Source of the DNA: Cellulomonas sp. SG140
GTDB lineage: Bacteria; Actinomycetota; Actinomycetes; Actinomycetales; Cellulomonadaceae
Assembly (NCBI RefSeq): GCF_025770785.1
Contig: NZ_JANZLA010000012.1
Location: 1 to 64,000 of the forward strand
Reading direction: 5' to 3'
Length of the DNA: 64,000 bases
In this document: piece after piece, positions 1 to 64,000 of the stretch
How the letters are laid out: the number at the start of each line of letters is the position of its first letter
How positions within the stretch are numbered: the first letter of the stretch is position 1
Translations under genes and position numbers: made by a program
The notes under the pieces: model-generated
The model's input: the letters and a program-made list of their open reading frames with translations, nothing else
Told to the model about the DNA's origin: nothing
The model's database searches: none

Positions 1-1
1 C

Positions 2-3000
2 GCGGCGGCGCCCGCGACGTCCACCCCGGCCCCCGCCGCACCCCCGCGTCCGTCCGGCGACGGCGCCGGCGGCCCCGCGAAGCTGCTGCCGACCGGTCCC
101 GTACCCGTCGCCCGCGCGCTGCCCGCCACGGCGCCGTACGCGGCCGCCGCGACCCTCGGCCACGAGCACACCGAGCAGGACCAGGCCGCCGACGAGGTCC
201 AGAAGCTCCGTGGGCCCGCGGCGCGCGTGGTGACCAACATGGAGTCCTCGCTCGAGGTCCCCACCGCCACGAGCGTGCGGGCCGTGCCGGCGACGCTGAT
301 GGTGGACAACCGCATCGTCATCAACAACCACCTCGCCCGCGGACGCGGCGGCAAGGTGTCGTTCACGCACCTCATCGGCTTCGCGATGGTCGAGGCGCTG
401 ACGCAGATGCCGGCGATGAACTCGTCGTACACGCAGCAGGACGGCAAGCCGGCGGTGCTGACGCCGGCTCACGTCAACCTCGGCATCGCCATCGACCTGT
501 CCAAGCCGGACGGGACGCGACAGCTGCTGGTGCCGTCGGTCAAGAAGGCCGACACGCTGGACTTCGCCCAGTTCTGGGCCGCCTACGAGGACGTGGTCCG
601 CCGGGCACGGCAGAACAAGCTCGGCGTGGACGACTTCGCCGGGACCACGGTGTCGCTGACGAACCCCGGCACGATCGGGACGGTGCACTCGGTGCCGCGC
701 CTGATGCAGGGCCAGGGCACCATCGTCGGCGTCGGTGCGATGGACTACCCGGCCGAGTTCGCCGGGACGTCCGTCGAGCGGCTGAACCAGATGGGCATCT
801 CCAAGGTGCTCACCCTCACCTCGACGTACGACCACCGGATCATCCAGGGCGCCCAGTCGGGAGACTTCCTGCGGATCATCGCGGACAAGCTGACCGGTCA
901 GGACGGCTTCTACGACCGCGTCTTCACGTCGCTGCGCGTGCCGTACGAGCCCGTGCGGTGGGTGCGGGACAACACGGTCGACCCGGACGACGAGGCGATC
1001 AAGCCCGCGCGGATCGGCGAGCTGATCCACGCCTACCGCTCGCGGGGCCACCTGATGGCCGACACCGACCCGCTGGCCTTCCGGCTGCGCAAGCACCCGG
1101 ACCTCGACGTGCAGAACCACGGCCTGACGCTCTGGGACCTGGACCGCACCTTCCCCACCGGCGGGTTCACCGGCAAGTCCCGCGCGACCCTGCGGGAGAT
1201 CCTCGGCCTGCTGCGCGACTCGTACTGCCGCACGGTCGGCATCGAGTACATGCACCTGCAGGACCCGCGGCAGCGGCGGTGGCTGCAGGAGCGGCTGGAG
1301 TCCGGCTACGCGCGGACGCCCCGTGAGGACCAGCTGCGCATCCTGCGGCGGCTGAACGCGGCGGAGGCGTTCGAGACCTTCCTGCAGACCAAGTACGTCG
1401 GCCAGAAGCGGTTCTCCCTCGAGGGCGGCGAGTCGCTGATCCCGCTGCTGGACGCGATCCTCTCGAAGGCGGCGGACGCGGGCCTCGACGAGGTGGGCAT
1501 CGGCATGGCGCACCGCGGCCGGCTGAACGTGCTGGCGAACATCGCCGGCAAGTCGTACGGCCAGATCTTCAGCGAGTTCGAGGGCAACCAGGACCCGAAG
1601 AGCGTCCAGGGCTCCGGCGACGTGAAGTACCACCTCGGCACCGAGGGCCGGTTCACCGCCGAGTCCGGTGCGACCACGCGGGTGCACCTGGCGGCCAACC
1701 CGTCGCACCTGGAGGCCGTCGACCCCGTGCTCGAGGGCATCGTGCGGGCCAAGCAGGACCGCATCGACCTCGGCGGCGACGGCTTCTCCGTGCTGCCGAT
1801 CCTGGTGCACGGCGACGCGGCCTTCGCCGGTCAGGGCGTCGTCTTCGAGACGCTCAACCTGTCGCAGCTGCGCGGCTACCGCACCGGCGGCACCATCCAC
1901 GTGGTCATCAACAACCAGGTCGGGTTCACCACCGGCCCGTCGTCGTCCCGCTCGTCGCAGTACGCGACCGACGTGGTCAAGGGGCTGCAGGTGCCGGTGT
2001 TCCACGTCAACGGCGACGACCCCGAGGCCGTCGTCCGCGTGGCCGAGCTCGCCTTCGAGTACCGCGAGCAGTTCGACCGCGACGTCGTCGTCGACATGCT
2101 GTGCTACCGGCGCCGCGGCCACAACGAGGGCGACGACCCCTCGATGACCCAGCCGCTGATGTACAACCTGATCGAGGCCAAGCGCTCGGTGCGCAAGCTC
2201 TACACGGAGACCCTCGTCGGGCGTGGTGACATCACGCTGGAGGAGGCGGAGCACGCGCTGCGCGACTACCAGTCGCAGCTGGAGCGGGTGTTCGCCGAGA
2301 CGCGCGAGGACGGCTGGACGCCGAGCAAGGCACCGGAGACGGTGGCCGGGCTGGAGCGTCCGGAGGCGCAGCACGAGGACGCCGGCGTGATGGTCGGCTG
2401 GCGCACCGCGGTCCCCGCGGAGGTGCTGGAGCGCATCGGCGCCGCGCACGTGCAGGCTCCGGAGGGCTTCACCGTGCACCCCAAGCTGGCGACGCTGCTC
2501 ACCCGCCGCGAGGCGATGAGCCGCGAGGGCGGCATCGACTGGGCCTTCGGCGAGCTGCTCGCGTTCGGCTCGCTCCTGGTGGAGGGCACGCCGGTGCGGC
2601 TCGCCGGCCAGGACAGCCGGCGCGGGACGTTCGCCCAGCGGCACGCGGTGCTGCACGACCGTGAGACGGGCGCCGAGTGGACGCCGCTGAGCTACCTGTC
2701 GGCCAACCAGGCGAAGTTCTGGACGTACGACTCGTCGCTGTCGGAGTACGCCGCGCTCGGCTTCGAGTACGGCTACTCGGTGGAGCGTCCCGACGCCCTG
2801 GTGGTCTGGGAGGCGCAGTTCGGCGACTTCGTCAACGGCGCGCAGACGATCCTCGACGAGTTCGTCAGCTCCGCCGGGCAGAAGTGGGCGCAGCAGTCGT
2901 CCGTCACGCTGCTGCTCCCCCACGGGTACGAGGGCCAGGGGCCGGACCACTCGTCGGCGCGCATCGAGCGGTTCCTGCAGCTCGCCGCCGAGGACAACAT

Positions 3001-3556
3001 GACCATCGCGCAGCCGTCGACGCCGGCGTCCTACTTCCACCTGCTGCGCCGGCAGGCCTACGACCGGCCGCGTCGGCCGCTCGTCGTCTTCACCCCCAAG
3101 TCGATGCTGCGGCTGAAGTCGGCGACGTCCGACGTCGCCGACTTCACGTCGGGCACCTTCCGGCCCGTGATCGGCGACGAGCTCGCCGCCGCGCAGGCCG
3201 ACCAGGTGACCCGCGTGCTCCTCTGCAGCGGCAAGGTGTACTGGGACCTGCTCGCGCACCGGGTGTCCTCCGGCGACCGGCAGACCGCGATCGTCCGGCT
3301 CGAGCAGCTGTACCCGTTCGACGCCGAGGCGGCGCGTGACGCGCTGGCGCCGTACGGGGACGCCGAGCTGGTCTGGGTGCAGGACGAGCCGCAGAACCAG
3401 GGCGCGTGGTCCTACCTGTCGCTGCACGTGCCTCCGGTGCTGGGCCGCCAGCTCCGCGTCGTGTCGCGTGCCGAGTCGGCCGCCACCGCGACGGGCTCCG
3501 CGAAGAAGCACGCGGTGCAGCAGACCGAGCTGATCGCCGCGGCGTTCGCCCGCTGA
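2..3556 (+). CDS. kgd: Multifunctional 2-oxoglutarate decarboxylase/dehydrogenase E1-E2 (Kgd), 5' end missing
   Basis: Thiamine-diphosphate enzyme of the TCA cycle that decarboxylates 2-oxoglutarate and, with the E2-like domain and lipoamide dehydrogenase, supplies succinyl-CoA. The reading frame is open from base 2, so the true start lies upstream; 1184 codons are present against about 1230 in M. tuberculosis Kgd. The order is an Ala/Pro-rich linker (to about base 200), an E2 acyltransferase domain beginning near [15 protein letters not shown] and containing TYDHRIIQG, then the E1 domain with [23 protein letters not shown] and the ThDP-binding [13 protein letters not shown] at 227 is internal to the conserved E2 region and is not the start. 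This fused E2-E1 architecture is typical of Actinobacteria. In that lineage the FHA protein GarA/OdhI inhibits it; that regulator is not in the window. Confidence 0.97.
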
Positions 3557-3564
3557 CCGCGCGA

Positions 3565-3597
3565 CCCGGCCGCCGCCTCCCCGGGCTGGCGGCCGGG
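3565..3597 (+). terminator. Hairpin terminator after kgd
   Basis: Perfect 10-bp stem (CCCGGCCGCC / GGCGGCCGGG) with a 13-nt loop, 8 nt after the kgd stop. There is no T-run, as is common for actinobacterial terminators. Confidence 0.6.
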
Positions 3598-3656
3598 CGC
3601 TGCCAGACTGGCCCCCGTGCGGCGCGCCGGTCGGCGCACGGAAGGCGGTGAGGGGC

Positions 3657-4253
3657 GTGGCTGACCTGCCGGTCAGGCTGGTGGTGGTCGGGGACGAGCT
3701 CGCGGCAGGCGCAGGTGACCCACGGGCGCTCGGGTGGGTGGGACGTGTCGCGGCACGCACCAGCACCCCCGGACCGCTGGCCGTGCTGACCCTGGCGGTG
3801 CCGGGCGAGAACACCACGCAGCTCGGCGCCCGGTGGGACCTCGAGGCGTCCCGTCGCTGGGTCCCCGAGGCGGACAACCGGCTGGTGGTCGCGCTGGGAC
3901 GGGCCGATGCGGACGCCGGGCTCTCGTTGGCACGCAGCCGGCTGAACCTGGCCAACATCCTCGACGTCGCCGAGCAGCGCCGCGTCCCCGCCTTCGTCGT
4001 CGGACCGCCGCCCGGCTCGCCCGACCAGGCGCAGCACCTCGCTGAGCTGTCCGCCGCCTACGCCGACGTGGCGGGGCGGCGACGTGTGCCGTACGTCGAC
4101 ACGTACACCCCGCTGGTCGCCCACGACCAGTGGCTGGCCGACCTCGCCGCGGGCGACGGGCAGCTGCCCGGCCAGGCCGGGTACGGGCTGATCGCGTGGC
4201 TGGTGCTGCACACCGGCTGGCACACCTGGCTCGGGCTGCCGGACGACGCCTGA
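3657..4253 (+). CDS. SGNH/GDSL-fold protein with replaced catalytic residues
   Basis: 198 residues resembling the SGNH hydrolase family. Block I reads GDELAAG where active enzymes have GDS followed by L or I, so the nucleophile serine is a glutamate. The C-terminal block reads DGQLPGQAGYGLIAWLV where DGxHP followed by a similar GY-containing helix is expected, so the histidine is a leucine. The GxND block is also not intact (VALGRADAD). The fold is therefore recognisable but ordinary esterase chemistry looks impossible; a binding or scaffold role is an inference. The GTG at 3657 is preferred because GGAAGG lies 11 nt upstream; a GTG at 3648 is the alternative. It follows kgd after a terminator and converges on the PadR gene with a 3-bp gap. 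Confidence 0.75.
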   Translation: MADLPVRLVVVGDELAAGAGDPRALGWVGRVAARTSTPGPLAVLTLAVPGENTTQLGARWDLEASRRWVPEADNRLVVALGRADADAGLSLARSRLNLANILDVAEQRRVPAFVVGPPPGSPDQAQHLAELSAAYADVAGRRRVPYVDTYTPLVAHDQWLADLAAGDGQLPGQAGYGLIAWLVLHTGWHTWLGLPDDA

Positions 4254-4256
4254 CGG

Positions 4257-4871
4257 CTAGCGGGGCAGGGTGCCCCGCACCGCCCGCAGCGCCTGGTCGA
4301 GCACCGTGCGGACGGTGTCCACGGTGAGGGGGGCCACCCCCGGTCCCGCGTCGGCCCGCCGCAGGTCCGCGCGGAGCTCGTCGGCGAACCGCCGCACCAG
4401 GGCGTCGGCCTCCATCCGGTTGACGTGGGACGCCGTCCGCGCCTCCTCGGCGGGGGCGGGCGGCGCGGGCACCGCGTGGGCACGGGCCTGCTGGGCGGCG
4501 GACGCGAGGTCCGCGCGCAGCCCCCGCATCGCGTCCCGCACGTCGTCCCGCAGCTGCACGGCCCGGTCGCGGACCGTCTCGGCGATGCCGGCCTCCAGGT
4601 CCGCGAGGTCGTCCCGACGGTCCTCGAGCTCGGCGCGGCCCGCCGGCGTCAGCGCGTAGGTCGTCTTGCGGCCCTCGTCCGCCCGCACGACGAGCCCCTC
4701 CTCCTCGAGGCGGGCGAGCCGCGGGTACACCGTGCCCGCGCTGGGTCGGTACGTGCCGCCGAACCGGTCCGATAGCGCCGTGATCAGCTCGTACCCGTGC
4801 CGGGGACCGTCCTCGAGCAGCGCGAGCAGGTACAGGCGCAGCTGGCCGTGGGCGAACACCGAGGCCATCAT
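4257..4871 (-). CDS. PadR-family transcriptional regulator
   Basis: 204 residues. The N-terminal winged helix shows the PadR signature: LRLYLLALLEDGPRHGYEL, then RPSAGTVYPRLARLEEEGLV and KTTYALTPAGRAEL. The C-terminal half is helical and charged, with an Ala/Pro linker, longer than the minimal PadR dimerisation helix. It overlaps the upstream DUF4097 gene by 4 bp (ATGA), so the two are translationally coupled. The inverted repeat at 5696-5731 in front of the operon is the probable operator, implying autorepression. PadR proteins respond to small molecules or cell-envelope signals; the ligand here cannot be inferred. Confidence 0.92.
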   Translation of the reverse strand: MMASVFAHGQLRLYLLALLEDGPRHGYELITALSDRFGGTYRPSAGTVYPRLARLEEEGLVVRADEGRKTTYALTPAGRAELEDRRDDLADLEAGIAETVRDRAVQLRDDVRDAMRGLRADLASAAQQARAHAVPAPPAPAEEARTASHVNRMEADALVRRFADELRADLRRADAGPGVAPLTVDTVRTVLDQALRAVRGTLPR

Positions 4872-5680
4872 GCGGTGGCCGCGACGCCGCGCAGCACGGT
4901 GACGTGCCCGGACACCGTGTTGGCCGTCAGGTAGCAGCTGCCGTCGCCGGAGCTGAGGTCCACCGACTTCTGGCCGGGCGACGTGCCCTTGTACTCCCGC
5001 CCGTCCACGACCAGCCGTCCGGACACCGTGTGCGCCGTCGCCCGCAGCCCCTTGTCGAGCGGCAGCCGGACGGTGACGTCGCCCGAGACCGAGCTGACGG
5101 TGAACGACGACGCCTCCGCGGCGGTGTCGAGCGTCAGGGCGCCGGACACCGTGGTGCCCTGCACGACGACGAGCTGGCCGGACGCCGCCACGTCGCCGGA
5201 CACGCTGGTGATCCGCAGGTCGCCGCGGTGGTCGCGCACGGCGATCTCGCCGGACACCGTGTTGGCGCTCAGCCGCCCACGCGTGCCGTCCACGACGACC
5301 GACCCGGACACCGTCGAGACCGCGCAGTCCTGCTGCACGCCCGCGAGCAGGCCGTCGGCGCTCACCGTGCCCAGGCGCACCGCGATCTCCCGCGGGACCG
5401 CGACGTGCACGTCGGCCCGGTCCCGGCCACGGAAGTTGCGCACGGTCTCCAGGAACCCCTCCCAGCCACCGAGCGTGAACGCGTACCCGACGCGCAGCTC
5501 GCCGTCGGACAGCGTCACCTCGAGCGGACGGCCGTCGACCGAGTGCACCTCGAGCCGCACACCTGGCTCGTCGTGCGCGACGACGTCGACCCGCCCCGCC
5601 ACCAGCCCCACCCGGACGGCGGTGACCTGCTCCAGCTCGATCACGCGCGGCCCGTCGACCACCCAGGACTCCGTGGGCAT
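4868..5680 (-). CDS. DUF4097 beta-helix family protein
   Basis: 270 residues. From about residue 110 it is built of short repeats with the pattern (T/S)VSGxVxV, for example NTVSGEIAV, SVSGDVAAS, TTVSGALTL, SVSGDVTVR and HTVSGRLVV, typical of the DUF4097/DUF4098 right-handed beta-helix (putative adhesin) family. No signal peptide or membrane segment is visible, so it looks cytoplasmic despite the adhesin label. A good ribosome site (GGAGGGG) precedes the ATG at 5680. DUF4097 proteins are commonly paired with PadR regulators, as here. Its biochemical role is unknown. Confidence 0.88.
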   Translation of the reverse strand: MPTESWVVDGPRVIELEQVTAVRVGLVAGRVDVVAHDEPGVRLEVHSVDGRPLEVTLSDGELRVGYAFTLGGWEGFLETVRNFRGRDRADVHVAVPREIAVRLGTVSADGLLAGVQQDCAVSTVSGSVVVDGTRGRLSANTVSGEIAVRDHRGDLRITSVSGDVAASGQLVVVQGTTVSGALTLDTAAEASSFTVSSVSGDVTVRLPLDKGLRATAHTVSGRLVVDGREYKGTSPGQKSVDLSSGDGSCYLTANTVSGHVTVLRGVAATA

Positions 5681-5695
5681 GACCCCTCCTCAGTT

Positions 5696-5731
5696 CGCGA
5701 TATATCTTGTTGGCACTCACGATATATCGCG
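5696..5731. promoter_or_regulatory. PadR operator candidate (11-bp inverted repeat)
   Basis: Perfect inverted repeat: CGCGATATATC (5696-5706) and GATATATCGCG (5721-5731), 14 bp apart, just upstream of the DUF4097-PadR operon. Each arm carries its own small palindrome GATATATC, so two dimers may bind on nearly the same face (centres 25 bp apart). The AT-rich arms stand out in GC-rich surroundings. Confidence 0.75.
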
Positions 5732-5773
5732 TCTCACGGCGTGACAAGCGCCACGTCAGGTGCCGACGAGCGA

Positions 5774-5812
5774 GAGCCCGCACCGGGCCGTCGTGCGGCC
5801 GAGTGCGGGCTC
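5774..5812 (-). terminator. Hairpin terminator after pilT
   Basis: Perfect 10-bp stem GAGCCCGCAC / GTGCGGGCTC with an inner GGCC/GGCC helix, 33 nt beyond the pilT stop. No T-run on either side. Confidence 0.55.
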
Positions 5813-5844
5813 CGCGGGGGCTGCGAGGGGCGAGCGCCCCGACG

Positions 5845-6933
5845 TCAGACGACGACGCCGGCGGCCTTGAGCTCCACCGTGAGGTCGTGCGGGTTCGACG
5901 ACGCCGCGAGCGCCTCCTCGTAGGTGATGACGTCGTCGCGGACCAGGGAGAACAGGTGCCGGTCGAAGGTCTGCATCTTGTAGAACTCGCCGTCGCGGAT
6001 CAGGTCGATCAGCGGCGGGTTGTCCAGCGGCTCGACGATCGCCTCGGCCGTGCGGCCGGTGTTGACCATCACCTCGACCGCGGGACGCCGGCCGGTGCCG
6101 TCCGCCTTGCGGACGAGCCGCTGCGAGACGATCCCGCGCAGGGACTGGGACAGGGCGATGCGGATCTGCTTCTGCTCGTGCGGCGGGAAGAAGTCGACGA
6201 TGCGGTTGATCGTCTCCGGTGCGTCGATGGTGTGCAGCGTGGACATCACCAGGTGGCCGGTCTCCGCGGCGGACAGCGCAGCGCGGACGGTCTCCTGGTC
6301 GCGCATCTCACCGACCAGGATCACGTCGGGGTCCTGCCGCATCGCCGCGCGCAGCGCCACCGCGAAGTCGGCCGTGTCCTGCCGCACCTCGCGCTGGGAG
6401 ACGATCGCCTTCTTGTCCGAGTGCAGGATCTCGATCGGGTCCTCGATGGTGATGATGTTGACCTCGCGGTACGAGTTCACCAGGTCGACCATCGACGCCA
6501 GGGTCGTCGTCTTGCCGGACCCCGTCGGGCCGGTCACCAGCACCAGGCCGCGCGGCTCGAGCGCGAGCTCGCCCACCACCTCGGGCAGCCCCAGCTCGCT
6601 CAGCGACTGGGCCCCCACGGCGACGCGCCGGAAGACGAGCCCGTACGTCCCGCGGGCCTGGTAGGCGTTGACCCGGAACCGCCCCACCCCCGGCAGCGAG
6701 TACGCGAAGTCCGCCTCACGGGAGCGCCGGAACACCTCGACGAGGTCGTCCGGCAGCACCTCCTCGAGCATCCGCTCGGTGTCCGCGGGGGTGAGCTCGG
6801 GCGCCTGCAGCTTGCGCAGCCGGCCGTCCACGCGGACGCGCGGCGCCGAACCGACCTTGCAGTGCAGGTCGGAACCGCCCGTGCTGGCCAGCGCGTGCAG
6901 GAACGGGATGACGGACTGGATCTGCGCGCTCAC
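5845..6933 (-). CDS. pilT: Type IV pilus retraction-type ATPase (PilT)
   Basis: 362-residue secretion ATPase of the PilT/GspE superfamily that would drive pilus depolymerisation at the inner face of the membrane. It has the PilT N-terminal domain (GGSDLHCKVGSAPRVRVDG), Walker A GPTGSGKTTT, Asp box, Walker B (DPDVILVGEMRD) and His box (ETGHLVMSTLHT). The C-terminal AIRNLIRE-like motif of classical PilT is diverged (PLIDLIRDGEFYKM). The GTG at 6933 begins directly before the conserved QIQSVIPFLHAL; upstream in-frame sequence is low-complexity basic. No other pilus gene lies in the window, so partners (PilB, pilin) must be elsewhere. Confidence 0.9.
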   Translation of the reverse strand: MSAQIQSVIPFLHALASTGGSDLHCKVGSAPRVRVDGRLRKLQAPELTPADTERMLEEVLPDDLVEVFRRSREADFAYSLPGVGRFRVNAYQARGTYGLVFRRVAVGAQSLSELGLPEVVGELALEPRGLVLVTGPTGSGKTTTLASMVDLVNSYREVNIITIEDPIEILHSDKKAIVSQREVRQDTADFAVALRAAMRQDPDVILVGEMRDQETVRAALSAAETGHLVMSTLHTIDAPETINRIVDFFPPHEQKQIRIALSQSLRGIVSQRLVRKADGTGRRPAVEVMVNTGRTAEAIVEPLDNPPLIDLIRDGEFYKMQTFDRHLFSLVRDDVITYEEALAASSNPHDLTVELKAAGVVV

Positions 6934-7098
6934 CCTGCGGTCATCGGCTGACGGGCTCGCCGACTTGAGCCTCCGCCGGCGGCGCGGGCGCCCGACCCTC
7001 GCCGCGAACGAGCCGCCTCGTCCGGTGTGGGACCATGGACGACGACGTCGCGCACCGCCGTGCGCCGCAGCCGTACCCCCAGCCGAGGAGAGAACCCG

Positions 7099-7173
7099 AT
7101 GAGCAAGCGTGGTCGCAAGCGCAAGTCCCGCGCCGGCAGCGCCGCCAACCACGGCAAGCGCCCCAACGCCTGA
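7099..7173 (+). CDS. Ribosomal protein bL37 (24 residues)
   Basis: A 24-codon gene starting at ATG 7099 with ribosome site GAGGAGAG 6 nt upstream. The product starts MSKRGRKRKSR and ends ANHGKRPNA. This matches my recollection of the tiny arginine/lysine-rich 50S protein bL37 found in mycobacterial ribosome structures, whose C-terminus also reads ANHGKRPN. In bacteria of this group it lies near the sigma-R/anti-sigma locus, as here. It is followed after 16 nt by a strong hairpin terminator, so it is a stand-alone transcription unit. Very short genes are often missed in annotation. Confidence 0.85.
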   Translation: MSKRGRKRKSRAGSAANHGKRPNA

Positions 7174-7189
7174 GCCGTGATGCACGCGA

Positions 7190-7213
7190 GGCCCCGACCG
7201 TCCGGTCGGGGCC
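7190..7213 (+). terminator. Strong intrinsic terminator after bL37
   Basis: Perfect hairpin GGCCCCGACCG-TC-CGGTCGGGGCC (effective loop GTCC) followed by TTCGTCGT. It is positioned between bL37 and the convergent rsrA and may serve both directions. Confidence 0.8.
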
Positions 7214-7293
7214 TTCGTCGTCTCCCCCCGCGCTGACCGGCCGCCGGCCGTACACCCCGCGCCCAGCAGCGCGCCGACCGTGCCGCCGACGCG

Positions 7294-7605
7294 TCAGACC
7301 TGCGGCTCGGCCCCGCCGCGCAGCAGAGTCTGGTGGATCCGGACGCGCAGCGTCTCCGGCGCCGACTCCTGGCAGCCGCGACGGACGACCGTCTTGAGCA
7401 CCACGTCGATCCCGTACTCCTCGAGGCACGGCGTGCACTCGGCGAGGTGCTCGCGCAGCTCGTCGGCCTCGCTGACGTCGAGCTCGTGGTCGACGTACGA
7501 CCACAGGCGCTCGACGGCCGCCGCGCAGGGGTCGTCCTCGGCGTGCGTGTGCTGACCGAGCTCGGGCCGGGCCTCGTCGTCCGGCTGCAGGTGCGTCATC
7601 GTCAT
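7294..7605 (-). CDS. rsrA: Zinc-binding anti-sigma factor, RsrA type
   Basis: 103-residue ZAS-family anti-sigma factor that sequesters the neighbouring sigma factor and releases it on disulfide stress. The zinc ligands fall at C27, H53, C57 and C60. The spacing (26, 4, 3) is identical to C11-H37-C41-C44 of Streptomyces coelicolor RsrA, within the motif HLAECTPC. One more cysteine occurs near residue 79. Its start overlaps the sigR stop by 4 bp, giving coupled, stoichiometric synthesis. The family is known as the mycothiol-system anti-sigma factor. Confidence 0.93.
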
Positions 7606-8222
7606 GCCTCCGGTGCGGCGGGGCCGCTCGGCACCAGCCCGCGCTCGCGGGCGTAGTCGTGCAGCAGCTCACGCAGCTGTGCCCGGCCACGGTGCAGCCG
7701 GGACATCACTGTTCCGATGGGAGTGCCCATGATCTCGGCGATCTCCTTGTACGCGAAGCCCTCGACGTCCGCGTAGTAGACGGCCATCCGGAAGTCCTCG
7801 GGCAGGCGCTGCAGGGCGTCCTTCACGTCCGAGTCGGGCAGGTGGTCGAGCGCCTCCGCCTCGGCCGAGCGCAGTCCGGTCGAGGTGTGCGACTCGGCAC
7901 GGGCCAGCTGCCAGTCCTCGACCTCCTCCGCGTGCGACTGCTGCGGCTCCCGCTGCTTCTTGCGGTAGGAGTTGATGTAGGTGTTGGTGAGGATGCGGTA
8001 CAGCCACGCCTTGAGGTTGGTCCCGGGGCGGTACTGGTGGAACGCCGCGAACGCCTTCGCGAACGTCTCCTGCACCAGGTCCTCGGCGTCCGCCGGGTTG
8101 CGCGTCATCCGCAGGGCAGCGCCGTACAGCTGGTCCAGGTAGACCAGGGCCTCGGCCTCGAACCGCTCGGCGCGCGCGGAGTCGCCCTCGCCCTGGGGCG
8201 CCCGCGTGGTGTCGTCGCTCAT
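7602..8222 (-). CDS. sigR: ECF sigma factor SigR/SigH (thiol-oxidative stress)
   Basis: 206-residue group IV sigma factor of the SigR (ECF12) type. Region 2: [31 protein letters not shown] and [16 protein letters not shown]. Region 4: [20 protein letters not shown], then the helix-turn-helix [22 protein letters not shown]. It directs RNA polymerase to thioredoxin, mycothiol and proteostasis genes under disulfide stress and is inhibited by RsrA encoded immediately downstream. The ATG at 8222 (MSDDTTRAP) gives the standard length. The frame stays open upstream to 8393 and a sigma-R-like promoter sits at 8370-8396, so an extended isoform starting at ATG 8360 (46 extra residues) is plausible. Confidence 0.95.
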
Positions 8223-8369
8223 CGGCGCCGAGCCTAGCCGTCGCACCTGGACGTCCGCCGAGTACGGCGCCCACACCGGCGTCGCGGCGACCGACGGGAT
8301 GCCGAGCACCTCGCCCGTGGAGCGGTCTGCCGCACGCGGGCGGTCGAGCACACAGGTCATGGTGGCTGC

Positions 8370-8396
8370 AACACCGGCGCCCGGCGGGGTCATTCC
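8370..8396 (-). promoter_or_regulatory. Sigma-R-type autoregulatory promoter of sigR
   Basis: On the minus strand GGAAT (8396-8392) and GTT (8372-8370) are separated by 19 nt, matching the known SigR/SigH consensus GGAAT-N18/19-GTT. The predicted start of transcription falls at or next to the in-frame ATG at 8360. The transcript would therefore be leaderless for the long isoform. Confidence 0.7.
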
Positions 8397-8455
8397 CCCG
8401 GCGCTAGCGTGGACGCACGCACCGGCGTCGGTGCCCGGTCCCGAGGAGGTCTGCC

Positions 8456-9049
8456 GTGCTGCTGCGCCGCGTCGCCCGTCCGATGTTCGCCTCGTGGTTC
8501 CTGGTCGAGGGGCTCGACGCCGTGCGGCACCCCTCCTCCCACGCGGCTGCGGCGCGCGAGGGCGTCACGGCGCTGCGGGCACGCCTGGCGCGATACGCGC
8601 ACCTGAGCGGTGCCGAGCGCGTGCTGGACGACCGGTACGGCGTCGACGTGCAGGCCGTGCTCGACCAGGCGCTCGGGCGTGAGCTGAGCGACCGACAGCT
8701 GACCACCGCGGTGCGGCTGCACGGGGCCGCGATGCTGGTCGCGGGCGGGATGCTGGCGACCGGGCGGGCGCCGCGGACCTCTGCGCTGGCGCTCGCCGCC
8801 CTCGCGGCACCGGTCGCACTGGTCAACGCCCCGGCGGGCCGCGGCGTCACGGTGGCGAGCCTCGACCAGCCGAGCGCGCGCGCCGTGCGGCGACGCCGGT
8901 TCTGGTCCGCGGTGTCGGCCACCGGTGGTGCGCTGCTGGCGGCGGCCGACCACGAGGGCCGCCCGGGGCTGGCGTGGCGCTGGCAGAACGCGTGGGAGAC
9001 CCGCGCGGCCGTCAAGGACGCGGTGCGTGAGGCGACGGCCGACGACTGA
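8456..9049 (+). CDS. DoxX-like small membrane protein
   Basis: 197 residues with a GTG start 6 nt after ribosome site GAGGAGG. Hydrophobic stretches are visible around [30 protein letters not shown] and [16 protein letters not shown], with an N-terminal [20 protein letters not shown] typical of actinobacterial DoxX-family proteins. The usual acidic C-terminal tail ([18 protein letters not shown]) is present. Function is not established; DoxX proteins have been linked to thiol/oxidative stress in mycobacteria, which would fit the divergent sigR neighbour, but that is inference. Confidence 0.75.
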
Positions 9050-9103
9050 CGGGTGGCGCGGACCGGCCGCTGACGTGGACGGCCCCGCCGGTACCCTGCA
9101 GCC

Positions 9104-10405
9104 ATGACCGACGCCCCCCGGCCAGCGCCCTGGCCAGCACCGTCCGCCGTCGGTCCGCTCGATGCGGTGGTCGAGGTCCCGGGCTCCAAGTCGCTGTCCA
9201 ACCGGTACCTGGTCCTCGCGGCGCTCGCCTCCGGGCCGAGCCGCCTGCACGGCGTGCTGCAGTCGCGCGACACCCGCCTGATGGCCGCGGCCCTCGGCGC
9301 CCTGGGCAGCCGGGTGGTCGAGGAGGACGGCGACTGGCTGGTGGACCCCGGGCCCGTGCGGGGCGGCGTGACGGTGGACTGCGGGCTGGCCGGCACGGTG
9401 ATGCGGTTCCTGCCGCCCGTGGCCGCGCTGGCCGACGGGACGGTGCACTTCGACGGTGACGCGCAGGCCCGCGTCCGGCCGATGGGCCCCGTGCTGGACG
9501 CCCTGCGGGCGCTCGGCGTGCACGTCGAGCAGCACGGCGAGCCCGGACGGCTCCCGTTCACGGTGCGGGGGCACGGCGCGGTGGACGGCGGTCAGGTGGA
9601 CGTCGACGCCAGCGGCTCGAGCCAGTTCGTCTCCGGGCTGCTGCTGGCCGGCGCACGCTACCGGGACGGGCTGACGGTGCGGCACACCGGACCGACGCTG
9701 CCGTCGCTGCCGCACATCGAGATGACGGTCGAGGTGCTGCGGGCCGCCGGCGTGCGGGTCGACGACTCCCGTCCGGCGATCTGGCAGGTGCTGCCGGGAG
9801 CGATCGAGGGACGGGACGTCCGGGTCGAGCCGGACCTGTCGAACGCCGCACCGTTCCTGGCCGCCGCGCTGGTGGCCGGCGGGACGGTGTCCGTGCCCGG
9901 CTGGCCGGCGACCACCACGCAGCCCGGGGCCCTGCTGCCGGACATCCTGACGAGCATGGGCGGCACCGCGAGGCTCGTGGGCGACGTGCTGACGGTCGGC
10001 GGCACGGGTGCCGTGCACGGCGTCGACCTCGACCTGCGTGCGGCGTCCGAGCTCGCCACGACGGTGGCCGCGCTGGCGGTCCTCGCCGACTCCCCCACCC
10101 GGCTGCGCGGGATCGGGCACATGCGCGGTCACGAGACGGACCGGCTGGCGGCACTGGCCGCCGAGATCACGGGCCTCGGCGGCCGGGCCGAGCAGACGTC
10201 GGACGGGCTTGTCATCACCCCGCGCCCGCTGACCGGCGGGGCCTGGCACAGCTACGCCGACCACCGGATGGCGACCGCGGGCGCGCTGATCGGGCTGGCG
10301 GTCCCGGGCGTCGAGGTGGACGACGTGGCGACCACCGCCAAGACGATCCCCGACTTCGTCGGGATGTGGACGTCGATGCTGGCCGGGAACGGGACGCCTG
10401 CCTGA
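9104..10405 (+). CDS. aroA: 3-phosphoshikimate 1-carboxyvinyltransferase (EPSP synthase)
   Basis: 433-residue enzyme of the shikimate pathway joining shikimate-3-phosphate and phosphoenolpyruvate. Conserved elements: [16 protein letters not shown] (substrate lysine and serine), [47 protein letters not shown] and [15 protein letters not shown]. No Shine-Dalgarno sequence precedes the ATG. Instead CTGACG (9070-9075) and TACCCT (9092-9097) lie 16 bp apart, the latter 6 nt before the ATG, so the mRNA is probably leaderless. The stop overlaps the rsgA start by one base (TGATG). Confidence 0.96.
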
Positions 10406-11466
10406 TGGCGGTGCGGCGGTACGACGAGTCGGACGTCCGGGTGCGCCCCGGCCGCGGCTCTCGCCCGCGGACGAAGCAGCGGCCCGAGCACGCCGACGCG
10501 CGGGTCGGCATGGTCACCGGCGTGGACCGCGGCCGGTACGCGGTGCTGGTCGACCCGGGCGGCCCTGACGAGCAGCCCGTCGTGGCGATGAAGGCGCGCG
10601 AGCTCGGCCGCGAGCGCGTGGTGCCGGGCGACCTGGTCGACGTCGTCGGCGACACGTCCGGCGACGCGGGCACGCTGGCCCGGATCGTGCGCATCGGGGA
10701 GCGCCGGACGGTGCTGCGCCGGACGGCCGACGACACCGACCCCGTCGAGCGGGTCATCGTGGCGAACGCGGACCAGCTGGTGGTCGTCACGGCGCTCGCG
10801 GACCCCGAACCGCGCCCGCGCATGATCGACCGGTGCGTCGTGGCGGCCTACGACGCCGGCATGTCCGCCGTGCTGATGCTGACGAAGGCCGACCTCGCCG
10901 ACCCTGCGCCCCTCAGCGCGATGTACACGCCCGTGGGCGTCCGGGTGCTGGTGACCGGCATGGACGGCGACCGGCTGGTGTCCGGCCTCGACGACGTGCG
11001 CGCGGCGCTGTCCGGCAAGGTGTCGGTGCTCGTCGGCCACTCGGGCGTGGGCAAGTCCACCCTGGTGAACGCCCTGGTGCCCGGGGCGTACCGGGCGACG
11101 GGCGCGGTGAACGACACCACGGGGCGCGGCCGGCACACGTCCTCCTCGGCGATCGCGCTCCGGGTCCCGGGCGACGGGCCGGTCACGTGGGTGGTGGACA
11201 CGCCCGGGGTGCGCTCGTTCGGCCTCGCCCACGTCGAACCGGCCCACCTGCTCGCAGCGTTCGCCGACCTCGCCGAGGTCGCGCAGGCGTGCCCGCGCGG
11301 CTGCACGCACGCCGCCGACGCCCCGGACTGCGCGCTGGACGACTGGGTCTCGGCGGCGCCCGACGATGCCGCTCGAGCCACCCGCACGGCACGGCTCGAC
11401 TCCTTCCGGCGGCTGCTCGCCGCGCGCACGGGCACCGCCGACCCGGACGACCGCACCGAACGCTGA
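10405..11466 (+). CDS. rsgA: Ribosome small-subunit-dependent GTPase A
   Basis: 353-residue circularly permuted GTPase that checks 30S maturation and releases when GTP is hydrolysed on the ribosome. An N-terminal OB fold (about 25-110) is followed by motifs in permuted order: G4 LTKADL, G1 GHSGVGKSTLVNAL, G2-region TTGRGRHTSSS and G3 DTPGVRSF. A C-terminal zinc knuckle (CPRGCTHAADAPDC, with a His) follows. The start at 10405 is set by the TGATG overlap with aroA, giving the basic N-terminus [19 protein letters not shown] usual for the actinobacterial clade. A longer in-frame start at 10366 would run through aroA and is rejected. Confidence 0.94.
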   Translation: MAVRRYDESDVRVRPGRGSRPRTKQRPEHADARVGMVTGVDRGRYAVLVDPGGPDEQPVVAMKARELGRERVVPGDLVDVVGDTSGDAGTLARIVRIGERRTVLRRTADDTDPVERVIVANADQLVVVTALADPEPRPRMIDRCVVAAYDAGMSAVLMLTKADLADPAPLSAMYTPVGVRVLVTGMDGDRLVSGLDDVRAALSGKVSVLVGHSGVGKSTLVNALVPGAYRATGAVNDTTGRGRHTSSSAIALRVPGDGPVTWVVDTPGVRSFGLAHVEPAHLLAAFADLAEVAQACPRGCTHAADAPDCALDDWVSAAPDDAARATRTARLDSFRRLLAARTGTADPDDRTER

Positions 11467-11570
11467 CCGGCCGACACGCCTGGCCGGACCGGCAGCCCGG
11501 AGCCCCCGCCCGGCGCGCTAGCGTGACGGCGACGCGGCCGACCGGCGCCGCCGACCGGAGGGACTCCACG

Positions 11571-12374
11571 ATGGGCTCGCGCCCCGGGTACGACGACGAC
11601 CTGCGACTGGCCCACGTGATCGCCGACCAGGTGGACGCGCTGACCATGGAGCGGTTCCGCGCCCAGGACCTGCACGTCGAGACGAAGCCCGACCTGACGC
11701 CGGTCACGGACGCGGACCGCTCGGCGGAGGAGCTGATCCGCTCCCAGCTGTCCCGCACGCGCCCGCGGGACGCCGTGCACGGTGAGGAGCTGGCGGACAC
11801 CGGGCACGGACCGCGGCGCTGGGTGGTCGACCCGATCGACGGGACCAAGAACTTCGTGCGCGGCGTGCCGGTGTGGGCCACCCTGCTCGCTCTCATGGAG
11901 GGCGACGAGGTCGTCGTGGGCGTCGTCAGCGCCCCTGCCCTGAACCGGCGCTGGTGGGCGGCCGCCGGTTCGGGCGCCTGGACGGGCCGCTCGCTGGCCG
12001 CCGCCCGACAGATCCACGTATCCGCCGTCGACCGGCTGTCGGACGCCTCGCTGTCCTACTCCAGCCTCTCCGGGTGGGAGCAGCAGGGCCGGTTGCCCGC
12101 CTTCCTCGACCTCACCCGCACGGTGTGGCGCACCCGGGCTTACGGCGACTTCTGGTCGCACGTGCTGGTCGCGGAGGGGGCGGTCGACGTGTCCGCCGAG
12201 CCGGAGCTCAAGCTGCACGACATGGCGGCGCTGGTGCCCGTGGTGACCGAGGCCGGCGGCCGGTTCACCTCGGTGCGCGGCGTCCCCGGTCCGCTCGGCG
12301 GTTCGGCGCTGGTGACCAACGGGCGCCTGCACGACGAGGTCCTCGAGCTGCTCGACCCGCTGCCCGGTCGCTGA
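11571..12374 (+). CDS. hisN: Histidinol-phosphatase, inositol-monophosphatase family
   Basis: 267-residue magnesium-dependent phosphatase; actinobacterial HisN removes phosphate from histidinol phosphate in histidine biosynthesis. Metal-binding motifs are GEE (residue about 66), DPIDGTKNF and the C-terminal LHDMAAL, corresponding to the family WDxAA motif. The ATG at 11571 follows a GGAGGGA ribosome site. It lies 104 bp after rsgA, and aroA-rsgA-hisN is a familiar actinobacterial order. Substrate assignment rests on this context and the RGVPVWATLLAL segment typical of HisN; a general inositol phosphatase remains possible. Confidence 0.86.
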   Translation: MGSRPGYDDDLRLAHVIADQVDALTMERFRAQDLHVETKPDLTPVTDADRSAEELIRSQLSRTRPRDAVHGEELADTGHGPRRWVVDPIDGTKNFVRGVPVWATLLALMEGDEVVVGVVSAPALNRRWWAAAGSGAWTGRSLAAARQIHVSAVDRLSDASLSYSSLSGWEQQGRLPAFLDLTRTVWRTRAYGDFWSHVLVAEGAVDVSAEPELKLHDMAALVPVVTEAGGRFTSVRGVPGPLGGSALVTNGRLHDEVLELLDPLPGR

Positions 12375-12408
12375 ACCGCGTCCCTGGCCGCGGACAGCGG
12401 CAGCTCGG

Positions 12409-13164
12409 TCAGAGCCCGAGGGCGTCGGGAAGCTCGGCGAGGCTGTGGATCACCAGCACGTCGGCCTCTGCGACCTCGCTCTCGGGCACCGGCACGCGCC
12501 GTCCGCCGGGCCGGTCCACCCAGACGCCCCGCAGCCCGGCCTCGGAAGCGGCCACCGCATCGACGTCGAGCTCGTCGCCGACGTACGCCGTACGCGCGGG
12601 CTCGGTCCCCAGCAGGCGGCACGCCTCGAGGAAGACCGACGGGTCCGGCTTCCCGACACCGAGCGTGTCGATGCCGACGAGCATCGGCACGCGGTCGAGG
12701 AAGCCCGTGCGCGCCAGCTTGTCGGTCTGGTACGCGACGTGGGCGTTGGACAGGGCGCCGACGCGCAGCCCGGCCGCGAGCAGCCGGTCGATCACCTCCG
12801 ACGCCTCCGGGTGCGCGGCCCAGGCCGCGGTGAAGCCGCCCTCGAACACCTGGTCCCAGGCCTCGAACGCGGCGTCGTCCAGCTCCGGGCCGCCGAACAG
12901 CGCGTGCAGCTCGTTCGCCCGGGCCATCCGCTGCTCACGGTGGCCGGTCTCACCGCGGGTGTACGCCCGGTAGTGGCCGCTCGCGTCGGCCCGCCAGGTC
13001 GCCAGCACCTCGGGCAGCCGCTCGAGCGGCAGGTCCGGCAGGTAGCGGTGGGCGATCACCTCGAACGCGGCGCGGAAGGCACCGCGCGTGTCCACCAGGG
13101 TGTCGTCGATGTCGAACAGCACGCCGTCCAGCCGTGCGCCCGCGCGCGGCACCGCAGCCGTCAC
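12409..13164 (-). CDS. HAD-superfamily hydrolase (phosphatase-like)
   Basis: 251 residues. HAD motif [12 protein letters not shown], motif II LSNAH, motif III lysine in [10 protein letters not shown] and motif [13 protein letters not shown] are all present, so it should be catalytically competent. A four-helix C1 cap lies between motifs I and II (about 35-115). The substrate cannot be told from sequence. It overlaps the end of gltX by 4 bp (ATGA), so it is the last gene of the minus-strand operon and converges with hisN. Confidence 0.88.
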
Positions 13165-14657
13165 AGCGCCGCCCGCAGCGCCGCCAGACGTGCCAGCGTC
13201 GCGTCGCGGCCGAGGATCTCCATCGACTCGAACAGCGGTGGCGACACCCGCCGACCCGTCAGTGCCACGCGCAGCGGCGTGTACGCCAGCCGGGGCTTGA
13301 GCCCCAGCCCGTCGATCAGCGCCGCCTGCAGCGCGTCCTGCGTGGCCGCCGTCGTGAACCCGTCCGCCGCGAGCTGCTGCAGCGCGTCGGTCGCCGCGTC
13401 CAGGATCGTCGCCGCGTCGTCCTTGAGCCCGCCGCGAGCGTCGTCCTCCACCACCACCGCGTCGTCCGCGACGAAGAGGAATCCGAGCATGCCCACGGCC
13501 TCGCCGAGCAGCGTCATGCGGGTCTGCACCAGCGGCGCCGCGGCGGTCAGCACGCCCTGCTGGTCCGCGGGCAGCTCGGCGAAGGTCGCCGCAGCCACCA
13601 GCCCGGCGGCGTGCAGGTACGGGACCAGCCGGTCGCGGAAGTCGTCGGCCTCCAGCAGGCGCACGTGCGCGGCGTTGATCGCCTCGGCCTTCTTCAGGTC
13701 GAACCGGGCAGGGTTCGGGTTGACGTTCGCGATGTCGAAGGCCTCGACCATCTCCTGCACGCTGAACACGTCGTGGTCCGGCGAGATGGACCAGCCGAGC
13801 AGCGCCAGGTAGTTGAGCAGCCCCTCCGGGGTGAACCCGCGCTCGCGGTGCAGGAAGAGGTTCGACTCGGGGTCACGCTTCGACAGCTTCCGGTTGCCCT
13901 CGCCCATCACGTACGGCAGGTGGCCGAACTGCGGCATGACCGTGGCGATGCCGAGCTCGAGCAGCGCGCGGTAGAGGACCACCTGGCGCGGGGTCGACGA
14001 GAGCAGGTCCTCCCCGCGCAGCACGTGCGTGATGCCCATCAGGGCGTCGTCCACCGGGTTGACCAGCGGGTACAGCGGGAAGCCGTTGGCCCGGACGATC
14101 ACGTAGTCCGGCACCGAGCCGGCGCGGAACGTCACCTCGCCCCGGATCAGGTCGTCGAACGTCACGTCCTCGTCCGGCATGCGCAGCCGCAGCACCGGCT
14201 CGCGGCCCTCGGCGCGGTAGGCGGCCTTCTGCTCCTCCGACAGGTCGCGGTCGAACCCGTCGTACCCGAGCTTGGGGTCCCGCCCCGCCGCCCGGTGCCG
14301 CGCCTCGATCTCCTCCGGCGTGGAGAACGACTCGTACGCGTACCCGCCCTCGAGCAGCCGCCGGGCGACGTCCGCGTAGACGTCCATCCGCTGCGACTGC
14401 CGGTACGGCTCGTACGGGCCCCCGACCTCGACGCCCTCGTCCCAGTCCAGCCCCAGCCAGCGCAGCGCCTCGAGCAGCTGCTGGTAGCTCTCCTCGGAGT
14501 CGCGAGCGGGGTCCGTGTCCTCGATGCGGAAGACGAACGTGCCGCCGACGTGCCGCGCGTAGGCCCAGTTGAACAGCGCCGTGCGGATCAGGCCCACGTG
14601 CGGGGTTCCGGTCGGTGACGGGCAGAAACGGACGCGGATCGGGCTCGTGGGGGTCAC
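13161..14657 (-). CDS. gltX: Glutamyl-tRNA synthetase
   Basis: 498-residue class I aminoacyl-tRNA synthetase charging tRNA-Glu. The HIGH motif is [18 protein letters not shown] and the KMSKS motif is KLSKRD. The zinc-binding cysteines found in some GluRS are absent. Because gatCAB is present in the window, this enzyme is probably non-discriminating and also makes Glu-tRNA-Gln for the amidotransferase. The GTG start is preceded on the minus strand by TAGGCT (14669-14664) 6 nt upstream and no ribosome site, suggesting a leaderless mRNA. Confidence 0.96.
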
Positions 14658-14733
14658 CGGACAAGCCTATCGAGGCGTCGGCGGCCGCCCTGACGCGCCG
14701 GAACGGCCCCGAGACGACGCCGTCGGACAGCGG

Positions 14734-15213
14734 TCAGGCCGCCGGGACGCCCTTGTTCGCCAGCTGGTCGGCCCGCTCGTTGCCGGGGTCGCCGCGGTGC
14801 CCGTGCACCCACGTCCAGCTGACCTGGTGCCGCGCCAGCTCGGCGTCCAGCTCCTGCCACAGGTCCTGGTTCTTCACCGGCTGCTTGGCGCCGGTCTTCC
14901 AGCCGTTGCGCTTCCAGCCGGCGATCCACCTGGTCACGCCGTTCATCACGTACTGGGAGTCGACGTGCAGCGTCACCGTGCAGGGGCGGGTCAGCACGCG
15001 CAGCCCCTCGATCACCGCGGTCAGCTCCATGCGGTTGTTGGTGGTCAGCGCCTCACCGCCGAACAGCTCGCGCTCGTGGTCGCCGTACCGCATCAACACG
15101 CCCCAGCCACCGCGTCCCGGGTTGCCCTTGCAGGCACCGTCGGTCCACATCTCGACGGTGGTCGGCGCGGCCGCCGCGCCGGCGGGCGGCTCGGCGACGG
15201 TCCGCTCGCTCAC
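14734..15213 (-). CDS. rnhA: Ribonuclease HI
   Basis: 159-residue RNase H1 that cleaves RNA in RNA-DNA hybrids. The catalytic acidic residues are visible in [35 protein letters not shown] and NERADQLA (Asp, Glu, Asp, Asp), and the basic protrusion [17 protein letters not shown] is present as in E. coli RNase HI. The first 20 residues are an Ala-rich extension. It overlaps the upstream FAH-family gene by 4 bp. Confidence 0.95.
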
Positions 15214-15992
15214 CGGCGCAGCACCGGGTTGCGCAGCACGCCGATCTCCTCGACCTCCGCCTCGACCACGTCACGGTGGTTCAGCGGGCCGACGCCCGCC
15301 GGGGTACCGGTGAGGATCACGTCGCCGGGCAGCAGCGTGAACACCTCGGAGATGTAGCTGACCAGGTAGGCGACGTCGAACACCATCGCCGACGTACGCC
15401 CGGACTGGCGCGTCTCTCCGTTGACCCGGGCGGTCACGGCGAGGTCGTCCACGTCGAGCCCCGGCACGATCCACGGTCCCAGCGGGCACGAGGAGTCGAA
15501 GCCCTTGGCCCGCGCCCACTGCGAGTCGGTGCGCTGGACGTCGCGCGCGGTCACGTCGTTGGCGACCGTGAAGCCGAAGACCTTCTCCAGCGCGCGCTCG
15601 GGGCTGACGTCCTTGGTGACCTTGCCGATCACCACGGCCAGCTCCGCCTCGTGCTCCACCTGGTGGGACCAGTCGGGCAGCACGATCGGGTCGTCCGGCC
15701 CGATCACAGCCGTGTTCGGCTTGAGGAACAGCAGCGGCGCGGTCGGCACCTCCACGCCGTGCTCGGCGGCGTGCTCGGCGTAGTTGCGCCCGACGCCGAC
15801 GATCTTGGACCGCGGGATCACCGGTGCGAGCAGCCGCACCCCCTCGTCGGCGAGCGGGATCCGCTCACCGGTCGCCTGGACGGGCGTGAAGATCGGGTCG
15901 CCGGCGATGACGACGAGCTCCTCGTCACCGGGAGCTCCTTCGACGAGGGCGAAGCGGGGATCCCCGCCGGTGGTGAACCTGGCGATGCGCAC
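15210..15992 (-). CDS. Fumarylacetoacetate hydrolase family protein
   Basis: 260 residues with the FAH catalytic fold: [32 protein letters not shown] (metal-binding acidic residues), [13 protein letters not shown], and the C-terminal [14 protein letters not shown]. Members include acylpyruvases, oxaloacetate decarboxylases and 2-hydroxyhepta-2,4-diene-1,7-dioate isomerases; location beside gltX-rnhA does not identify the substrate. The GTG start at 15992 is preceded by TAGGGT (16004-15999) 6 nt upstream, indicating a leaderless transcript that would begin the FAH-rnhA unit. Confidence 0.9.
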
Positions 15993-16042
15993 GGGCCAAC
16001 CCTAACCAGCCGACGAGCCCGGGCCGACGGCGCCGGCGCCGC

Positions 16043-16864
16043 TCAGGCCCGCGCGAGCACCTCGCCGTGCAGCACGGCGAACCAGCCGTCCTCCTGCTCG
16101 CCCCAGTCCCGCCACGCGTCGGCCAGCAGCTCGAGACCGACCTCGTCGGCGAGCCCGTGCTGCACCGCCTGAGCGGCGAAGTTCGACGTCACGCACCGCT
16201 CCGCCCACAGGCCGGCCCACCAGCGCCGGTCGTGCGGCGTCGCGTACGACCAGACGCCGGCGCCGGGCTCGATGCCGTCCGGGTCGAAGCCCGCCTCGCG
16301 CACCCACGCCAGCAGGTGCCGCCCGGCGTCCGCCTCGGCGCCCAGCGCCGTGGTGACCTCGTGGTAGAGCGCCTGCCACTCGTCGAGCCCGGCCGACGGC
16401 GGGAACCACGTCATGCCCGCGTAGTCCGAGTCGCGCACGGCGACCAGACCGCCTGGCCGGGCCACCCGCCGCATCTCACGCAGCGCCGCCACGGGATCGG
16501 TGAGGTGCTGCAGCAGCTGGTGGGCGTGCACCACGTCGAACGAACCGTCCTCGAACGGCAGCTCGTACGCGTCGGCGCTGCGGAACTCGACGTTGGTGGT
16601 GCCGCGCTCGCGCGCCGCCTCGCGGGCGATGTCCACCACGGCGGCCGAGGAGTCGACGCCGACCACCGCGCCCGGCGCCAGCCGGTCGGCGAGGTCGAGC
16701 GTGATGGTGCCCGGTCCGCACCCGACGTCGAGCAGGCTCATGCCCGGCTCGAGCGACGGCAGGAGGTAGCCCGCGGAGTTCTCGGCGGTGCGCCAGCGGT
16801 GCGACCGCAGGACGCTCTCCTGGTGGCCGTGGACGTAGACGTCCGGGTGCGTGGAGGTGGACAC
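16043..16864 (-). CDS. Class I SAM-dependent methyltransferase (UbiE-like)
   Basis: 273 residues. SAM-binding motif I is SLLDVGCGPGTITLDLA, the acidic loop VVGVDSSAAVVDIA, then DAYELPFEDGSFDVVHAHQ and LREMRRVARPGGLVAV. The C-terminal half (about 170-273) is longer than in plain UbiE and Trp-rich (RRWWAGLWAERC). The substrate is unknown; small actinobacterial methyltransferases of this kind are often called ubiquinone or trans-aconitate type without evidence. The start is taken at GTG 16864, with TACGAT 5 nt upstream. It is divergent from the DUF3516 helicase with a 94-bp intergenic region. Confidence 0.85.
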   Translation of the reverse strand: MSTSTHPDVYVHGHQESVLRSHRWRTAENSAGYLLPSLEPGMSLLDVGCGPGTITLDLADRLAPGAVVGVDSSAAVVDIAREAARERGTTNVEFRSADAYELPFEDGSFDVVHAHQLLQHLTDPVAALREMRRVARPGGLVAVRDSDYAGMTWFPPSAGLDEWQALYHEVTTALGAEADAGRHLLAWVREAGFDPDGIEPGAGVWSYATPHDRRWWAGLWAERCVTSNFAAQAVQHGLADEVGLELLADAWRDWGEQEDGWFAVLHGEVLARA

Positions 16865-16958
16865 ACGCCATCGTAGGCGTCGGCGGCTCCCTCGTTTCAA
16901 GAGACGGAACAGTACGTACCACCATCTGGGATCCGGCCTGCCGTGGGAGACTGGTCGG

Positions 16959-19517
16959 GTGACCGTCGCAGCACCGGGTCAGCGCCTCGTCGACCGGGTG
17001 CCCGCGGATCCCCAGGACCCCGATGCCCTGTACGAGGCGTTCAGCGGGTGGGCCGCCGACCAGGGTCTCGCGCTGTACCCGCACCAGGAGGAGGCACTGC
17101 TCGCCCTGGTCAGCGGCGAGCACGTGATCGTCTCCACCCCCACGGGGTCCGGCAAGTCGCTGATCGCCGCCGCGGCACACTTCGTCGCCTTCGCCGCCGG
17201 CCGCCGCTCCGTCTACACCGCACCGCTCAAGGCCCTGGTCAGCGAGAAGTTCTTCGCGCTGGTGCACATGTTCGGCTCCGCCAACGTCGGCATGATGACC
17301 GGCGACTCGGCGGTGAACCCCACAGCGCCGATCCTGTGCTGCACCGCCGAGATCCTGGCCAACCTCGCGCTGCGTGACGGGCCGGACGCCGACGTCGCCC
17401 AGGTGGTGATGGACGAGTTCCACTTCTACGCCGACCCGCAGCGCGGCTGGGCGTGGCAGGTGCCGCTGCTCGAGCTGACCAAGGCCCAGCACGTGCTGAT
17501 GTCCGCCACCCTCGGGGACGTCTCGTTCTTCGCCGAGGACCTGACCCGCCGCACCGGCCGATCGGTCGCCGTGGTGACCAGCGTCGAGCGCCCGGTGCCC
17601 CTCACCTACTCCTACGCCGTCGAGCCGTTGCACGAGCTGCTGGACGAGCTGGTGCACACCCACCGCGCCCCGGTCTACGTCGTGCACTTCACCCAGAAGG
17701 AGGCCGTCGAACGCGCGCAGGCGCTGCTGTCCACCCCCCTCGCCTCGCGCGAGCAGCGGGATCGCATCGCCGACGAGCTGGGCGGCTTCCGGTTCGGGCC
17801 GGGCTTCGGCCGCACCCTGTCCCGGCTGCTGCGGCACGGGGTCGGCGTGCACCACGCCGGCATGCTGCCCAAGTACCGACGGGTGGTGGAGCGGCTGACC
17901 CAGCAGGGGCTGCTGCCGGTGGTGTGCGGCACCGACACCCTCGGTGTGGGCATCAACGTGCCGATCCGCACGGTGGTGCTGACGTCGCTGGTGAAGTTCG
18001 ACGGTGTGCGCATGCGGCACCTGTCGGCGCGTGAGTTCCACCAGATCGCGGGCCGGGCCGGCCGCGCGGGGTTCGACACCGTCGGCGAGGTCGTCGTCAT
18101 GGCTCCCGAGCACGTGATCGAGAACCGCAAGGCGCTCGCCAAGGCCGGCGACGACCCGCGCAAGGTGCGCAAGATCGTCCGCAAGCAGGCGCCGCCCGGC
18201 CACGTGAACTGGACGGACAAGACGTTCGAACGGCTGCGGGACGCGCCGCCCGAGCCGCTGACCTCGTCGTTCGCGGTGACGCACGCCATGGTGCTCAACG
18301 TGCTGAGCCGCCCCGGCGACCCCGTGGCGGCGATGACCCACCTGCTGCGCGACAACCACGAGCCGGCCGGCGCCCGCGGCCGGCACGTGCGCCGCGCCGT
18401 CGAGGTCTACCGGTCGCTGCGGGCCGCGGGCGTGCTGCAGCGCGAGTGGGTGGAGGATCCGAGCGCCCCGAAGGGTCGCCGCCGCACGGTGCGGCTCACC
18501 CACGACCTGCCCCACGGGTTCGCCCTCAACCAGGCGCTGTCCCCCTTCGCCTACGCCGCGCTCGACCTGCTGGATCGCGACGACCCCGGCTACGCCCACG
18601 ACGTCGTCTCGGTGATCGAGTCCACGCTCGACGACCCTCGTCAGGTGCTCGCCGCCCAGGAGAACAAGGCGCGCGGCGAGGCCGTGGCCGCGATGAAGGC
18701 GGACGGGCTGGAGTACGACGAGCGCATGGCGCTGCTCGAGGACGTGACGTACCCACGACCCCTCGCCGACCTGCTGGCCGTCGCCTTCGCCACCTATCGC
18801 CAGACCAACCCCTGGGTCGCCGACCTGTCCCCCGCCCCGAAGTCGGTGGTCCGCGACCTGCACGAGCGCGCGATGACGTTCGCGGAGTACGTGTCGTTCT
18901 ACAAGCTCGACCGCACAGAGGGCGTGCTGCTGCGCTACCTCGCCGACGCGTACCGGGCCCTGCGCCAGACCGTCCCCGAGGAGCGCCGCACCGAGGAGCT
19001 CGAGGAGATCGTCGAGTGGCTCGGCGACCTGGTGCGCCGCACCGACTCCAGCCTGCTGGACGAGTGGGAGCGGCTGGCGCACCCGGACGAGGCCGACGAG
19101 CCGGCACCGACGACGACCGACGAGGCGCCCCCGCCGATCACCGGCAACCCGCGGGTGTTCCGCGCCCTGGTGCGCGGAGCCCTGTTCCGCCGGGTCGAGC
19201 TGGCGTCCCGCCACGACGTCAGCGGTCTCGCGGCCCTGGGCGACGTGGACGGCGAGGGCCGGTCGTGGGACGCCGACCGGTGGCACGAGGCCCTCGACCC
19301 CTACTGGGACGAGCACGAGGAGATGCTGACCGGGGCCGCCGCCCGTGGCCCGGAGCTGTTCCAGGTCACCCCCGGCTCCACCACCTGGCGCGTGCGGCAG
19401 CTGCTGGACGACCCCGAGGGCGACCACGACTGGCGGATCGACGCCGTGGTGGACCTCGCCGCGAGCGACGAGGCCGGCGAGGTGCGCCTGGTGGTCGAGG
19501 CCGTCGGCGTCCTGTGA
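16959..19517 (+). CDS. DExH-box RNA helicase with DUF3516 C-terminal region
   Basis: 852-residue superfamily 2 helicase of the Ski2-like branch. Motifs: Q/Ia region YPHQEEALLAL, Walker A TPTGSGKSL, DEFH (motif II) within DEFHFYADPQRGWAWQVPL, SATLG (III), GTDTLGVGIN (V) and QIAGRAGRAG (VI). The region from about residue 470 to the end corresponds to DUF3516, the long partner domain typical of this actinobacterial helicase. Probable role is RNA remodelling or decay, but no substrate is known to me. GTG 16959 is chosen because the conserved part starts soon after; an upstream in-frame start would overlap the divergent methyltransferase gene. Confidence 0.9.
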   Translation: MTVAAPGQRLVDRVPADPQDPDALYEAFSGWAADQGLALYPHQEEALLALVSGEHVIVSTPTGSGKSLIAAAAHFVAFAAGRRSVYTAPLKALVSEKFFALVHMFGSANVGMMTGDSAVNPTAPILCCTAEILANLALRDGPDADVAQVVMDEFHFYADPQRGWAWQVPLLELTKAQHVLMSATLGDVSFFAEDLTRRTGRSVAVVTSVERPVPLTYSYAVEPLHELLDELVHTHRAPVYVVHFTQKEAVERAQALLSTPLASREQRDRIADELGGFRFGPGFGRTLSRLLRHGVGVHHAGMLPKYRRVVERLTQQGLLPVVCGTDTLGVGINVPIRTVVLTSLVKFDGVRMRHLSAREFHQIAGRAGRAGFDTVGEVVVMAPEHVIENRKALAKAGDDPRKVRKIVRKQAPPGHVNWTDKTFERLRDAPPEPLTSSFAVTHAMVLNVLSRPGDPVAAMTHLLRDNHEPAGARGRHVRRAVEVYRSLRAAGVLQREWVEDPSAPKGRRRTVRLTHDLPHGFALNQALSPFAYAALDLLDRDDPGYAHDVVSVIESTLDDPRQVLAAQENKARGEAVAAMKADGLEYDERMALLEDVTYPRPLADLLAVAFATYRQTNPWVADLSPAPKSVVRDLHERAMTFAEYVSFYKLDRTEGVLLRYLADAYRALRQTVPEERRTEELEEIVEWLGDLVRRTDSSLLDEWERLAHPDEADEPAPTTTDEAPPPITGNPRVFRALVRGALFRRVELASRHDVSGLAALGDVDGEGRSWDADRWHEALDPYWDEHEEMLTGAAARGPELFQVTPGSTTWRVRQLLDDPEGDHDWRIDAVVDLAASDEAGEVRLVVEAVGVL

Positions 19518-19539
19518 CGTCCCTCTACCCTGGCTGACC

Positions 19540-20037
19540 GTGGCGCGTGCGAAGACCGGTGGGACCGGCACACCGGCCCTGGTGCTGCTCACCGAGACGG
19601 GGACCCCGCACAGCGTGCACACCTACGAGCACGACCCGCGCACCGACCTCGGCTACGGCCTCGAGGCGGCGACCGTGCTCGGCCTGGACCCGGGGCAGGT
19701 GTTCAAGACGCTGATGGCCGAGGTCGACGGCACCCTGACCGTCGCCGTCGTCCCGGTCACCGGGATGCTCGACCTCAAGGCGCTCGCGCACGCCGTCGGC
19801 GGCAAGCGCGCCGCCATGGCGGACCGCACGGACGCCGAGCGCGCCACGGGCTACGTCGCGGGCGGGATCTCACCGCTCGGTCAGAAGACGGCTCACCCGA
19901 CCGTGGTGGACGAGACGGTGTGGCTCTACGACGCCGTATACGTGTCCGGCGGGCGGCGCGGGCTGGACGTCGGGCTGGCTCCGGACGACCTGGTGCGGCT
20001 GACCGGCGCCGTCGTGGCCGCGATCGCGGCACCCTGA
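19540..20037 (+). CDS. ybaK: YbaK/EbsC-family Cys-tRNA(Pro) deacylase
   Basis: 165-residue trans-editing factor that hydrolyses mischarged Cys-tRNA-Pro. The family core is clear: DLGYGLEAATVLGLDPGQVFKTL, VVPVTGMLDLKALAHAVGGK with the conserved lysines, then YVAGGISPLGQK. The length equals the bacterial YbaK average (about 160). The start is GTG 19540 with TACCCT (19526-19531) 8 nt before it and no ribosome site. It is downstream of the helicase and upstream of yggS, all in one direction. Confidence 0.9.
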   Translation: MARAKTGGTGTPALVLLTETGTPHSVHTYEHDPRTDLGYGLEAATVLGLDPGQVFKTLMAEVDGTLTVAVVPVTGMLDLKALAHAVGGKRAAMADRTDAERATGYVAGGISPLGQKTAHPTVVDETVWLYDAVYVSGGRRGLDVGLAPDDLVRLTGAVVAAIAAP

Positions 20038-20101
20038 CCACGCCTCGGCTCGCGTGGGCGGTGCCGCCCCCGCGGCCGGGCGCGCAGTAGCGTTCCCCGA
20101 C

Positions 20102-20821
20102 GTGGCGGACGAGCTGAGCGTGCGGCTGGCAGCGGTTCATGCCCGCATCGACCGGGCGGAGGCCGCCTCGGGTCGGCCACCGGGGGACGTCACCCTGCTG
20201 CTCGCGACCAAGACGCAGCCGGCGGCCACCGTCCGCGCCGCCGTGCTCGCCCACCGCGCGTCGGGCGTCACGCGGACGCTGCTCCTCGGCGAGAACCGGG
20301 TGCAGGAGCTGGTGGCCAAGGCCGAGGAGCTGGCGGACCTCGAGGTCCCGTACCACCTGATCGGCCCCCTGCAGACGAACAAGGTCAACGCCGCACTGCG
20401 GTACGCGGACTCGGTCGACTCCGTCGAGTCGCTGGACCTCGCGCAGCGCCTGTCCGCCCGGTGCGTCGACCGGGAGGCACCTCTCGAGGTGATGGTCCAG
20501 GTCAACGTCTCGGGCGAACCGACGAAGCACGGTGTCGATCCCTCCGGCGCGGTGGACCTGGCCGTCGCCGTGGCGGCGCTGCCGGGACTGCGGCTCACGG
20601 GCCTGCAGACGGTGGGGGCGAACTCCGCGGACGAGGCGCGGGTCCAGGGCGGCTACGCCGTTCTCGCGCGCCTGCGGGACGAGGTGGTGACCTCCGGGGC
20701 CGCGGGCACCGCGGACGCCCGCGCGCTGTCGATGGGGATGAGCGGCGATCTCGAGGCCGCGATCGCCGAGGGCGCCACCGTGGTGCGGATCGGCACCGCC
20801 GTGTTCGGCGCCCGCGGCTGA
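20102..20821 (+). CDS. PLP homeostasis protein (YggS/PROSC)
   Basis: 239-residue fold-type III alanine-racemase-like protein that binds pyridoxal phosphate and balances its cellular pool. The PLP lysine is in LLLATKTQPA. Further signatures are LGENRVQEL, YHLIGPLQTNKV, VNVSGEPTKHGV, and ALSMGMSGDLEAAI with the C-terminal GTAVFGAR. The GTG at 20102 has TAGCGT (20088-20093) 8 nt upstream. Outside Actinobacteria it usually sits with pyrroline reductase or cell-division genes; here it follows ybaK. Confidence 0.93.
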   Translation: MADELSVRLAAVHARIDRAEAASGRPPGDVTLLLATKTQPAATVRAAVLAHRASGVTRTLLLGENRVQELVAKAEELADLEVPYHLIGPLQTNKVNAALRYADSVDSVESLDLAQRLSARCVDREAPLEVMVQVNVSGEPTKHGVDPSGAVDLAVAVAALPGLRLTGLQTVGANSADEARVQGGYAVLARLRDEVVTSGAAGTADARALSMGMSGDLEAAIAEGATVVRIGTAVFGARG

Positions 20822-20833
20822 CGCCGCCGGGTG

Positions 20834-20881
20834 TTGACACCAGCGGCCGCCGTCACGGATAGTGGGCGCACAGATCATCTG
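20834..20881 (+). promoter_or_regulatory. Promoter and operator-like dyad for the SRPBCC/MarR operon
   Basis: TTGACA (20834-20839) and GATAGT (20858-20863) are spaced 18 bp, resembling a housekeeping promoter. Just downstream lies the dyad CAGAT-C-ATCTG (20871-20881), followed by a ribosome site (GGAGA) and the ATG at 20900. The dyad would overlap the transcription start and could be the binding site of the MarR protein encoded second in the operon. Confidence 0.5.
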
Positions 20882-20899
20882 CGCACCTACGGAGAAACC

Positions 20900-21316
20900 A
20901 TGTGGACTCATGAGCACACCGCCGAGACCGACGTCCCCGTCGACCGGCTCTGGCAGACGTTCGTCGCCATCCACTCCGGACGGCTCGTGCTGCCGGGCGG
21001 TGACGTCTTCCGGCCCGACCGCGAGCTGGCGGTCGGCACGCGGATCGCCGTCACACCAGCCGGACAGGACACGATGACGTCGGTCGTCACCGAGCTGGAG
21101 CCCGGCGCGACCTACGCCGACGAGACCCGCTTCGAGGACCTCGTGCTCACGTTCCGACACTCGTTCGAGCAGCTCGCCGACGGCACCCGGATCACCCACC
21201 GGCTGACGATCAGCGGCCCGGGTGCCGACGAGGCCGGGCCGGAGCTCGGCCCGCAGATCAGCGCCGACTTCCCCGAGCAGCTCGACGCCCTGGTCGACGC
21301 CGCCCGCCGTGGCTGA
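20900..21316 (+). CDS. SRPBCC (START-like) family protein
   Basis: 138 residues of the Bet v1-like/polyketide-cyclase fold: it starts WTHEHTAETDVPVDRLWQTF, the usual first strand-helix, and ends with the long C-terminal helix ISADFPEQLDALVDAARRG. These proteins bind hydrophobic ligands in a central cavity; no catalytic signature is apparent. The ATG at 20900 has ribosome site GGAGA. It overlaps the MarR gene by 8 bp, so the ligand it handles may be related to the MarR effector (inference). Confidence 0.82.
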   Translation: MWTHEHTAETDVPVDRLWQTFVAIHSGRLVLPGGDVFRPDRELAVGTRIAVTPAGQDTMTSVVTELEPGATYADETRFEDLVLTFRHSFEQLADGTRITHRLTISGPGADEAGPELGPQISADFPEQLDALVDAARRG

Positions 21317-21782
21317 CACCGCCGGCAGCCGTTTCGCCGACCCGGCGGCCGACAGCCCCGGGTTCCTGCTCTGGCAGGTGACGATGGCCTGGCAGCGGGA
21401 GATCGCCGAGGCGCTGCGGCCCCTGGACCTGACCCACGTGCAGTTCGTCCTGCTGGCGTGCACGTGGTGGCTCGGCAGGTCCGACACCCCACCGAGCCAG
21501 CTGGACGTCGGCCGGCAGGCCGGCACCGACCCGAAGATGACGTCGGAGGTGCTGCGCAGGCTGGAAGCCAAGGGACTCGTGGTGCGGACCGTCGACGCAT
21601 CCGACACCCGCGTGCGGCGCATCGAGGTGACCGCCGCCGGTGCCGAGCTCGCGCGCAGCGCGGTGCGTGTCGTCGAGGGCGCCGACGCCCGGTTCTTCGG
21701 GTCGCACTCCCGCGAGGTGCTGAGCTCGCTCCGGAGCCTCGGAGGGCGGGCGCGCTCGCCGCGGTCGCAGGGGAACGGCTGA
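21309..21782 (+). CDS. MarR-family transcriptional regulator
   Basis: 157 residues. The winged helix is recognisable: LDLTHVQFVLLACTWWLG, then SQLDVGRQAGTDPKMTSEVLRRLEAKGLVVR and the wing DASDTRVRRIEVTAAGAEL. A GTG at 21309 overlaps the SRPBCC gene; the preceding region in this frame is shadow of that gene. It probably controls its own operon through the dyad at 20871-20881. It converges with lplA. Confidence 0.87.
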   Translation: MADTAGSRFADPAADSPGFLLWQVTMAWQREIAEALRPLDLTHVQFVLLACTWWLGRSDTPPSQLDVGRQAGTDPKMTSEVLRRLEAKGLVVRTVDASDTRVRRIEVTAAGAELARSAVRVVEGADARFFGSHSREVLSSLRSLGGRARSPRSQGNG

Positions 21783-21808
21783 CCGACCGACGTCCGGCTG
21801 CCGCCGGG

Positions 21809-22873
21809 TCACGGCAGGCGGGCGGTCCAGAGGGGGTTCTCGAACTTCTCGTGCTGCAGCTGCGCGGCGCGTGCGAGCTCCGTCGGGCGCAACCCGCCCT
21901 CGACGGTCGGGTACCGGGTCCGGAAGTGCTCGGTGAACGCCTCGATGACCGCCTCGCGCGGCAGGCGCGTCTGCGAACGGACGGGGTCGACGCGCTTGAC
22001 GGCGCTGACCGTGCCCTTGTCGGACAGCTTCTCGCGGCCGATGCGGAGCACCTGGTTCATCTTGTCGGCGTCGATGTCGTACGCCATCGTCACGTGGTGC
22101 AGCACCGCTCCGCCCACCATGCGCTTCTGCGCGGACCCGGCGATCTTCCCGGCCGGTGAGGAGATGTCGTTGAGCCCGGACAAGCCGGCCTCGACGCCGA
22201 CGTCCGCGAGCGCACCCAGCACCCACTGGTTGAGGAACGCGTACGACTCCTCGAACGACAGGCCGTCCACCAGCGACTCGGGCACCACCAGCGAGAACGT
22301 GATGCAGTTGCCCGCCTCCATGAACATCGCGCCGCCGCCGCTGATCCGCCGGATCACCTGCACGCCGTAGCGCTGCGCCGCCTCGGCGTCCACCTCGTTG
22401 CGCACGGACTGGAACGAGCCGATGATCACAGCCGGCGTCTGCCACTCCCAGAACCGCAGGGTCGGACCCCGCCGTCCGGCGGCCAGCTCCTCGGTCAGCA
22501 CCTGGTCGAGCGCGGTGTGCATCGCCGGCGGCAGCGGGCCCGGGTCCAGCAGCTCGAACGTGTGCTCCTGCCACGTCGTCGACAGGCCGAGCGCCCGGCG
22601 CACGGCGACGGCGACGTCCCGGGCGGTGAAGCCGATCATCGCCGGTGCAGCGGGCAGCCGTGCGTCGTCCAGCGCCTCGGTCATCGCATGCGTCAGCCGG
22701 GTCACGCTGCTGTCCGCGGGCATCGCCTCGAGCGCGTCGCGCAGCACGTCCAGCACCTCGTCGGGCTCGACGAAGAAGTCGCCGCTCAGCTCGACGCCCG
22801 TCAGGCGGCCGTCGACCACGTCCAGGTCGACGACGACGAGCTTGCCCCCGGGAACCTTGTACGCACCGTGCAC
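21809..22873 (-). CDS. lplA: Lipoate-protein ligase with N-terminal accessory domain
   Basis: 354 residues. The first 95 or so (KVPGGKLVVVDLDVVDGRL ... DFFVEPDEVLDVL) resemble the LplA accessory/C-terminal domain (LplB), here placed first. The catalytic ligase domain follows with RRISGGGAMFMEAGNCITFS and the lysine motif SPAGKIAGSAQKRMVGGAVL. This is the reverse of the E. coli LplA domain order. It would activate lipoate with ATP and attach it to E2 or GcvH lipoyl domains. The GTG start has CTGACG (22907-22902) and TAGAGT (22885-22880), 16 bp apart, ending 6 nt before the start, so it is probably leaderless. Confidence 0.88.
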   Translation of the reverse strand: MHGAYKVPGGKLVVVDLDVVDGRLTGVELSGDFFVEPDEVLDVLRDALEAMPADSSVTRLTHAMTEALDDARLPAAPAMIGFTARDVAVAVRRALGLSTTWQEHTFELLDPGPLPPAMHTALDQVLTEELAAGRRGPTLRFWEWQTPAVIIGSFQSVRNEVDAEAAQRYGVQVIRRISGGGAMFMEAGNCITFSLVVPESLVDGLSFEESYAFLNQWVLGALADVGVEAGLSGLNDISSPAGKIAGSAQKRMVGGAVLHHVTMAYDIDADKMNQVLRIGREKLSDKGTVSAVKRVDPVRSQTRLPREAVIEAFTEHFRTRYPTVEGGLRPTELARAAQLQHEKFENPLWTARLP

Positions 22874-22925
22874 CCCGCCACTCTAGGCACGCGACGAGGC
22901 CCGTCAGCCGACGGTCGACGGGCGC

Positions 22926-24530
22926 TCAGCGGGCGGGGACTCCGGCCTTGTACAGGCCCCAGATCACCGAGTCGGTCAAGGCCTCCCACGACGCCTCGAT
23001 CAGGTTGGGCCCCACCCCGACGGTGCTCCACGACGAGCTGCCGTCCGTGGTCTCGATCAGGACTCGCGTGATCGCGTCGGTACCGAGCTGCGAGTCGAGG
23101 ATCCGCACCTTGAAGTCGATCAGCACGAACGGCTCGAGCTCGGGGTAGACGCCGAGCAGGGCGTGCCGGAGCGCGTGGTTCAGCGCGTCGACGGGGCCGT
23201 TCCCCTCCCCCGTGCTGACGAAGCGCTCGCCGCCTGCGTGCAGCTTGACCGTCGCCTCGGCGGTCGCCGCCGTACCGCGGCCGCCCCGGCGCTCGATGAT
23301 CGTGCGCCACGACTCGACCGTGAAGTACGCGGGCTTGCCGGCACCGGCCTCCTCGAGCAGGAGCAGCTCGAACGACGCATCCGCGGCCTCGTAGGTGTAC
23401 CCGTTGGCCTCGGCGTCCTTGACGCGGTTGGTCACCGCGGCGAGCACCTGCGGCCGGTCGGAGAGGTCGAAGCCCAGCTCGCGACCCTTGAGCTCGATGG
23501 ACGCCCGGCCCGCCATGTCGGAGACGAGCATGCGCATGTCGTTGCCCACGGCAGCCGGGTCGGCGTGCTGGTAGAGGTCCGGGTCGATCCGGATCGCCGA
23601 CGCGTGCAGGCCCGCCTTGTGCGCGAAGGCGCTCGCACCGACGTACGGCGACCGGGCGAACGGCGAGATGTTGGTGATCTCGCTGATCGCGTGGGCGATG
23701 CGGGTCAGCTCGCGAAGACCGCCGCCGTCCACCGCCGCCAGGACCGGCCGCCCGAGCTTGAGCTCCAGGTCCGCCACGACCGTGAGCAGGTCGGCGTTGC
23801 CCGTCCGCTCCCCGTAGCCGTTGACGGTCCCCTGCACGTGCTCGCAGCCCGCCTCGACCGCCGCGAGCGTGTTGGCCACCGCGCACCCGGAGTCGTTGTG
23901 CGCGTGCATGCCGAGGATGCCGGCGGGCCCGACCGCCTCGCGCAGCTCGGTGACGATGCGCGTCACCCAGGCGGGCAGCATCCCGCCGTTGGTGTCGCAC
24001 AGCGTGACCACCTCGGCGCCCGCCTCGAACGCCGTCAGCACCGCGGCGCGGGAGAAGTCGGCGTCGAACCGGTAGCCGTCGAACAGGTGCTCGGCGTCCA
24101 CCACCACCCGCCGTCCCTCGCGGACCAGGAACCGCACGGTGTCGGCGATCATCGCCAGGCCCTCGTCGGGCGTCGTCCGCAGCGCGCGCTCCACGTGCCG
24201 GACGTCGCTCTTGGCGACCACCGTCACCACGGGCGTCTCCGCGTCCACCAGCGCGCGCACCTGCGGGTCGTCGGCCGCGCGCGCGTCGGCGCGGCGCGTG
24301 GCGCCGAACGCCGCGAGCACCGCGTGCCGCAGGTCGAGCTCCTTGGCCGCACGCTTGAAGAACTCGGTGTCCTTGGGCACGGCGCCCGGCCAGCCGCCCT
24401 CGATGTAGCCCACGCCGAGCTCGTCCAGCAGCGGGACGATCGCCAGCTTGTCGGCGACCGACAGGGCGATGCCCTCCTGCTGGGCGCCGTCGCGCAACGT
24501 GGTGTCGTACACCTGGAAGCCAGTGCTCAC
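22926..24530 (-). CDS. cimA: (R)-citramalate synthase
   Basis: 534-residue member of the isopropylmalate/homocitrate synthase family that condenses pyruvate with acetyl-CoA, opening the threonine-independent route to 2-oxobutyrate and isoleucine. Motifs: DTTLRDGAQQEG, GGWPGAVPKDTEFF, metal-binding HAHNDSGCAVANTL and GTVNGYGERTGNADL. The C-terminal regulatory domain (about 400-534) ends with VLIETTDGSSSWSTVGVGPN, the LeuA-dimer-like region for isoleucine feedback. Length and the TLRDGAQQEG signature fit the CimA class and not LeuA. GTG 24530 is the conserved start. It lies downstream of an attenuator-like leader (24626-24714). Confidence 0.93.
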   Translation of the reverse strand: MSTGFQVYDTTLRDGAQQEGIALSVADKLAIVPLLDELGVGYIEGGWPGAVPKDTEFFKRAAKELDLRHAVLAAFGATRRADARAADDPQVRALVDAETPVVTVVAKSDVRHVERALRTTPDEGLAMIADTVRFLVREGRRVVVDAEHLFDGYRFDADFSRAAVLTAFEAGAEVVTLCDTNGGMLPAWVTRIVTELREAVGPAGILGMHAHNDSGCAVANTLAAVEAGCEHVQGTVNGYGERTGNADLLTVVADLELKLGRPVLAAVDGGGLRELTRIAHAISEITNISPFARSPYVGASAFAHKAGLHASAIRIDPDLYQHADPAAVGNDMRMLVSDMAGRASIELKGRELGFDLSDRPQVLAAVTNRVKDAEANGYTYEAADASFELLLLEEAGAGKPAYFTVESWRTIIERRGGRGTAATAEATVKLHAGGERFVSTGEGNGPVDALNHALRHALLGVYPELEPFVLIDFKVRILDSQLGTDAITRVLIETTDGSSSWSTVGVGPNLIEASWEALTDSVIWGLYKAGVPAR

Positions 24531-24625
24531 GTGGGCTCTCCTGCTCGTGCGGTGCGGGACCGGCGGGGGTGGTGCCGGGGGCGACGTACCGGGCGGGGGT
24601 GGTGCCCGGGAACCGTCGGTGACAA

Positions 24626-24655
24626 CAAAAAGACCCCCCGAGGGTCGGGAGGTCT
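24626..24655 (-). terminator. Intrinsic terminator (attenuator) in the cimA leader
   Basis: On the minus strand AGACCTCCC-GACCCTC-GGGGGGTCT followed by TTTTTG: a 9-bp stem with one G-U pair and a U-run, 96 nt before the cimA start codon. It sits inside the 5' untranslated region and not after a gene, which is the attenuator position. Confidence 0.85.
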
Positions 24656-24685
24656 GCGCGTCGGCGGAGGTGGTTGCCGACGCGC
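24656..24685 (-). promoter_or_regulatory. Perfect pause hairpin preceding the cimA attenuator
   Basis: GCGCGTCGGC-AACCACCTCC-GCCGACGCGC, a perfect 10-bp stem with a 10-nt loop. It starts at the last base of the leader-peptide stop codon and abuts the terminator. The loop carries ACCTCC, a repeat of the terminator 5' arm (ACCTCCC), so it could compete for the G-run when the stem is opened by a stalled ribosome. Confidence 0.75.
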
Positions 24686-24714
24686 TATCCAATGATGAGG
24701 TGGAACCGGGTCAC
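24685..24714 (-). CDS. cimA leader peptide with Leu-Ile-Ile codons
   Basis: Nine codons: GTG, then Thr-Arg-Phe-His-Leu-Ile-Ile-Gly and TAG. The control codons CTC ATC ATT lie 12 to 4 nt before the stop. The ATT codon is rare in such a GC-rich genome. Stalling at the Ile codons would cover the 5' arm of the hairpin that begins at the stop codon. A GTG at 24732 in the same frame is an alternative start adding six residues. No clear Shine-Dalgarno sequence is present. Confidence 0.68.
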   Translation of the reverse strand: MTRFHLIIG

Positions 24715-24760
24715 GCCGCCATGGTGGCACACGTCACGTCCGGTGGACACCCCGTCCGGC

Positions 24761-24800
24761 CTGTGGACGACGCCGCGCCGACGTGCGGCGTCGTCCACAG
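24761..24800 (-). terminator. Perfect 16-bp hairpin terminator after ilvE
   Basis: CTGTGGACGACGCCGC and GCGGCGTCGTCCACAG flank an 8-nt loop, 7 nt beyond the ilvE stop. No U-run. It separates ilvE from the cimA leader, implying that cimA has its own promoter in 24715-24760; no good -10 element is obvious there. Confidence 0.7.
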
Positions 24801-24807
24801 GTGCGGT

Positions 24808-25917
24808 TCAGGCGATCCGGTGCAGCCAGCCGTACCGGTCCTCGGCGCGCCCGTACTGGATGTCCGTCAGCTGCTGCCGCACCAGGGTGGTGACGGCCCC
24901 CGCCTCACCCGTGCCGACCGTCAGGTCGAAGTCGTCCGACGCCAGCCGTCCGATCGGCGTCATCACCGCGGCCGTGCCGCACGCGAACACCTCGGTCACC
25001 GACCCGTCCCGCAGCCCCGCGGTCAGGTCGGCCAGCAGCACGGCCTCCTCGTGGACCGGGTGCCCGGACTCCTCGAGCAGCTGGATGATCGACGACCGGG
25101 TGACGCCCTCGAGGATCGACCCGGTCAGCGGCGGCGTGCTGACGTGCCCGTCGGCGTGCACCACCATCACGTTCATCCCGCCGAGCTCCTCCAGCTGCGT
25201 CCCGGTGGTCGCGTCGAGGAAGCACACCTGCTCGAAGCCCTTTGCGTAGGCCTCCTGCTGCGGCAGCAGGCTGGCGGCGTAGTTGCCGCCGCACTTGGCC
25301 GCACCGGTGCCGCCCGGACCGGCCCGGTGGTAGTCGCGGTCCACCCAGATGGACACCGGCTTGACGCCGCCGGCGAAGTACGGACCGACGGGCGACGCGA
25401 TGACCAGGAACTCCACGGCGCCGGCGGGCCGCACGCCGAGGAACGACTCCGACGCGTACATGAACGGCCGCAGGTACAGGCTCATCTCCTCGCCCGTCGG
25501 CACCCAGGCGCGGTCCACCGTGACCAGCGCCTGGATCGCACCCAGGAAGTCCTGCGTGGACAGCTCCGGGAGGGCCAGGCGGCGGGCCGATCGCGCGAAG
25601 CGCGCTGCGTTCACCTCGGGTCGGAAGGTCCAGACCGAGCCGTCGGCGTGCCGGTACGCCTTGAGCCCCTCGAAGATCTCCTGCGCGTAGTGCAGCACGG
25701 CGGTGGCGGGGTCGAGCTGCAGCGGGCCGTAGGGCTCCACCCGCCGGTCGTGCCAGCCGTCGGCGGTGGACCAGCTGATCCGTGCCATGTGGTCGGTGAA
25801 CACCGTGCCGAACCGCGGGGACGCCAGCGCGGCCTCGCGCTCGGCGTCCGGCACCGGGTGGGCGCTGGGACGGATCTCGAACAGGTCGGGCGTGGTCGTG
25901 CTCATGTCCGTGCTCAT
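24808..25917 (-). CDS. ilvE: Branched-chain amino-acid aminotransferase
   Basis: 369-residue fold-type IV PLP transaminase that catalyses the last step to valine, leucine and isoleucine with glutamate. The PLP lysine is in GAAKCGGNYAASL. Other signatures: LHYAQEIFEGLKAYR, LYLRPFMYASESFLGV, ELGGMNVMVV, SILEGVTRSSIIQL and EVFACGTAAVMTPIG. The ATG at 25917 is chosen because the minus-strand ribosome site GAAAGG precedes it at a good distance; a second ATG four codons in is also possible. It is 85 nt downstream of leuB in the same direction, and is followed by a strong hairpin. Confidence 0.95.
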   Translation of the reverse strand: MSTDMSTTTPDLFEIRPSAHPVPDAEREAALASPRFGTVFTDHMARISWSTADGWHDRRVEPYGPLQLDPATAVLHYAQEIFEGLKAYRHADGSVWTFRPEVNAARFARSARRLALPELSTQDFLGAIQALVTVDRAWVPTGEEMSLYLRPFMYASESFLGVRPAGAVEFLVIASPVGPYFAGGVKPVSIWVDRDYHRAGPGGTGAAKCGGNYAASLLPQQEAYAKGFEQVCFLDATTGTQLEELGGMNVMVVHADGHVSTPPLTGSILEGVTRSSIIQLLEESGHPVHEEAVLLADLTAGLRDGSVTEVFACGTAAVMTPIGRLASDDFDLTVGTGEAGAVTTLVRQQLTDIQYGRAEDRYGWLHRIA

Positions 25918-26002
25918 GTGAGGGCCTTTCACCAGGGTCGGGGACGACGGTACCGGTGACGACGGCCGGGGCGGCAGGACAGGGTCGCGAGCGACCCCGG
26001 GG

Positions 26003-27088
26003 TCAGCCGGCGATGCGGGAGACGAGGTCCTGGCCCACCTCGGCCGTCGACCGTACTCGCGCAGCCCCGGCCCGGTCGGCCAGGTCGGCCGCGACGGCCG
26101 CCTCGACGCGGGCCGCGGCGTCCGGGAGCCCGAGGTGGTCGAGCAGCATCGCGACGGACAGAACCGTGGCCGTCGGGTCCGCCTTGCCCTGCCCTGCGAT
26201 GTCCGGGGCGGAGCCGTGCACCGGCTCGAACATGCTCGGCGCGGTGCGGTCCGGGTTGACGTTGCCCGAGGCAGCCAGGCCGATCCCGCCCGTGATCGCC
26301 GCGGCGAGGTCCGTGAGGATGTCGCCGAACAGGTTGTCGGTCACCACGACGTCGAACCGGGACGGGTCGGTGACCAGGTAGATCGTGGCGGCGTCGACGT
26401 GCGAGTAGTCGACCGTCACGTCGGGGAACTCGGCGTTCACCGCGTCGACCGTGCGGCGCCACAGGTGGCCCGCGTGCACCAGCACGTTGTGCTTGTGCAC
26501 CAGCGTCAGCTGCTTCCGGGGTCGGCGCGAGGCGACCTCGAAGGCGTACCGGACCACCCGCTCGACGCCGAAGGCGGTGTTGAGGCTCACCTCGGTGGCC
26601 ACCTCGTGCGGCGTGCCGGCGCGGAGCGCACCACCGTTGCCGACGTACGGACCCTCGGTGCCCTCACGGACGACGACGAAGTCGACCTCGCCCGCGTCGG
26701 CCAGCGGGGACCGCACGCCCGGGTAGAGCCGGCCGGGCCGGAGGTTGACGTAGTGGTCCAGCGCGAACCGGAGCCGCAGCAGCAGGCCGCGCTCGAGCAC
26801 GCCGGACGGCACCGTCGGGTCGCCGACCGCGCCGAGCAGGATCGCGTCGTGGGTGCGGATCGCGGCGAGGTCGTCGTCCGTCAACGTCTCGCCCGTGGCG
26901 TGCCAGCGCCGCGCACCGAGGTCGAACTGCGTGGTGCGCAGCGACGGGCCGCCGCCGGCCAGGGCCGCCTCGAGGGCGAGGAGGCCCTGCTCCACCACCT
27001 CGATGCCGATGCCGTCCCCCGGCACGACGGCCAGGTCGAGCACGGTCGGGTCGGCGAGGGCGGGCACCTGCGGTGCGGCGTCGGACAT
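26003..27088 (-). CDS. leuB: 3-isopropylmalate dehydrogenase
   Basis: 361-residue beta-decarboxylating dehydrogenase of leucine synthesis. Motifs: [34 protein letters not shown] (substrate arginines), [59 protein letters not shown] and the NAD-binding [24 protein letters not shown] 27088 is preceded by TAGCGT (27101-27096) 7 nt upstream with no ribosome site, so leaderless. A 20-bp dyad (27110-27129) covers the expected -35. Confidence 0.94.
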
Positions 27089-27095
27089 GGGAGCC

Positions 27096-27129
27096 ACGCT
27101 AGCGGTCCGTCCCATCCCTCGGGATGGGA
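27096..27129 (-). promoter_or_regulatory. leuB leaderless promoter with overlapping dyad operator
   Basis: The -10 is TAGCGT (27101-27096). The perfect inverted repeat TCCCATCCC-TC-GGGATGGGA (27110-27129) lies where the -35 would be and no -35 consensus is visible, so an activator or repressor probably binds there. Confidence 0.6.
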
Positions 27130-27153
27130 GTCTCACTACATGGTCAGCGGGGA

Positions 27154-27774
27154 TCACTCCGCAGGTGTGGGGCCCAGCGTCGGGTACACCACCTCGAACC
27201 GCTCGAGGACCATCGCCATCCGCGGGTCGAACGGCTCGGCGGGCAGCCTACGTCGCCACACCGCCTCGTGGTCCCGTCGCCACTGCTCCAGCGACCGGTC
27301 CCCCTCTCCCTCGAGAGCGGCGTGCTCGGCCCCCACCTCGTCGAACGGCACCACGTCCACCTGCGTGGCGCGCAGCACGACGCGGGGCGTCCCCGACCCG
27401 TCGGTGACGATCGAGACGTCACCGACCTGCGGGAGCGCCTCCCCCGCCGCCTCGTAGTCGCTCAGGGCGCCGGCCGTCGCGGTCTTCCGGCCCGCCAGCA
27501 CCAGCTCGAGCAGCTCGTCCGCGAGCTGCGGGCTGTCCCCGAACGACCACACCGGCGGGGCGACGAGGTCGCGGTCGCCCGGACCCATCACCACGTCCAT
27601 CCGGCCCAGGCCGAGGTGCGCCTGAGCCGCCTGCCAGAACGCCACCAGGGCGTCGTCCTCCTCGACGTCACCGCCCACCGCGGGGACGTCGGACAGCCCG
27701 TCGCCGTCCACGTCACCCGGGACACCCGACCCGCCCGCGGCGGGCACCAGCTGCTCGTCCGTCTCGTCCGTCAT
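27154..27774 (-). CDS. ASCH (PUA-like) domain protein
   Basis: 206 residues. The first 60 are acidic and Gly/Val-rich with no motif. The ASCH domain follows with [21 protein letters not shown], the signature [11 protein letters not shown], and [22 protein letters not shown] folds resemble PUA domains and bind RNA; some members are N4-acetylcytidine amidohydrolases or RNases, but those activities cannot be assigned here. It begins at ATG 27774, after the repeat region beyond ilvC and before leuB, in the same direction. The promoter is likely internal to 27775-27850. Confidence 0.82.
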
Positions 27775-27803
27775 GGGGACATCGTGGCGGGCCGGGGCCG
27801 GAC

Positions 27804-27845
27804 GTGCGAGGTGGGGGCCACCCGAAGGACGACCCCCACCTGCAC
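27804..27845 (-). terminator. Hairpin downstream of ilvC and its repeats
   Basis: GTGC-GA-GGTGGGGG pairs with CCCCCACC-T-GCAC around a 15-nt loop. It is the last strong hairpin before the ASCH gene and probably ends the ilvB-ilvH-ilvC transcript. Confidence 0.5.
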
Positions 27846-27850
27846 GACTG

Positions 27851-29654
<1,804 letters not shown>

Positions 29655-29666
29655 GGTCGGATCTCC

Positions 29667-31514
29667 TCAGTCTTCCCGGTCCCACGCCGGGGACAGTCCC
29701 CGGGCGTACTGGATGTCGTCGTTGCTCACTCCGGCGGCCACCATCGGCCAGACCATCGCGTCGCGGGAGACGGTGAAGTCCACCACCACGGGCTGGTCGT
29801 CGATCTCCATCGCGCGCTTGATGGTCGCGTCCACGTCGGCCTTGGTCTCGCACCGCAGCCCGACCGCGCCGTAGGCGTCGGCCAGCTTGACGAAGTCCGG
29901 GATCCGCACCGTGCCGTGGCCGGTGTGCAGGTCGGTGTTGGAGTAGCGCGACTCGTAGAACAGGGTCTGCCACTGGCGCACCATGCCGAGCGAGGAGTTG
30001 TTGATCACCGCCACCTTGATCGGGATGTCGTTGATCGCGCAGGTGGCCAGCTCCTGGTTGGTCATCTGGAAGCAGCCGTCGCCGTCGATCGCCCAGACGG
30101 TGCGGTCGGGCTGGCCGACCTTGGCGCCCATCGCGGCCGGCACGGCGTAGCCCATGGTGCCGAGGCCCCCCGAGTTCAGCCACGACTTGGGCCGGGAGTA
30201 CCTGATGAACTGCGCGGCCCACATCTGGTGCTGGCCCACGCCCGCCACGAAGATCGACTCCGGCCCGGAGATCTCCCCGATCCGGCTGATCACGTGCTGC
30301 GGCGCCAGGTGGCCGTCGTGCGGCTCGTCGTACCCGAGCGGGAACGTCTCGCGCCACGCGTCCAGCTGCCGCCACCACGCCTCGAGGTCCGGCTTGCCGT
30401 GGTGCGCCTGCTCGCGCTCGAGCTCCGGCAGCAGGTCCGCGATGACCTCCTTGAGGTCGCCGACGATCGGCACGTCCACCCGGACGTTCTTGCCGATCTC
30501 CGCCGGGTCGATGTCGGCGTGCACCACGGCGGCGTTCGGCGCGAAGCTCGACAGCAGACCGGTGACACGGTCGTCGAACCGGGCGCCGAGCGCCACGATC
30601 AGGTCCGCGCGCTGCAGGGCCGCCACCGCGGGCACCGTGCCGTGCATGCCCGGCATGCCCAGGTGCTGCGGGTGGTCGTCGGGCAGCGCGCCGCGGGCCA
30701 TCAGCGTGGTGGTCACCGCCGCACCCGAGGCGTCCACCAGCCGGCGCAGCAGCGCGGTCGCATCGGCGCGGATCACGCCGCCGCCGACCAGCAGCACCGG
30801 CCGCCGTGCCGTGGCCAGCAGCCGGGCCGCCTCACGCACCTGCTTGGCGTGCGGCTTGGTCACCGGGTGGTACCCGGGCAGCTGGATCTCCTGCGGCCAG
30901 GAGAACGTCGTCCGCGCCTGCATCGCCGACTTGGCGATGTCGACCAGCACCGGCCCTGGCCGTCCCGTCGAGGCGATGTGGAAGGCCTCCGCGATCACCC
31001 GGGGGATCTCGTCCGCGTCCGTCACCAGGTAGTTGTGCTTGCTCACCGGCAGCGTGATGCCGACGATGTCCGCCTCCTGGAAGGCGTCCGTACCGATCAG
31101 CGCGGCGCCGACCTGACCCGTGATCGCCACCATGGGGATCGAGTCCATGTTCGCGTCGGCGATCGCGGTGACCAGGTTGGTCGCACCCGGCCCCGAGGTC
31201 GCCATCGTCACGCCGACCTTGCCGGTGGCGTGGGCGTACCCGGAGGCCGCGTGACCACCGCCCTGCTCGTGGCGCACCAGGATGTGGCGCACCTTGGCCG
31301 AGTCCATCAGCGGGTCGTAGGTCGGCAGGATCGCGCCGCCGGGGATGCCGAAGACGACCTCGACGCCGACCTCCTCGAGCGACCGGACGATCGACTGCGC
31401 GCCGGTGACCTGCTCGGGCCCGATCGTCGAGCCGTGCTGCGGTGCGGCGGGCGGCCGCGCGGCGGCCGCGGGCCGCGGCGTCGCGGGTGGTGCCGGGTGA
31501 GGACCCTGGACCAT
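29667..31514 (-). CDS. ilvB: Acetolactate synthase large (catalytic) subunit
   Basis: 615-residue ThDP enzyme making acetolactate or acetohydroxybutyrate, the first common step to valine, leucine and isoleucine. Motifs: [14 protein letters not shown] with the catalytic Glu slightly later in [14 protein letters not shown], the FAD-binding middle domain, and the ThDP motif [20 protein letters not shown] followed by [20 protein letters not shown]. The N-terminal 35 residues are Ala/Pro-rich and precede the conserved [19 protein letters not shown]. It is preceded by a 197-nt leader with leader peptide and attenuator. Confidence 0.97.
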
Positions 31515-31584
31515 CGGTGTCTCCTCGGGGTCGGACTGCGGGACTGCTGGACTTCGGACTACGGCGCTACAGGTCCCCGAACAC

Positions 31585-31624
31585 GAAAAAACCCCTCGGC
31601 CCGGGGACGGGCTGGTCGAGGGGT
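31585..31624 (-). terminator. Intrinsic terminator (attenuator) in the ilvB leader
   Basis: Minus strand: ACCCCTCG pairs with CGAGGGGT, with an inner GCCCG-TCCC-CGGGC helix, followed by TTTTTCG. It lies 71 nt before the ilvB start codon. Between it and the leader peptide (31625-31665) a second, imperfect helix can form (GCGC ... GCGC with GACGA pairing to TCGTC). Confidence 0.85.
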
Positions 31625-31665
31625 GCGCGCGGACGAAGACCGGAGCGGGAGGTCGTCGCCGGCGC

Positions 31666-31698
31666 TCAGGTAAGTACTACGAGGAGGTTCGTCTGCAC
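31666..31698 (-). CDS. ilvB leader peptide with Leu-Leu-Val-Val-Leu codons
   Basis: Ten codons: GTG, Gln-Thr-Asn-Leu-Leu-Val-Val-Leu-Thr, TGA. Five consecutive branched-chain codons (CTC CTC GTA GTA CTT) include GTA and CTT, which are rare in GC-rich genomes and favour stalling. A -10 (TAGTGT) ends 7 nt before the GTG and no ribosome site is present, so the peptide is probably read from a leaderless mRNA end. Confidence 0.82.
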
Positions 31699-31705
31699 CC
31701 GCCGG

Positions 31706-31735
31706 ACACTACGCCACGGGCCCACGCGCTGTCAC
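31706..31735 (-). promoter_or_regulatory. Promoter of the ilvBHC operon
   Basis: Minus strand GTGACA (31735-31730), 18-bp spacer, TAGTGT (31711-31706). The -35 lies mostly in the loop of the terminator hairpin of the upstream alpha-glucosidase gene (31718-31745), so terminator and promoter overlap physically. Confidence 0.7.
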
Positions 31736-31745
31736 GCGTGGGTCC
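31718..31745 (-). terminator. Hairpin terminator after the GH13 gene
   Basis: GGACCCACGCG-TGACAG-CGCGTGGGCCC on the minus strand: 11 bp with one G-U pair, 43 nt beyond the alpha-glucosidase stop. No U-run. Confidence 0.6.
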
Positions 31746-31787
31746 GTTCGTCTCACATCGCGGTGCACGGTCTCGGATCGCGGGACG

Positions 31788-33500
31788 TCACGCACGCAGC
31801 CTGCGGTAGACGCGTGCCTCCCACGCGCGCAGGGCCGTGTCGGGCCCGGGCGTCTCCCCCGGGTACGAGCCGATCAGCACCTCCGCGTCGGCGGGCCACG
31901 GGTCGTCGAGCGTCACCGGCTGCGGGTCGCCCGTGAAGTTGCCGAGCACCAGCAGCTCCTCGGTGCCGAGGCGGCGCGTGAACGCGTACACGTGCTCGTC
32001 GTCGGGCAGCAGCATGGTGAAGTCGCCGAGGGCCACCACGTCGTGCTCGTGCCGCAGCGCGATCAGGCGGCGGTAGTGGGCGAACACCGAGTCCGGGTCC
32101 GCCCGGTCCTCCCGCGCGTTGATCGTCGTGTGGTTCACGTTGACCGGCAGCCACGGCTGACCGGTGGTGAACCCCGCCTGCGGCGAGTCGTCCCACTGCA
32201 TCGGGGTGCGGGCGTTGTCCCGGCTCATGGCCGCGAGCGCCGTCAGCAGCTGCTGGTCGGTCAGCGTCCCTGCGGCGCGCATCTCCTCGACGTACCGGAG
32301 CGACTCGATGTCGCGGTAGTGGTCGAACGTGTCCCAGTGCGCGTTGGTCATGCCCAGCTCCTCGCCCTGGTACACGTACGGCGTGCCGCGGTGCAGGTGC
32401 AGGACGGTGGCGAGCATCCGGGCGGACTCGCGGCGGTAACGGCCGTCGTCGCCCCAGCGGGAGACGATGCGCGGCTGGTCGTGGTTGTCCCAGTAGAGGG
32501 AGTTCCAGCCCCGCTCGGCCAGCCCCACCTGCCACCGGCCCAGCACCGCCTTCAGGTCGGTCAGCCTCAGCGGCCGCACGTCGAACTTGCCGCCCGGACC
32601 GTGGTCGAGATCGACGTGCTCGAAGGTGAACACCATGTCGAGCTCGTGCCGTGCGGGGTCCGTGTAGCGCTCACCGTCGGCCACCGTCGCACCGGGGGTC
32701 TCCCCCACGGTGATCAGCTTGTCGGCCCGCCCGGCGAACACCTCGCGGTGCATCTCCGCGAGGAACTCGTGCACCCGCGGGCCGTTGGCGACCAGCGGAC
32801 CGGCGTGGGCACCGTGCTGCGCCTCGCCGTCGGGCAGCCGCGGGTCCTTGGAGATCAGGTTGATGACGTCCATCCGGAAGCCGTCGACCCCCCGGTCGAG
32901 CCACCAGCGCATCATCGAGTAGACGGCCGCGCGGACGTCCGGGTTCTCCCAGTTCAGGTCGGGCTGCCGGCGGGAGAACAGGTGCAGGTAGTACTCGCCC
33001 GTCGCCTGGTCGTACTGCCACGCCGGGCCCGAGAAGAAGGACCCCCAGTTGTTCGGCTCGGCACCGGTGGTCCCGGCCTCCATGCCCTCGCGCGCCGGCC
33101 GCCACCAGTACCAGTCCCGCTTGGGGTCGTCCTTCGACGAGCGCGAGGCGACGAACCACGGGTGCGCGTCGGAGGTGTGGTTGACGACGAGGTCCATCAC
33201 CAGCCGGATGCCGTGGCCGTGCAGCGTGTCGATCAGCTCGTCGAGGTCGGCCAGCGTGCCGAACATCGGGTCGACGTCCCGGTAGTCGCTGATGTCGTAG
33301 CCGTTGTCGTCCTGCGGGCTGCGGTACACCGGCGACAGCCACACCACGTCCACGCCCAGGTCGACCAGGTGGTCGACGTGCTCGAGGATCCCCCGCAGGT
33401 CGCCCATGCCGTCGCCGTCGGAGTCGGCGAAGGAGCGCGGGTAGATCTGGTAGACGACGGCGCGCGTCCACCACGGGGCGTCGGCGGGGGTGAAGGTCAC
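31788..33500 (-). CDS. GH13 alpha-glucosidase (oligo-1,6-glucosidase type)
   Basis: 570-residue cytoplasmic glycoside hydrolase (no signal peptide). TIM-barrel motifs: region I DLVVNHTSDAHPWF, region II GFRMDVINLI (nucleophile Asp), region III ITVGETPG (acid/base Glu) and region IV WDNHDQPR. A valine directly after the nucleophile Asp is the residue associated with alpha-1,6 specificity in this subfamily, whereas maltases have Thr; isomaltase-like activity is therefore predicted. GTG start; TTTGAT lies 6 nt upstream. Its place between ilvB and ilvD, both in branched-chain synthesis, looks like an insertion and it has its own terminator. Confidence 0.9.
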   Translation of the reverse strand: MTFTPADAPWWTRAVVYQIYPRSFADSDGDGMGDLRGILEHVDHLVDLGVDVVWLSPVYRSPQDDNGYDISDYRDVDPMFGTLADLDELIDTLHGHGIRLVMDLVVNHTSDAHPWFVASRSSKDDPKRDWYWWRPAREGMEAGTTGAEPNNWGSFFSGPAWQYDQATGEYYLHLFSRRQPDLNWENPDVRAAVYSMMRWWLDRGVDGFRMDVINLISKDPRLPDGEAQHGAHAGPLVANGPRVHEFLAEMHREVFAGRADKLITVGETPGATVADGERYTDPARHELDMVFTFEHVDLDHGPGGKFDVRPLRLTDLKAVLGRWQVGLAERGWNSLYWDNHDQPRIVSRWGDDGRYRRESARMLATVLHLHRGTPYVYQGEELGMTNAHWDTFDHYRDIESLRYVEEMRAAGTLTDQQLLTALAAMSRDNARTPMQWDDSPQAGFTTGQPWLPVNVNHTTINAREDRADPDSVFAHYRRLIALRHEHDVVALGDFTMLLPDDEHVYAFTRRLGTEELLVLGNFTGDPQPVTLDDPWPADAEVLIGSYPGETPGPDTALRAWEARVYRRLRA

Positions 33501-33560
33501 CGGTCCATCAAACCCGACCGATGCGCCTCCGCCAGCCGGGCCGGCGGCACAGGCGCCAGG

Positions 33561-35279
33561 TCAGCCGAGGACCGCCCCCCGGGACGCCGAGCCGACCAGC
33601 TTCTGGTACTTGCCCAGCACCCCGGTGGTGAACCGCGGGGCGATCGGCGCCCAGCCCGCGCGCCGCCTTGCCAGCTCGTCGTCGTCCACCAGCAGGTCGA
33701 GCCGGGCGTTGGCGACGTCGAGCCGGATCCGGTCGCCGTCCCGGACGAAGGCGATGGGACCGCCGTCGACCGCCTCCGGGGCGATGTGGCCGACGCAGAG
33801 CCCGGTGGTGCCGCCCGAGAACCGGCCGTCGGTGACCAGCAGCACGTCCTTGCCGAGCCCGGCGCCCTTGATCGCGCCGGTGATGGCCAGCATCTCGCGC
33901 ATGCCCGGGCCGCCCTTCGGCCCCTCGTAGCGGATCACCACCACGTCCCCGGCCTGGATCGTCCCGTCCTCCAGGGCGTCCAGCGCCGCCCGCTCGCGCT
34001 CGAACACCCGCGCGGTGCCCTCGAACACGTCCGAGTCGAAGCCGGCCGACTTCACCACGGCACCCTCGGGCACCAGGCTGCCGCCCAGGATGGTGATGCC
34101 CCCGGTCCGGTGGATCGGGTTGTCCAGCGCACGCAGGATCACCCCGTCCGGGTCCGGCGGGTCGATGTCCGCCAGGTTCTCCGCGACCGTGCGGCCGGTG
34201 ACCGTCAGGCAGTCGCCGTGCAGCAGCCCCGCATCGAGCAGGGCCTTCATCACGACGGGCACGCCGCCGACCCGGTCCACGTCGTACATCACGTACCGGC
34301 CGAACGGCTTGAGGTCACCGAGGTGCGGCACCCGGGCCGCCACCCGCGAGAAGTCGTCGAGCGTCAGCTCCACCTGCGCCTCGTGCGCGATCGCCAGCAG
34401 GTGCAGCACGGCGTTGGTGGAGCCCCCGAACGCCATCACCACGGCGATGGCGTTCTCGAACGCCTCCTTGGTCATGATCTGGCGGGCGGTGATGCCCTGC
34501 CGCAGCAGGTTCACGACCGCCTCGCCGGAGCGGTGGGCGTAGGCGTCGCGGCGCCGGTCGGCCGACGGCGGGGCCGCCGAGCCGGGCAGCGACATGCCGA
34601 GCGCCTCGGCCACCGACGCCATGGTGTTGGCGGTGTACATGCCGCCGCAGGCGCCCTCACCCGGGCAGATGGCCCGCTCGATCCGGTCGAGGTCACCGCG
34701 GCTCATCAGGCCGCGGGCGCACGCGCCGACCGCCTCGAAGGCGTCGATGATCGTGACGTCCTTCTCGGTGCCGTCCTCGAGCTTGACCCAGCCCGGCATG
34801 ATCGTGCCGGCGTAGAGGAACACGCTGGCCAGGTCCAGCCGGGCGGCGGCCATCAGCATGCCGGGCAGCGACTTGTCGCAGCCGGCCAGCAGCACCGAGC
34901 CGTCCAGCCGCTCGGCCATCATCACGGTCTCCACCGAGTCGGCGATCACGTCGCGGCTGACCAGCGAGAAGTGCATCCCCTCGTGGCCCATGGAGATGCC
35001 GTCGGAGACCGAGATGGTGCCGAACTCCAGCGGATAGCCGCCGGCGGCGTGCACGCCGCCCTTCACGGCCTGGGCCAGTCGCTGCAGCGAAAGGTTGCAG
35101 GGCGTGATCTCGTTCCACGAGCTGGCGACGCCGATCTGCGGCTTGGCGAAGTCCTCGTCACCGAGGCCGACCGCGCGCAGCATGCCACGCGCCGCCGTCG
35201 CCTCGATGCCGTCCGTCACCTGCCGCGAGCGCGGCTTGAGGTCGATCCCGTCGCTACCTGAACCCGCGGTGGCCGTCAT
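33561..35279 (-). CDS. ilvD: Dihydroxy-acid dehydratase, three-cysteine [2Fe-2S] type
   Basis: 572 residues, making 2-keto acids from dihydroxy acids in valine, leucine and isoleucine synthesis. The three cluster cysteines appear in [25 protein letters not shown] and [15 protein letters not shown], the arrangement of the M. tuberculosis/plant [2Fe-2S] class. Other conserved parts are [37 protein letters not shown] and [20 protein letters not shown]. On the minus strand TACACT ends 8 nt before the ATG without a usable ribosome site, so it has its own, probably leaderless, promoter. It lies 67 nt downstream of a second ilvD. Confidence 0.94.
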
Positions 35280-35346
35280 GCCCTCGGAGTGTAGGTCGCC
35301 CTTACCTCGTCGGCCCGGGCCCGCGCCGCCGGCCGAGCGCGGCCCG

Positions 35347-37209
35347 TCAGCCGCGCCGGATCCGCGACAGGTCCCGCACAGCCCCGCGATCGGCGGACGT
35401 CGCCATCGCCGCGTACGCCTGCAGCGCCTGGGACACGTACCGCTCGCGGTCCAGCGGCTGCCACGGCCGCTCGGACGCCTCCATCTTGGCGCGGCGCGCA
35501 GCGAGCACGTCGTCCGGCACGTTGAGCCGGATCAGCCGCGTCTCGACGTCGATCTCGATCTCGTCGCCGTCCTCGACCAGGCCGATCGTGCCGCCTGCGG
35601 CCGCCTCCGGGGACACGTGGCCCACCGAGATGCCGCTGGACCCGCCGGAGAACCGGCCGTCGGTGATCAGCGCGCACACCTTGCCCAGGCCACGACCCTT
35701 GATGAACGACGTCGGGTAGAGCATCTCCTGCATGCCGGGGCCGCCGGACGGGCCCTCGTAGCGCACGACGACGACGTCGCCCGGCTTGACCTGCTTGGAC
35801 AGGATCTTGTCGACCGCCTCCTCCTGCGACTCGCAGACGACGGCCGTGCCGACGAAGTGGAACAGCTCGGGGTCGATGCCGGCGGTCTTGATCACGGCGC
35901 CGTCGTCGGCGAGGTTGCCGCGCAGCACCGCCAGGCCGCCCTCGACCGTGTAGGCGTGCGCGACGTCGCGGATGCAGCCGCTCTCCGCGTCCGTGTCCAG
36001 GTGGTCCCAGCGGTTGGCGGTGGAGAACGCCCGGGTGGTGCGCACGCCGCCGGGGGCGGCGTGGAACAGCTCGACCGCCCGGTCGGTGGCCTTGCCGCCG
36101 CGCACGTCCCAGTCGTCGAGCCAGGCCCGCAAAGTCGGGGTGTGGACGCTGGTCACGTCGTGGTCCAGCAGGCCCGCGCGGTCCAGCTCGCCGAGCAGCG
36201 CGGGGATGCCACCGGCTCGGTGCACGTCCTCCATGTGGAAGTCCGGGTGGTTCGGGGCCACCTTGCTCAGGCACGGGACGCGGCGGGACAGCCGGTCGAT
36301 GTCGGCCAGCGTGAAGTCGACGCCGGCCTCCTGCGCCGCCGCCAGGATGTGCAGCACGGTGTTGGTGGAGCCGCCCATCGCGACGTCCAGCGTCATCGCG
36401 TTGGTGAAGGCCGCCTTGGTGGCGATGCCGCGCGGCGTGACGGTGTCGTCCTCGTCCTCGTAGTACCGCTTGGCCAGCTCGACCACCGTGCGCCCGGCCT
36501 CGAGGAACAGGTCCCGACGCGCGACGTGCGTGGCCAGCGTCGAGCCGTTGCCGGGCAGGGACAGCCCGAGCGCCTCGGTCAGGCAGTTCATCGAGTTGGC
36601 GGTGAACATGCCGGAGCAGGACCCGCAGGTGGGGCAGGCGTTCGCCTCGACCAGGCCGAGCGCGTCGTCGGAGACGTTGTCGTCCGCCGAGTAGTTGATC
36701 GCGTTGATCAGGTTGAGGTGGGTGCTGGCCACACCGTCGGCGACGACGGCCTTGCCGGCCTCCATCGGGCCGCCGGAGACGAAGACCGTCGGGATGTTCA
36801 GGCGCAGCGCGGCCAGCAGCATGCCGGGCGTGATCTTGTCGCAGTTGGAGATGCACACCAGGGCGTCCGCGGTGTGCGCGTTGACCATGTACTCGACGGA
36901 GTCGGCGATGAGGTCACGGCTGGGCAGCGAGTAGAGCATGCCGCCGTGGCCCATGGCGATGCCGTCGTCGACCGCGATGGTGTTGAACTCCTTGGCCACG
37001 CCGCCGGCCTCGCGGATCGCGGACGCGACCAGGTCGCCCATGTCCTTCAGGTGCACGTGGCCCGGGACGAACTGCGTGTACGAGTTGGCGATCGCGACGA
37101 TCGGCTTGCCGAAGTCGTCGGCACCCATGCCGGTCGCGCGCCACAGCGCGCGGGCACCGGCCATGTTGCGGCCGTGGGTCGAGGTACGTGAGCGCAGCGG
37201 ACGGCTCAT
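35347..37209 (-). CDS. ilvD: Dihydroxy-acid dehydratase, E. coli [4Fe-4S] type
   Basis: 620 residues, close in length to E. coli IlvD (616). The first cysteine of the [2Fe-2S] class is absent ([17 protein letters not shown]). The others are in [12 protein letters not shown] and [20 protein letters not shown], as in oxygen-sensitive [4Fe-4S] enzymes. Further motifs: [40 protein letters not shown] and [23 protein letters not shown] 37209 is chosen since GAGGAG lies 9 nt upstream; ATG 37218 directly abuts that site. Paired in tandem with the other ilvD. Confidence 0.94.
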
Positions 37210-37367
37210 CGCGGGCATCTCCTCGGGCGTGACGGTGGCCACCGCCTGGTGGCGCCCGCCAACCGTACGTCCGTCTCACGGACAGAGAACCCGTCGTCCC
37301 GCTGTGTGAGCGTCCACGCCGCCCCGGCGGGTGCGCCGCGGAACGCCACGGGCAGCACCTAGCGTTC

Positions 37368-37389
37368 TGTAACTACTAGTAGGTACAGT
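37368..37389 (+). promoter_or_regulatory. TetR operator overlapping a leaderless promoter
   Basis: 20-bp near-perfect palindrome from 37368 to 37387, with core CTACTAGTAG and ends TGTA/TACA (9 of 10 bp paired). The -10 TACAGT (37384-37389) overlaps its right end and lies 6 nt before the tetR ATG. Binding would block polymerase directly. Confidence 0.75.
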
Positions 37390-37395
37390 GACGAC

Positions 37396-38001
37396 ATGAC
37401 CTCCACCCGGGAACGCCTGACCGAGGCGATGGCCGACCTGCTCTGGGAGCGCGGCTACGCCGCCACCAGCCCGCACGACGTGCTCGCCAAGGCCGGCGTC
37501 GGGCAGGGCAGCATGTACCACCACTTCTCGGGAAAGCACGAGCTCGCGGTGGCGGCCTTCCGGTCCGCCATCGACACCCTGATCGCCGAGGCGCAGGGGC
37601 TCGAGGACGAGAACCATGGCGGCACGCCGCTCGACCGGATCGAGGGATACCTGCAACGGCCGCGACCCGGCACCAAGGGCTGCCGCGCCGGACGCATGAC
37701 ACAGGACCCGCAGGTGGTCCAGGACCCCGAGCTGCTCGCGGAGGTGGCGCGCGCGTTCGACACCCAGGCCGAGCGCTGGACGCGGGCGGTCGAGCAGGCC
37801 ATCGAGGCCGGCCAGCTGCCGGGCACGATCCCGGCGCAGGACCTGGCCCTGGCCCTGTCCGCGGTGCTGCAGGGCGGCTACGTGCTGGCCCGCGCCCACG
37901 GCTCCCAGGAGTACATGGACCGAGCGGTCCGCGGAGCGGTGGCGCTCCTCGAGGCGGCGCGGGCACAGACGGCAAGCACCTCGACGAAGGAGACGCAGTG
38001 A
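37396..38001 (+). CDS. TetR-family regulator paired with GAPDH
   Basis: 201 residues. The N-terminal helix-turn-helix is TSPHDVLAKAGVGQGSMYHHFSGKHE (split: TSPHDVLAKAGVGQG, SMYHHFSGKHE), the classical TetR motif. The ligand-binding domain has a cysteine near residue 96 in the conserved TetR position GTKGCRAGRM, which in several relatives serves redox or electrophile sensing (inference). The gene overlaps gap by 4 bp (GTGA) and should repress both through the palindrome at 37368-37387. Confidence 0.88.
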   Translation: MTSTRERLTEAMADLLWERGYAATSPHDVLAKAGVGQGSMYHHFSGKHELAVAAFRSAIDTLIAEAQGLEDENHGGTPLDRIEGYLQRPRPGTKGCRAGRMTQDPQVVQDPELLAEVARAFDTQAERWTRAVEQAIEAGQLPGTIPAQDLALALSAVLQGGYVLARAHGSQEYMDRAVRGAVALLEAARAQTASTSTKETQ

Positions 38002-39002
38002 CGGTACGGATCGGCATCAACGGTTTCGGTCGCATCGGGCGCACGGCTCTGCGGGCTGCGCTGAGCAGCGGCGCCGACGTCGAGGTGGTCGCGGTCAACG
38101 ACATCACCGACGTGACCACGTTGGCCACGCTGCTGGAGTGGGACTCGATCTCGGGTCACCTCGACGGCGTGCGCGTGGACGGCGACGACATCCTCGTCGG
38201 CGAACGGCGGCTGCGCGTGTTCGCCGAGCGCGAGCCGTCGCGGATCCCCTGGCGGGAGGTCGGCGCCGACGTGGTGATCGAGTCCACCGGGCGCTTCACG
38301 GACGCCGACAGCGCGCGCCAGCACCTGGCCGGTGGCGCGCGCAAGGTGATCGTCTCGGCCCCGGCCAAGGGCGACGTGCCCGCGATCGTGCTCGGCGTCA
38401 ACACCGACGCGGTCGACCCCACGGCGCACGACGTGTTCTCCAACGGCTCGTGCACCACCAACTGCCTCGCGCCGATGGCCAAGGTGCTGCACGACGCCTT
38501 CGGCATCGAGTCGGGGCTGATGACCACGGTGCACGCCTACACGAGCGACCAGCGGCTGCACGACGCGCCGCACTCGGACCTGCGCCGGGCGCGGGCGGCG
38601 GCGGTCTCGACCATCCCGACCTCGTCGGGCGCGGCGAAGACCATCGGGCGGATCATCCCCGAGCTGGACGGCAGGCTGACCGGCTTCGCGTTGCGGGTGC
38701 CCGTCCCGGTCGGCTCGATCACCGACCTGACCGCGGTGCTGTCCCGGACCGCGACCGTCCAGGAGGTCAACGAGGCGTTCCGTGCGGCGGCGGCTTCCCC
38801 CGGGCTCGGGCGGTACCTCGAGTACTCGGAGGCGCCCATCGTGTCGGCCGACATCGTCGGCAACCCGCACTCGGCGATCTTCGACGCCCCGCTGACCCAG
38901 GTGGTGGGCGACCAGGTCAAGATCCTGGCCTGGTACGACAACGAGTACGGCTTCTCGCACCGGCTCGTCGAGCTGGCGCAGCTGGTGGGCGAACGGCGGT
39001 GA
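37998..39002 (+). CDS. gap: Glyceraldehyde-3-phosphate dehydrogenase (type I), TetR-linked
   Basis: 334-residue NAD-dependent glycolytic enzyme. Rossmann motif INGFGRIGRTALRA; catalytic cysteine C152 in SNGSCTTNCLAP, where the usual NASC or SSSC becomes NGSC; catalytic His in TVHAYTSDQRLHDAPH; C-terminal WYDNEYGFSHRLVELA. It is not in a gap-pgk-tpi operon but translationally coupled to a TetR regulator. An inducible second GAPDH could serve as a replacement when the main enzyme is oxidised or inhibited; whether another gap exists in this genome cannot be seen here. Confidence 0.94.
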   Translation: MTVRIGINGFGRIGRTALRAALSSGADVEVVAVNDITDVTTLATLLEWDSISGHLDGVRVDGDDILVGERRLRVFAEREPSRIPWREVGADVVIESTGRFTDADSARQHLAGGARKVIVSAPAKGDVPAIVLGVNTDAVDPTAHDVFSNGSCTTNCLAPMAKVLHDAFGIESGLMTTVHAYTSDQRLHDAPHSDLRRARAAAVSTIPTSSGAAKTIGRIIPELDGRLTGFALRVPVPVGSITDLTAVLSRTATVQEVNEAFRAAAASPGLGRYLEYSEAPIVSADIVGNPHSAIFDAPLTQVVGDQVKILAWYDNEYGFSHRLVELAQLVGERR

Positions 39003-39054
39003 CCGCGGCGCGGGTGCCGACAGCCGATGAGTCGGTCGTCGGCACCCGCGGCCG

Positions 39055-39951
39055 TCAGGCGAGCGTGTAGGCGCCGGCCGCGATGTCCTCGAGCAGGGTG
39101 GGACCCGTCGGCGACCAGCCCAGCAGCTGCCGGGTCGCGTCGCTCGTCGCAGCCAGGTCCATGCCGAAGAACGTGCCGATCCAACCGAAGTGCGCCGGCA
39201 CGTCGTCGGGCTCGACGGACCGGACGGGGACGTCGAGAGCCGCCCCGATCGCCTCGGCGATCGCTCGGGAGGGCACCCCCTCCTCCGCCACGGCGTGCAG
39301 CCTGCTGCCCGCAGGGGCGTCGGCCAGGCCGAGAGCGATCATCCGGGCCGCGTCCGACCGGTGCACCGCCGCCCACCGGTTGGCCCCCTCGCCGGGATAG
39401 GCGGACACGCCCTGCCGGCGGGCGATACCGGTCAGCGCGGCGACGAACCCGTGGTCCCGCATGCCGTGCACCGTCGGTGCGAACCGCAGCGCGATGCTGC
39501 GGACCCCCTGGTCCACCAGCTCCAGGGCCAGGTTCTCCGTGCCGCCGCGGGGCGACTGCGGCCCGTGGAACGGCGACGGGTCGGCTTCTGTCGCAGGGTG
39601 GCCCTGGGTGAGCCCTGCGACGCCCGAGGCGAGCAGGAACGTCTTGCCGGTTCCGACGAGTGCCTCGCCGATCGTCTCCACCGCACCGCGCTCGGCGGCG
39701 ACCGAGGCGGCCGGGTTCGACCAGTCGTGCTTGTTGGCCAGGTGGAGGACGGCGTCCGCGGCGAGCGCACCGGTGCGGATGGAGCCCAGGTCGTCCAGGT
39801 CGCCGCGCTGCACGGTGACGCCCTTGGCGGCCAGGGCGGCCGCGGACGAGTCCGACCGGGCCAGCCCCGTGACGGTGTGACCGGCCGCGAGCAGCTCGTC
39901 GACGGCGGCGGAGCCGATCCACCCGGAGGCTCCGGTGACGAACACGTGCAT
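39055..39951 (-). CDS. Atypical extended SDR (NAD(P)-binding epimerase-like)
   Basis: 298 residues. The nucleotide-binding motif is VTGASGWIGSAAVDELLAAG, followed by GLARSD and RGDLDDL. The catalytic YxxxK of ordinary SDRs is not present: at the expected place the sequence is SPRGGTENLALELVDQGVRS. That is characteristic of the atypical NAD-dependent epimerase/dehydratase-like group. Function unknown; possibly an oxidoreductase or a sensor. ATG 39951 is preceded by AGGGAG. It is divergent from a TetR gene with two shared 17-bp operator sites. Confidence 0.85.
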   Translation of the reverse strand: MHVFVTGASGWIGSAAVDELLAAGHTVTGLARSDSSAAALAAKGVTVQRGDLDDLGSIRTGALAADAVLHLANKHDWSNPAASVAAERGAVETIGEALVGTGKTFLLASGVAGLTQGHPATEADPSPFHGPQSPRGGTENLALELVDQGVRSIALRFAPTVHGMRDHGFVAALTGIARRQGVSAYPGEGANRWAAVHRSDAARMIALGLADAPAGSRLHAVAEEGVPSRAIAEAIGAALDVPVRSVEPDDVPAHFGWIGTFFGMDLAATSDATRQLLGWSPTGPTLLEDIAAGAYTLA

Positions 39952-39976
39952 GGGTGCTCCCTTCGAAAGGTCGCTG

Positions 39977-40032
39977 ATGTCAGCGACAGACATCACCCTA
40001 CGTCTCATGTCAGTCGCTGTCATCACTACACT
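39977..40032. promoter_or_regulatory. Two TetR operator sites between the SDR and tetR genes
   Basis: Site 1 (39977-39993, ATGTCAGCGACAGACAT) and site 2 (40007-40023, ATGTCAGTCGCTGTCAT) are 17-bp dyads; site 1 reversed matches site 2 at 15 of 17 positions. Centres are 30 bp apart. The tetR -10 TACACT (40027-40032) is 6 nt before its ATG and its -35 would lie in site 2, so repression of both divergent genes is likely. Confidence 0.75.
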
Positions 40033-40038
40033 CGGGCC

Positions 40039-40623
40039 ATGGTGCGATGGGAACCCGGTACGCGGGAGCGGCTGCAGGCGGCGGCCCTGGAGCTGTTCGC
40101 CGAGCGCGGGTTCGAGGAGACGACCGCCGCCGACATCGCCGCCGCGGTCGGCCTCAGCGAGCGGACGTTCTTCCGGCACTTCGCGGACAAGCGCGAGGTG
40201 CTGTTCGACGGGCAGTCCCGCCTGGTCGACGCCTTCCTCGCCGGCCTCGCCGACGCACCCGACGGCACCCCCGCGCTCGATCTGGTAGCCGCAGCACTGC
40301 GCTCGGGTGCGGACTTCTTCCCCGACGACCGGCGCGCCTGGGCCCGCCTGCGCCGCACCGTCATCGCCCAGAACCCGGCGCTGCTCGAACGGGAACGGCA
40401 CAAGATGGCCGAGCTGGCCGGCACGCTGCGCGCCGCGCTCCTCGCCCGAGGCGTCCCAGAGCCGGGGGCCACGCTCGCCGCGGAGGCCGGCAGCACGGTG
40501 TTCGGCGTCGCGTTCGGGCAGTGGATCCAGGAGGACGAGCACCGGTCGCTGGCGGAGATCGAGTCCACGGTGCTCGACGAGCTGCGGTCCCTCAGCTCGG
40601 CATCGCAGCGCGCCACGACGTAG
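40039..40623 (+). CDS. TetR-family regulator
   Basis: 194 residues. HTH: ETTAADIAAAVGLSERTFFRHFADKRE (split: ETTAADIAAAVGLSER, TFFRHFADKRE). The C-terminal domain resembles the MftR-like group (RAWARLRRTVIAQNPALLER). Long upstream in-frame reading is antisense shadow of the SDR gene. No ribosome site; -10 TACACT 6 nt ahead implies a leaderless mRNA. Likely represses itself and the SDR gene. Confidence 0.88.
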   Translation: MVRWEPGTRERLQAAALELFAERGFEETTAADIAAAVGLSERTFFRHFADKREVLFDGQSRLVDAFLAGLADAPDGTPALDLVAAALRSGADFFPDDRRAWARLRRTVIAQNPALLERERHKMAELAGTLRAALLARGVPEPGATLAAEAGSTVFGVAFGQWIQEDEHRSLAEIESTVLDELRSLSSASQRATT

Positions 40624-40628
40624 CCGGG

Positions 40629-40715
40629 GGGACGTCAGCGCGGCACGTCAGCGGGGCACGTCGGCGGGGCACGTCAGCGGGGCACGTCAGCGGGGCACGT
40701 CAGCGGGCGCGTCGG
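40629..40715. repeat. 13-bp tandem repeat (minisatellite), about six copies
   Basis: Units of CACGTCAGCGGGG, with single-base variants (GACGTCAGCGCGG, CACGTCGGCGGGG), run from about 40631 and decay into GCGTCGGAGCGG and GCGTCGGTGCGC. It fills most of the gap between tetR and the photolyase gene. Each unit contains the palindrome ACGT. Such arrays vary in copy number by slippage. Confidence 0.85.
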
Positions 40716-40780
40716 AGCGGCGCGTCGGTGCGCCACCGCACGCGTCGCCGCACGAGCGTCCGGCCCGTACCGTCGCACCC

Positions 40781-42196
40781 GTGCCCACCGTCCTCTGGTT
40801 CCGCCGCGACCTGCGGCTCACGGACCACCCGGCGCTGCTGGCCGCCGTCCGCGACGCGGCGGACGGCGAGGTGGTCGCCCTCTTCGTCGCCGATCCGCGG
40901 CTGATCGTCGCAGCCGGAGCACCCCGGCTGCGACGGCTCACCGCCAGCCTGCGCGCCCTCGACCGGGCGCTGGACGGGCGCCTGGTGATCCGCCTCGGCG
41001 CAACGGACGCCGTCGTGCCCGCCGTCGTCCATGAGGTCGGGGCAACGGCCGTGCACGTCACGGCCTCGACCGAGCCCTACGGCCGGCGGCGCGACGCGGC
41101 GGTGGAGCACGCGCTCGACGTGCCGTTGGTGCGGACCGGATCCCCGTACGCGGTGGCGCCCGGGCGGCTGCGCACGCGGCAGGGAACGCCGTACACCGTG
41201 TTCACGCCGTTCCGGCGGGCATGGCTGGAGCACGGGTGGTCGGCGCCCGCCGCGCCGGCTCCGACGGTCCGGTGGGTGCAGGTGCGGGGCGACGGCTGGG
41301 CGAGCCTGGCAGGACCGGACCACGACCACCGGCGCGCCGACCGGCAGCCGAGCGAACCGGGGGCGGACGGCGGGGACCCCACCGAACCGGCCGGGGAGCG
41401 GGACGCCCTCGCGTCGTGGCGTCGCTTCGCCGGCGGCCCGCTCGCCGAGTACGCGGTCGACCGGGACCGTCCGGACCGAGAGGGCACCTCACGGCTGTCG
41501 GCCGCGCTCAAGCTCGGCGAGGTGCACCCGCGCACGCTGCTCGCGGACCTGGCCCAGGCGGTGGCAGCCGTACCCGAGCTCGCCCCGGACGCCGAGGTGT
41601 TCACCTCCCAGCTGGCCTGGCGCGAGTTCCACGCCGACGTGCTGTGGCACCGGCCGGAGGCAGCCCACTCCTCGCTGCGCGCCGTGGTGCCCGACGACGC
41701 CTGGGCGTCCGGTCCGCACGCCGACGCGGCGTTCACCGCCTGGTCCGAGGGCCGTACCGGCTACCCGCTGGTCGACGCCGGCATGCGCCAGCTGGCCACC
41801 ACCGGCTGGATGCACAACCGGGTGCGGATGGTCACCGCGTCGTTCCTGGTCAAGGACCTGCACCTGGACTGGCGACGTGGGGCTGCGCACTTCATGGCGC
41901 ACCTGGTGGACGGGGACGTCGCGCAGAACCAGCTGAACTGGCAGTGGGTGGCCGGGACCGGCTTCGACGCCGCGCCGTACTTCCGGGTGCTGAACCCTGT
42001 CACCCAGTCCCAGCGGTTCGACCCCGACGGGCGGTACATGCACCGGTGGGTGCCCGAGCTCCGCGACGTCCCCGCGCCGGCGGTGCACCAGCCGTGGACC
42101 CTCGGCGAACGTGCCCCGGCGGGCTACCCCGCACCGATCGTCGACCACGCGACGGAGCGACGCGCGACGCTCGAGGCGTACGGCCGCCGCGGCTGA
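40781..42196 (+). CDS. phrB: Deoxyribodipyrimidine photolyase
   Basis: 471-residue light-driven repair enzyme for cyclobutane dimers. The N-terminal antenna domain opens with VLWFRRDLRLTDHPALLAAV. The FAD-binding helical domain has the DNA-photolyase signatures TGYPLVDAGMRQLATTGWMHN and RMVTASFLVKDLHLDWRRGA, then GDVAQNQLNWQWVAGTG. Length equals E. coli PhrB (472). GTG 40781 has TACCGT (40768-40773) 7 nt upstream and no ribosome site. Confidence 0.95.
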   Translation: MPTVLWFRRDLRLTDHPALLAAVRDAADGEVVALFVADPRLIVAAGAPRLRRLTASLRALDRALDGRLVIRLGATDAVVPAVVHEVGATAVHVTASTEPYGRRRDAAVEHALDVPLVRTGSPYAVAPGRLRTRQGTPYTVFTPFRRAWLEHGWSAPAAPAPTVRWVQVRGDGWASLAGPDHDHRRADRQPSEPGADGGDPTEPAGERDALASWRRFAGGPLAEYAVDRDRPDREGTSRLSAALKLGEVHPRTLLADLAQAVAAVPELAPDAEVFTSQLAWREFHADVLWHRPEAAHSSLRAVVPDDAWASGPHADAAFTAWSEGRTGYPLVDAGMRQLATTGWMHNRVRMVTASFLVKDLHLDWRRGAAHFMAHLVDGDVAQNQLNWQWVAGTGFDAAPYFRVLNPVTQSQRFDPDGRYMHRWVPELRDVPAPAVHQPWTLGERAPAGYPAPIVDHATERRATLEAYGRRG

Positions 42197-42256
42197 CAGG
42201 TCCGGTGCGGGAACGGCCGCGCGAGCGCGGCCCGGCGGCTGCACGTGGGCACCGGC

Positions 42257-43186
42257 TCAGGTGCGCGCGACGACGTTCTGCGGTTCCCGTCCCGCCAGAA
42301 GGTCCTCGAGCAGCCGACGGACCAGCGCCGCCACGCGCGGCTCCGTGGCATCGGTGTTGCCGCCCTGGTGCGCCGTGATCAGCACGTTCGGCGCGTGCCA
42401 CAGCGGGTGCTCCGGTGGGAGGGGCTCCGGGTCGGTGACGTCGAGCGCCGCCCGGAGACGACCTGAGGTCAGCTCGGCGAGCAGCGCGTCGGTGTCCACC
42501 ACCTTGCCGCGCGCCAGGTTCACCAGCAGCGCACCGTCCTTCATCCGCCGCAGCAGCGCAGCGTCCACCAGGTGGTGGGTGCTGCGGTCCAGCGGCACGA
42601 CCAGGATCACCACGTCAGCGTCGCGCACCAGGTCCGCCAGCTCGCCGACGGCGTGCACGTGACCGTCGGCGGTGTCCCGCGCGCTGCGACCCACCTGCAC
42701 CACGTCGACCTCGAACGGCCGCAGCCGCGACACCACCGCGGCACCCACCGACCCGGCCCCGACCACCACGACCCGCCGGTCCGCCAGCGAGTGCAGCATC
42801 GGCGAGCTCCACCGGCCCTGTGCCTGGGCGGCGACGGCGTCCGGGAGGCCGCGCTGCATCGCCAACGTCAGCGCGAGGGCGAGCTCCGCGGTACCCGTGC
42901 TGTGCACGCCGCGACCGTTGCACAGCGTGATGCCCGCCGGCATGTGCGGCAGGGCGTGCTCGAACCCGGCGCTGGGCAGCTGCACGAGCCGAAGCCGGGG
43001 CAGGCCGTGCAGCACGGCGAAGCCACCGGGCCGGACGAAGTAGTGCGGGACCACCACCACGCCCACGTCGGGCGCTACGTCCGGGCCCAGCGGGGCCGCG
43101 AGGTCCCAGCGGACCAGCCGCACCCGGTCGGCCAGGTCGGCCAGACGGCCGAGCAGGTCCTGCGACGGCACGGTGACGGTCAGCAC
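42257..43186 (-). CDS. D-isomer-specific 2-hydroxyacid dehydrogenase
   Basis: 309 residues. The NAD-binding domain has VVVVGAGSVGAAVVSRLRPF. Catalytic residues are Arg in LVNLARGKVVD, Glu in LDVTDPEPLP and His in ITAHQGG. The substrate may be a glyoxylate- or phosphoglycerate-like 2-hydroxy acid. The GTG start at 43186 follows GGGGA and is 11 nt after the GNAT stop, so the two genes form an operon. Confidence 0.9.
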   Translation of the reverse strand: MLTVTVPSQDLLGRLADLADRVRLVRWDLAAPLGPDVAPDVGVVVVPHYFVRPGGFAVLHGLPRLRLVQLPSAGFEHALPHMPAGITLCNGRGVHSTGTAELALALTLAMQRGLPDAVAAQAQGRWSSPMLHSLADRRVVVVGAGSVGAAVVSRLRPFEVDVVQVGRSARDTADGHVHAVGELADLVRDADVVILVVPLDRSTHHLVDAALLRRMKDGALLVNLARGKVVDTDALLAELTSGRLRAALDVTDPEPLPPEHPLWHAPNVLITAHQGGNTDATEPRVAALVRRLLEDLLAGREPQNVVART

Positions 43187-43197
43187 GCCGATCCCCT

Positions 43198-43743
43198 CTA
43201 GGCCGGCTGCCCGGCCCGGTACTCGTCCTCCAGCAGACCCATCAGGATCCCGTCGCACCAGCCGTCGCCGTCGCGGTAGGCGTCGCGCAGCCGGCCCTCC
43301 ACGCGGAACCCGAGGTTCTCGTACAACGACTTCGCCCGCGCGTTGATCGCGAGCACCTCGATGCCGACGCGGTGCAGACCGAGCCCGTCGAAGGCGAAGC
43401 CGAGCACCAGCTCGATCGCCTCCGTGCCGTACCCCCGACCCCGGTACGCGGGGCGCATCTGCAGGGTGACGGAGGCGGCACCGACCACGGGGTCGATCGA
43501 CTCGAGCGCGATCTGGCCCAGGTACTCGTCGTCCCCGTTGGCCGTGACCGCCAGGACCAGTCGGTCCTCGGACGCCGCCGCGCGGGCGATCGCCGCGGGG
43601 ATCTCCGCGCGGGTGTACTGGCGGGTGCCGCCGACCAGCCGCCGACCCTCCGGGTCGGACAGCAGCTCGTAGACCGCGTCCGCGTCCCGTCCCTCGAGCG
43701 GTCGCAGCACGATCATCTCGCCCTGCAAGGTCGGTGCCCTCAT
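43198..43743 (-). CDS. GNAT-family N-acetyltransferase (RimJ/RimL-like)
   Basis: 181 residues. Begins with VLRPLEGRDADAVYELL. The acetyl-CoA motif is MRPAYRGRGYGTEAIELVLG, followed by LHRVGIEVLAINARAKSLYENLGF, the RimJ/RimL/SpeG pattern. Substrate unknown. ATG 43743; a longer in-frame reading upstream has no domain content. It precedes the D-2-hydroxyacid dehydrogenase gene in the same operon. Confidence 0.88.
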   Translation of the reverse strand: MRAPTLQGEMIVLRPLEGRDADAVYELLSDPEGRRLVGGTRQYTRAEIPAAIARAAASEDRLVLAVTANGDDEYLGQIALESIDPVVGAASVTLQMRPAYRGRGYGTEAIELVLGFAFDGLGLHRVGIEVLAINARAKSLYENLGFRVEGRLRDAYRDGDGWCDGILMGLLEDEYRAGQPA

Positions 43744-43858
43744 CGCCCGCACGCCTCTCGTCGCCGCCGTCCTGCCGGATCGGATCGTAGGGACGGCATG
43801 TGACCCGGATGTTGCCGACGTGCGACCGGTCGGTTCGGCCGGCCGCACGTCGATCCGG

Positions 43859-45364
43859 TCAGCCCCGCACCCGCTCCAGCACCAGCTCGCGGACCCGTGC
43901 GGCGTCGGCCTGCCCGCGGGTCGCCTTCATCACCGCGCCGATGATCGCGCCCACCGGGCCGAGGTTGCCGCCACGGATCTTCTCCGCGACGTCCGGCTGG
44001 GCCGCCAGGGCGTCGTCGATCGCGGCCAGCAGCGGCCCGTCGTCGGAGACGACCTCCAGGCCACGGGCGACGAGCACCTGCTCCGGGTCTCCCTCACCGG
44101 CCAGCACGCCCTCGAGCACCTGGCGCGCCAGCTTGTCGTTGATCCGGCCGGCGTCCACCAGCTGCTGCAGCGCACCGATCTGCGCGGGCGTGATCGGCAG
44201 GTCCGCCAGCTCGACCTCCTGCTGCTTGGCGGTGCGGGCCAGCTCGCCCATCCACCACTTGCGCGCCGCTGCCGGCGAGGCGCCCGCGGCGACGGTCGCC
44301 TCGATGAGGTCCACGGCACCGGCGTTGACCACGTCGCGCATCTCGGCGTCGGCGTAGCCCCACTCCCCCTGCAGCCGACGACGGCGAGCCGCCGGCAGCT
44401 CCGGCAGCGCGGCGCGGATCTGCTCGACCCAGGCCGGGTCCGGTGCGATCGGGACGAGGTCCGGCTCCGGGAAGTACCGGTAGTCCTCCGCGTCCGACTT
44501 CACGCGGCCCGGCGTCGTGATCCCGGTGTCCTCGTGCCAGTGCCGCGTCTCCTGGACCACGGCCTCGCCCGCGTCGAGGACGGCGGCCTGGCGCGTCACC
44601 TCGTAGCGCACGGCGCGCTCGACGGCACGGAAGGAGTTGACGTTCTTCGTCTCGGTCCGCGTGCCCAGCGGCGCCTGCGGGCTGGTGCGCAGCGACAGGT
44701 TCACGTCGGCGCGCACGTTGCCGCGCTCCATCCGCGCCTCGGACACGCCCAACGTGCGGAACATGTCGCGCAGCGTCTGGACGTAGGCGCGGGCCACCTC
44801 GGGTGCCCGGGCGCCCGCTCCCTCGATCGGCCGGGTGACGATCTCGACGAGCGGCACGCCGGCCCGGTTGTAGTCGACCAGCGAGTACGTCGCACCGTGG
44901 ATGCGGCCACCCTCACCACCGACGTGGGTGTTCTTGCCGGCGTCCTCCTCCATGTGGGCGCGCTCGATCTGCACCCGGAACGTGGTGCCGTCCTCGAGGT
45001 CCACGTCCACCCAGCCGTCGTACGCGATCGGCTCGTCGTACTGCGACGTCTGGAAGTTCTTCGGCACGTCCGGGTAGAAGTAGTTCTTCCGGGCGAAGCG
45101 GCAGCTCGCGGCGATCGTGCAGTTCAGCGCCAGACCGATGCGGATCGCGTACTCGACCGCCGTGCCGTTCACCGCCGGCAGCGCACCCGGCAGGCCGAGG
45201 CTCACCGGGGTGACCTGCGTGTTCGGCTCCGCCCCGAACGACTGCTCGGCGCCGTCGAACATCTTGGTGCGCGTCCCCAGCTCGACGTGCACCTCGATCC
45301 CGAACACCGGGTCGTACCGGGACACCGCCTCGTCGTACTCGACCAAGTCCACGCTCGTCGTCAC
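43859..45364 (-). CDS. gatB: Asp-tRNA(Asn)/Glu-tRNA(Gln) amidotransferase subunit B
   Basis: 501 residues. Binds tRNA and transfers ammonia to the misacylated aminoacyl group. Motifs: [51 protein letters not shown] (GatB signature), [16 protein letters not shown] and [13 protein letters not shown]. The C-terminal YqeY-like domain ends [19 protein letters not shown]. It overlaps gatA by 4 bp. The zinc-site cysteines of some GatB are not obvious. Confidence 0.97.
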
Positions 45365-46878
45365 CGTGCCACCTCCAGCTCGGGCGCGCGCGAGAGCAGC
45401 GGCCCCTCCCAGCTCTGCTCCAGCAACGCCTCGAGGGCGCCCCCCACCCGGTACAGCCGCGCGTCCTCACGCGCCGGCGCCAGCACCTGGAAGCCGACGG
45501 GCAGGCCGTCGTCGGACAGTCCCGACGGCAGCGACATGCCCGGGACGCCCGCGAGGTTCGCCGGGATGGTCGCCACGTCGTTCAGGTACATCGCCAGCGG
45601 GTCGTCCAGCTTCTCGCCGAGCCGGAACGCCGTGGTCGGCGCTGTCGGGGACACCAGCACGTCCGCCTGCGCGAAGGCGGCCGCGAAGTCCCGCTGGATC
45701 AGCGTGCGCACCTTCTGCGCCGAGCCGTAGTAGGCGTCGTAGTACCCGGCCGACAGGGCGTAGGTGCCCAGGATGATCCGGCGCTTCACCTCGTCGCCGA
45801 AGCCGGCGCCTCGGGTCGCCGCCATGACGCGCTCGGCGGTCGCCGGGCCGTGGTCCGGCTCGACGCGCAGGCCGAACCGCATGCCGTCGAACTTGGCGAG
45901 GTTGCTCGACGCCTCCGCCGGCAGGATCAGGTAGTACGCCGCCAGGGCGTACTGGAAGTGCGGGCACGAGACCTCGACGATCTCGGCACCCGCCTCGCGC
46001 AGCAGGTCCAGCGACTCGGTGAAGCGGGCCAGCACGCCCGGCTGGTAGCCGTCGCCCTGCAGCTCACGGATCACGCCGACGCGCACACCGCGCAGATCGC
46101 CCGACGCGCCCGCACGCGCGGCCGCGACGTAGTCCGGCACCTCGTCCGGCAGCGACGTGGAGTCGAACGGGTCGTGGCCGGCGATCAGCTGGTGCAGCAG
46201 CGCGGCGTCCAGCACCGTGCGGGTCACCGGGCCGGCCTGGTCGAGGCTGGACGCCAGCGCGATCAGCCCGTAGCGCGAGACGCTGCCGTACGTCGGCTTC
46301 ACGCCGACGGTGCCGGTGACGGCCGCCGGCTGCCGGATCGAGCCGCCGGTGTCCGTGCCGATCGCCAGCGGCGCCTCGTAGGCCGCGACGGCGGCGGCGG
46401 AACCGCCGCCCGAGCCGCCGGGGATGCGGTCGAGGTCCCACGGGTTGTGCGTGTTCCCGTACGCCGAGTGCTCGGTGGACGATCCCATGGCGAACTCGTC
46501 CATGTTGGTCTTGCCCAGGATCGGCAGGCCGGCGGACTTGATCTTCTGCACCAGCGTCGCGTCGTACGGCGGCACCCAGTCGCGCAGGATGGCGGACCCG
46601 GCGGTGGTGGGCAGGCCGCGCGTGACGACGACGTCCTTGACGGCGATCGGCACCCCGGCGAGGGGGTGCACCGGCGCGCCCGCTGACCGCCGGGCGTCGA
46701 CGTCTGCCGCCGTCGCGAGCGCCTGGTCGGCACTGACGTGCAGGAACGCATGGACGGGGCCGTCCACCGCGGTGATCCGCTCCAGGTGCGCGGTGGTCGC
46801 CTCGACCGCGCTGACCTCGCGGGTGGCCAGGCGCTCGGACAGCTCGGCGGCGGTCAGCCGCGTCAGGTCGGCGCTCAC
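45361..46878 (-). CDS. gatA: Asp-tRNA(Asn)/Glu-tRNA(Gln) amidotransferase subunit A
   Basis: 505-residue amidase that releases ammonia from glutamine. The Ser-cisSer-Lys triad lies in [19 protein letters not shown] (Lys), and [15 protein letters not shown] with [15 protein letters not shown] (serines). The [20 protein letters not shown] region and C-terminal [18 protein letters not shown] are typical. The gene is flanked by 4-bp overlaps with gatC and gatB, matching the trimeric complex stoichiometry. Confidence 0.97.
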
Positions 46879-47174
46879 GCGTCCTCCCCCAGGATCTGCG
46901 GGACGGCGAACTTGCCCTCCTGGGCGGCCGGTGCGCCGGCCAGCACCTCGTCGCGGTCGAGCGGCGGAACCGGCTCGTCGGCGCGGAACACGTTGGTGAG
47001 CGGCAGCGGGTGGCTGGTGGCCGGGACGTCCGGGGTGGCGATCTCGGCGACCCGGGCGACCGACTGGACGATGACGTCGAGCTCGCCGGCGAGGCGGTCC
47101 AGCTCGACGGACGTCAGGTCGATCCGCGCCAGGGCCGCCACGCGCGCGACCTCGTCGCGAGAGAGGGTGGACAT
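46875..47174 (-). CDS. gatC: Asp-tRNA(Asn)/Glu-tRNA(Gln) amidotransferase subunit C
   Basis: 99 residues that stabilise GatA-GatB. Typical opening [18 protein letters not shown] and end [14 protein letters not shown] 47174; TAGACT (47187-47182) lies 7 nt upstream and there is no ribosome site, so the gatCAB mRNA is probably leaderless. First gene of gatC-gatA-gatB. Confidence 0.95.
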
Positions 47175-47282
47175 GCGGTGGAGTCTAGTGGCGCCCTCGG
47201 ACGGCCCCTCGGGCCCCGGGGCCCGGCCGGACCACCGCCGGCCCGGCCGACCGGCGTCTCCCGCCGACCACCCGGTCGCTGG

Positions 47283-47702
47283 TCAGCCGCGTTCGAGGGC
47301 GACGGCGAGCAGCTCGAGCAGTGCCTCCGCGTAGGCGTCCGCCGCCGAGTCGGCCCCGAACACCTGCTCGGGTCTGCCGGCGAGCTCGACGAGCACCTCG
47401 AAGCGACCGTCCAACGTGCGCGCCAGGCTGCGGAACGTCCCGCCGAGCAGCTCGCGCAGCTGGTCCTCGCGGGGCAGCCACAGGGCGTCGTCCTGCTCGA
47501 CGGAGTCCAGGGCCCACTCGGTGGTGCCGTTGAAGCCCAGCACCGTCCCGCTCGGGTAGGGATGGGCCTCCACCACCATGTCGCTGATGGTGAACACCTC
47601 GCCGGACAGCTGGGCCGAGCGGAGCGCGAACCGGTCCCCGGCGTGCGGGTGCCACACGAGGCCCGCCCGGTGCAGCCGCTCGGCGGCAGAGGTCGAGATC
47701 AC
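47283..47702 (-). CDS. Conserved actinobacterial hypothetical protein
   Basis: 139 residues. Conserved-looking blocks are LHRAGLVWHPHAGDRFALR, EVFTISDMVVEAH, GFNGTTEWALDSVEQDDALW and LPREDQLRELLGGTFRSL. I recall homologues in actinobacterial databases labelled pilus assembly protein CpaE, but there is no P-loop or CpaE domain, so that label is not supported. Cytoplasmic, no motif for catalysis. GTG 47702 follows GGAGAG closely. It lies 25 nt after the double GNAT gene, likely same operon. Confidence 0.78.
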   Translation of the reverse strand: MISTSAAERLHRAGLVWHPHAGDRFALRSAQLSGEVFTISDMVVEAHPYPSGTVLGFNGTTEWALDSVEQDDALWLPREDQLRELLGGTFRSLARTLDGRFEVLVELAGRPEQVFGADSAADAYAEALLELLAVALERG

Positions 47703-47727
47703 CTCTCCAGTATCCGCGGCGCGACGC

Positions 47728-52475
<4,748 letters not shown>

Positions 52476-52479
<4 letters not shown>

Positions 52480-53603
52480 GCGCGCACCGCGGAATCCCGA
52501 CCCGTCGCAGCCGACGCCGGCCCAGCGGTCCCGGTGACCGTCGCCTGTCCCAGCACCCGGCTCCCCGCGTAGAGCACCAGGGACTGCCCCGGCGCCACGC
52601 CGCGCAGCGCGGCGTCCGCGTCCAGCGCGACCTCGACGCGGTCGTCCGCCCGGATGACCTGAGCGCCCACCGCCGCACCGTGCGCCCGCACCTGCACGTC
52701 GCACGCCGTCCCGGCAGCCGGCGCCTCGCCGAACCACACGGCACGGTCCGCCCGCACCGCGGTCACGGCAAGAGCCTCCGCCGGGCCGACCACGACCCGG
52801 TTCCGCACCGGCTCGACCGCGAGCACGTACCTCGGGCGGCCGTCCACCGCCGGCCGTCCCAGGTGCAGCCCACGCCGCTGCCCCACCGTGTAGGCGTACG
52901 CCCCGTCGTGCACCCCGACCACCGTGCCGTCGACGTCCACCACCTCGCCGGGGCGGGAGCCGAGCCGGTCCCTCAGGAACCCCTGGGTGTCCCCGTCGGC
53001 CACGAAGCAGATGTCGTAGGAGTCGGGCTTGGCCGAGACGGACAGACCGCGCCGGGCCGCCTCGGCGCGTGTCTGCTCCTTGGAGACGACGTCCCCGAGC
53101 GGGAACAGCGCACGTGCGAGCCGCTGCGGACCCATCACCGCCAGCACGTACGACTGGTCCTTGGCCGCGTCCCTCGCCCGGTGCAGCTCACGGGACCCGT
53201 CGGGACCGTCGACCACGCGCGCGTAGTGCCCCGTGCACACCGCGTCGAACCCGAGCGCCACGCCCTTGTCCAGCAGCGCCGAGAACTTGACGTGCTCGTT
53301 GCACCGCACGCACGGGTTCGGGGTGCGACCCGCCTGGTACTCGGACAGGAAGTCGGCGACCACCGTCTGCTCGAACTGCGTCGACAGGTCCCACACGTAG
53401 AACGGGATGCCCAGCACGTCCGCCGCGCGACGGGCGTCGCCGGCGTCCTCGATCGAGCAGCAGCCACGTGAGCCGGTGCGCAGCTGGTCGCGGTTGCGGG
53501 ACAGGGCCATGTGCACCCCGACCACCTCGTGACCCGCGTCGACCGCGCGCGCTGCCGCCACCGCCGAGTCGACACCGCCGGACAGCGCCGCGAGCACCCG
53601 CAT
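52476..53603 (-). CDS. mnmA: tRNA-specific 2-thiouridylase
   Basis: 375-residue enzyme that thiolates U34 of Lys, Glu and Gln tRNAs. The PP-loop is [14 protein letters not shown]; the catalytic cysteines are in [14 protein letters not shown] and [23 protein letters not shown] marks the C-terminal half. ATG 53603 overlaps the desulfurase stop by one base (TGATG), giving a sulfur-transfer operon. Confidence 0.96.
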
Positions 53604-54796
53604 CAGGCCGGCACCGCCGCCCGCAGCGCCCGGCCGGCCGCCCGCGCGCGGTCCACGGCGGCCGGCAGCGCGGCGAGCAGGGCGTCGACGTCCTGCTCCG
53701 TGCTCGTGTGGCCCAGGCTGAACCGCAGCGCCCCGCGGGCGTCGTCCTCGCCGAGCCCCATGGCCAGCAGGACGTGGCTCGGCTGCGGGACCCCGGCCTG
53801 GCACGCGGACCCCGTGGACGCCTCGATCCCCGCCGAGTCCAGCAGGTACAGCAGCGAGTCGCCCTCGCACCCGTCGAAGGTGAAGTGGGCGTTCGCGGGC
53901 AGCCGTCGCGACGCCTCCGCCGGTCCCCGCAGCCGCGCCCCCGCCACACGGTCGAGCACCCCGGCGACCAACCGGTCGCGCAGCGCGCCGACGCGGACCG
54001 CGAGCTCCGGCATCACCGCCACCGCCTCCTGTGCCGCGACCGCGAACGAGGCCACCAGCGGAGCGTGCAGCGTGCCCGACCGCACGCCGCGCTCCTGACC
54101 TCCGCCGTGCAGCACGGGCGTCAGGTCGAGGCCGCGCCGGGCGAGCAGCGCACCGATGCCGCCCGGCCCACCCAGCTTGTGCGCGGTGACGGTCATCGCG
54201 TCGAGCCCCGATCCGGCGAAGTCGACGGGCACCTGGCCCACGGCCTGCACGGCGTCGGCGTGCACGGGGACGCCGTAGCGGTGCGCCAGCGCCACCACCT
54301 CGTCCACCGGCTGCAGTGCACCGACCTCGTTGTTGGCCCGCATCACCGACACGAGCGCCGTCCGGGAGCCGTGCTCCGCCAGCTCGGCCGCGAGCGCCGC
54401 CGTGTCCACCACGCCGTCCCCGTCGACCGGCAGCAGCACCACCTCGGCGCCCGCGTGCTCCGCCATCCAGAACGCCGGGTCGAGCACCGCGTGGTGCTCC
54501 ACGCTGGACACCAGCAGCCGGCGTCGCTCGGGATCGGCGGTGCGCCGCGCCCAGAACAGGCCCTTCACCGCGAGGTTGTCGGCCTCCGTCCCCCCGGAGG
54601 TCAGGACGACCTCGCTGGGTCGGGCGCCCAGGGCGGCTGCGAGCCGCTCGCGACCCTCCTCGACCGTGCGCCGGGCGGCACGGCCGGACCCGTGCAGCGA
54701 GGACGGGTTCCCCGTGCGGGCCAGCTCGGCGGTGAGCGTCTCGACGGCGGCCGGGAGCATCGGTGTGGTGGCCGCGTGGTCGAGGTAGACGCTCAC
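53603..54796 (-). CDS. iscS: Cysteine desulfurase (IscS/NifS family)
   Basis: 397 residues. PLP-dependent enzyme that removes sulfur from cysteine. [13 protein letters not shown] start, [44 protein letters not shown] lysine in [16 protein letters not shown], and the persulfide Cys in [19 protein letters not shown]. It is the likely sulfur donor for MnmA. GTG start with TAGACT (54808-54803) 6 nt upstream and no ribosome site. Confidence 0.95.
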
Positions 54797-54857
54797 CGTG
54801 CGAGTCTACGAACCGGTGGATGGACGAACCGCCACCGGGACGGGACGGGCTGGCAGT

Positions 54858-55850
54858 ATGACCTCCGTGGGTGCCGACGACGCCATCGCCCTGCCGCTTG
54901 CGTTCAGCGGTCAGCGGCTCGACTGGCGCGACCTGCCGACCCGCGTGCGCCGGGCGATCAGCACCCTGGCCGGCTCGCAGGTGACGGCGGAGATCACGGC
55001 GACGGAGGGCTTCTCCCCCGGCTTCGTGGCGGTGCTGGAGCTGGCGGACGGCGGCGACGTCTTCGTCAAGGCCGTCTCCGCCGAGATCAACCCCTCTTCC
55101 GTCGAGCTGGCGCGCCGCGAGATCGTCGTGGCCTCGGCGCTGCCTCCCGAGGTGCCCGCGCCTCGGCTGCTGTGGTCCGGCGAGGAGGACGGCTGGCTGC
55201 TGCTGGGCTTCGAGTCCGTGCACGGTCGCTCCCCCGAGATGCCGTGGCGGCCCAGCGACCTCGCCTCCGTCCTGGACGCCGTCGACGCGCTCGCGGACGC
55301 GGAGCCGCTGCCGGGGCACGGCCTGCCCCGCACCGACGACCTGCTGGCGGAGGACCTGACCGGCTGGCGCCGGCTGTTCCACGGACCGTCCGCTGACCGC
55401 GCGACGCTGGCGCAGCAGGGACCGGTCACGTTGTGGGCGCTGGAGCACCTCGACGACCTGGTGCGCTGGGAGCAGGACGCGCCGGGCGTCCTCGCCGGTG
55501 ACGGGCTGGTGCACGGCGACCTTCGCGCGGACAACGTGATGATCGACGACCACCACCGCGTGTGGCTGATCGACTGGCCGCACGCCAGCGTCGGGGCGCC
55601 GTGGCTCGACCTGGCCTTCATGCTGCCGTCCGTCGAGCTGCAGGGCGGCGGCGACCCGGCCAGCATCTTCGCGTCCAGGGCGGTGTCGGACGGGGTCAGC
55701 CGCGACGACCTGCGGGCCGGGCTGGCCGGTCTCGCCGGGTACCTCGTCTGGGGGTCGCTGCAGCCCGCACCCGCGGGCGTTCCCAACCTTCGCCCGTTCC
55801 AGGCGGCTCAGGGCGAGGCGACGCTGCGCTGGCTGCGCGACCTGTCCTGA
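54858..55850 (+). CDS. Aminoglycoside phosphotransferase (APH) fold protein
   Basis: 330 residues of the protein-kinase-like APH/choline kinase family. Lysine in [11 protein letters not shown], Brenner motif [15 protein letters not shown] and the metal motif [20 protein letters not shown]. No aminoglycoside specificity can be inferred; small-molecule kinases of this type are common in actinobacteria. ATG 54858 or GTG 54870; divergent from iscS. Confidence 0.87.
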
Positions 55851-55897
55851 CCCGGCCGCCGCGGCCCCGGGTGGCCGTCGTACCCGAGGGCCGGCGG

Positions 55898-56875
55898 TCA
55901 GCCGAGCAGCCGGCGAAGCTCCGCGGTCGCCTGCGGAAGCACCGTGAAGAGGTCTCCGACGACGCCGAAGTCGGCGATCTCGAAGATCGGCGCGTCCGGG
56001 TCGGAGTTCACCGCCACGATCGTGCCGGCGGCCTGCATGCCGCCGCGGTGGTGCACCGCGCCGGACACCCCGGCACCGATGTAGAGCCGCGGCGTCACGG
56101 TGACGCCGGTCTGCCCGATCTGCGCCTCCTTGGCGATCCAGCCCTCGTCCGTCGCCACCCGGGTGGCCCCGACGGCCGCGCCGAGCAGGTCGGCGAGCTC
56201 CTCGATGGGGCCGAAGTCGCCCTCCGTCCCGCGCCCGCCGACCACGACCACCTGCGCACCGGAGAGGTCGGGCCGGTCGGAGGGCGCCCGCTCGGTGCGT
56301 TCCACCAGCTCCACCCGCCGTGCCGCCGGGCTCACCGTCAGCTCGTGCTCGACCACGGCGGGCTCCGTCGGTGCCGCGACCGGCTCCGCGGGAACGGCGT
56401 TGGCCTTCACCGTCACCACGGCGGGCGCCCCGACCACGGAGCACCGGGTGGTCCAGGTCCCCGCGAGCACGGTCTTGCTCGCCACCGGCACGCCGTCCTG
56501 CAGCTGCACCCCGTCCGCATCCGTCACCACGCCGGCGCCGGTGGACGCGGCCAGGTGGGCTGCGACCTCCTTGCCCTCGAACGTCGAGGGGATCAGCACG
56601 AGTCCCGCCCCGGTCGCGCCCAGCACGGCCGTCACCGCCTCGGCGGTGACGGCGCTGAGCGCGGGATCGGCGTCCGGACGCACCACGTGCACCGCCGCGA
56701 CACCGTGGGCAGCGAGGACCGCCAGCGCGTCGGGGCCCGGTCGGTCGCCCACCCAGGCGCCGAGCACGCCGCCGTCACCGGCCAGCGGGCGGGCGAGCGT
56801 CACCAGCTCCGCCGCCGAGGGTCGGAGCACGCCGTCGGCGGCGTGGTCGAGCAGCACCAGCACGGGGGAAGTCAT
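55898..56875 (-). CDS. etfA: Electron transfer flavoprotein subunit alpha
   Basis: 325 residues. FAD-binding C-terminal domain: [80 protein letters not shown]-terminal domain about 1-180. With EtfB it takes electrons from acyl-CoA dehydrogenases. 20 nt downstream of etfB. Confidence 0.96.
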
Positions 56876-56895
56876 CGCAGGTCCTCGGGTCCGGG

Positions 56896-57693
56896 TCAGA
56901 CGAGCTTGTTCTCGACGAGGTAGGCCGCCAGGCGCACGCCGGCGTCCCCGCCGTCGGTCACCAGGACACGGTCCTCACGGGGTGGCCGCTCCGCAGCCTC
57001 GACCACCGCGGTCCGGGCCCCCGCCGCACCGACCTGGTCGGCCGCGATCCCGAGATCGGCCAGCGTCCACGTCGTCACCACCTTCTTGCGGGCGGCCATG
57101 ATGCCCTTGAAACCGGGGTACCGGGGCTCGTTGGCGCTGTCGGTCACCGAGACGACGGCCGGCAGCGGTGCGCGCAGCAGCTCGACCGCGTGGTCCAGCT
57201 CGCGGCGGATCGTCACCGTGCCCGCCGTCTCGTCCACCATCACCTCGGTCGCCAAGGTCAACGCGGGCAGCTCGAGCAGGTCCGCCAGCACGGTCGGCAC
57301 CAGGGACGTCAGGCCGTCGAGGGCTGCCATGCCGGTGAGCACCAGGTCCACCGGCTGCTGCTCGGACAGCCGGCGCACCGCGGCCGCGAGCACGCGGGCC
57401 GTGCTGACGGCATCCGAGCCGGCGATCGCGTCGTCGACGACGTGGACCGCCTCGTCGGCCCCCATCTGCAGGCCCCGGCGCACGGCGTCGACGGCGTCGT
57501 CCGGACCGACGGTCAGCACGACCACCTCTCCGTCCTCCGCCTCCTCGACCAGGGTGAGCGCGGCCTCGACGGCGTTCTCGTCCAGCTCGTTCAGCGTCCC
57601 GTCACCGCCGTCCCGGACCATGCGGCCATCGGGTCCGAGGGAACGCTCGGACTGGATGTCCGGCACGTGCTTCACGGCGACGAGGATCCTCAC
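56896..57693 (-). CDS. etfB: Electron transfer flavoprotein subunit beta
   Basis: 265 residues, starting RILVAVKHVPD. It has the AMP-binding fold, NELDENAVEAALTLVEEA and the RGLQMGADEAVHVVDD, then ELPALTLATEVMVDE with a C-terminal SANEPRYPGFKGIMAARKK (EtfB signature). GTG 57693 with TAACGT (57706-57701) 7 nt upstream, likely leaderless. Forms the etfB-etfA operon. Confidence 0.96.
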   Translation of the reverse strand: MRILVAVKHVPDIQSERSLGPDGRMVRDGGDGTLNELDENAVEAALTLVEEAEDGEVVVLTVGPDDAVDAVRRGLQMGADEAVHVVDDAIAGSDAVSTARVLAAAVRRLSEQQPVDLVLTGMAALDGLTSLVPTVLADLLELPALTLATEVMVDETAGTVTIRRELDHAVELLRAPLPAVVSVTDSANEPRYPGFKGIMAARKKVVTTWTLADLGIAADQVGAAGARTAVVEAAERPPREDRVLVTDGGDAGVRLAAYLVENKLV

Positions 57694-57813
57694 GGCCGGA
57701 ACGTTACCCGGCGTCCCCGGCGCGGTCCCGAGGCGTCCGCTGCTCGTCGCATGCCGCAAGGACCGACGGTCCCAGGCGAGGCGTGTGCGGGCTCCCGCCG
57801 GCGGGCGGTGACA

Positions 57814-60003
57814 ATGGGTCGCGTGAGCTCCCCGTCCCGACGACCGCCACGCCTCGGCGTGCACGTCGTCGACGACGGCATCGACGTCGCCGTGCTGGCC
57901 CCCCACGCCGACGCGATCGACCTGTGCCTGCTCGACGAGGGCGGCGAACGCCGCGTCCGGCTCGACGGTCCGTCGCTCGGCGTCTTCAGCGCTCACGTCC
58001 CCGGTGTGCAACCGGGCCAGCGGTACGGCTTCCGCGCCCATGGGCCGTGGGAGCCCTCCTACGGCCTGCGGTACAACCCGGCGAAGCTGCTGGTCGACCC
58101 CTACGCGCGCGGTCTGGTCGGCACGCTCGGCTACGGCCCGGCCACCTACGGTCACGTGGTCGACGACCAGCTCCGTGGAGACCCGCACGGTGCGGCGGAC
58201 GGCCGCGACTCCGCCGCGCACGTCCCGCATGCCGTCGTCGTGGACACCCGCGACCTCGCCGGCCCCGACCCGGCCACCAACCGCCCCTGGACGCCCTGGC
58301 GCGACACCGTCGTGTACGAGGCGCACGTCAAGGGCCTCACCGCGCTGGCCGAGCACGTGCCGCCCGAGCTGCGCGGGACCTACGCGGGGCTGGCGCACCC
58401 GACGGTCATCGAGCACCTGGTGCGGCTCGGGGTGACCGCCGTCGAGCTTCTCCCGGTGCACGCGCACGCCTCGGAGCCGCACCTCGTCCGGCGGGGCCTG
58501 ACCAACTACTGGGGCTACAACACCCTCGGCTTCTTCGCACCGCACGCCGCGTACGCCACCGAGCTGGCCCGGCGGCTGGGACCGGCGGCCGTCCTCGCCG
58601 AGCTCCGCACCGCTGTGCACGCCCTCCACGACGCGGGTCTCGAGGTGCTGCTCGACGTCGTCTACAACCACACCTGCGAGGGCGGGGCCGACGGCCAGCA
58701 CCTGTCCTGGCGCGGTCTGGACAACGCCGTGTACTACGCCCACGACGGCAACATCCCGGCGGGGATGGTCGACGTCACCGGCTGCGGCAACACCCTGGAC
58801 TTCCGGCGTCCCGAGGTGGTCGCCCTGACGATGGACTCGCTGCGGTACTGGGCCGACGTGGTAGGGGTCGACGGCTTCCGGTTCGACCTCGCGGTCACGC
58901 TGGGGCGCGGGACGCAGGGATTCACCCCGGACCACCCGTTGCTCGTCGCCGCCTCGACCGACCCGTCGCTGCACGCGCTCAAGCGGATCGCCGAGCCGTG
59001 GGACATCGGGCCCGGCGGCTGGCGAACAGGCCAGTTCCCGCCACCGTTCGGCGAGTGGAACGACCGGTTCCGCAACGCCGTCCGCTCCTTCTGGCTGGCC
59101 GACCCGGGCCGCGCCGCGCACGGCCTGCCGGGCCATCGTGTCCGCGAGGTCGCCACGCGCCTGTCCGGCTCCGTCGACCTGTTCGGCAACGGCACGCCGC
59201 CGCTGGCTCGCACGCCCACCGCTTCGGTCAACTTCCTGACGGCGCACGACGGCTTCACGCTCGCGGACCTCGTCGCCTACGAGCACAAGCACAACGCCGC
59301 GAACGGCGAGCAGAACCGCGACGGCAGCGACGACAACCGGTCCTGGAACCACGGCGTCGAGGGGCCGGTGCCGCCCGACTCACCGGGTGCCGACGTGCTC
59401 CCCCTGCGGCGACGCTCGATCCGCAACCTGCTCGGCACGCTGGTGCTCGCGGCCGGCACACCGATGATCACGGCCGGCGACGAGCTGGGCCGCACCCAGC
59501 GCGGCAACAACAACGCCTACTGCCAGGACTCCGAGCTGTCGTGGATGTCCTGGAAGCTGCCGCCCTGGCGACGCAACCTGCTCGAGACCGCCCGCCACCT
59601 GCTGGCCCTGCGCCGCGCCCACCCCGCGCTCCGGGCCACCGGCTTCTACACGGGTGAGCCGGCCGACGACGGCGAGGCGCCGGACCTGGCCTGGTTCGGC
59701 CCCGACGGAGCGCCGTTCGACCACGCCCGCTGGCACGACGCGTCGATCCGCACGTTCCAGATGGTCCGCACGACGGCCGCTCCCGAGTCCGACTCCGTCC
59801 TCGTCGTCGTCAACGGCGCCCTGGACCAGCTGGCGGTGCGGCTGCCGCCCGACCACGTCGCGCGGTGGCAGCTGGCGTGGGACTCGGTGTGGGAGCACCC
59901 CCGCGAGGAGCGCCTGACGGCGATCGCGGGCGGTCTGCACGCGAGCGTGGGCGAGAGCGTGGTCCTCGAGCCGCTGAGCATGCGCGTCTACGTCCGCGCC
60001 TGA
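57814..60003 (+). CDS. glgX: Glycogen debranching enzyme (isoamylase type)
   Basis: 729 residues, GH13 subfamily 11. N-terminal CBM48-like domain (about 10-150) with YGFRAHGPWEPSYGLRYNP; barrel motifs DVVYNHTCEG, VDGFRFDLAV (nucleophile), IAEPWDIG (acid/base) and LTAHDGFTLADLV; then GDELGRTQRGNNNAYCQD. It cuts alpha-1,6 branches of glycogen. ATG 57814 is the first start; GTG 57823 (VSSPSRRP) is possible because GACAAT ends 7 nt before it, fitting a leaderless mRNA. Confidence 0.95.
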   Translation: MGRVSSPSRRPPRLGVHVVDDGIDVAVLAPHADAIDLCLLDEGGERRVRLDGPSLGVFSAHVPGVQPGQRYGFRAHGPWEPSYGLRYNPAKLLVDPYARGLVGTLGYGPATYGHVVDDQLRGDPHGAADGRDSAAHVPHAVVVDTRDLAGPDPATNRPWTPWRDTVVYEAHVKGLTALAEHVPPELRGTYAGLAHPTVIEHLVRLGVTAVELLPVHAHASEPHLVRRGLTNYWGYNTLGFFAPHAAYATELARRLGPAAVLAELRTAVHALHDAGLEVLLDVVYNHTCEGGADGQHLSWRGLDNAVYYAHDGNIPAGMVDVTGCGNTLDFRRPEVVALTMDSLRYWADVVGVDGFRFDLAVTLGRGTQGFTPDHPLLVAASTDPSLHALKRIAEPWDIGPGGWRTGQFPPPFGEWNDRFRNAVRSFWLADPGRAAHGLPGHRVREVATRLSGSVDLFGNGTPPLARTPTASVNFLTAHDGFTLADLVAYEHKHNAANGEQNRDGSDDNRSWNHGVEGPVPPDSPGADVLPLRRRSIRNLLGTLVLAAGTPMITAGDELGRTQRGNNNAYCQDSELSWMSWKLPPWRRNLLETARHLLALRRAHPALRATGFYTGEPADDGEAPDLAWFGPDGAPFDHARWHDASIRTFQMVRTTAAPESDSVLVVVNGALDQLAVRLPPDHVARWQLAWDSVWEHPREERLTAIAGGLHASVGESVVLEPLSMRVYVRA

Positions 60004-60139
60004 GCGGTACCACCACCCACCTGCGCCCCGCCGGCCGCGCTGCCGCTCCGGGGCACCGGGGCACCCCCTGACCAGGACACGCGTCCAGCGACGTCCCGTG
60101 CGGATGCCCACCTGCGGCGCGGGCGGATAGGTTCGGACC

Positions 60140-62301
60140 GTGCGACCGTCGTCGTCCCCGTCCCCCCGTCCGCAGCCCGAGCCCACGGTGGCGCGCGGGG
60201 TCCCCGCAACCCCTGCGGCCGCTCCGGCGCGCCGTGCGACCGCCTCGAGCGCGCCTGCACGGCACGCCACGGTGGACGCGGTCCCGGCGGTGCCGCCCGA
60301 CGAGCCACCCGTCCGCATCGGGCGCATCCCGGTGCTGGACGTGGCGCCGGTCGCGGAGGAGGGCCGGTTCCCGGCGAAGGCGGTGGTCGGCGAGGCCGTC
60401 CCGGTCCAGGCGACCGTCTTCCGCGAGGGCCACGACGCGTTCGGCGCCACAGTCGTGCTGATCCGGCCGGACGGCGAGGTGCACCAGCGGGTCCGCATGA
60501 CGGAGGTGCTCAAGGGGCTCGACCGGTACGAGGCCCGGGTCGTCCCGGACGCCACGGGCGACTGGTCGTTCCGGGTCGAGGGCTGGTCGGACCCGTACGG
60601 CACGTGGGCCCACGACGCAGGGATCAAGGTGCCGGCCGGCATCGACGCCGAGCTGATGCTCACCGAGGGCGCACGGGTGCTGACGCGCGCCGCCGAGCGC
60701 ACCGGGGCGGACGCGATGCCCGAGCAGGACGCGGTGGTGGTGCAGGACGCCGCGGCGGCCCTGCGGGACCGCGAGCGCCCCGCCGACGAGCGCCTCGGTG
60801 TCGCGCTGTCCGACGCCGTCCGGGACGCGCTCGCCCGTACGCCGCTGCGCGACCTCGTCTCGCCGTCCGCCGACTACCCGCTCGTCGTGCACCGCCAGCT
60901 CGCCCTGGCCGGCTCGTGGTACGAGCTGTTCCCCCGGTCCCACGGCGCGCACGTCGACCCGGAGACCGGGCGCTGGGTCTCGGGGACGCTCCGCACCGCC
61001 GCCGAGCAGCTGCCGCGCATCGCCTCGATGGGATTCGACGTCGTCTACCTCACGCCGATCCACCCGATCGGCACGACGTTCCGCAAGGGCCGCAACAACA
61101 CGCTCGTCGCCGAGCCCGGCGACCCGGGCTCCCCCTACGCGATCGGCTCGGCCGCCGGTGGTCACGACGCGATCGAGCCGAGCCTGGGGACGTTCGACGA
61201 CTTCGACGCCTTCGTGGCATCCGCCCTAGGGCTCGGCCTCGAGGTGGCCCTGGACCTCGCCCTGCAGTGCTCGCCGGACCACCCGTGGGTCCGCGAGCAC
61301 CCGGAGTGGTTCACCACGCGGGCCGACGGCTCGATCGCCTACGCCGAGAACCCGCCCAAGAAGTACCAGGACATCTACCCGCTCAACTTCGACAACGACC
61401 CCGAGGGGATCTACGCCGAGATCCACCGCGTCGTGGAGCTGTGGATCAGCCACGGGGTCACGGCGTTCCGCGTGGACAACCCGCACACCAAGCCGCTGCG
61501 GTTCTGGGAGCGGCTGCTCGCGGAGGTGGCCCGGGACCATCCGGACGTGATCTTCCTGGCGGAGGCCTTCACCAGGCCGGCGATGATGCTGGCGCTCGCC
61601 AAGGTCGGGTTCCACCAGTCGTACACGTACTTCTCCTGGCGCAACACGAAGGAGGAGCTGGAGGAGTACATCGCCACCGTCGCGGGCCCGGACGGCGCGT
61701 GGATGCGCCCCAGCTTCTGGCCGACGACGCACGACATCCTCCCCCCGTACCTGCAGGCCACCGGTCTGGGCGGGTTCGCCGTCCGGGCGGTGCTGGCCGC
61801 GACGGGCTCGCCGACGTGGGGCATCTACTCCGGCTACGAGCTCGTCGAGCACATCCCGCGTCCGGGCGTCGAGGAGCAGATCGACAACGAGAAGTACGAG
61901 TTCCGCCCCCGCGACTGGTCGCAGGCGGACCGCTACGGCATCGCGCTGCTGATCGGCCGGCTGAACGCGGTGCGGCGCGCCCACCCGGCGCTCCAGCAGC
62001 TGCGTGACGTGCGCGTGCACCCGACGACGGACGACGCCCTGGTCTGCTTCTCCCGCCACGTCGCGGCGGAGGACTCCGCGACCGGTGTGGCGGACACGGT
62101 GGTGGTCGTCGTGAACCTCGACCCGTTCCACCCGCGGGAAGGCATGGTCCTGCTGGACCTGGAGGCGCTCGGGCTGCCTGCGCTCGGCCCGGTCCGAGCG
62201 CACGACCTGCTGACCGATGCCACGTTCTGGTGGGGCCCCGAGGCGTTCGTCCGGCTCGACCCGACCGTCAGCTGCGCCCACGTGGTGCACGTGGACGTGC
62301 C

Positions 62302-62305
<4 letters not shown>
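60140..62305 (+). CDS. glgE: Alpha-1,4-glucan:maltose-1-phosphate maltosyltransferase
   Basis: 721 residues, GH13 subfamily 3. Extends glucans from maltose-1-phosphate. An Ala/Pro-rich 55-residue N-terminus precedes IGRIPVLDVAPVAEEGRFPA. Typical: YLTPIHPIGTTFRKGRNNT, the nucleophile Asp in GVTAFRVDNPHTKPLRFW, acid/base Glu in IFLAEAFTRP and WPTTHDILPPYL. GTG 60140 with TAGGTT (60128-60133) 6 nt upstream; no ribosome site. Overlaps treS (GTGA). Confidence 0.96.

Positions 62306-64000
<1,695 letters not shown>

Follow-up and report, generated by a model that had tools for sequence, protein, structure and literature searches.

An abutting two-hairpin leader before the citramalate synthase gene cimA of Cellulomonas and other actinomycetes: a probable isoleucine-responsive transcription attenuator

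The citramalate synthase gene cimA of Cellulomonas sp. SG140 is preceded by a short leader that is very probably a ribosome-mediated transcription attenuator, tying cimA transcription to charged Ile-tRNA by means of a hairpin (H1) which abuts the terminator hairpin (H2) and would serve as its antiterminator. Attenuation of cimA by isoleucine supply is, as a prediction from sequence, well supported by the conservation of the leader, its association with cimA, covariation in H1, the position of the isoleucine codons, an excess of the rare codon ATT and the exchange of these codons for others in front of a second gene. Since H1 and H2 share no bases we infer that exclusion is by position, H1 acting as a steric block of the abutting terminator. 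Citramalate synthase feeds isoleucine, or butanol-type products in strain design, and the leader has a bearing on such design. If the reading is correct, the citramalate (threonine-independent) route to isoleucine in actinomycetes has its own end-product switch, and if H1 acts without a shared strand it forms an exception to the textbook competition of antiterminator and terminator for the same bases.

The window analysed is a stretch of 64,000 nucleotides, in which the features concerned lie on the minus strand in the order ilvE, -10-like hexamer, leader ORF, H1, H2 and cimA. The upstream neighbour ilvE has its 3' end at 24808. The hexamer CACCAT (24726-24721) ends 6 nt 5' of the start codon of a leader ORF of nine codons plus UAG (24714-24685; GTG ACC CGG TTC CAC CTC ATC ATT GGA TAG), which reads M-T-R-F-H-L-I-I-G-stop. 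The sensor codons ATC ATT (Ile-Ile; 24691-24696) are placed such that the last isoleucine codon starts 8 nt 5' of H1 (24685-24656; GCGCGTCGGC-AACCACCTCC-GCCGACGCGC), a hairpin of 10 perfect pairs with a GCGC clamp at its base, covarying in relatives, the first G of which is the final base of the leader UAG. H2 (24655-24631), the intrinsic terminator stem AGACCTCCCGACCCTCGGGGGGTCT identified by terminator scan, follows with a linker of 0 nt, and the run T24630-24627 stands directly 3' of it in a U-tract with conserved tail TTTTGTTGTC (24630-24621). The regulated gene (22926-24530) starts with GTG at 24530, 96 nt 3' of the U-run. It scores 593 bits against TIGR00977 (cut-off 450), which agrees with the initial annotation as citramalate synthase, and in the profile search it also scores against leuA models. 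Re-reading of the coordinates bore out the layout that had been described: nine-codon ORF, 10-bp hairpin from the stop codon, abutting U-run hairpin and 96 nt to cimA.

Folding of 24600-24720 gives -58.8 kcal/mol (z -3.6), a stability equalled by 0 of 200 shuffles, and the exact terminator pattern has a single occurrence in the 3.8-Mb genome assembly. Rfam 15, which includes T-box and riboswitch families, has no match in the window at gathering score; below threshold there are 7 weak matches in 24400-24800. A strong ilvE terminator had been placed upstream of the leader, and a perfect 16-bp hairpin is indeed found there (24800-24761, minus strand), but it has no minus-strand T-run and is unlisted in the terminator scan of 23500-26500. 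By eye, a paired stem change is seen in this hairpin in the close relative L003, which suggests that it may be a U-less terminator or a processing site.

A scan of species genomes yielded 518 cimA-like loci, of which the best 80, mostly from Cellulomonas and near relatives, were taken. The element is present in 76 of these 80; in L032, L058 and L064 the contig ends too soon to show it, and Sanguibacter suaedae (L071), with cimA close behind ilvE, is without it. A covariance model, R1, was built from 57 sequences with the window included, and scores 89.8 bits on the window, itself one of the building sequences. R1 matches 159 of 396 genomes and 56 of 109 genera in the order, and 217 of 394 genomes and 95 of 138 genera in the class, the two draws overlapping. 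Inspection of 114 matched regions, picked to span families rather than drawn at random, revealed cimA behind 103, ilvB behind 11 and another gene behind none: 59 cimA (by tblastn) and 3 ilvB among the 62 at order level, 44 cimA and 8 ilvB among the 52 at class level. All these sequences are mutually related, many of them closely, so the counts are not independent events. Judged by comparison of genomes the leader is real, not a product of chance, and widespread in order and class, and as a simple marker it could point to transcription units of cimA and of ilvB. A lack of conservation of codons, stems and U-run had been named as grounds for refutation; the opposite was found, and they are conserved in relatives.

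Among the 237 order genomes lacking an R1 match, cimA was looked for in 20: 12 had no cimA-like stretch above 41% identity (one had no match at all), 7 had cimA and 1 more had a cimA cut at the contig end. Six of the 7 cimA genes overlap, or follow within at most about 80 nt, a gene end read by eye as ilvE; for the seventh locus, L187, the upstream gene could not be told. With L071 included, seven loci (L071 and L181-L186; ilvE by eye) have cimA overlapping or closely following ilvE and lack the element, which therefore seems tied to cimA having its own promoter. By gene order, loss of the leader appears to go with cimA joining the ilvE operon. Could H2 then simply serve as 3' terminator for ilvE, or for some other gene upstream? 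Of 71 loci tested, 62 do have ilvE on the same strand 5' of the leader, but its match ends at anything from 102 to 1892 nt 5' of the leader stop, the element is present in the 9 other loci, where the upstream DNA examined has no ilvE, and it is missing from just those 7 loci in which cimA sits close behind ilvE, which makes this explanation extremely unlikely.

An isoleucine codon stands 5' of H1 in each of the 76 carrying loci (in L057 seen by eye; in L077 the leader start lies beyond the contig end) and in all 44 class-level cimA copies (L267 by eye). The last isoleucine codon lies 8 nt from H1 in 115 of 136 cimA leaders and at 6-11 nt in the others, two being unscored; the class-level range is 6-13 nt, with 8 nt in 17 of 44 and one unscored. 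In some families the ORF continues into H1 while the distance between isoleucine codon and H1 is unchanged. Codon choice sets the leaders apart from the gene that follows, with rare ATT accounting for 58 of 148 isoleucine codons in the first set of leaders versus 12 of 1691 in cimA genes; the leader stop is UAG in 124 of 136, the cimA stop in 3 of 80. The sensor had been described as Leu-Ile-Ile. Isoleucine is conserved, but leucine is no conserved sensor, as the residue preceding Ile-Ile varies (Leu, Ile, Ser, Val or other). That 10 of 77 leaders have a single isoleucine codon counts against isoleucine sensing. Conservation, covariation and codon position all speak for the central claim of the initial annotation, namely that a leader-peptide attenuator of cimA reads isoleucine supply, and this claim appears to stand.

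A hexamer of the form xA...T is found 6-7 nt 5' of an in-frame ATG or GTG in 125 of 133 leaders, versus 15.8 expected from shuffled upstream DNA, and several of the remaining 8 have a similar hexamer slightly further upstream. At class level a hexamer precedes the start by 6-10 nt in 42 of 43 leaders, a count that comes with no control set. We infer that the leader start codon, or a position beside it, is the transcript start, and that the leader is translated without a ribosome-binding site. A cimA transcript starting downstream of 24626 had been named as a possible objection; the -10-like hexamer of the window instead puts the likely start at the leader start codon.

Pairing was assessed in alignments fitted to the R1 structure (A2, A3), a procedure which favours the model. 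In the order set, 62 sequences from outside the model, standard pairing holds for 97.1% of the cells of both helices, the controls giving 84.7% for shuffled alignments and no more than 71.0% with one strand slid, and 6 of the 10 H1 pairs have changed on both sides. Two of five covariation measures are less striking in this set: 8 double-changed pairs versus 6.0 in shuffled alignments, a value matched by 13 of 500 shuffles, and the number of further pair types, matched by 25 of 500. The class set of 52 sequences, likewise from outside the model, has 95.6% paired cells (shuffled 86.1%, slid at most 60.1%) and 9 double-changed pairs versus 5.6 shuffled, matched by 2 of 500.

Two leaders (L136, L165), in which H1 was misplaced and the isoleucine codons were seen by eye, were excluded from pairing, masking and base-pair counts, leaving 134; L232, misplaced likewise, is included in the class-level counts. 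In 134 of 134 leaders, registered on GCGC, pairs 1 and 2 of the H1 base are G-C and C-G, and in 115 of 134 the outermost H2 pair is A-U: the base of H1 is strong, that of H2 weak. When contiguous basal pairs are required in the stems, the linker between H1 and H2 measures 0 nt in 106 of 139 leaders (136 of cimA and 3 of ilvB) and +1 or -1 in 29; it is 0 or +1 nt, hence without overlap, in 129 of 139, and 0 nt in 33 of 44 at class level. If a basal mismatch is allowed most leaders show an H1/H2 overlap of 1-2 nt, which we judged not to be real because the basal pairs involved are weak, a mismatch followed by a wobble. An outlier form occurs in L262, L263 and L266 (f37 g126), with the sensor Met-Ile-Met and a very long inner part of H1 (match of 134-135 nt).

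According to the initial annotation a stalled ribosome opens H1, the loop ACCTCC of which then pairs with the G-run of the terminator, as in a classical antiterminator. The window loop can pair with GGGGGT, and pairing of this kind has been proposed for Corynebacterium ilvB-II (PMC10272879), yet across the relatives it stands at the level of chance. Over 134 leaders the longest helix between H1 loop and terminator G-arm averages 3.92 bp versus 3.90 for shuffled loops, with 6 bp reached in 12; the loops vary in sequence and in length, from 2 to 44 nt, and measure only 2-4 nt in 18. For the RNA further upstream, pairing with either arm of the terminator stays at the level of shuffled RNA (mean z 0.67 and -0.19 for every third leader, 45 of 134). 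Loop pairing is for these reasons very unlikely. An antiterminator of the classical kind, in which the leader or H1 would share a strand with the terminator by pairing with one of its arms, was rejected since it shows no excess over shuffled sequence, and so was membership of the trp-type 2:3 class, which is defined by a shared strand: a strand common to H1 and H2 was not found in the 134 leaders, the arms of 45 of which were tested.

The effect of ribosome position was modelled by masking the RNA as far as 12 nt past the first base of the A site. In the folding models H2 forms in all three ribosome states (P 0.96-0.97 on average and 0.58 in the lowest single leader), while P for H1 is 0.99 in free RNA, 0.37 with the ribosome at the last isoleucine codon and 0 with the ribosome at the stop (mean 0.00). 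It is thus H1, not H2, that reports ribosome position. A purely thermodynamic switch was rejected: with H2 formed under every mask, folding cannot by itself account for switching. A ribosome of standard footprint, stopped with the last isoleucine codon in its A site, would cover approximately 5 nt of H1; of 9.2 basal pairs a mean of 4.2, the unmasked upper ones, are left and have P 0.75, which counts against the scheme set out below. Rather than stalling opening H1, as had been supposed, the geometry suggests the reverse: part of H1 survives a ribosome on isoleucine, and none of it survives one at the stop.

These data are consistent with the following scheme. When isoleucine is plentiful the ribosome would pass the isoleucine codons to the stop or into H1 and cover or unwind the H1 5' arm, by which the RNA 5' of H2 would become flexible; H2 would close and transcription would stop. 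When isoleucine is scarce the ribosome would wait on the isoleucine codons, 5-8 nt from H1, and H1 could form. A distance of 5-8 nt between the A-site codon and the hairpin is also the spacing at frameshift-stimulating hairpins, where a ribosome can be positioned without the stem being opened. The standing H1, with its linker of 0 nt and unvarying GCGC clamp, would keep the weak base of H2 open in the exit channel of RNA polymerase, and with H2 kept open the polymerase would read through such that cimA is made. Given that starvation should switch cimA on and that starvation allows H1, this hairpin is best read as an antiterminator, which would share position, not sequence, with the terminator. 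Naked RNA shows no sign of the proposed exclusion, H2 forming in the folding models wherever the ribosome is placed, and this counts against the scheme.

An isoleucine-sensing attenuator could also operate with the role of H1 reversed, intact H1 stacking on H2 and thereby aiding the terminator until a stalled ribosome covers the base of H1, which would break the stack and make termination weaker. We consider this unlikely. Stacking would agree with the coexistence of both hairpins in naked RNA and with a stalled footprint that covers a few nucleotides of the unvarying GCGC base, and a zero linker would favour it. However, the predicted formation of H2 is as good in the absence of H1 (mean P 0.96); H1 is lost still more completely to a ribosome at the stop, which would therefore have to be released fast; and the model for C. 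glutamicum, as described in PMC11857589, gives antitermination to the hairpin that forms during the pause at the control codons.

The reading of H1 as a positional antiterminator may extend to ilvB, which in the same window has a leader of similar layout (31586-31711, minus strand). A -10-like TAGTGT is followed, 7 nt further on, by the GTG of the ORF GTG CAG ACG AAC CTC CTC GTA GTA CTT ACC TGA (31698-31666), with sensor codons Leu-Leu-Val-Val-Leu, among them rare GTA and CTT, and with UGA as stop. A GCGC-based hairpin (31665-31625), a terminator stem (31624-31591) and a U-tract follow (together 31586-31665); by the geometry script the H1 base has 4 bp and the linker 2 nt. Unconstrained folding of 31570-31720 gives other pairings with a z of -1.5, not above shuffles, R1 scores 13.1 bits (E 0.38) on 31580-31685, and a sub-threshold Rfam search of 31380-31800 gave no match. 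Elsewhere, an ilvB match was found in 19 of 23 loci searched, 16 of which have a scorable leader. In these leaders and that of the window, 17 in total, the distance from the last sensor codon to the hairpin is 8 nt in 9 leaders, the others falling within 5-11 nt, and the linker is 0 nt in 8, within 1 nt in 12 and up to 4 nt in the others. The sensor codons tallied are GTA 25, CTC 18, CTT 11 and GTC 4, numbers partly set by the search pattern as this contains CTC-GTA or GTC-GTA; in cimA genes GTA accounts for 12 of 3940 valine codons and CTT for 18 of 4059 leucine codons. The ilvB copies retain the layout with Leu/Val codons of the CTC-GTA-CTT type, which is, as far as sequence can tell, a natural codon swap, and this swap between cimA and ilvB amounts to a natural experiment on the retargeting of attenuators. 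As the codons differ by gene at the same GCGC hairpin, one genome could read isoleucine and leucine/valine separately. We tentatively suggest that there may be an actinomycete-wide family of abutting-hairpin attenuators, having an antiterminator with no base in common with the terminator, which would act by filling the room in the polymerase exit channel that closure of the terminator requires, and a gene-specific codon cassette, Ile-Ile for cimA and Leu-Val-Leu for ilvB, at a near-fixed distance from the hairpin.

The swap also bears on whether the codons act as sensor at all. A protein or other signal might act on H1/H2 or on promoter DNA, with an incidental ORF; the unvarying GCGC arms would suit such a signal, and codon changes in the ilvB leader of S. 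coelicolor were without effect, as told in PMC1262725. Set against this are the conserved reading frame, the position of isoleucine, the excess of rare codons and the replacement of isoleucine at cimA by Leu/Val at ilvB, while an H1 loop of anything from 2 to 44 nt is unlike a fixed operator. A signal other than the codons therefore seems improbable, and sensing by the isoleucine codons remains our preferred reading.

The leader has the sequence features of an attenuator in the broad sense, that is to say codons for the end product in a short ORF and an intrinsic terminator between ORF and gene. Attenuators of the E. coli trp/his/ilv type combine product codons, an intrinsic terminator and ribosome position as the switch with a 2:3 antiterminator built in part from a strand of the 3:4 terminator; a strand shared in this way was not found in the cimA leader. 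The nearest precedent is ilvBNC of C. glutamicum, in which, according to PMC11857589, the bases of the antiterminator adjoin those of the terminator and the two hairpins contend for three nucleotides at their boundary. The Corynebacterium system (ilvB-II; C. glutamicum IlvL) is described as a leader ORF with branched-chain codons, a single hairpin and, adjoining it, an intrinsic terminator, much as here, and its transcript, which begins one nt away from the leader start, can be likened to that predicted for the cimA leader (PMC10272879, PMC11857589). It differs in that it controls ilvB with mixed Ile/Leu/Val codons, whereas the gene here is cimA, with paralogues before ilvB, and in that its antiterminator is said to overlap the terminator by a GCC trinucleotide, or its loop to pair with P2a, whereas here no bases are shared. 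Thus, of the features that define ilvB-II, the cimA leader has the branched-chain uORF with two hairpins, the second a terminator, and lacks pairing of the P1 loop with the lower terminator arm. Concerning the codons, PMC11857589 relates that replacement of three valine residues abolished the valine response in C. glutamicum, and PMC1262725 that altering codons of the ilvB leader in S. coelicolor reportedly left regulation as it was.

Streptomyces ilvL-ilvBHC is another close system. In three of four class-level ilvB copies of one genus (L269-L271) the leader peptide is MRTRILVLGKRVG, identical to the IlvL peptide given for Streptomyces lividans in PMC8079986. R1 finds these same-peptide ilvB leaders with a GCGC hairpin and then a terminator, in likeness to the cimA leader, but they control ilvB and carry Leu/Val/Ile codons. 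S. lividans IlvL is reported there as leaderless on the basis of RNA-seq, as part of a survey of 5' UTRs of amino acid genes that lists 8 leader peptides; the main text of PMC8079986 has neither cimA nor citramalate. The actinobacterial LEU element of leuA resembles the cimA leader in placing a leader peptide before a related synthase gene; compared by its description in PMC1262725 it is a pseudoknot, with a base stem pairing leucine codons with a Shine-Dalgarno box, and is described without an intrinsic terminator, which the cimA leader has. In the titles and abstract openings searched, from a literature short of subscription papers, there was no published attenuator of a citramalate synthase gene, and a term search of the main texts of PMC11109978, PMC8632094 and PMC6429828 returned no citramalate, cimA or Cellulomonas.

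Downstream of the terminator, the cimA 5' UTR of the window contains two hairpins with identical ACCACCCCC loops (24609-24560). The 15-mer GGCACCACCCCCGCC occurs in the genome assembly only at 24562-24576 and 24592-24606, and with 2 copies a genome-wide repeat was rejected as their source. CACC is present in 104 of 136 downstream stretches of 50 nt versus 51 expected, and in a hairpin loop in 30 of these 104 (control 70 of 505); folding of the 136 stretches is hardly better than that of shuffled sequence (mean z -0.23). A binding site for Rho or for a protein would be a guess in either case. The UUG of the conserved tail was considered as another cimA start or as a second leader ORF, and dropped because the frame relative to cimA differs, the distance being 96 nt in the window and 95 nt in L003, a relative with 97% identity. 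The tail UUUUUGUUG (A1 columns 94-104; window 24630-24621) is nearly invariant in the 57 aligned sequences, perhaps more so than the needs of a U-tract would demand, and in three Isoptericola loci (L061, L066, L069) it reads UUUUUUCAUG instead.
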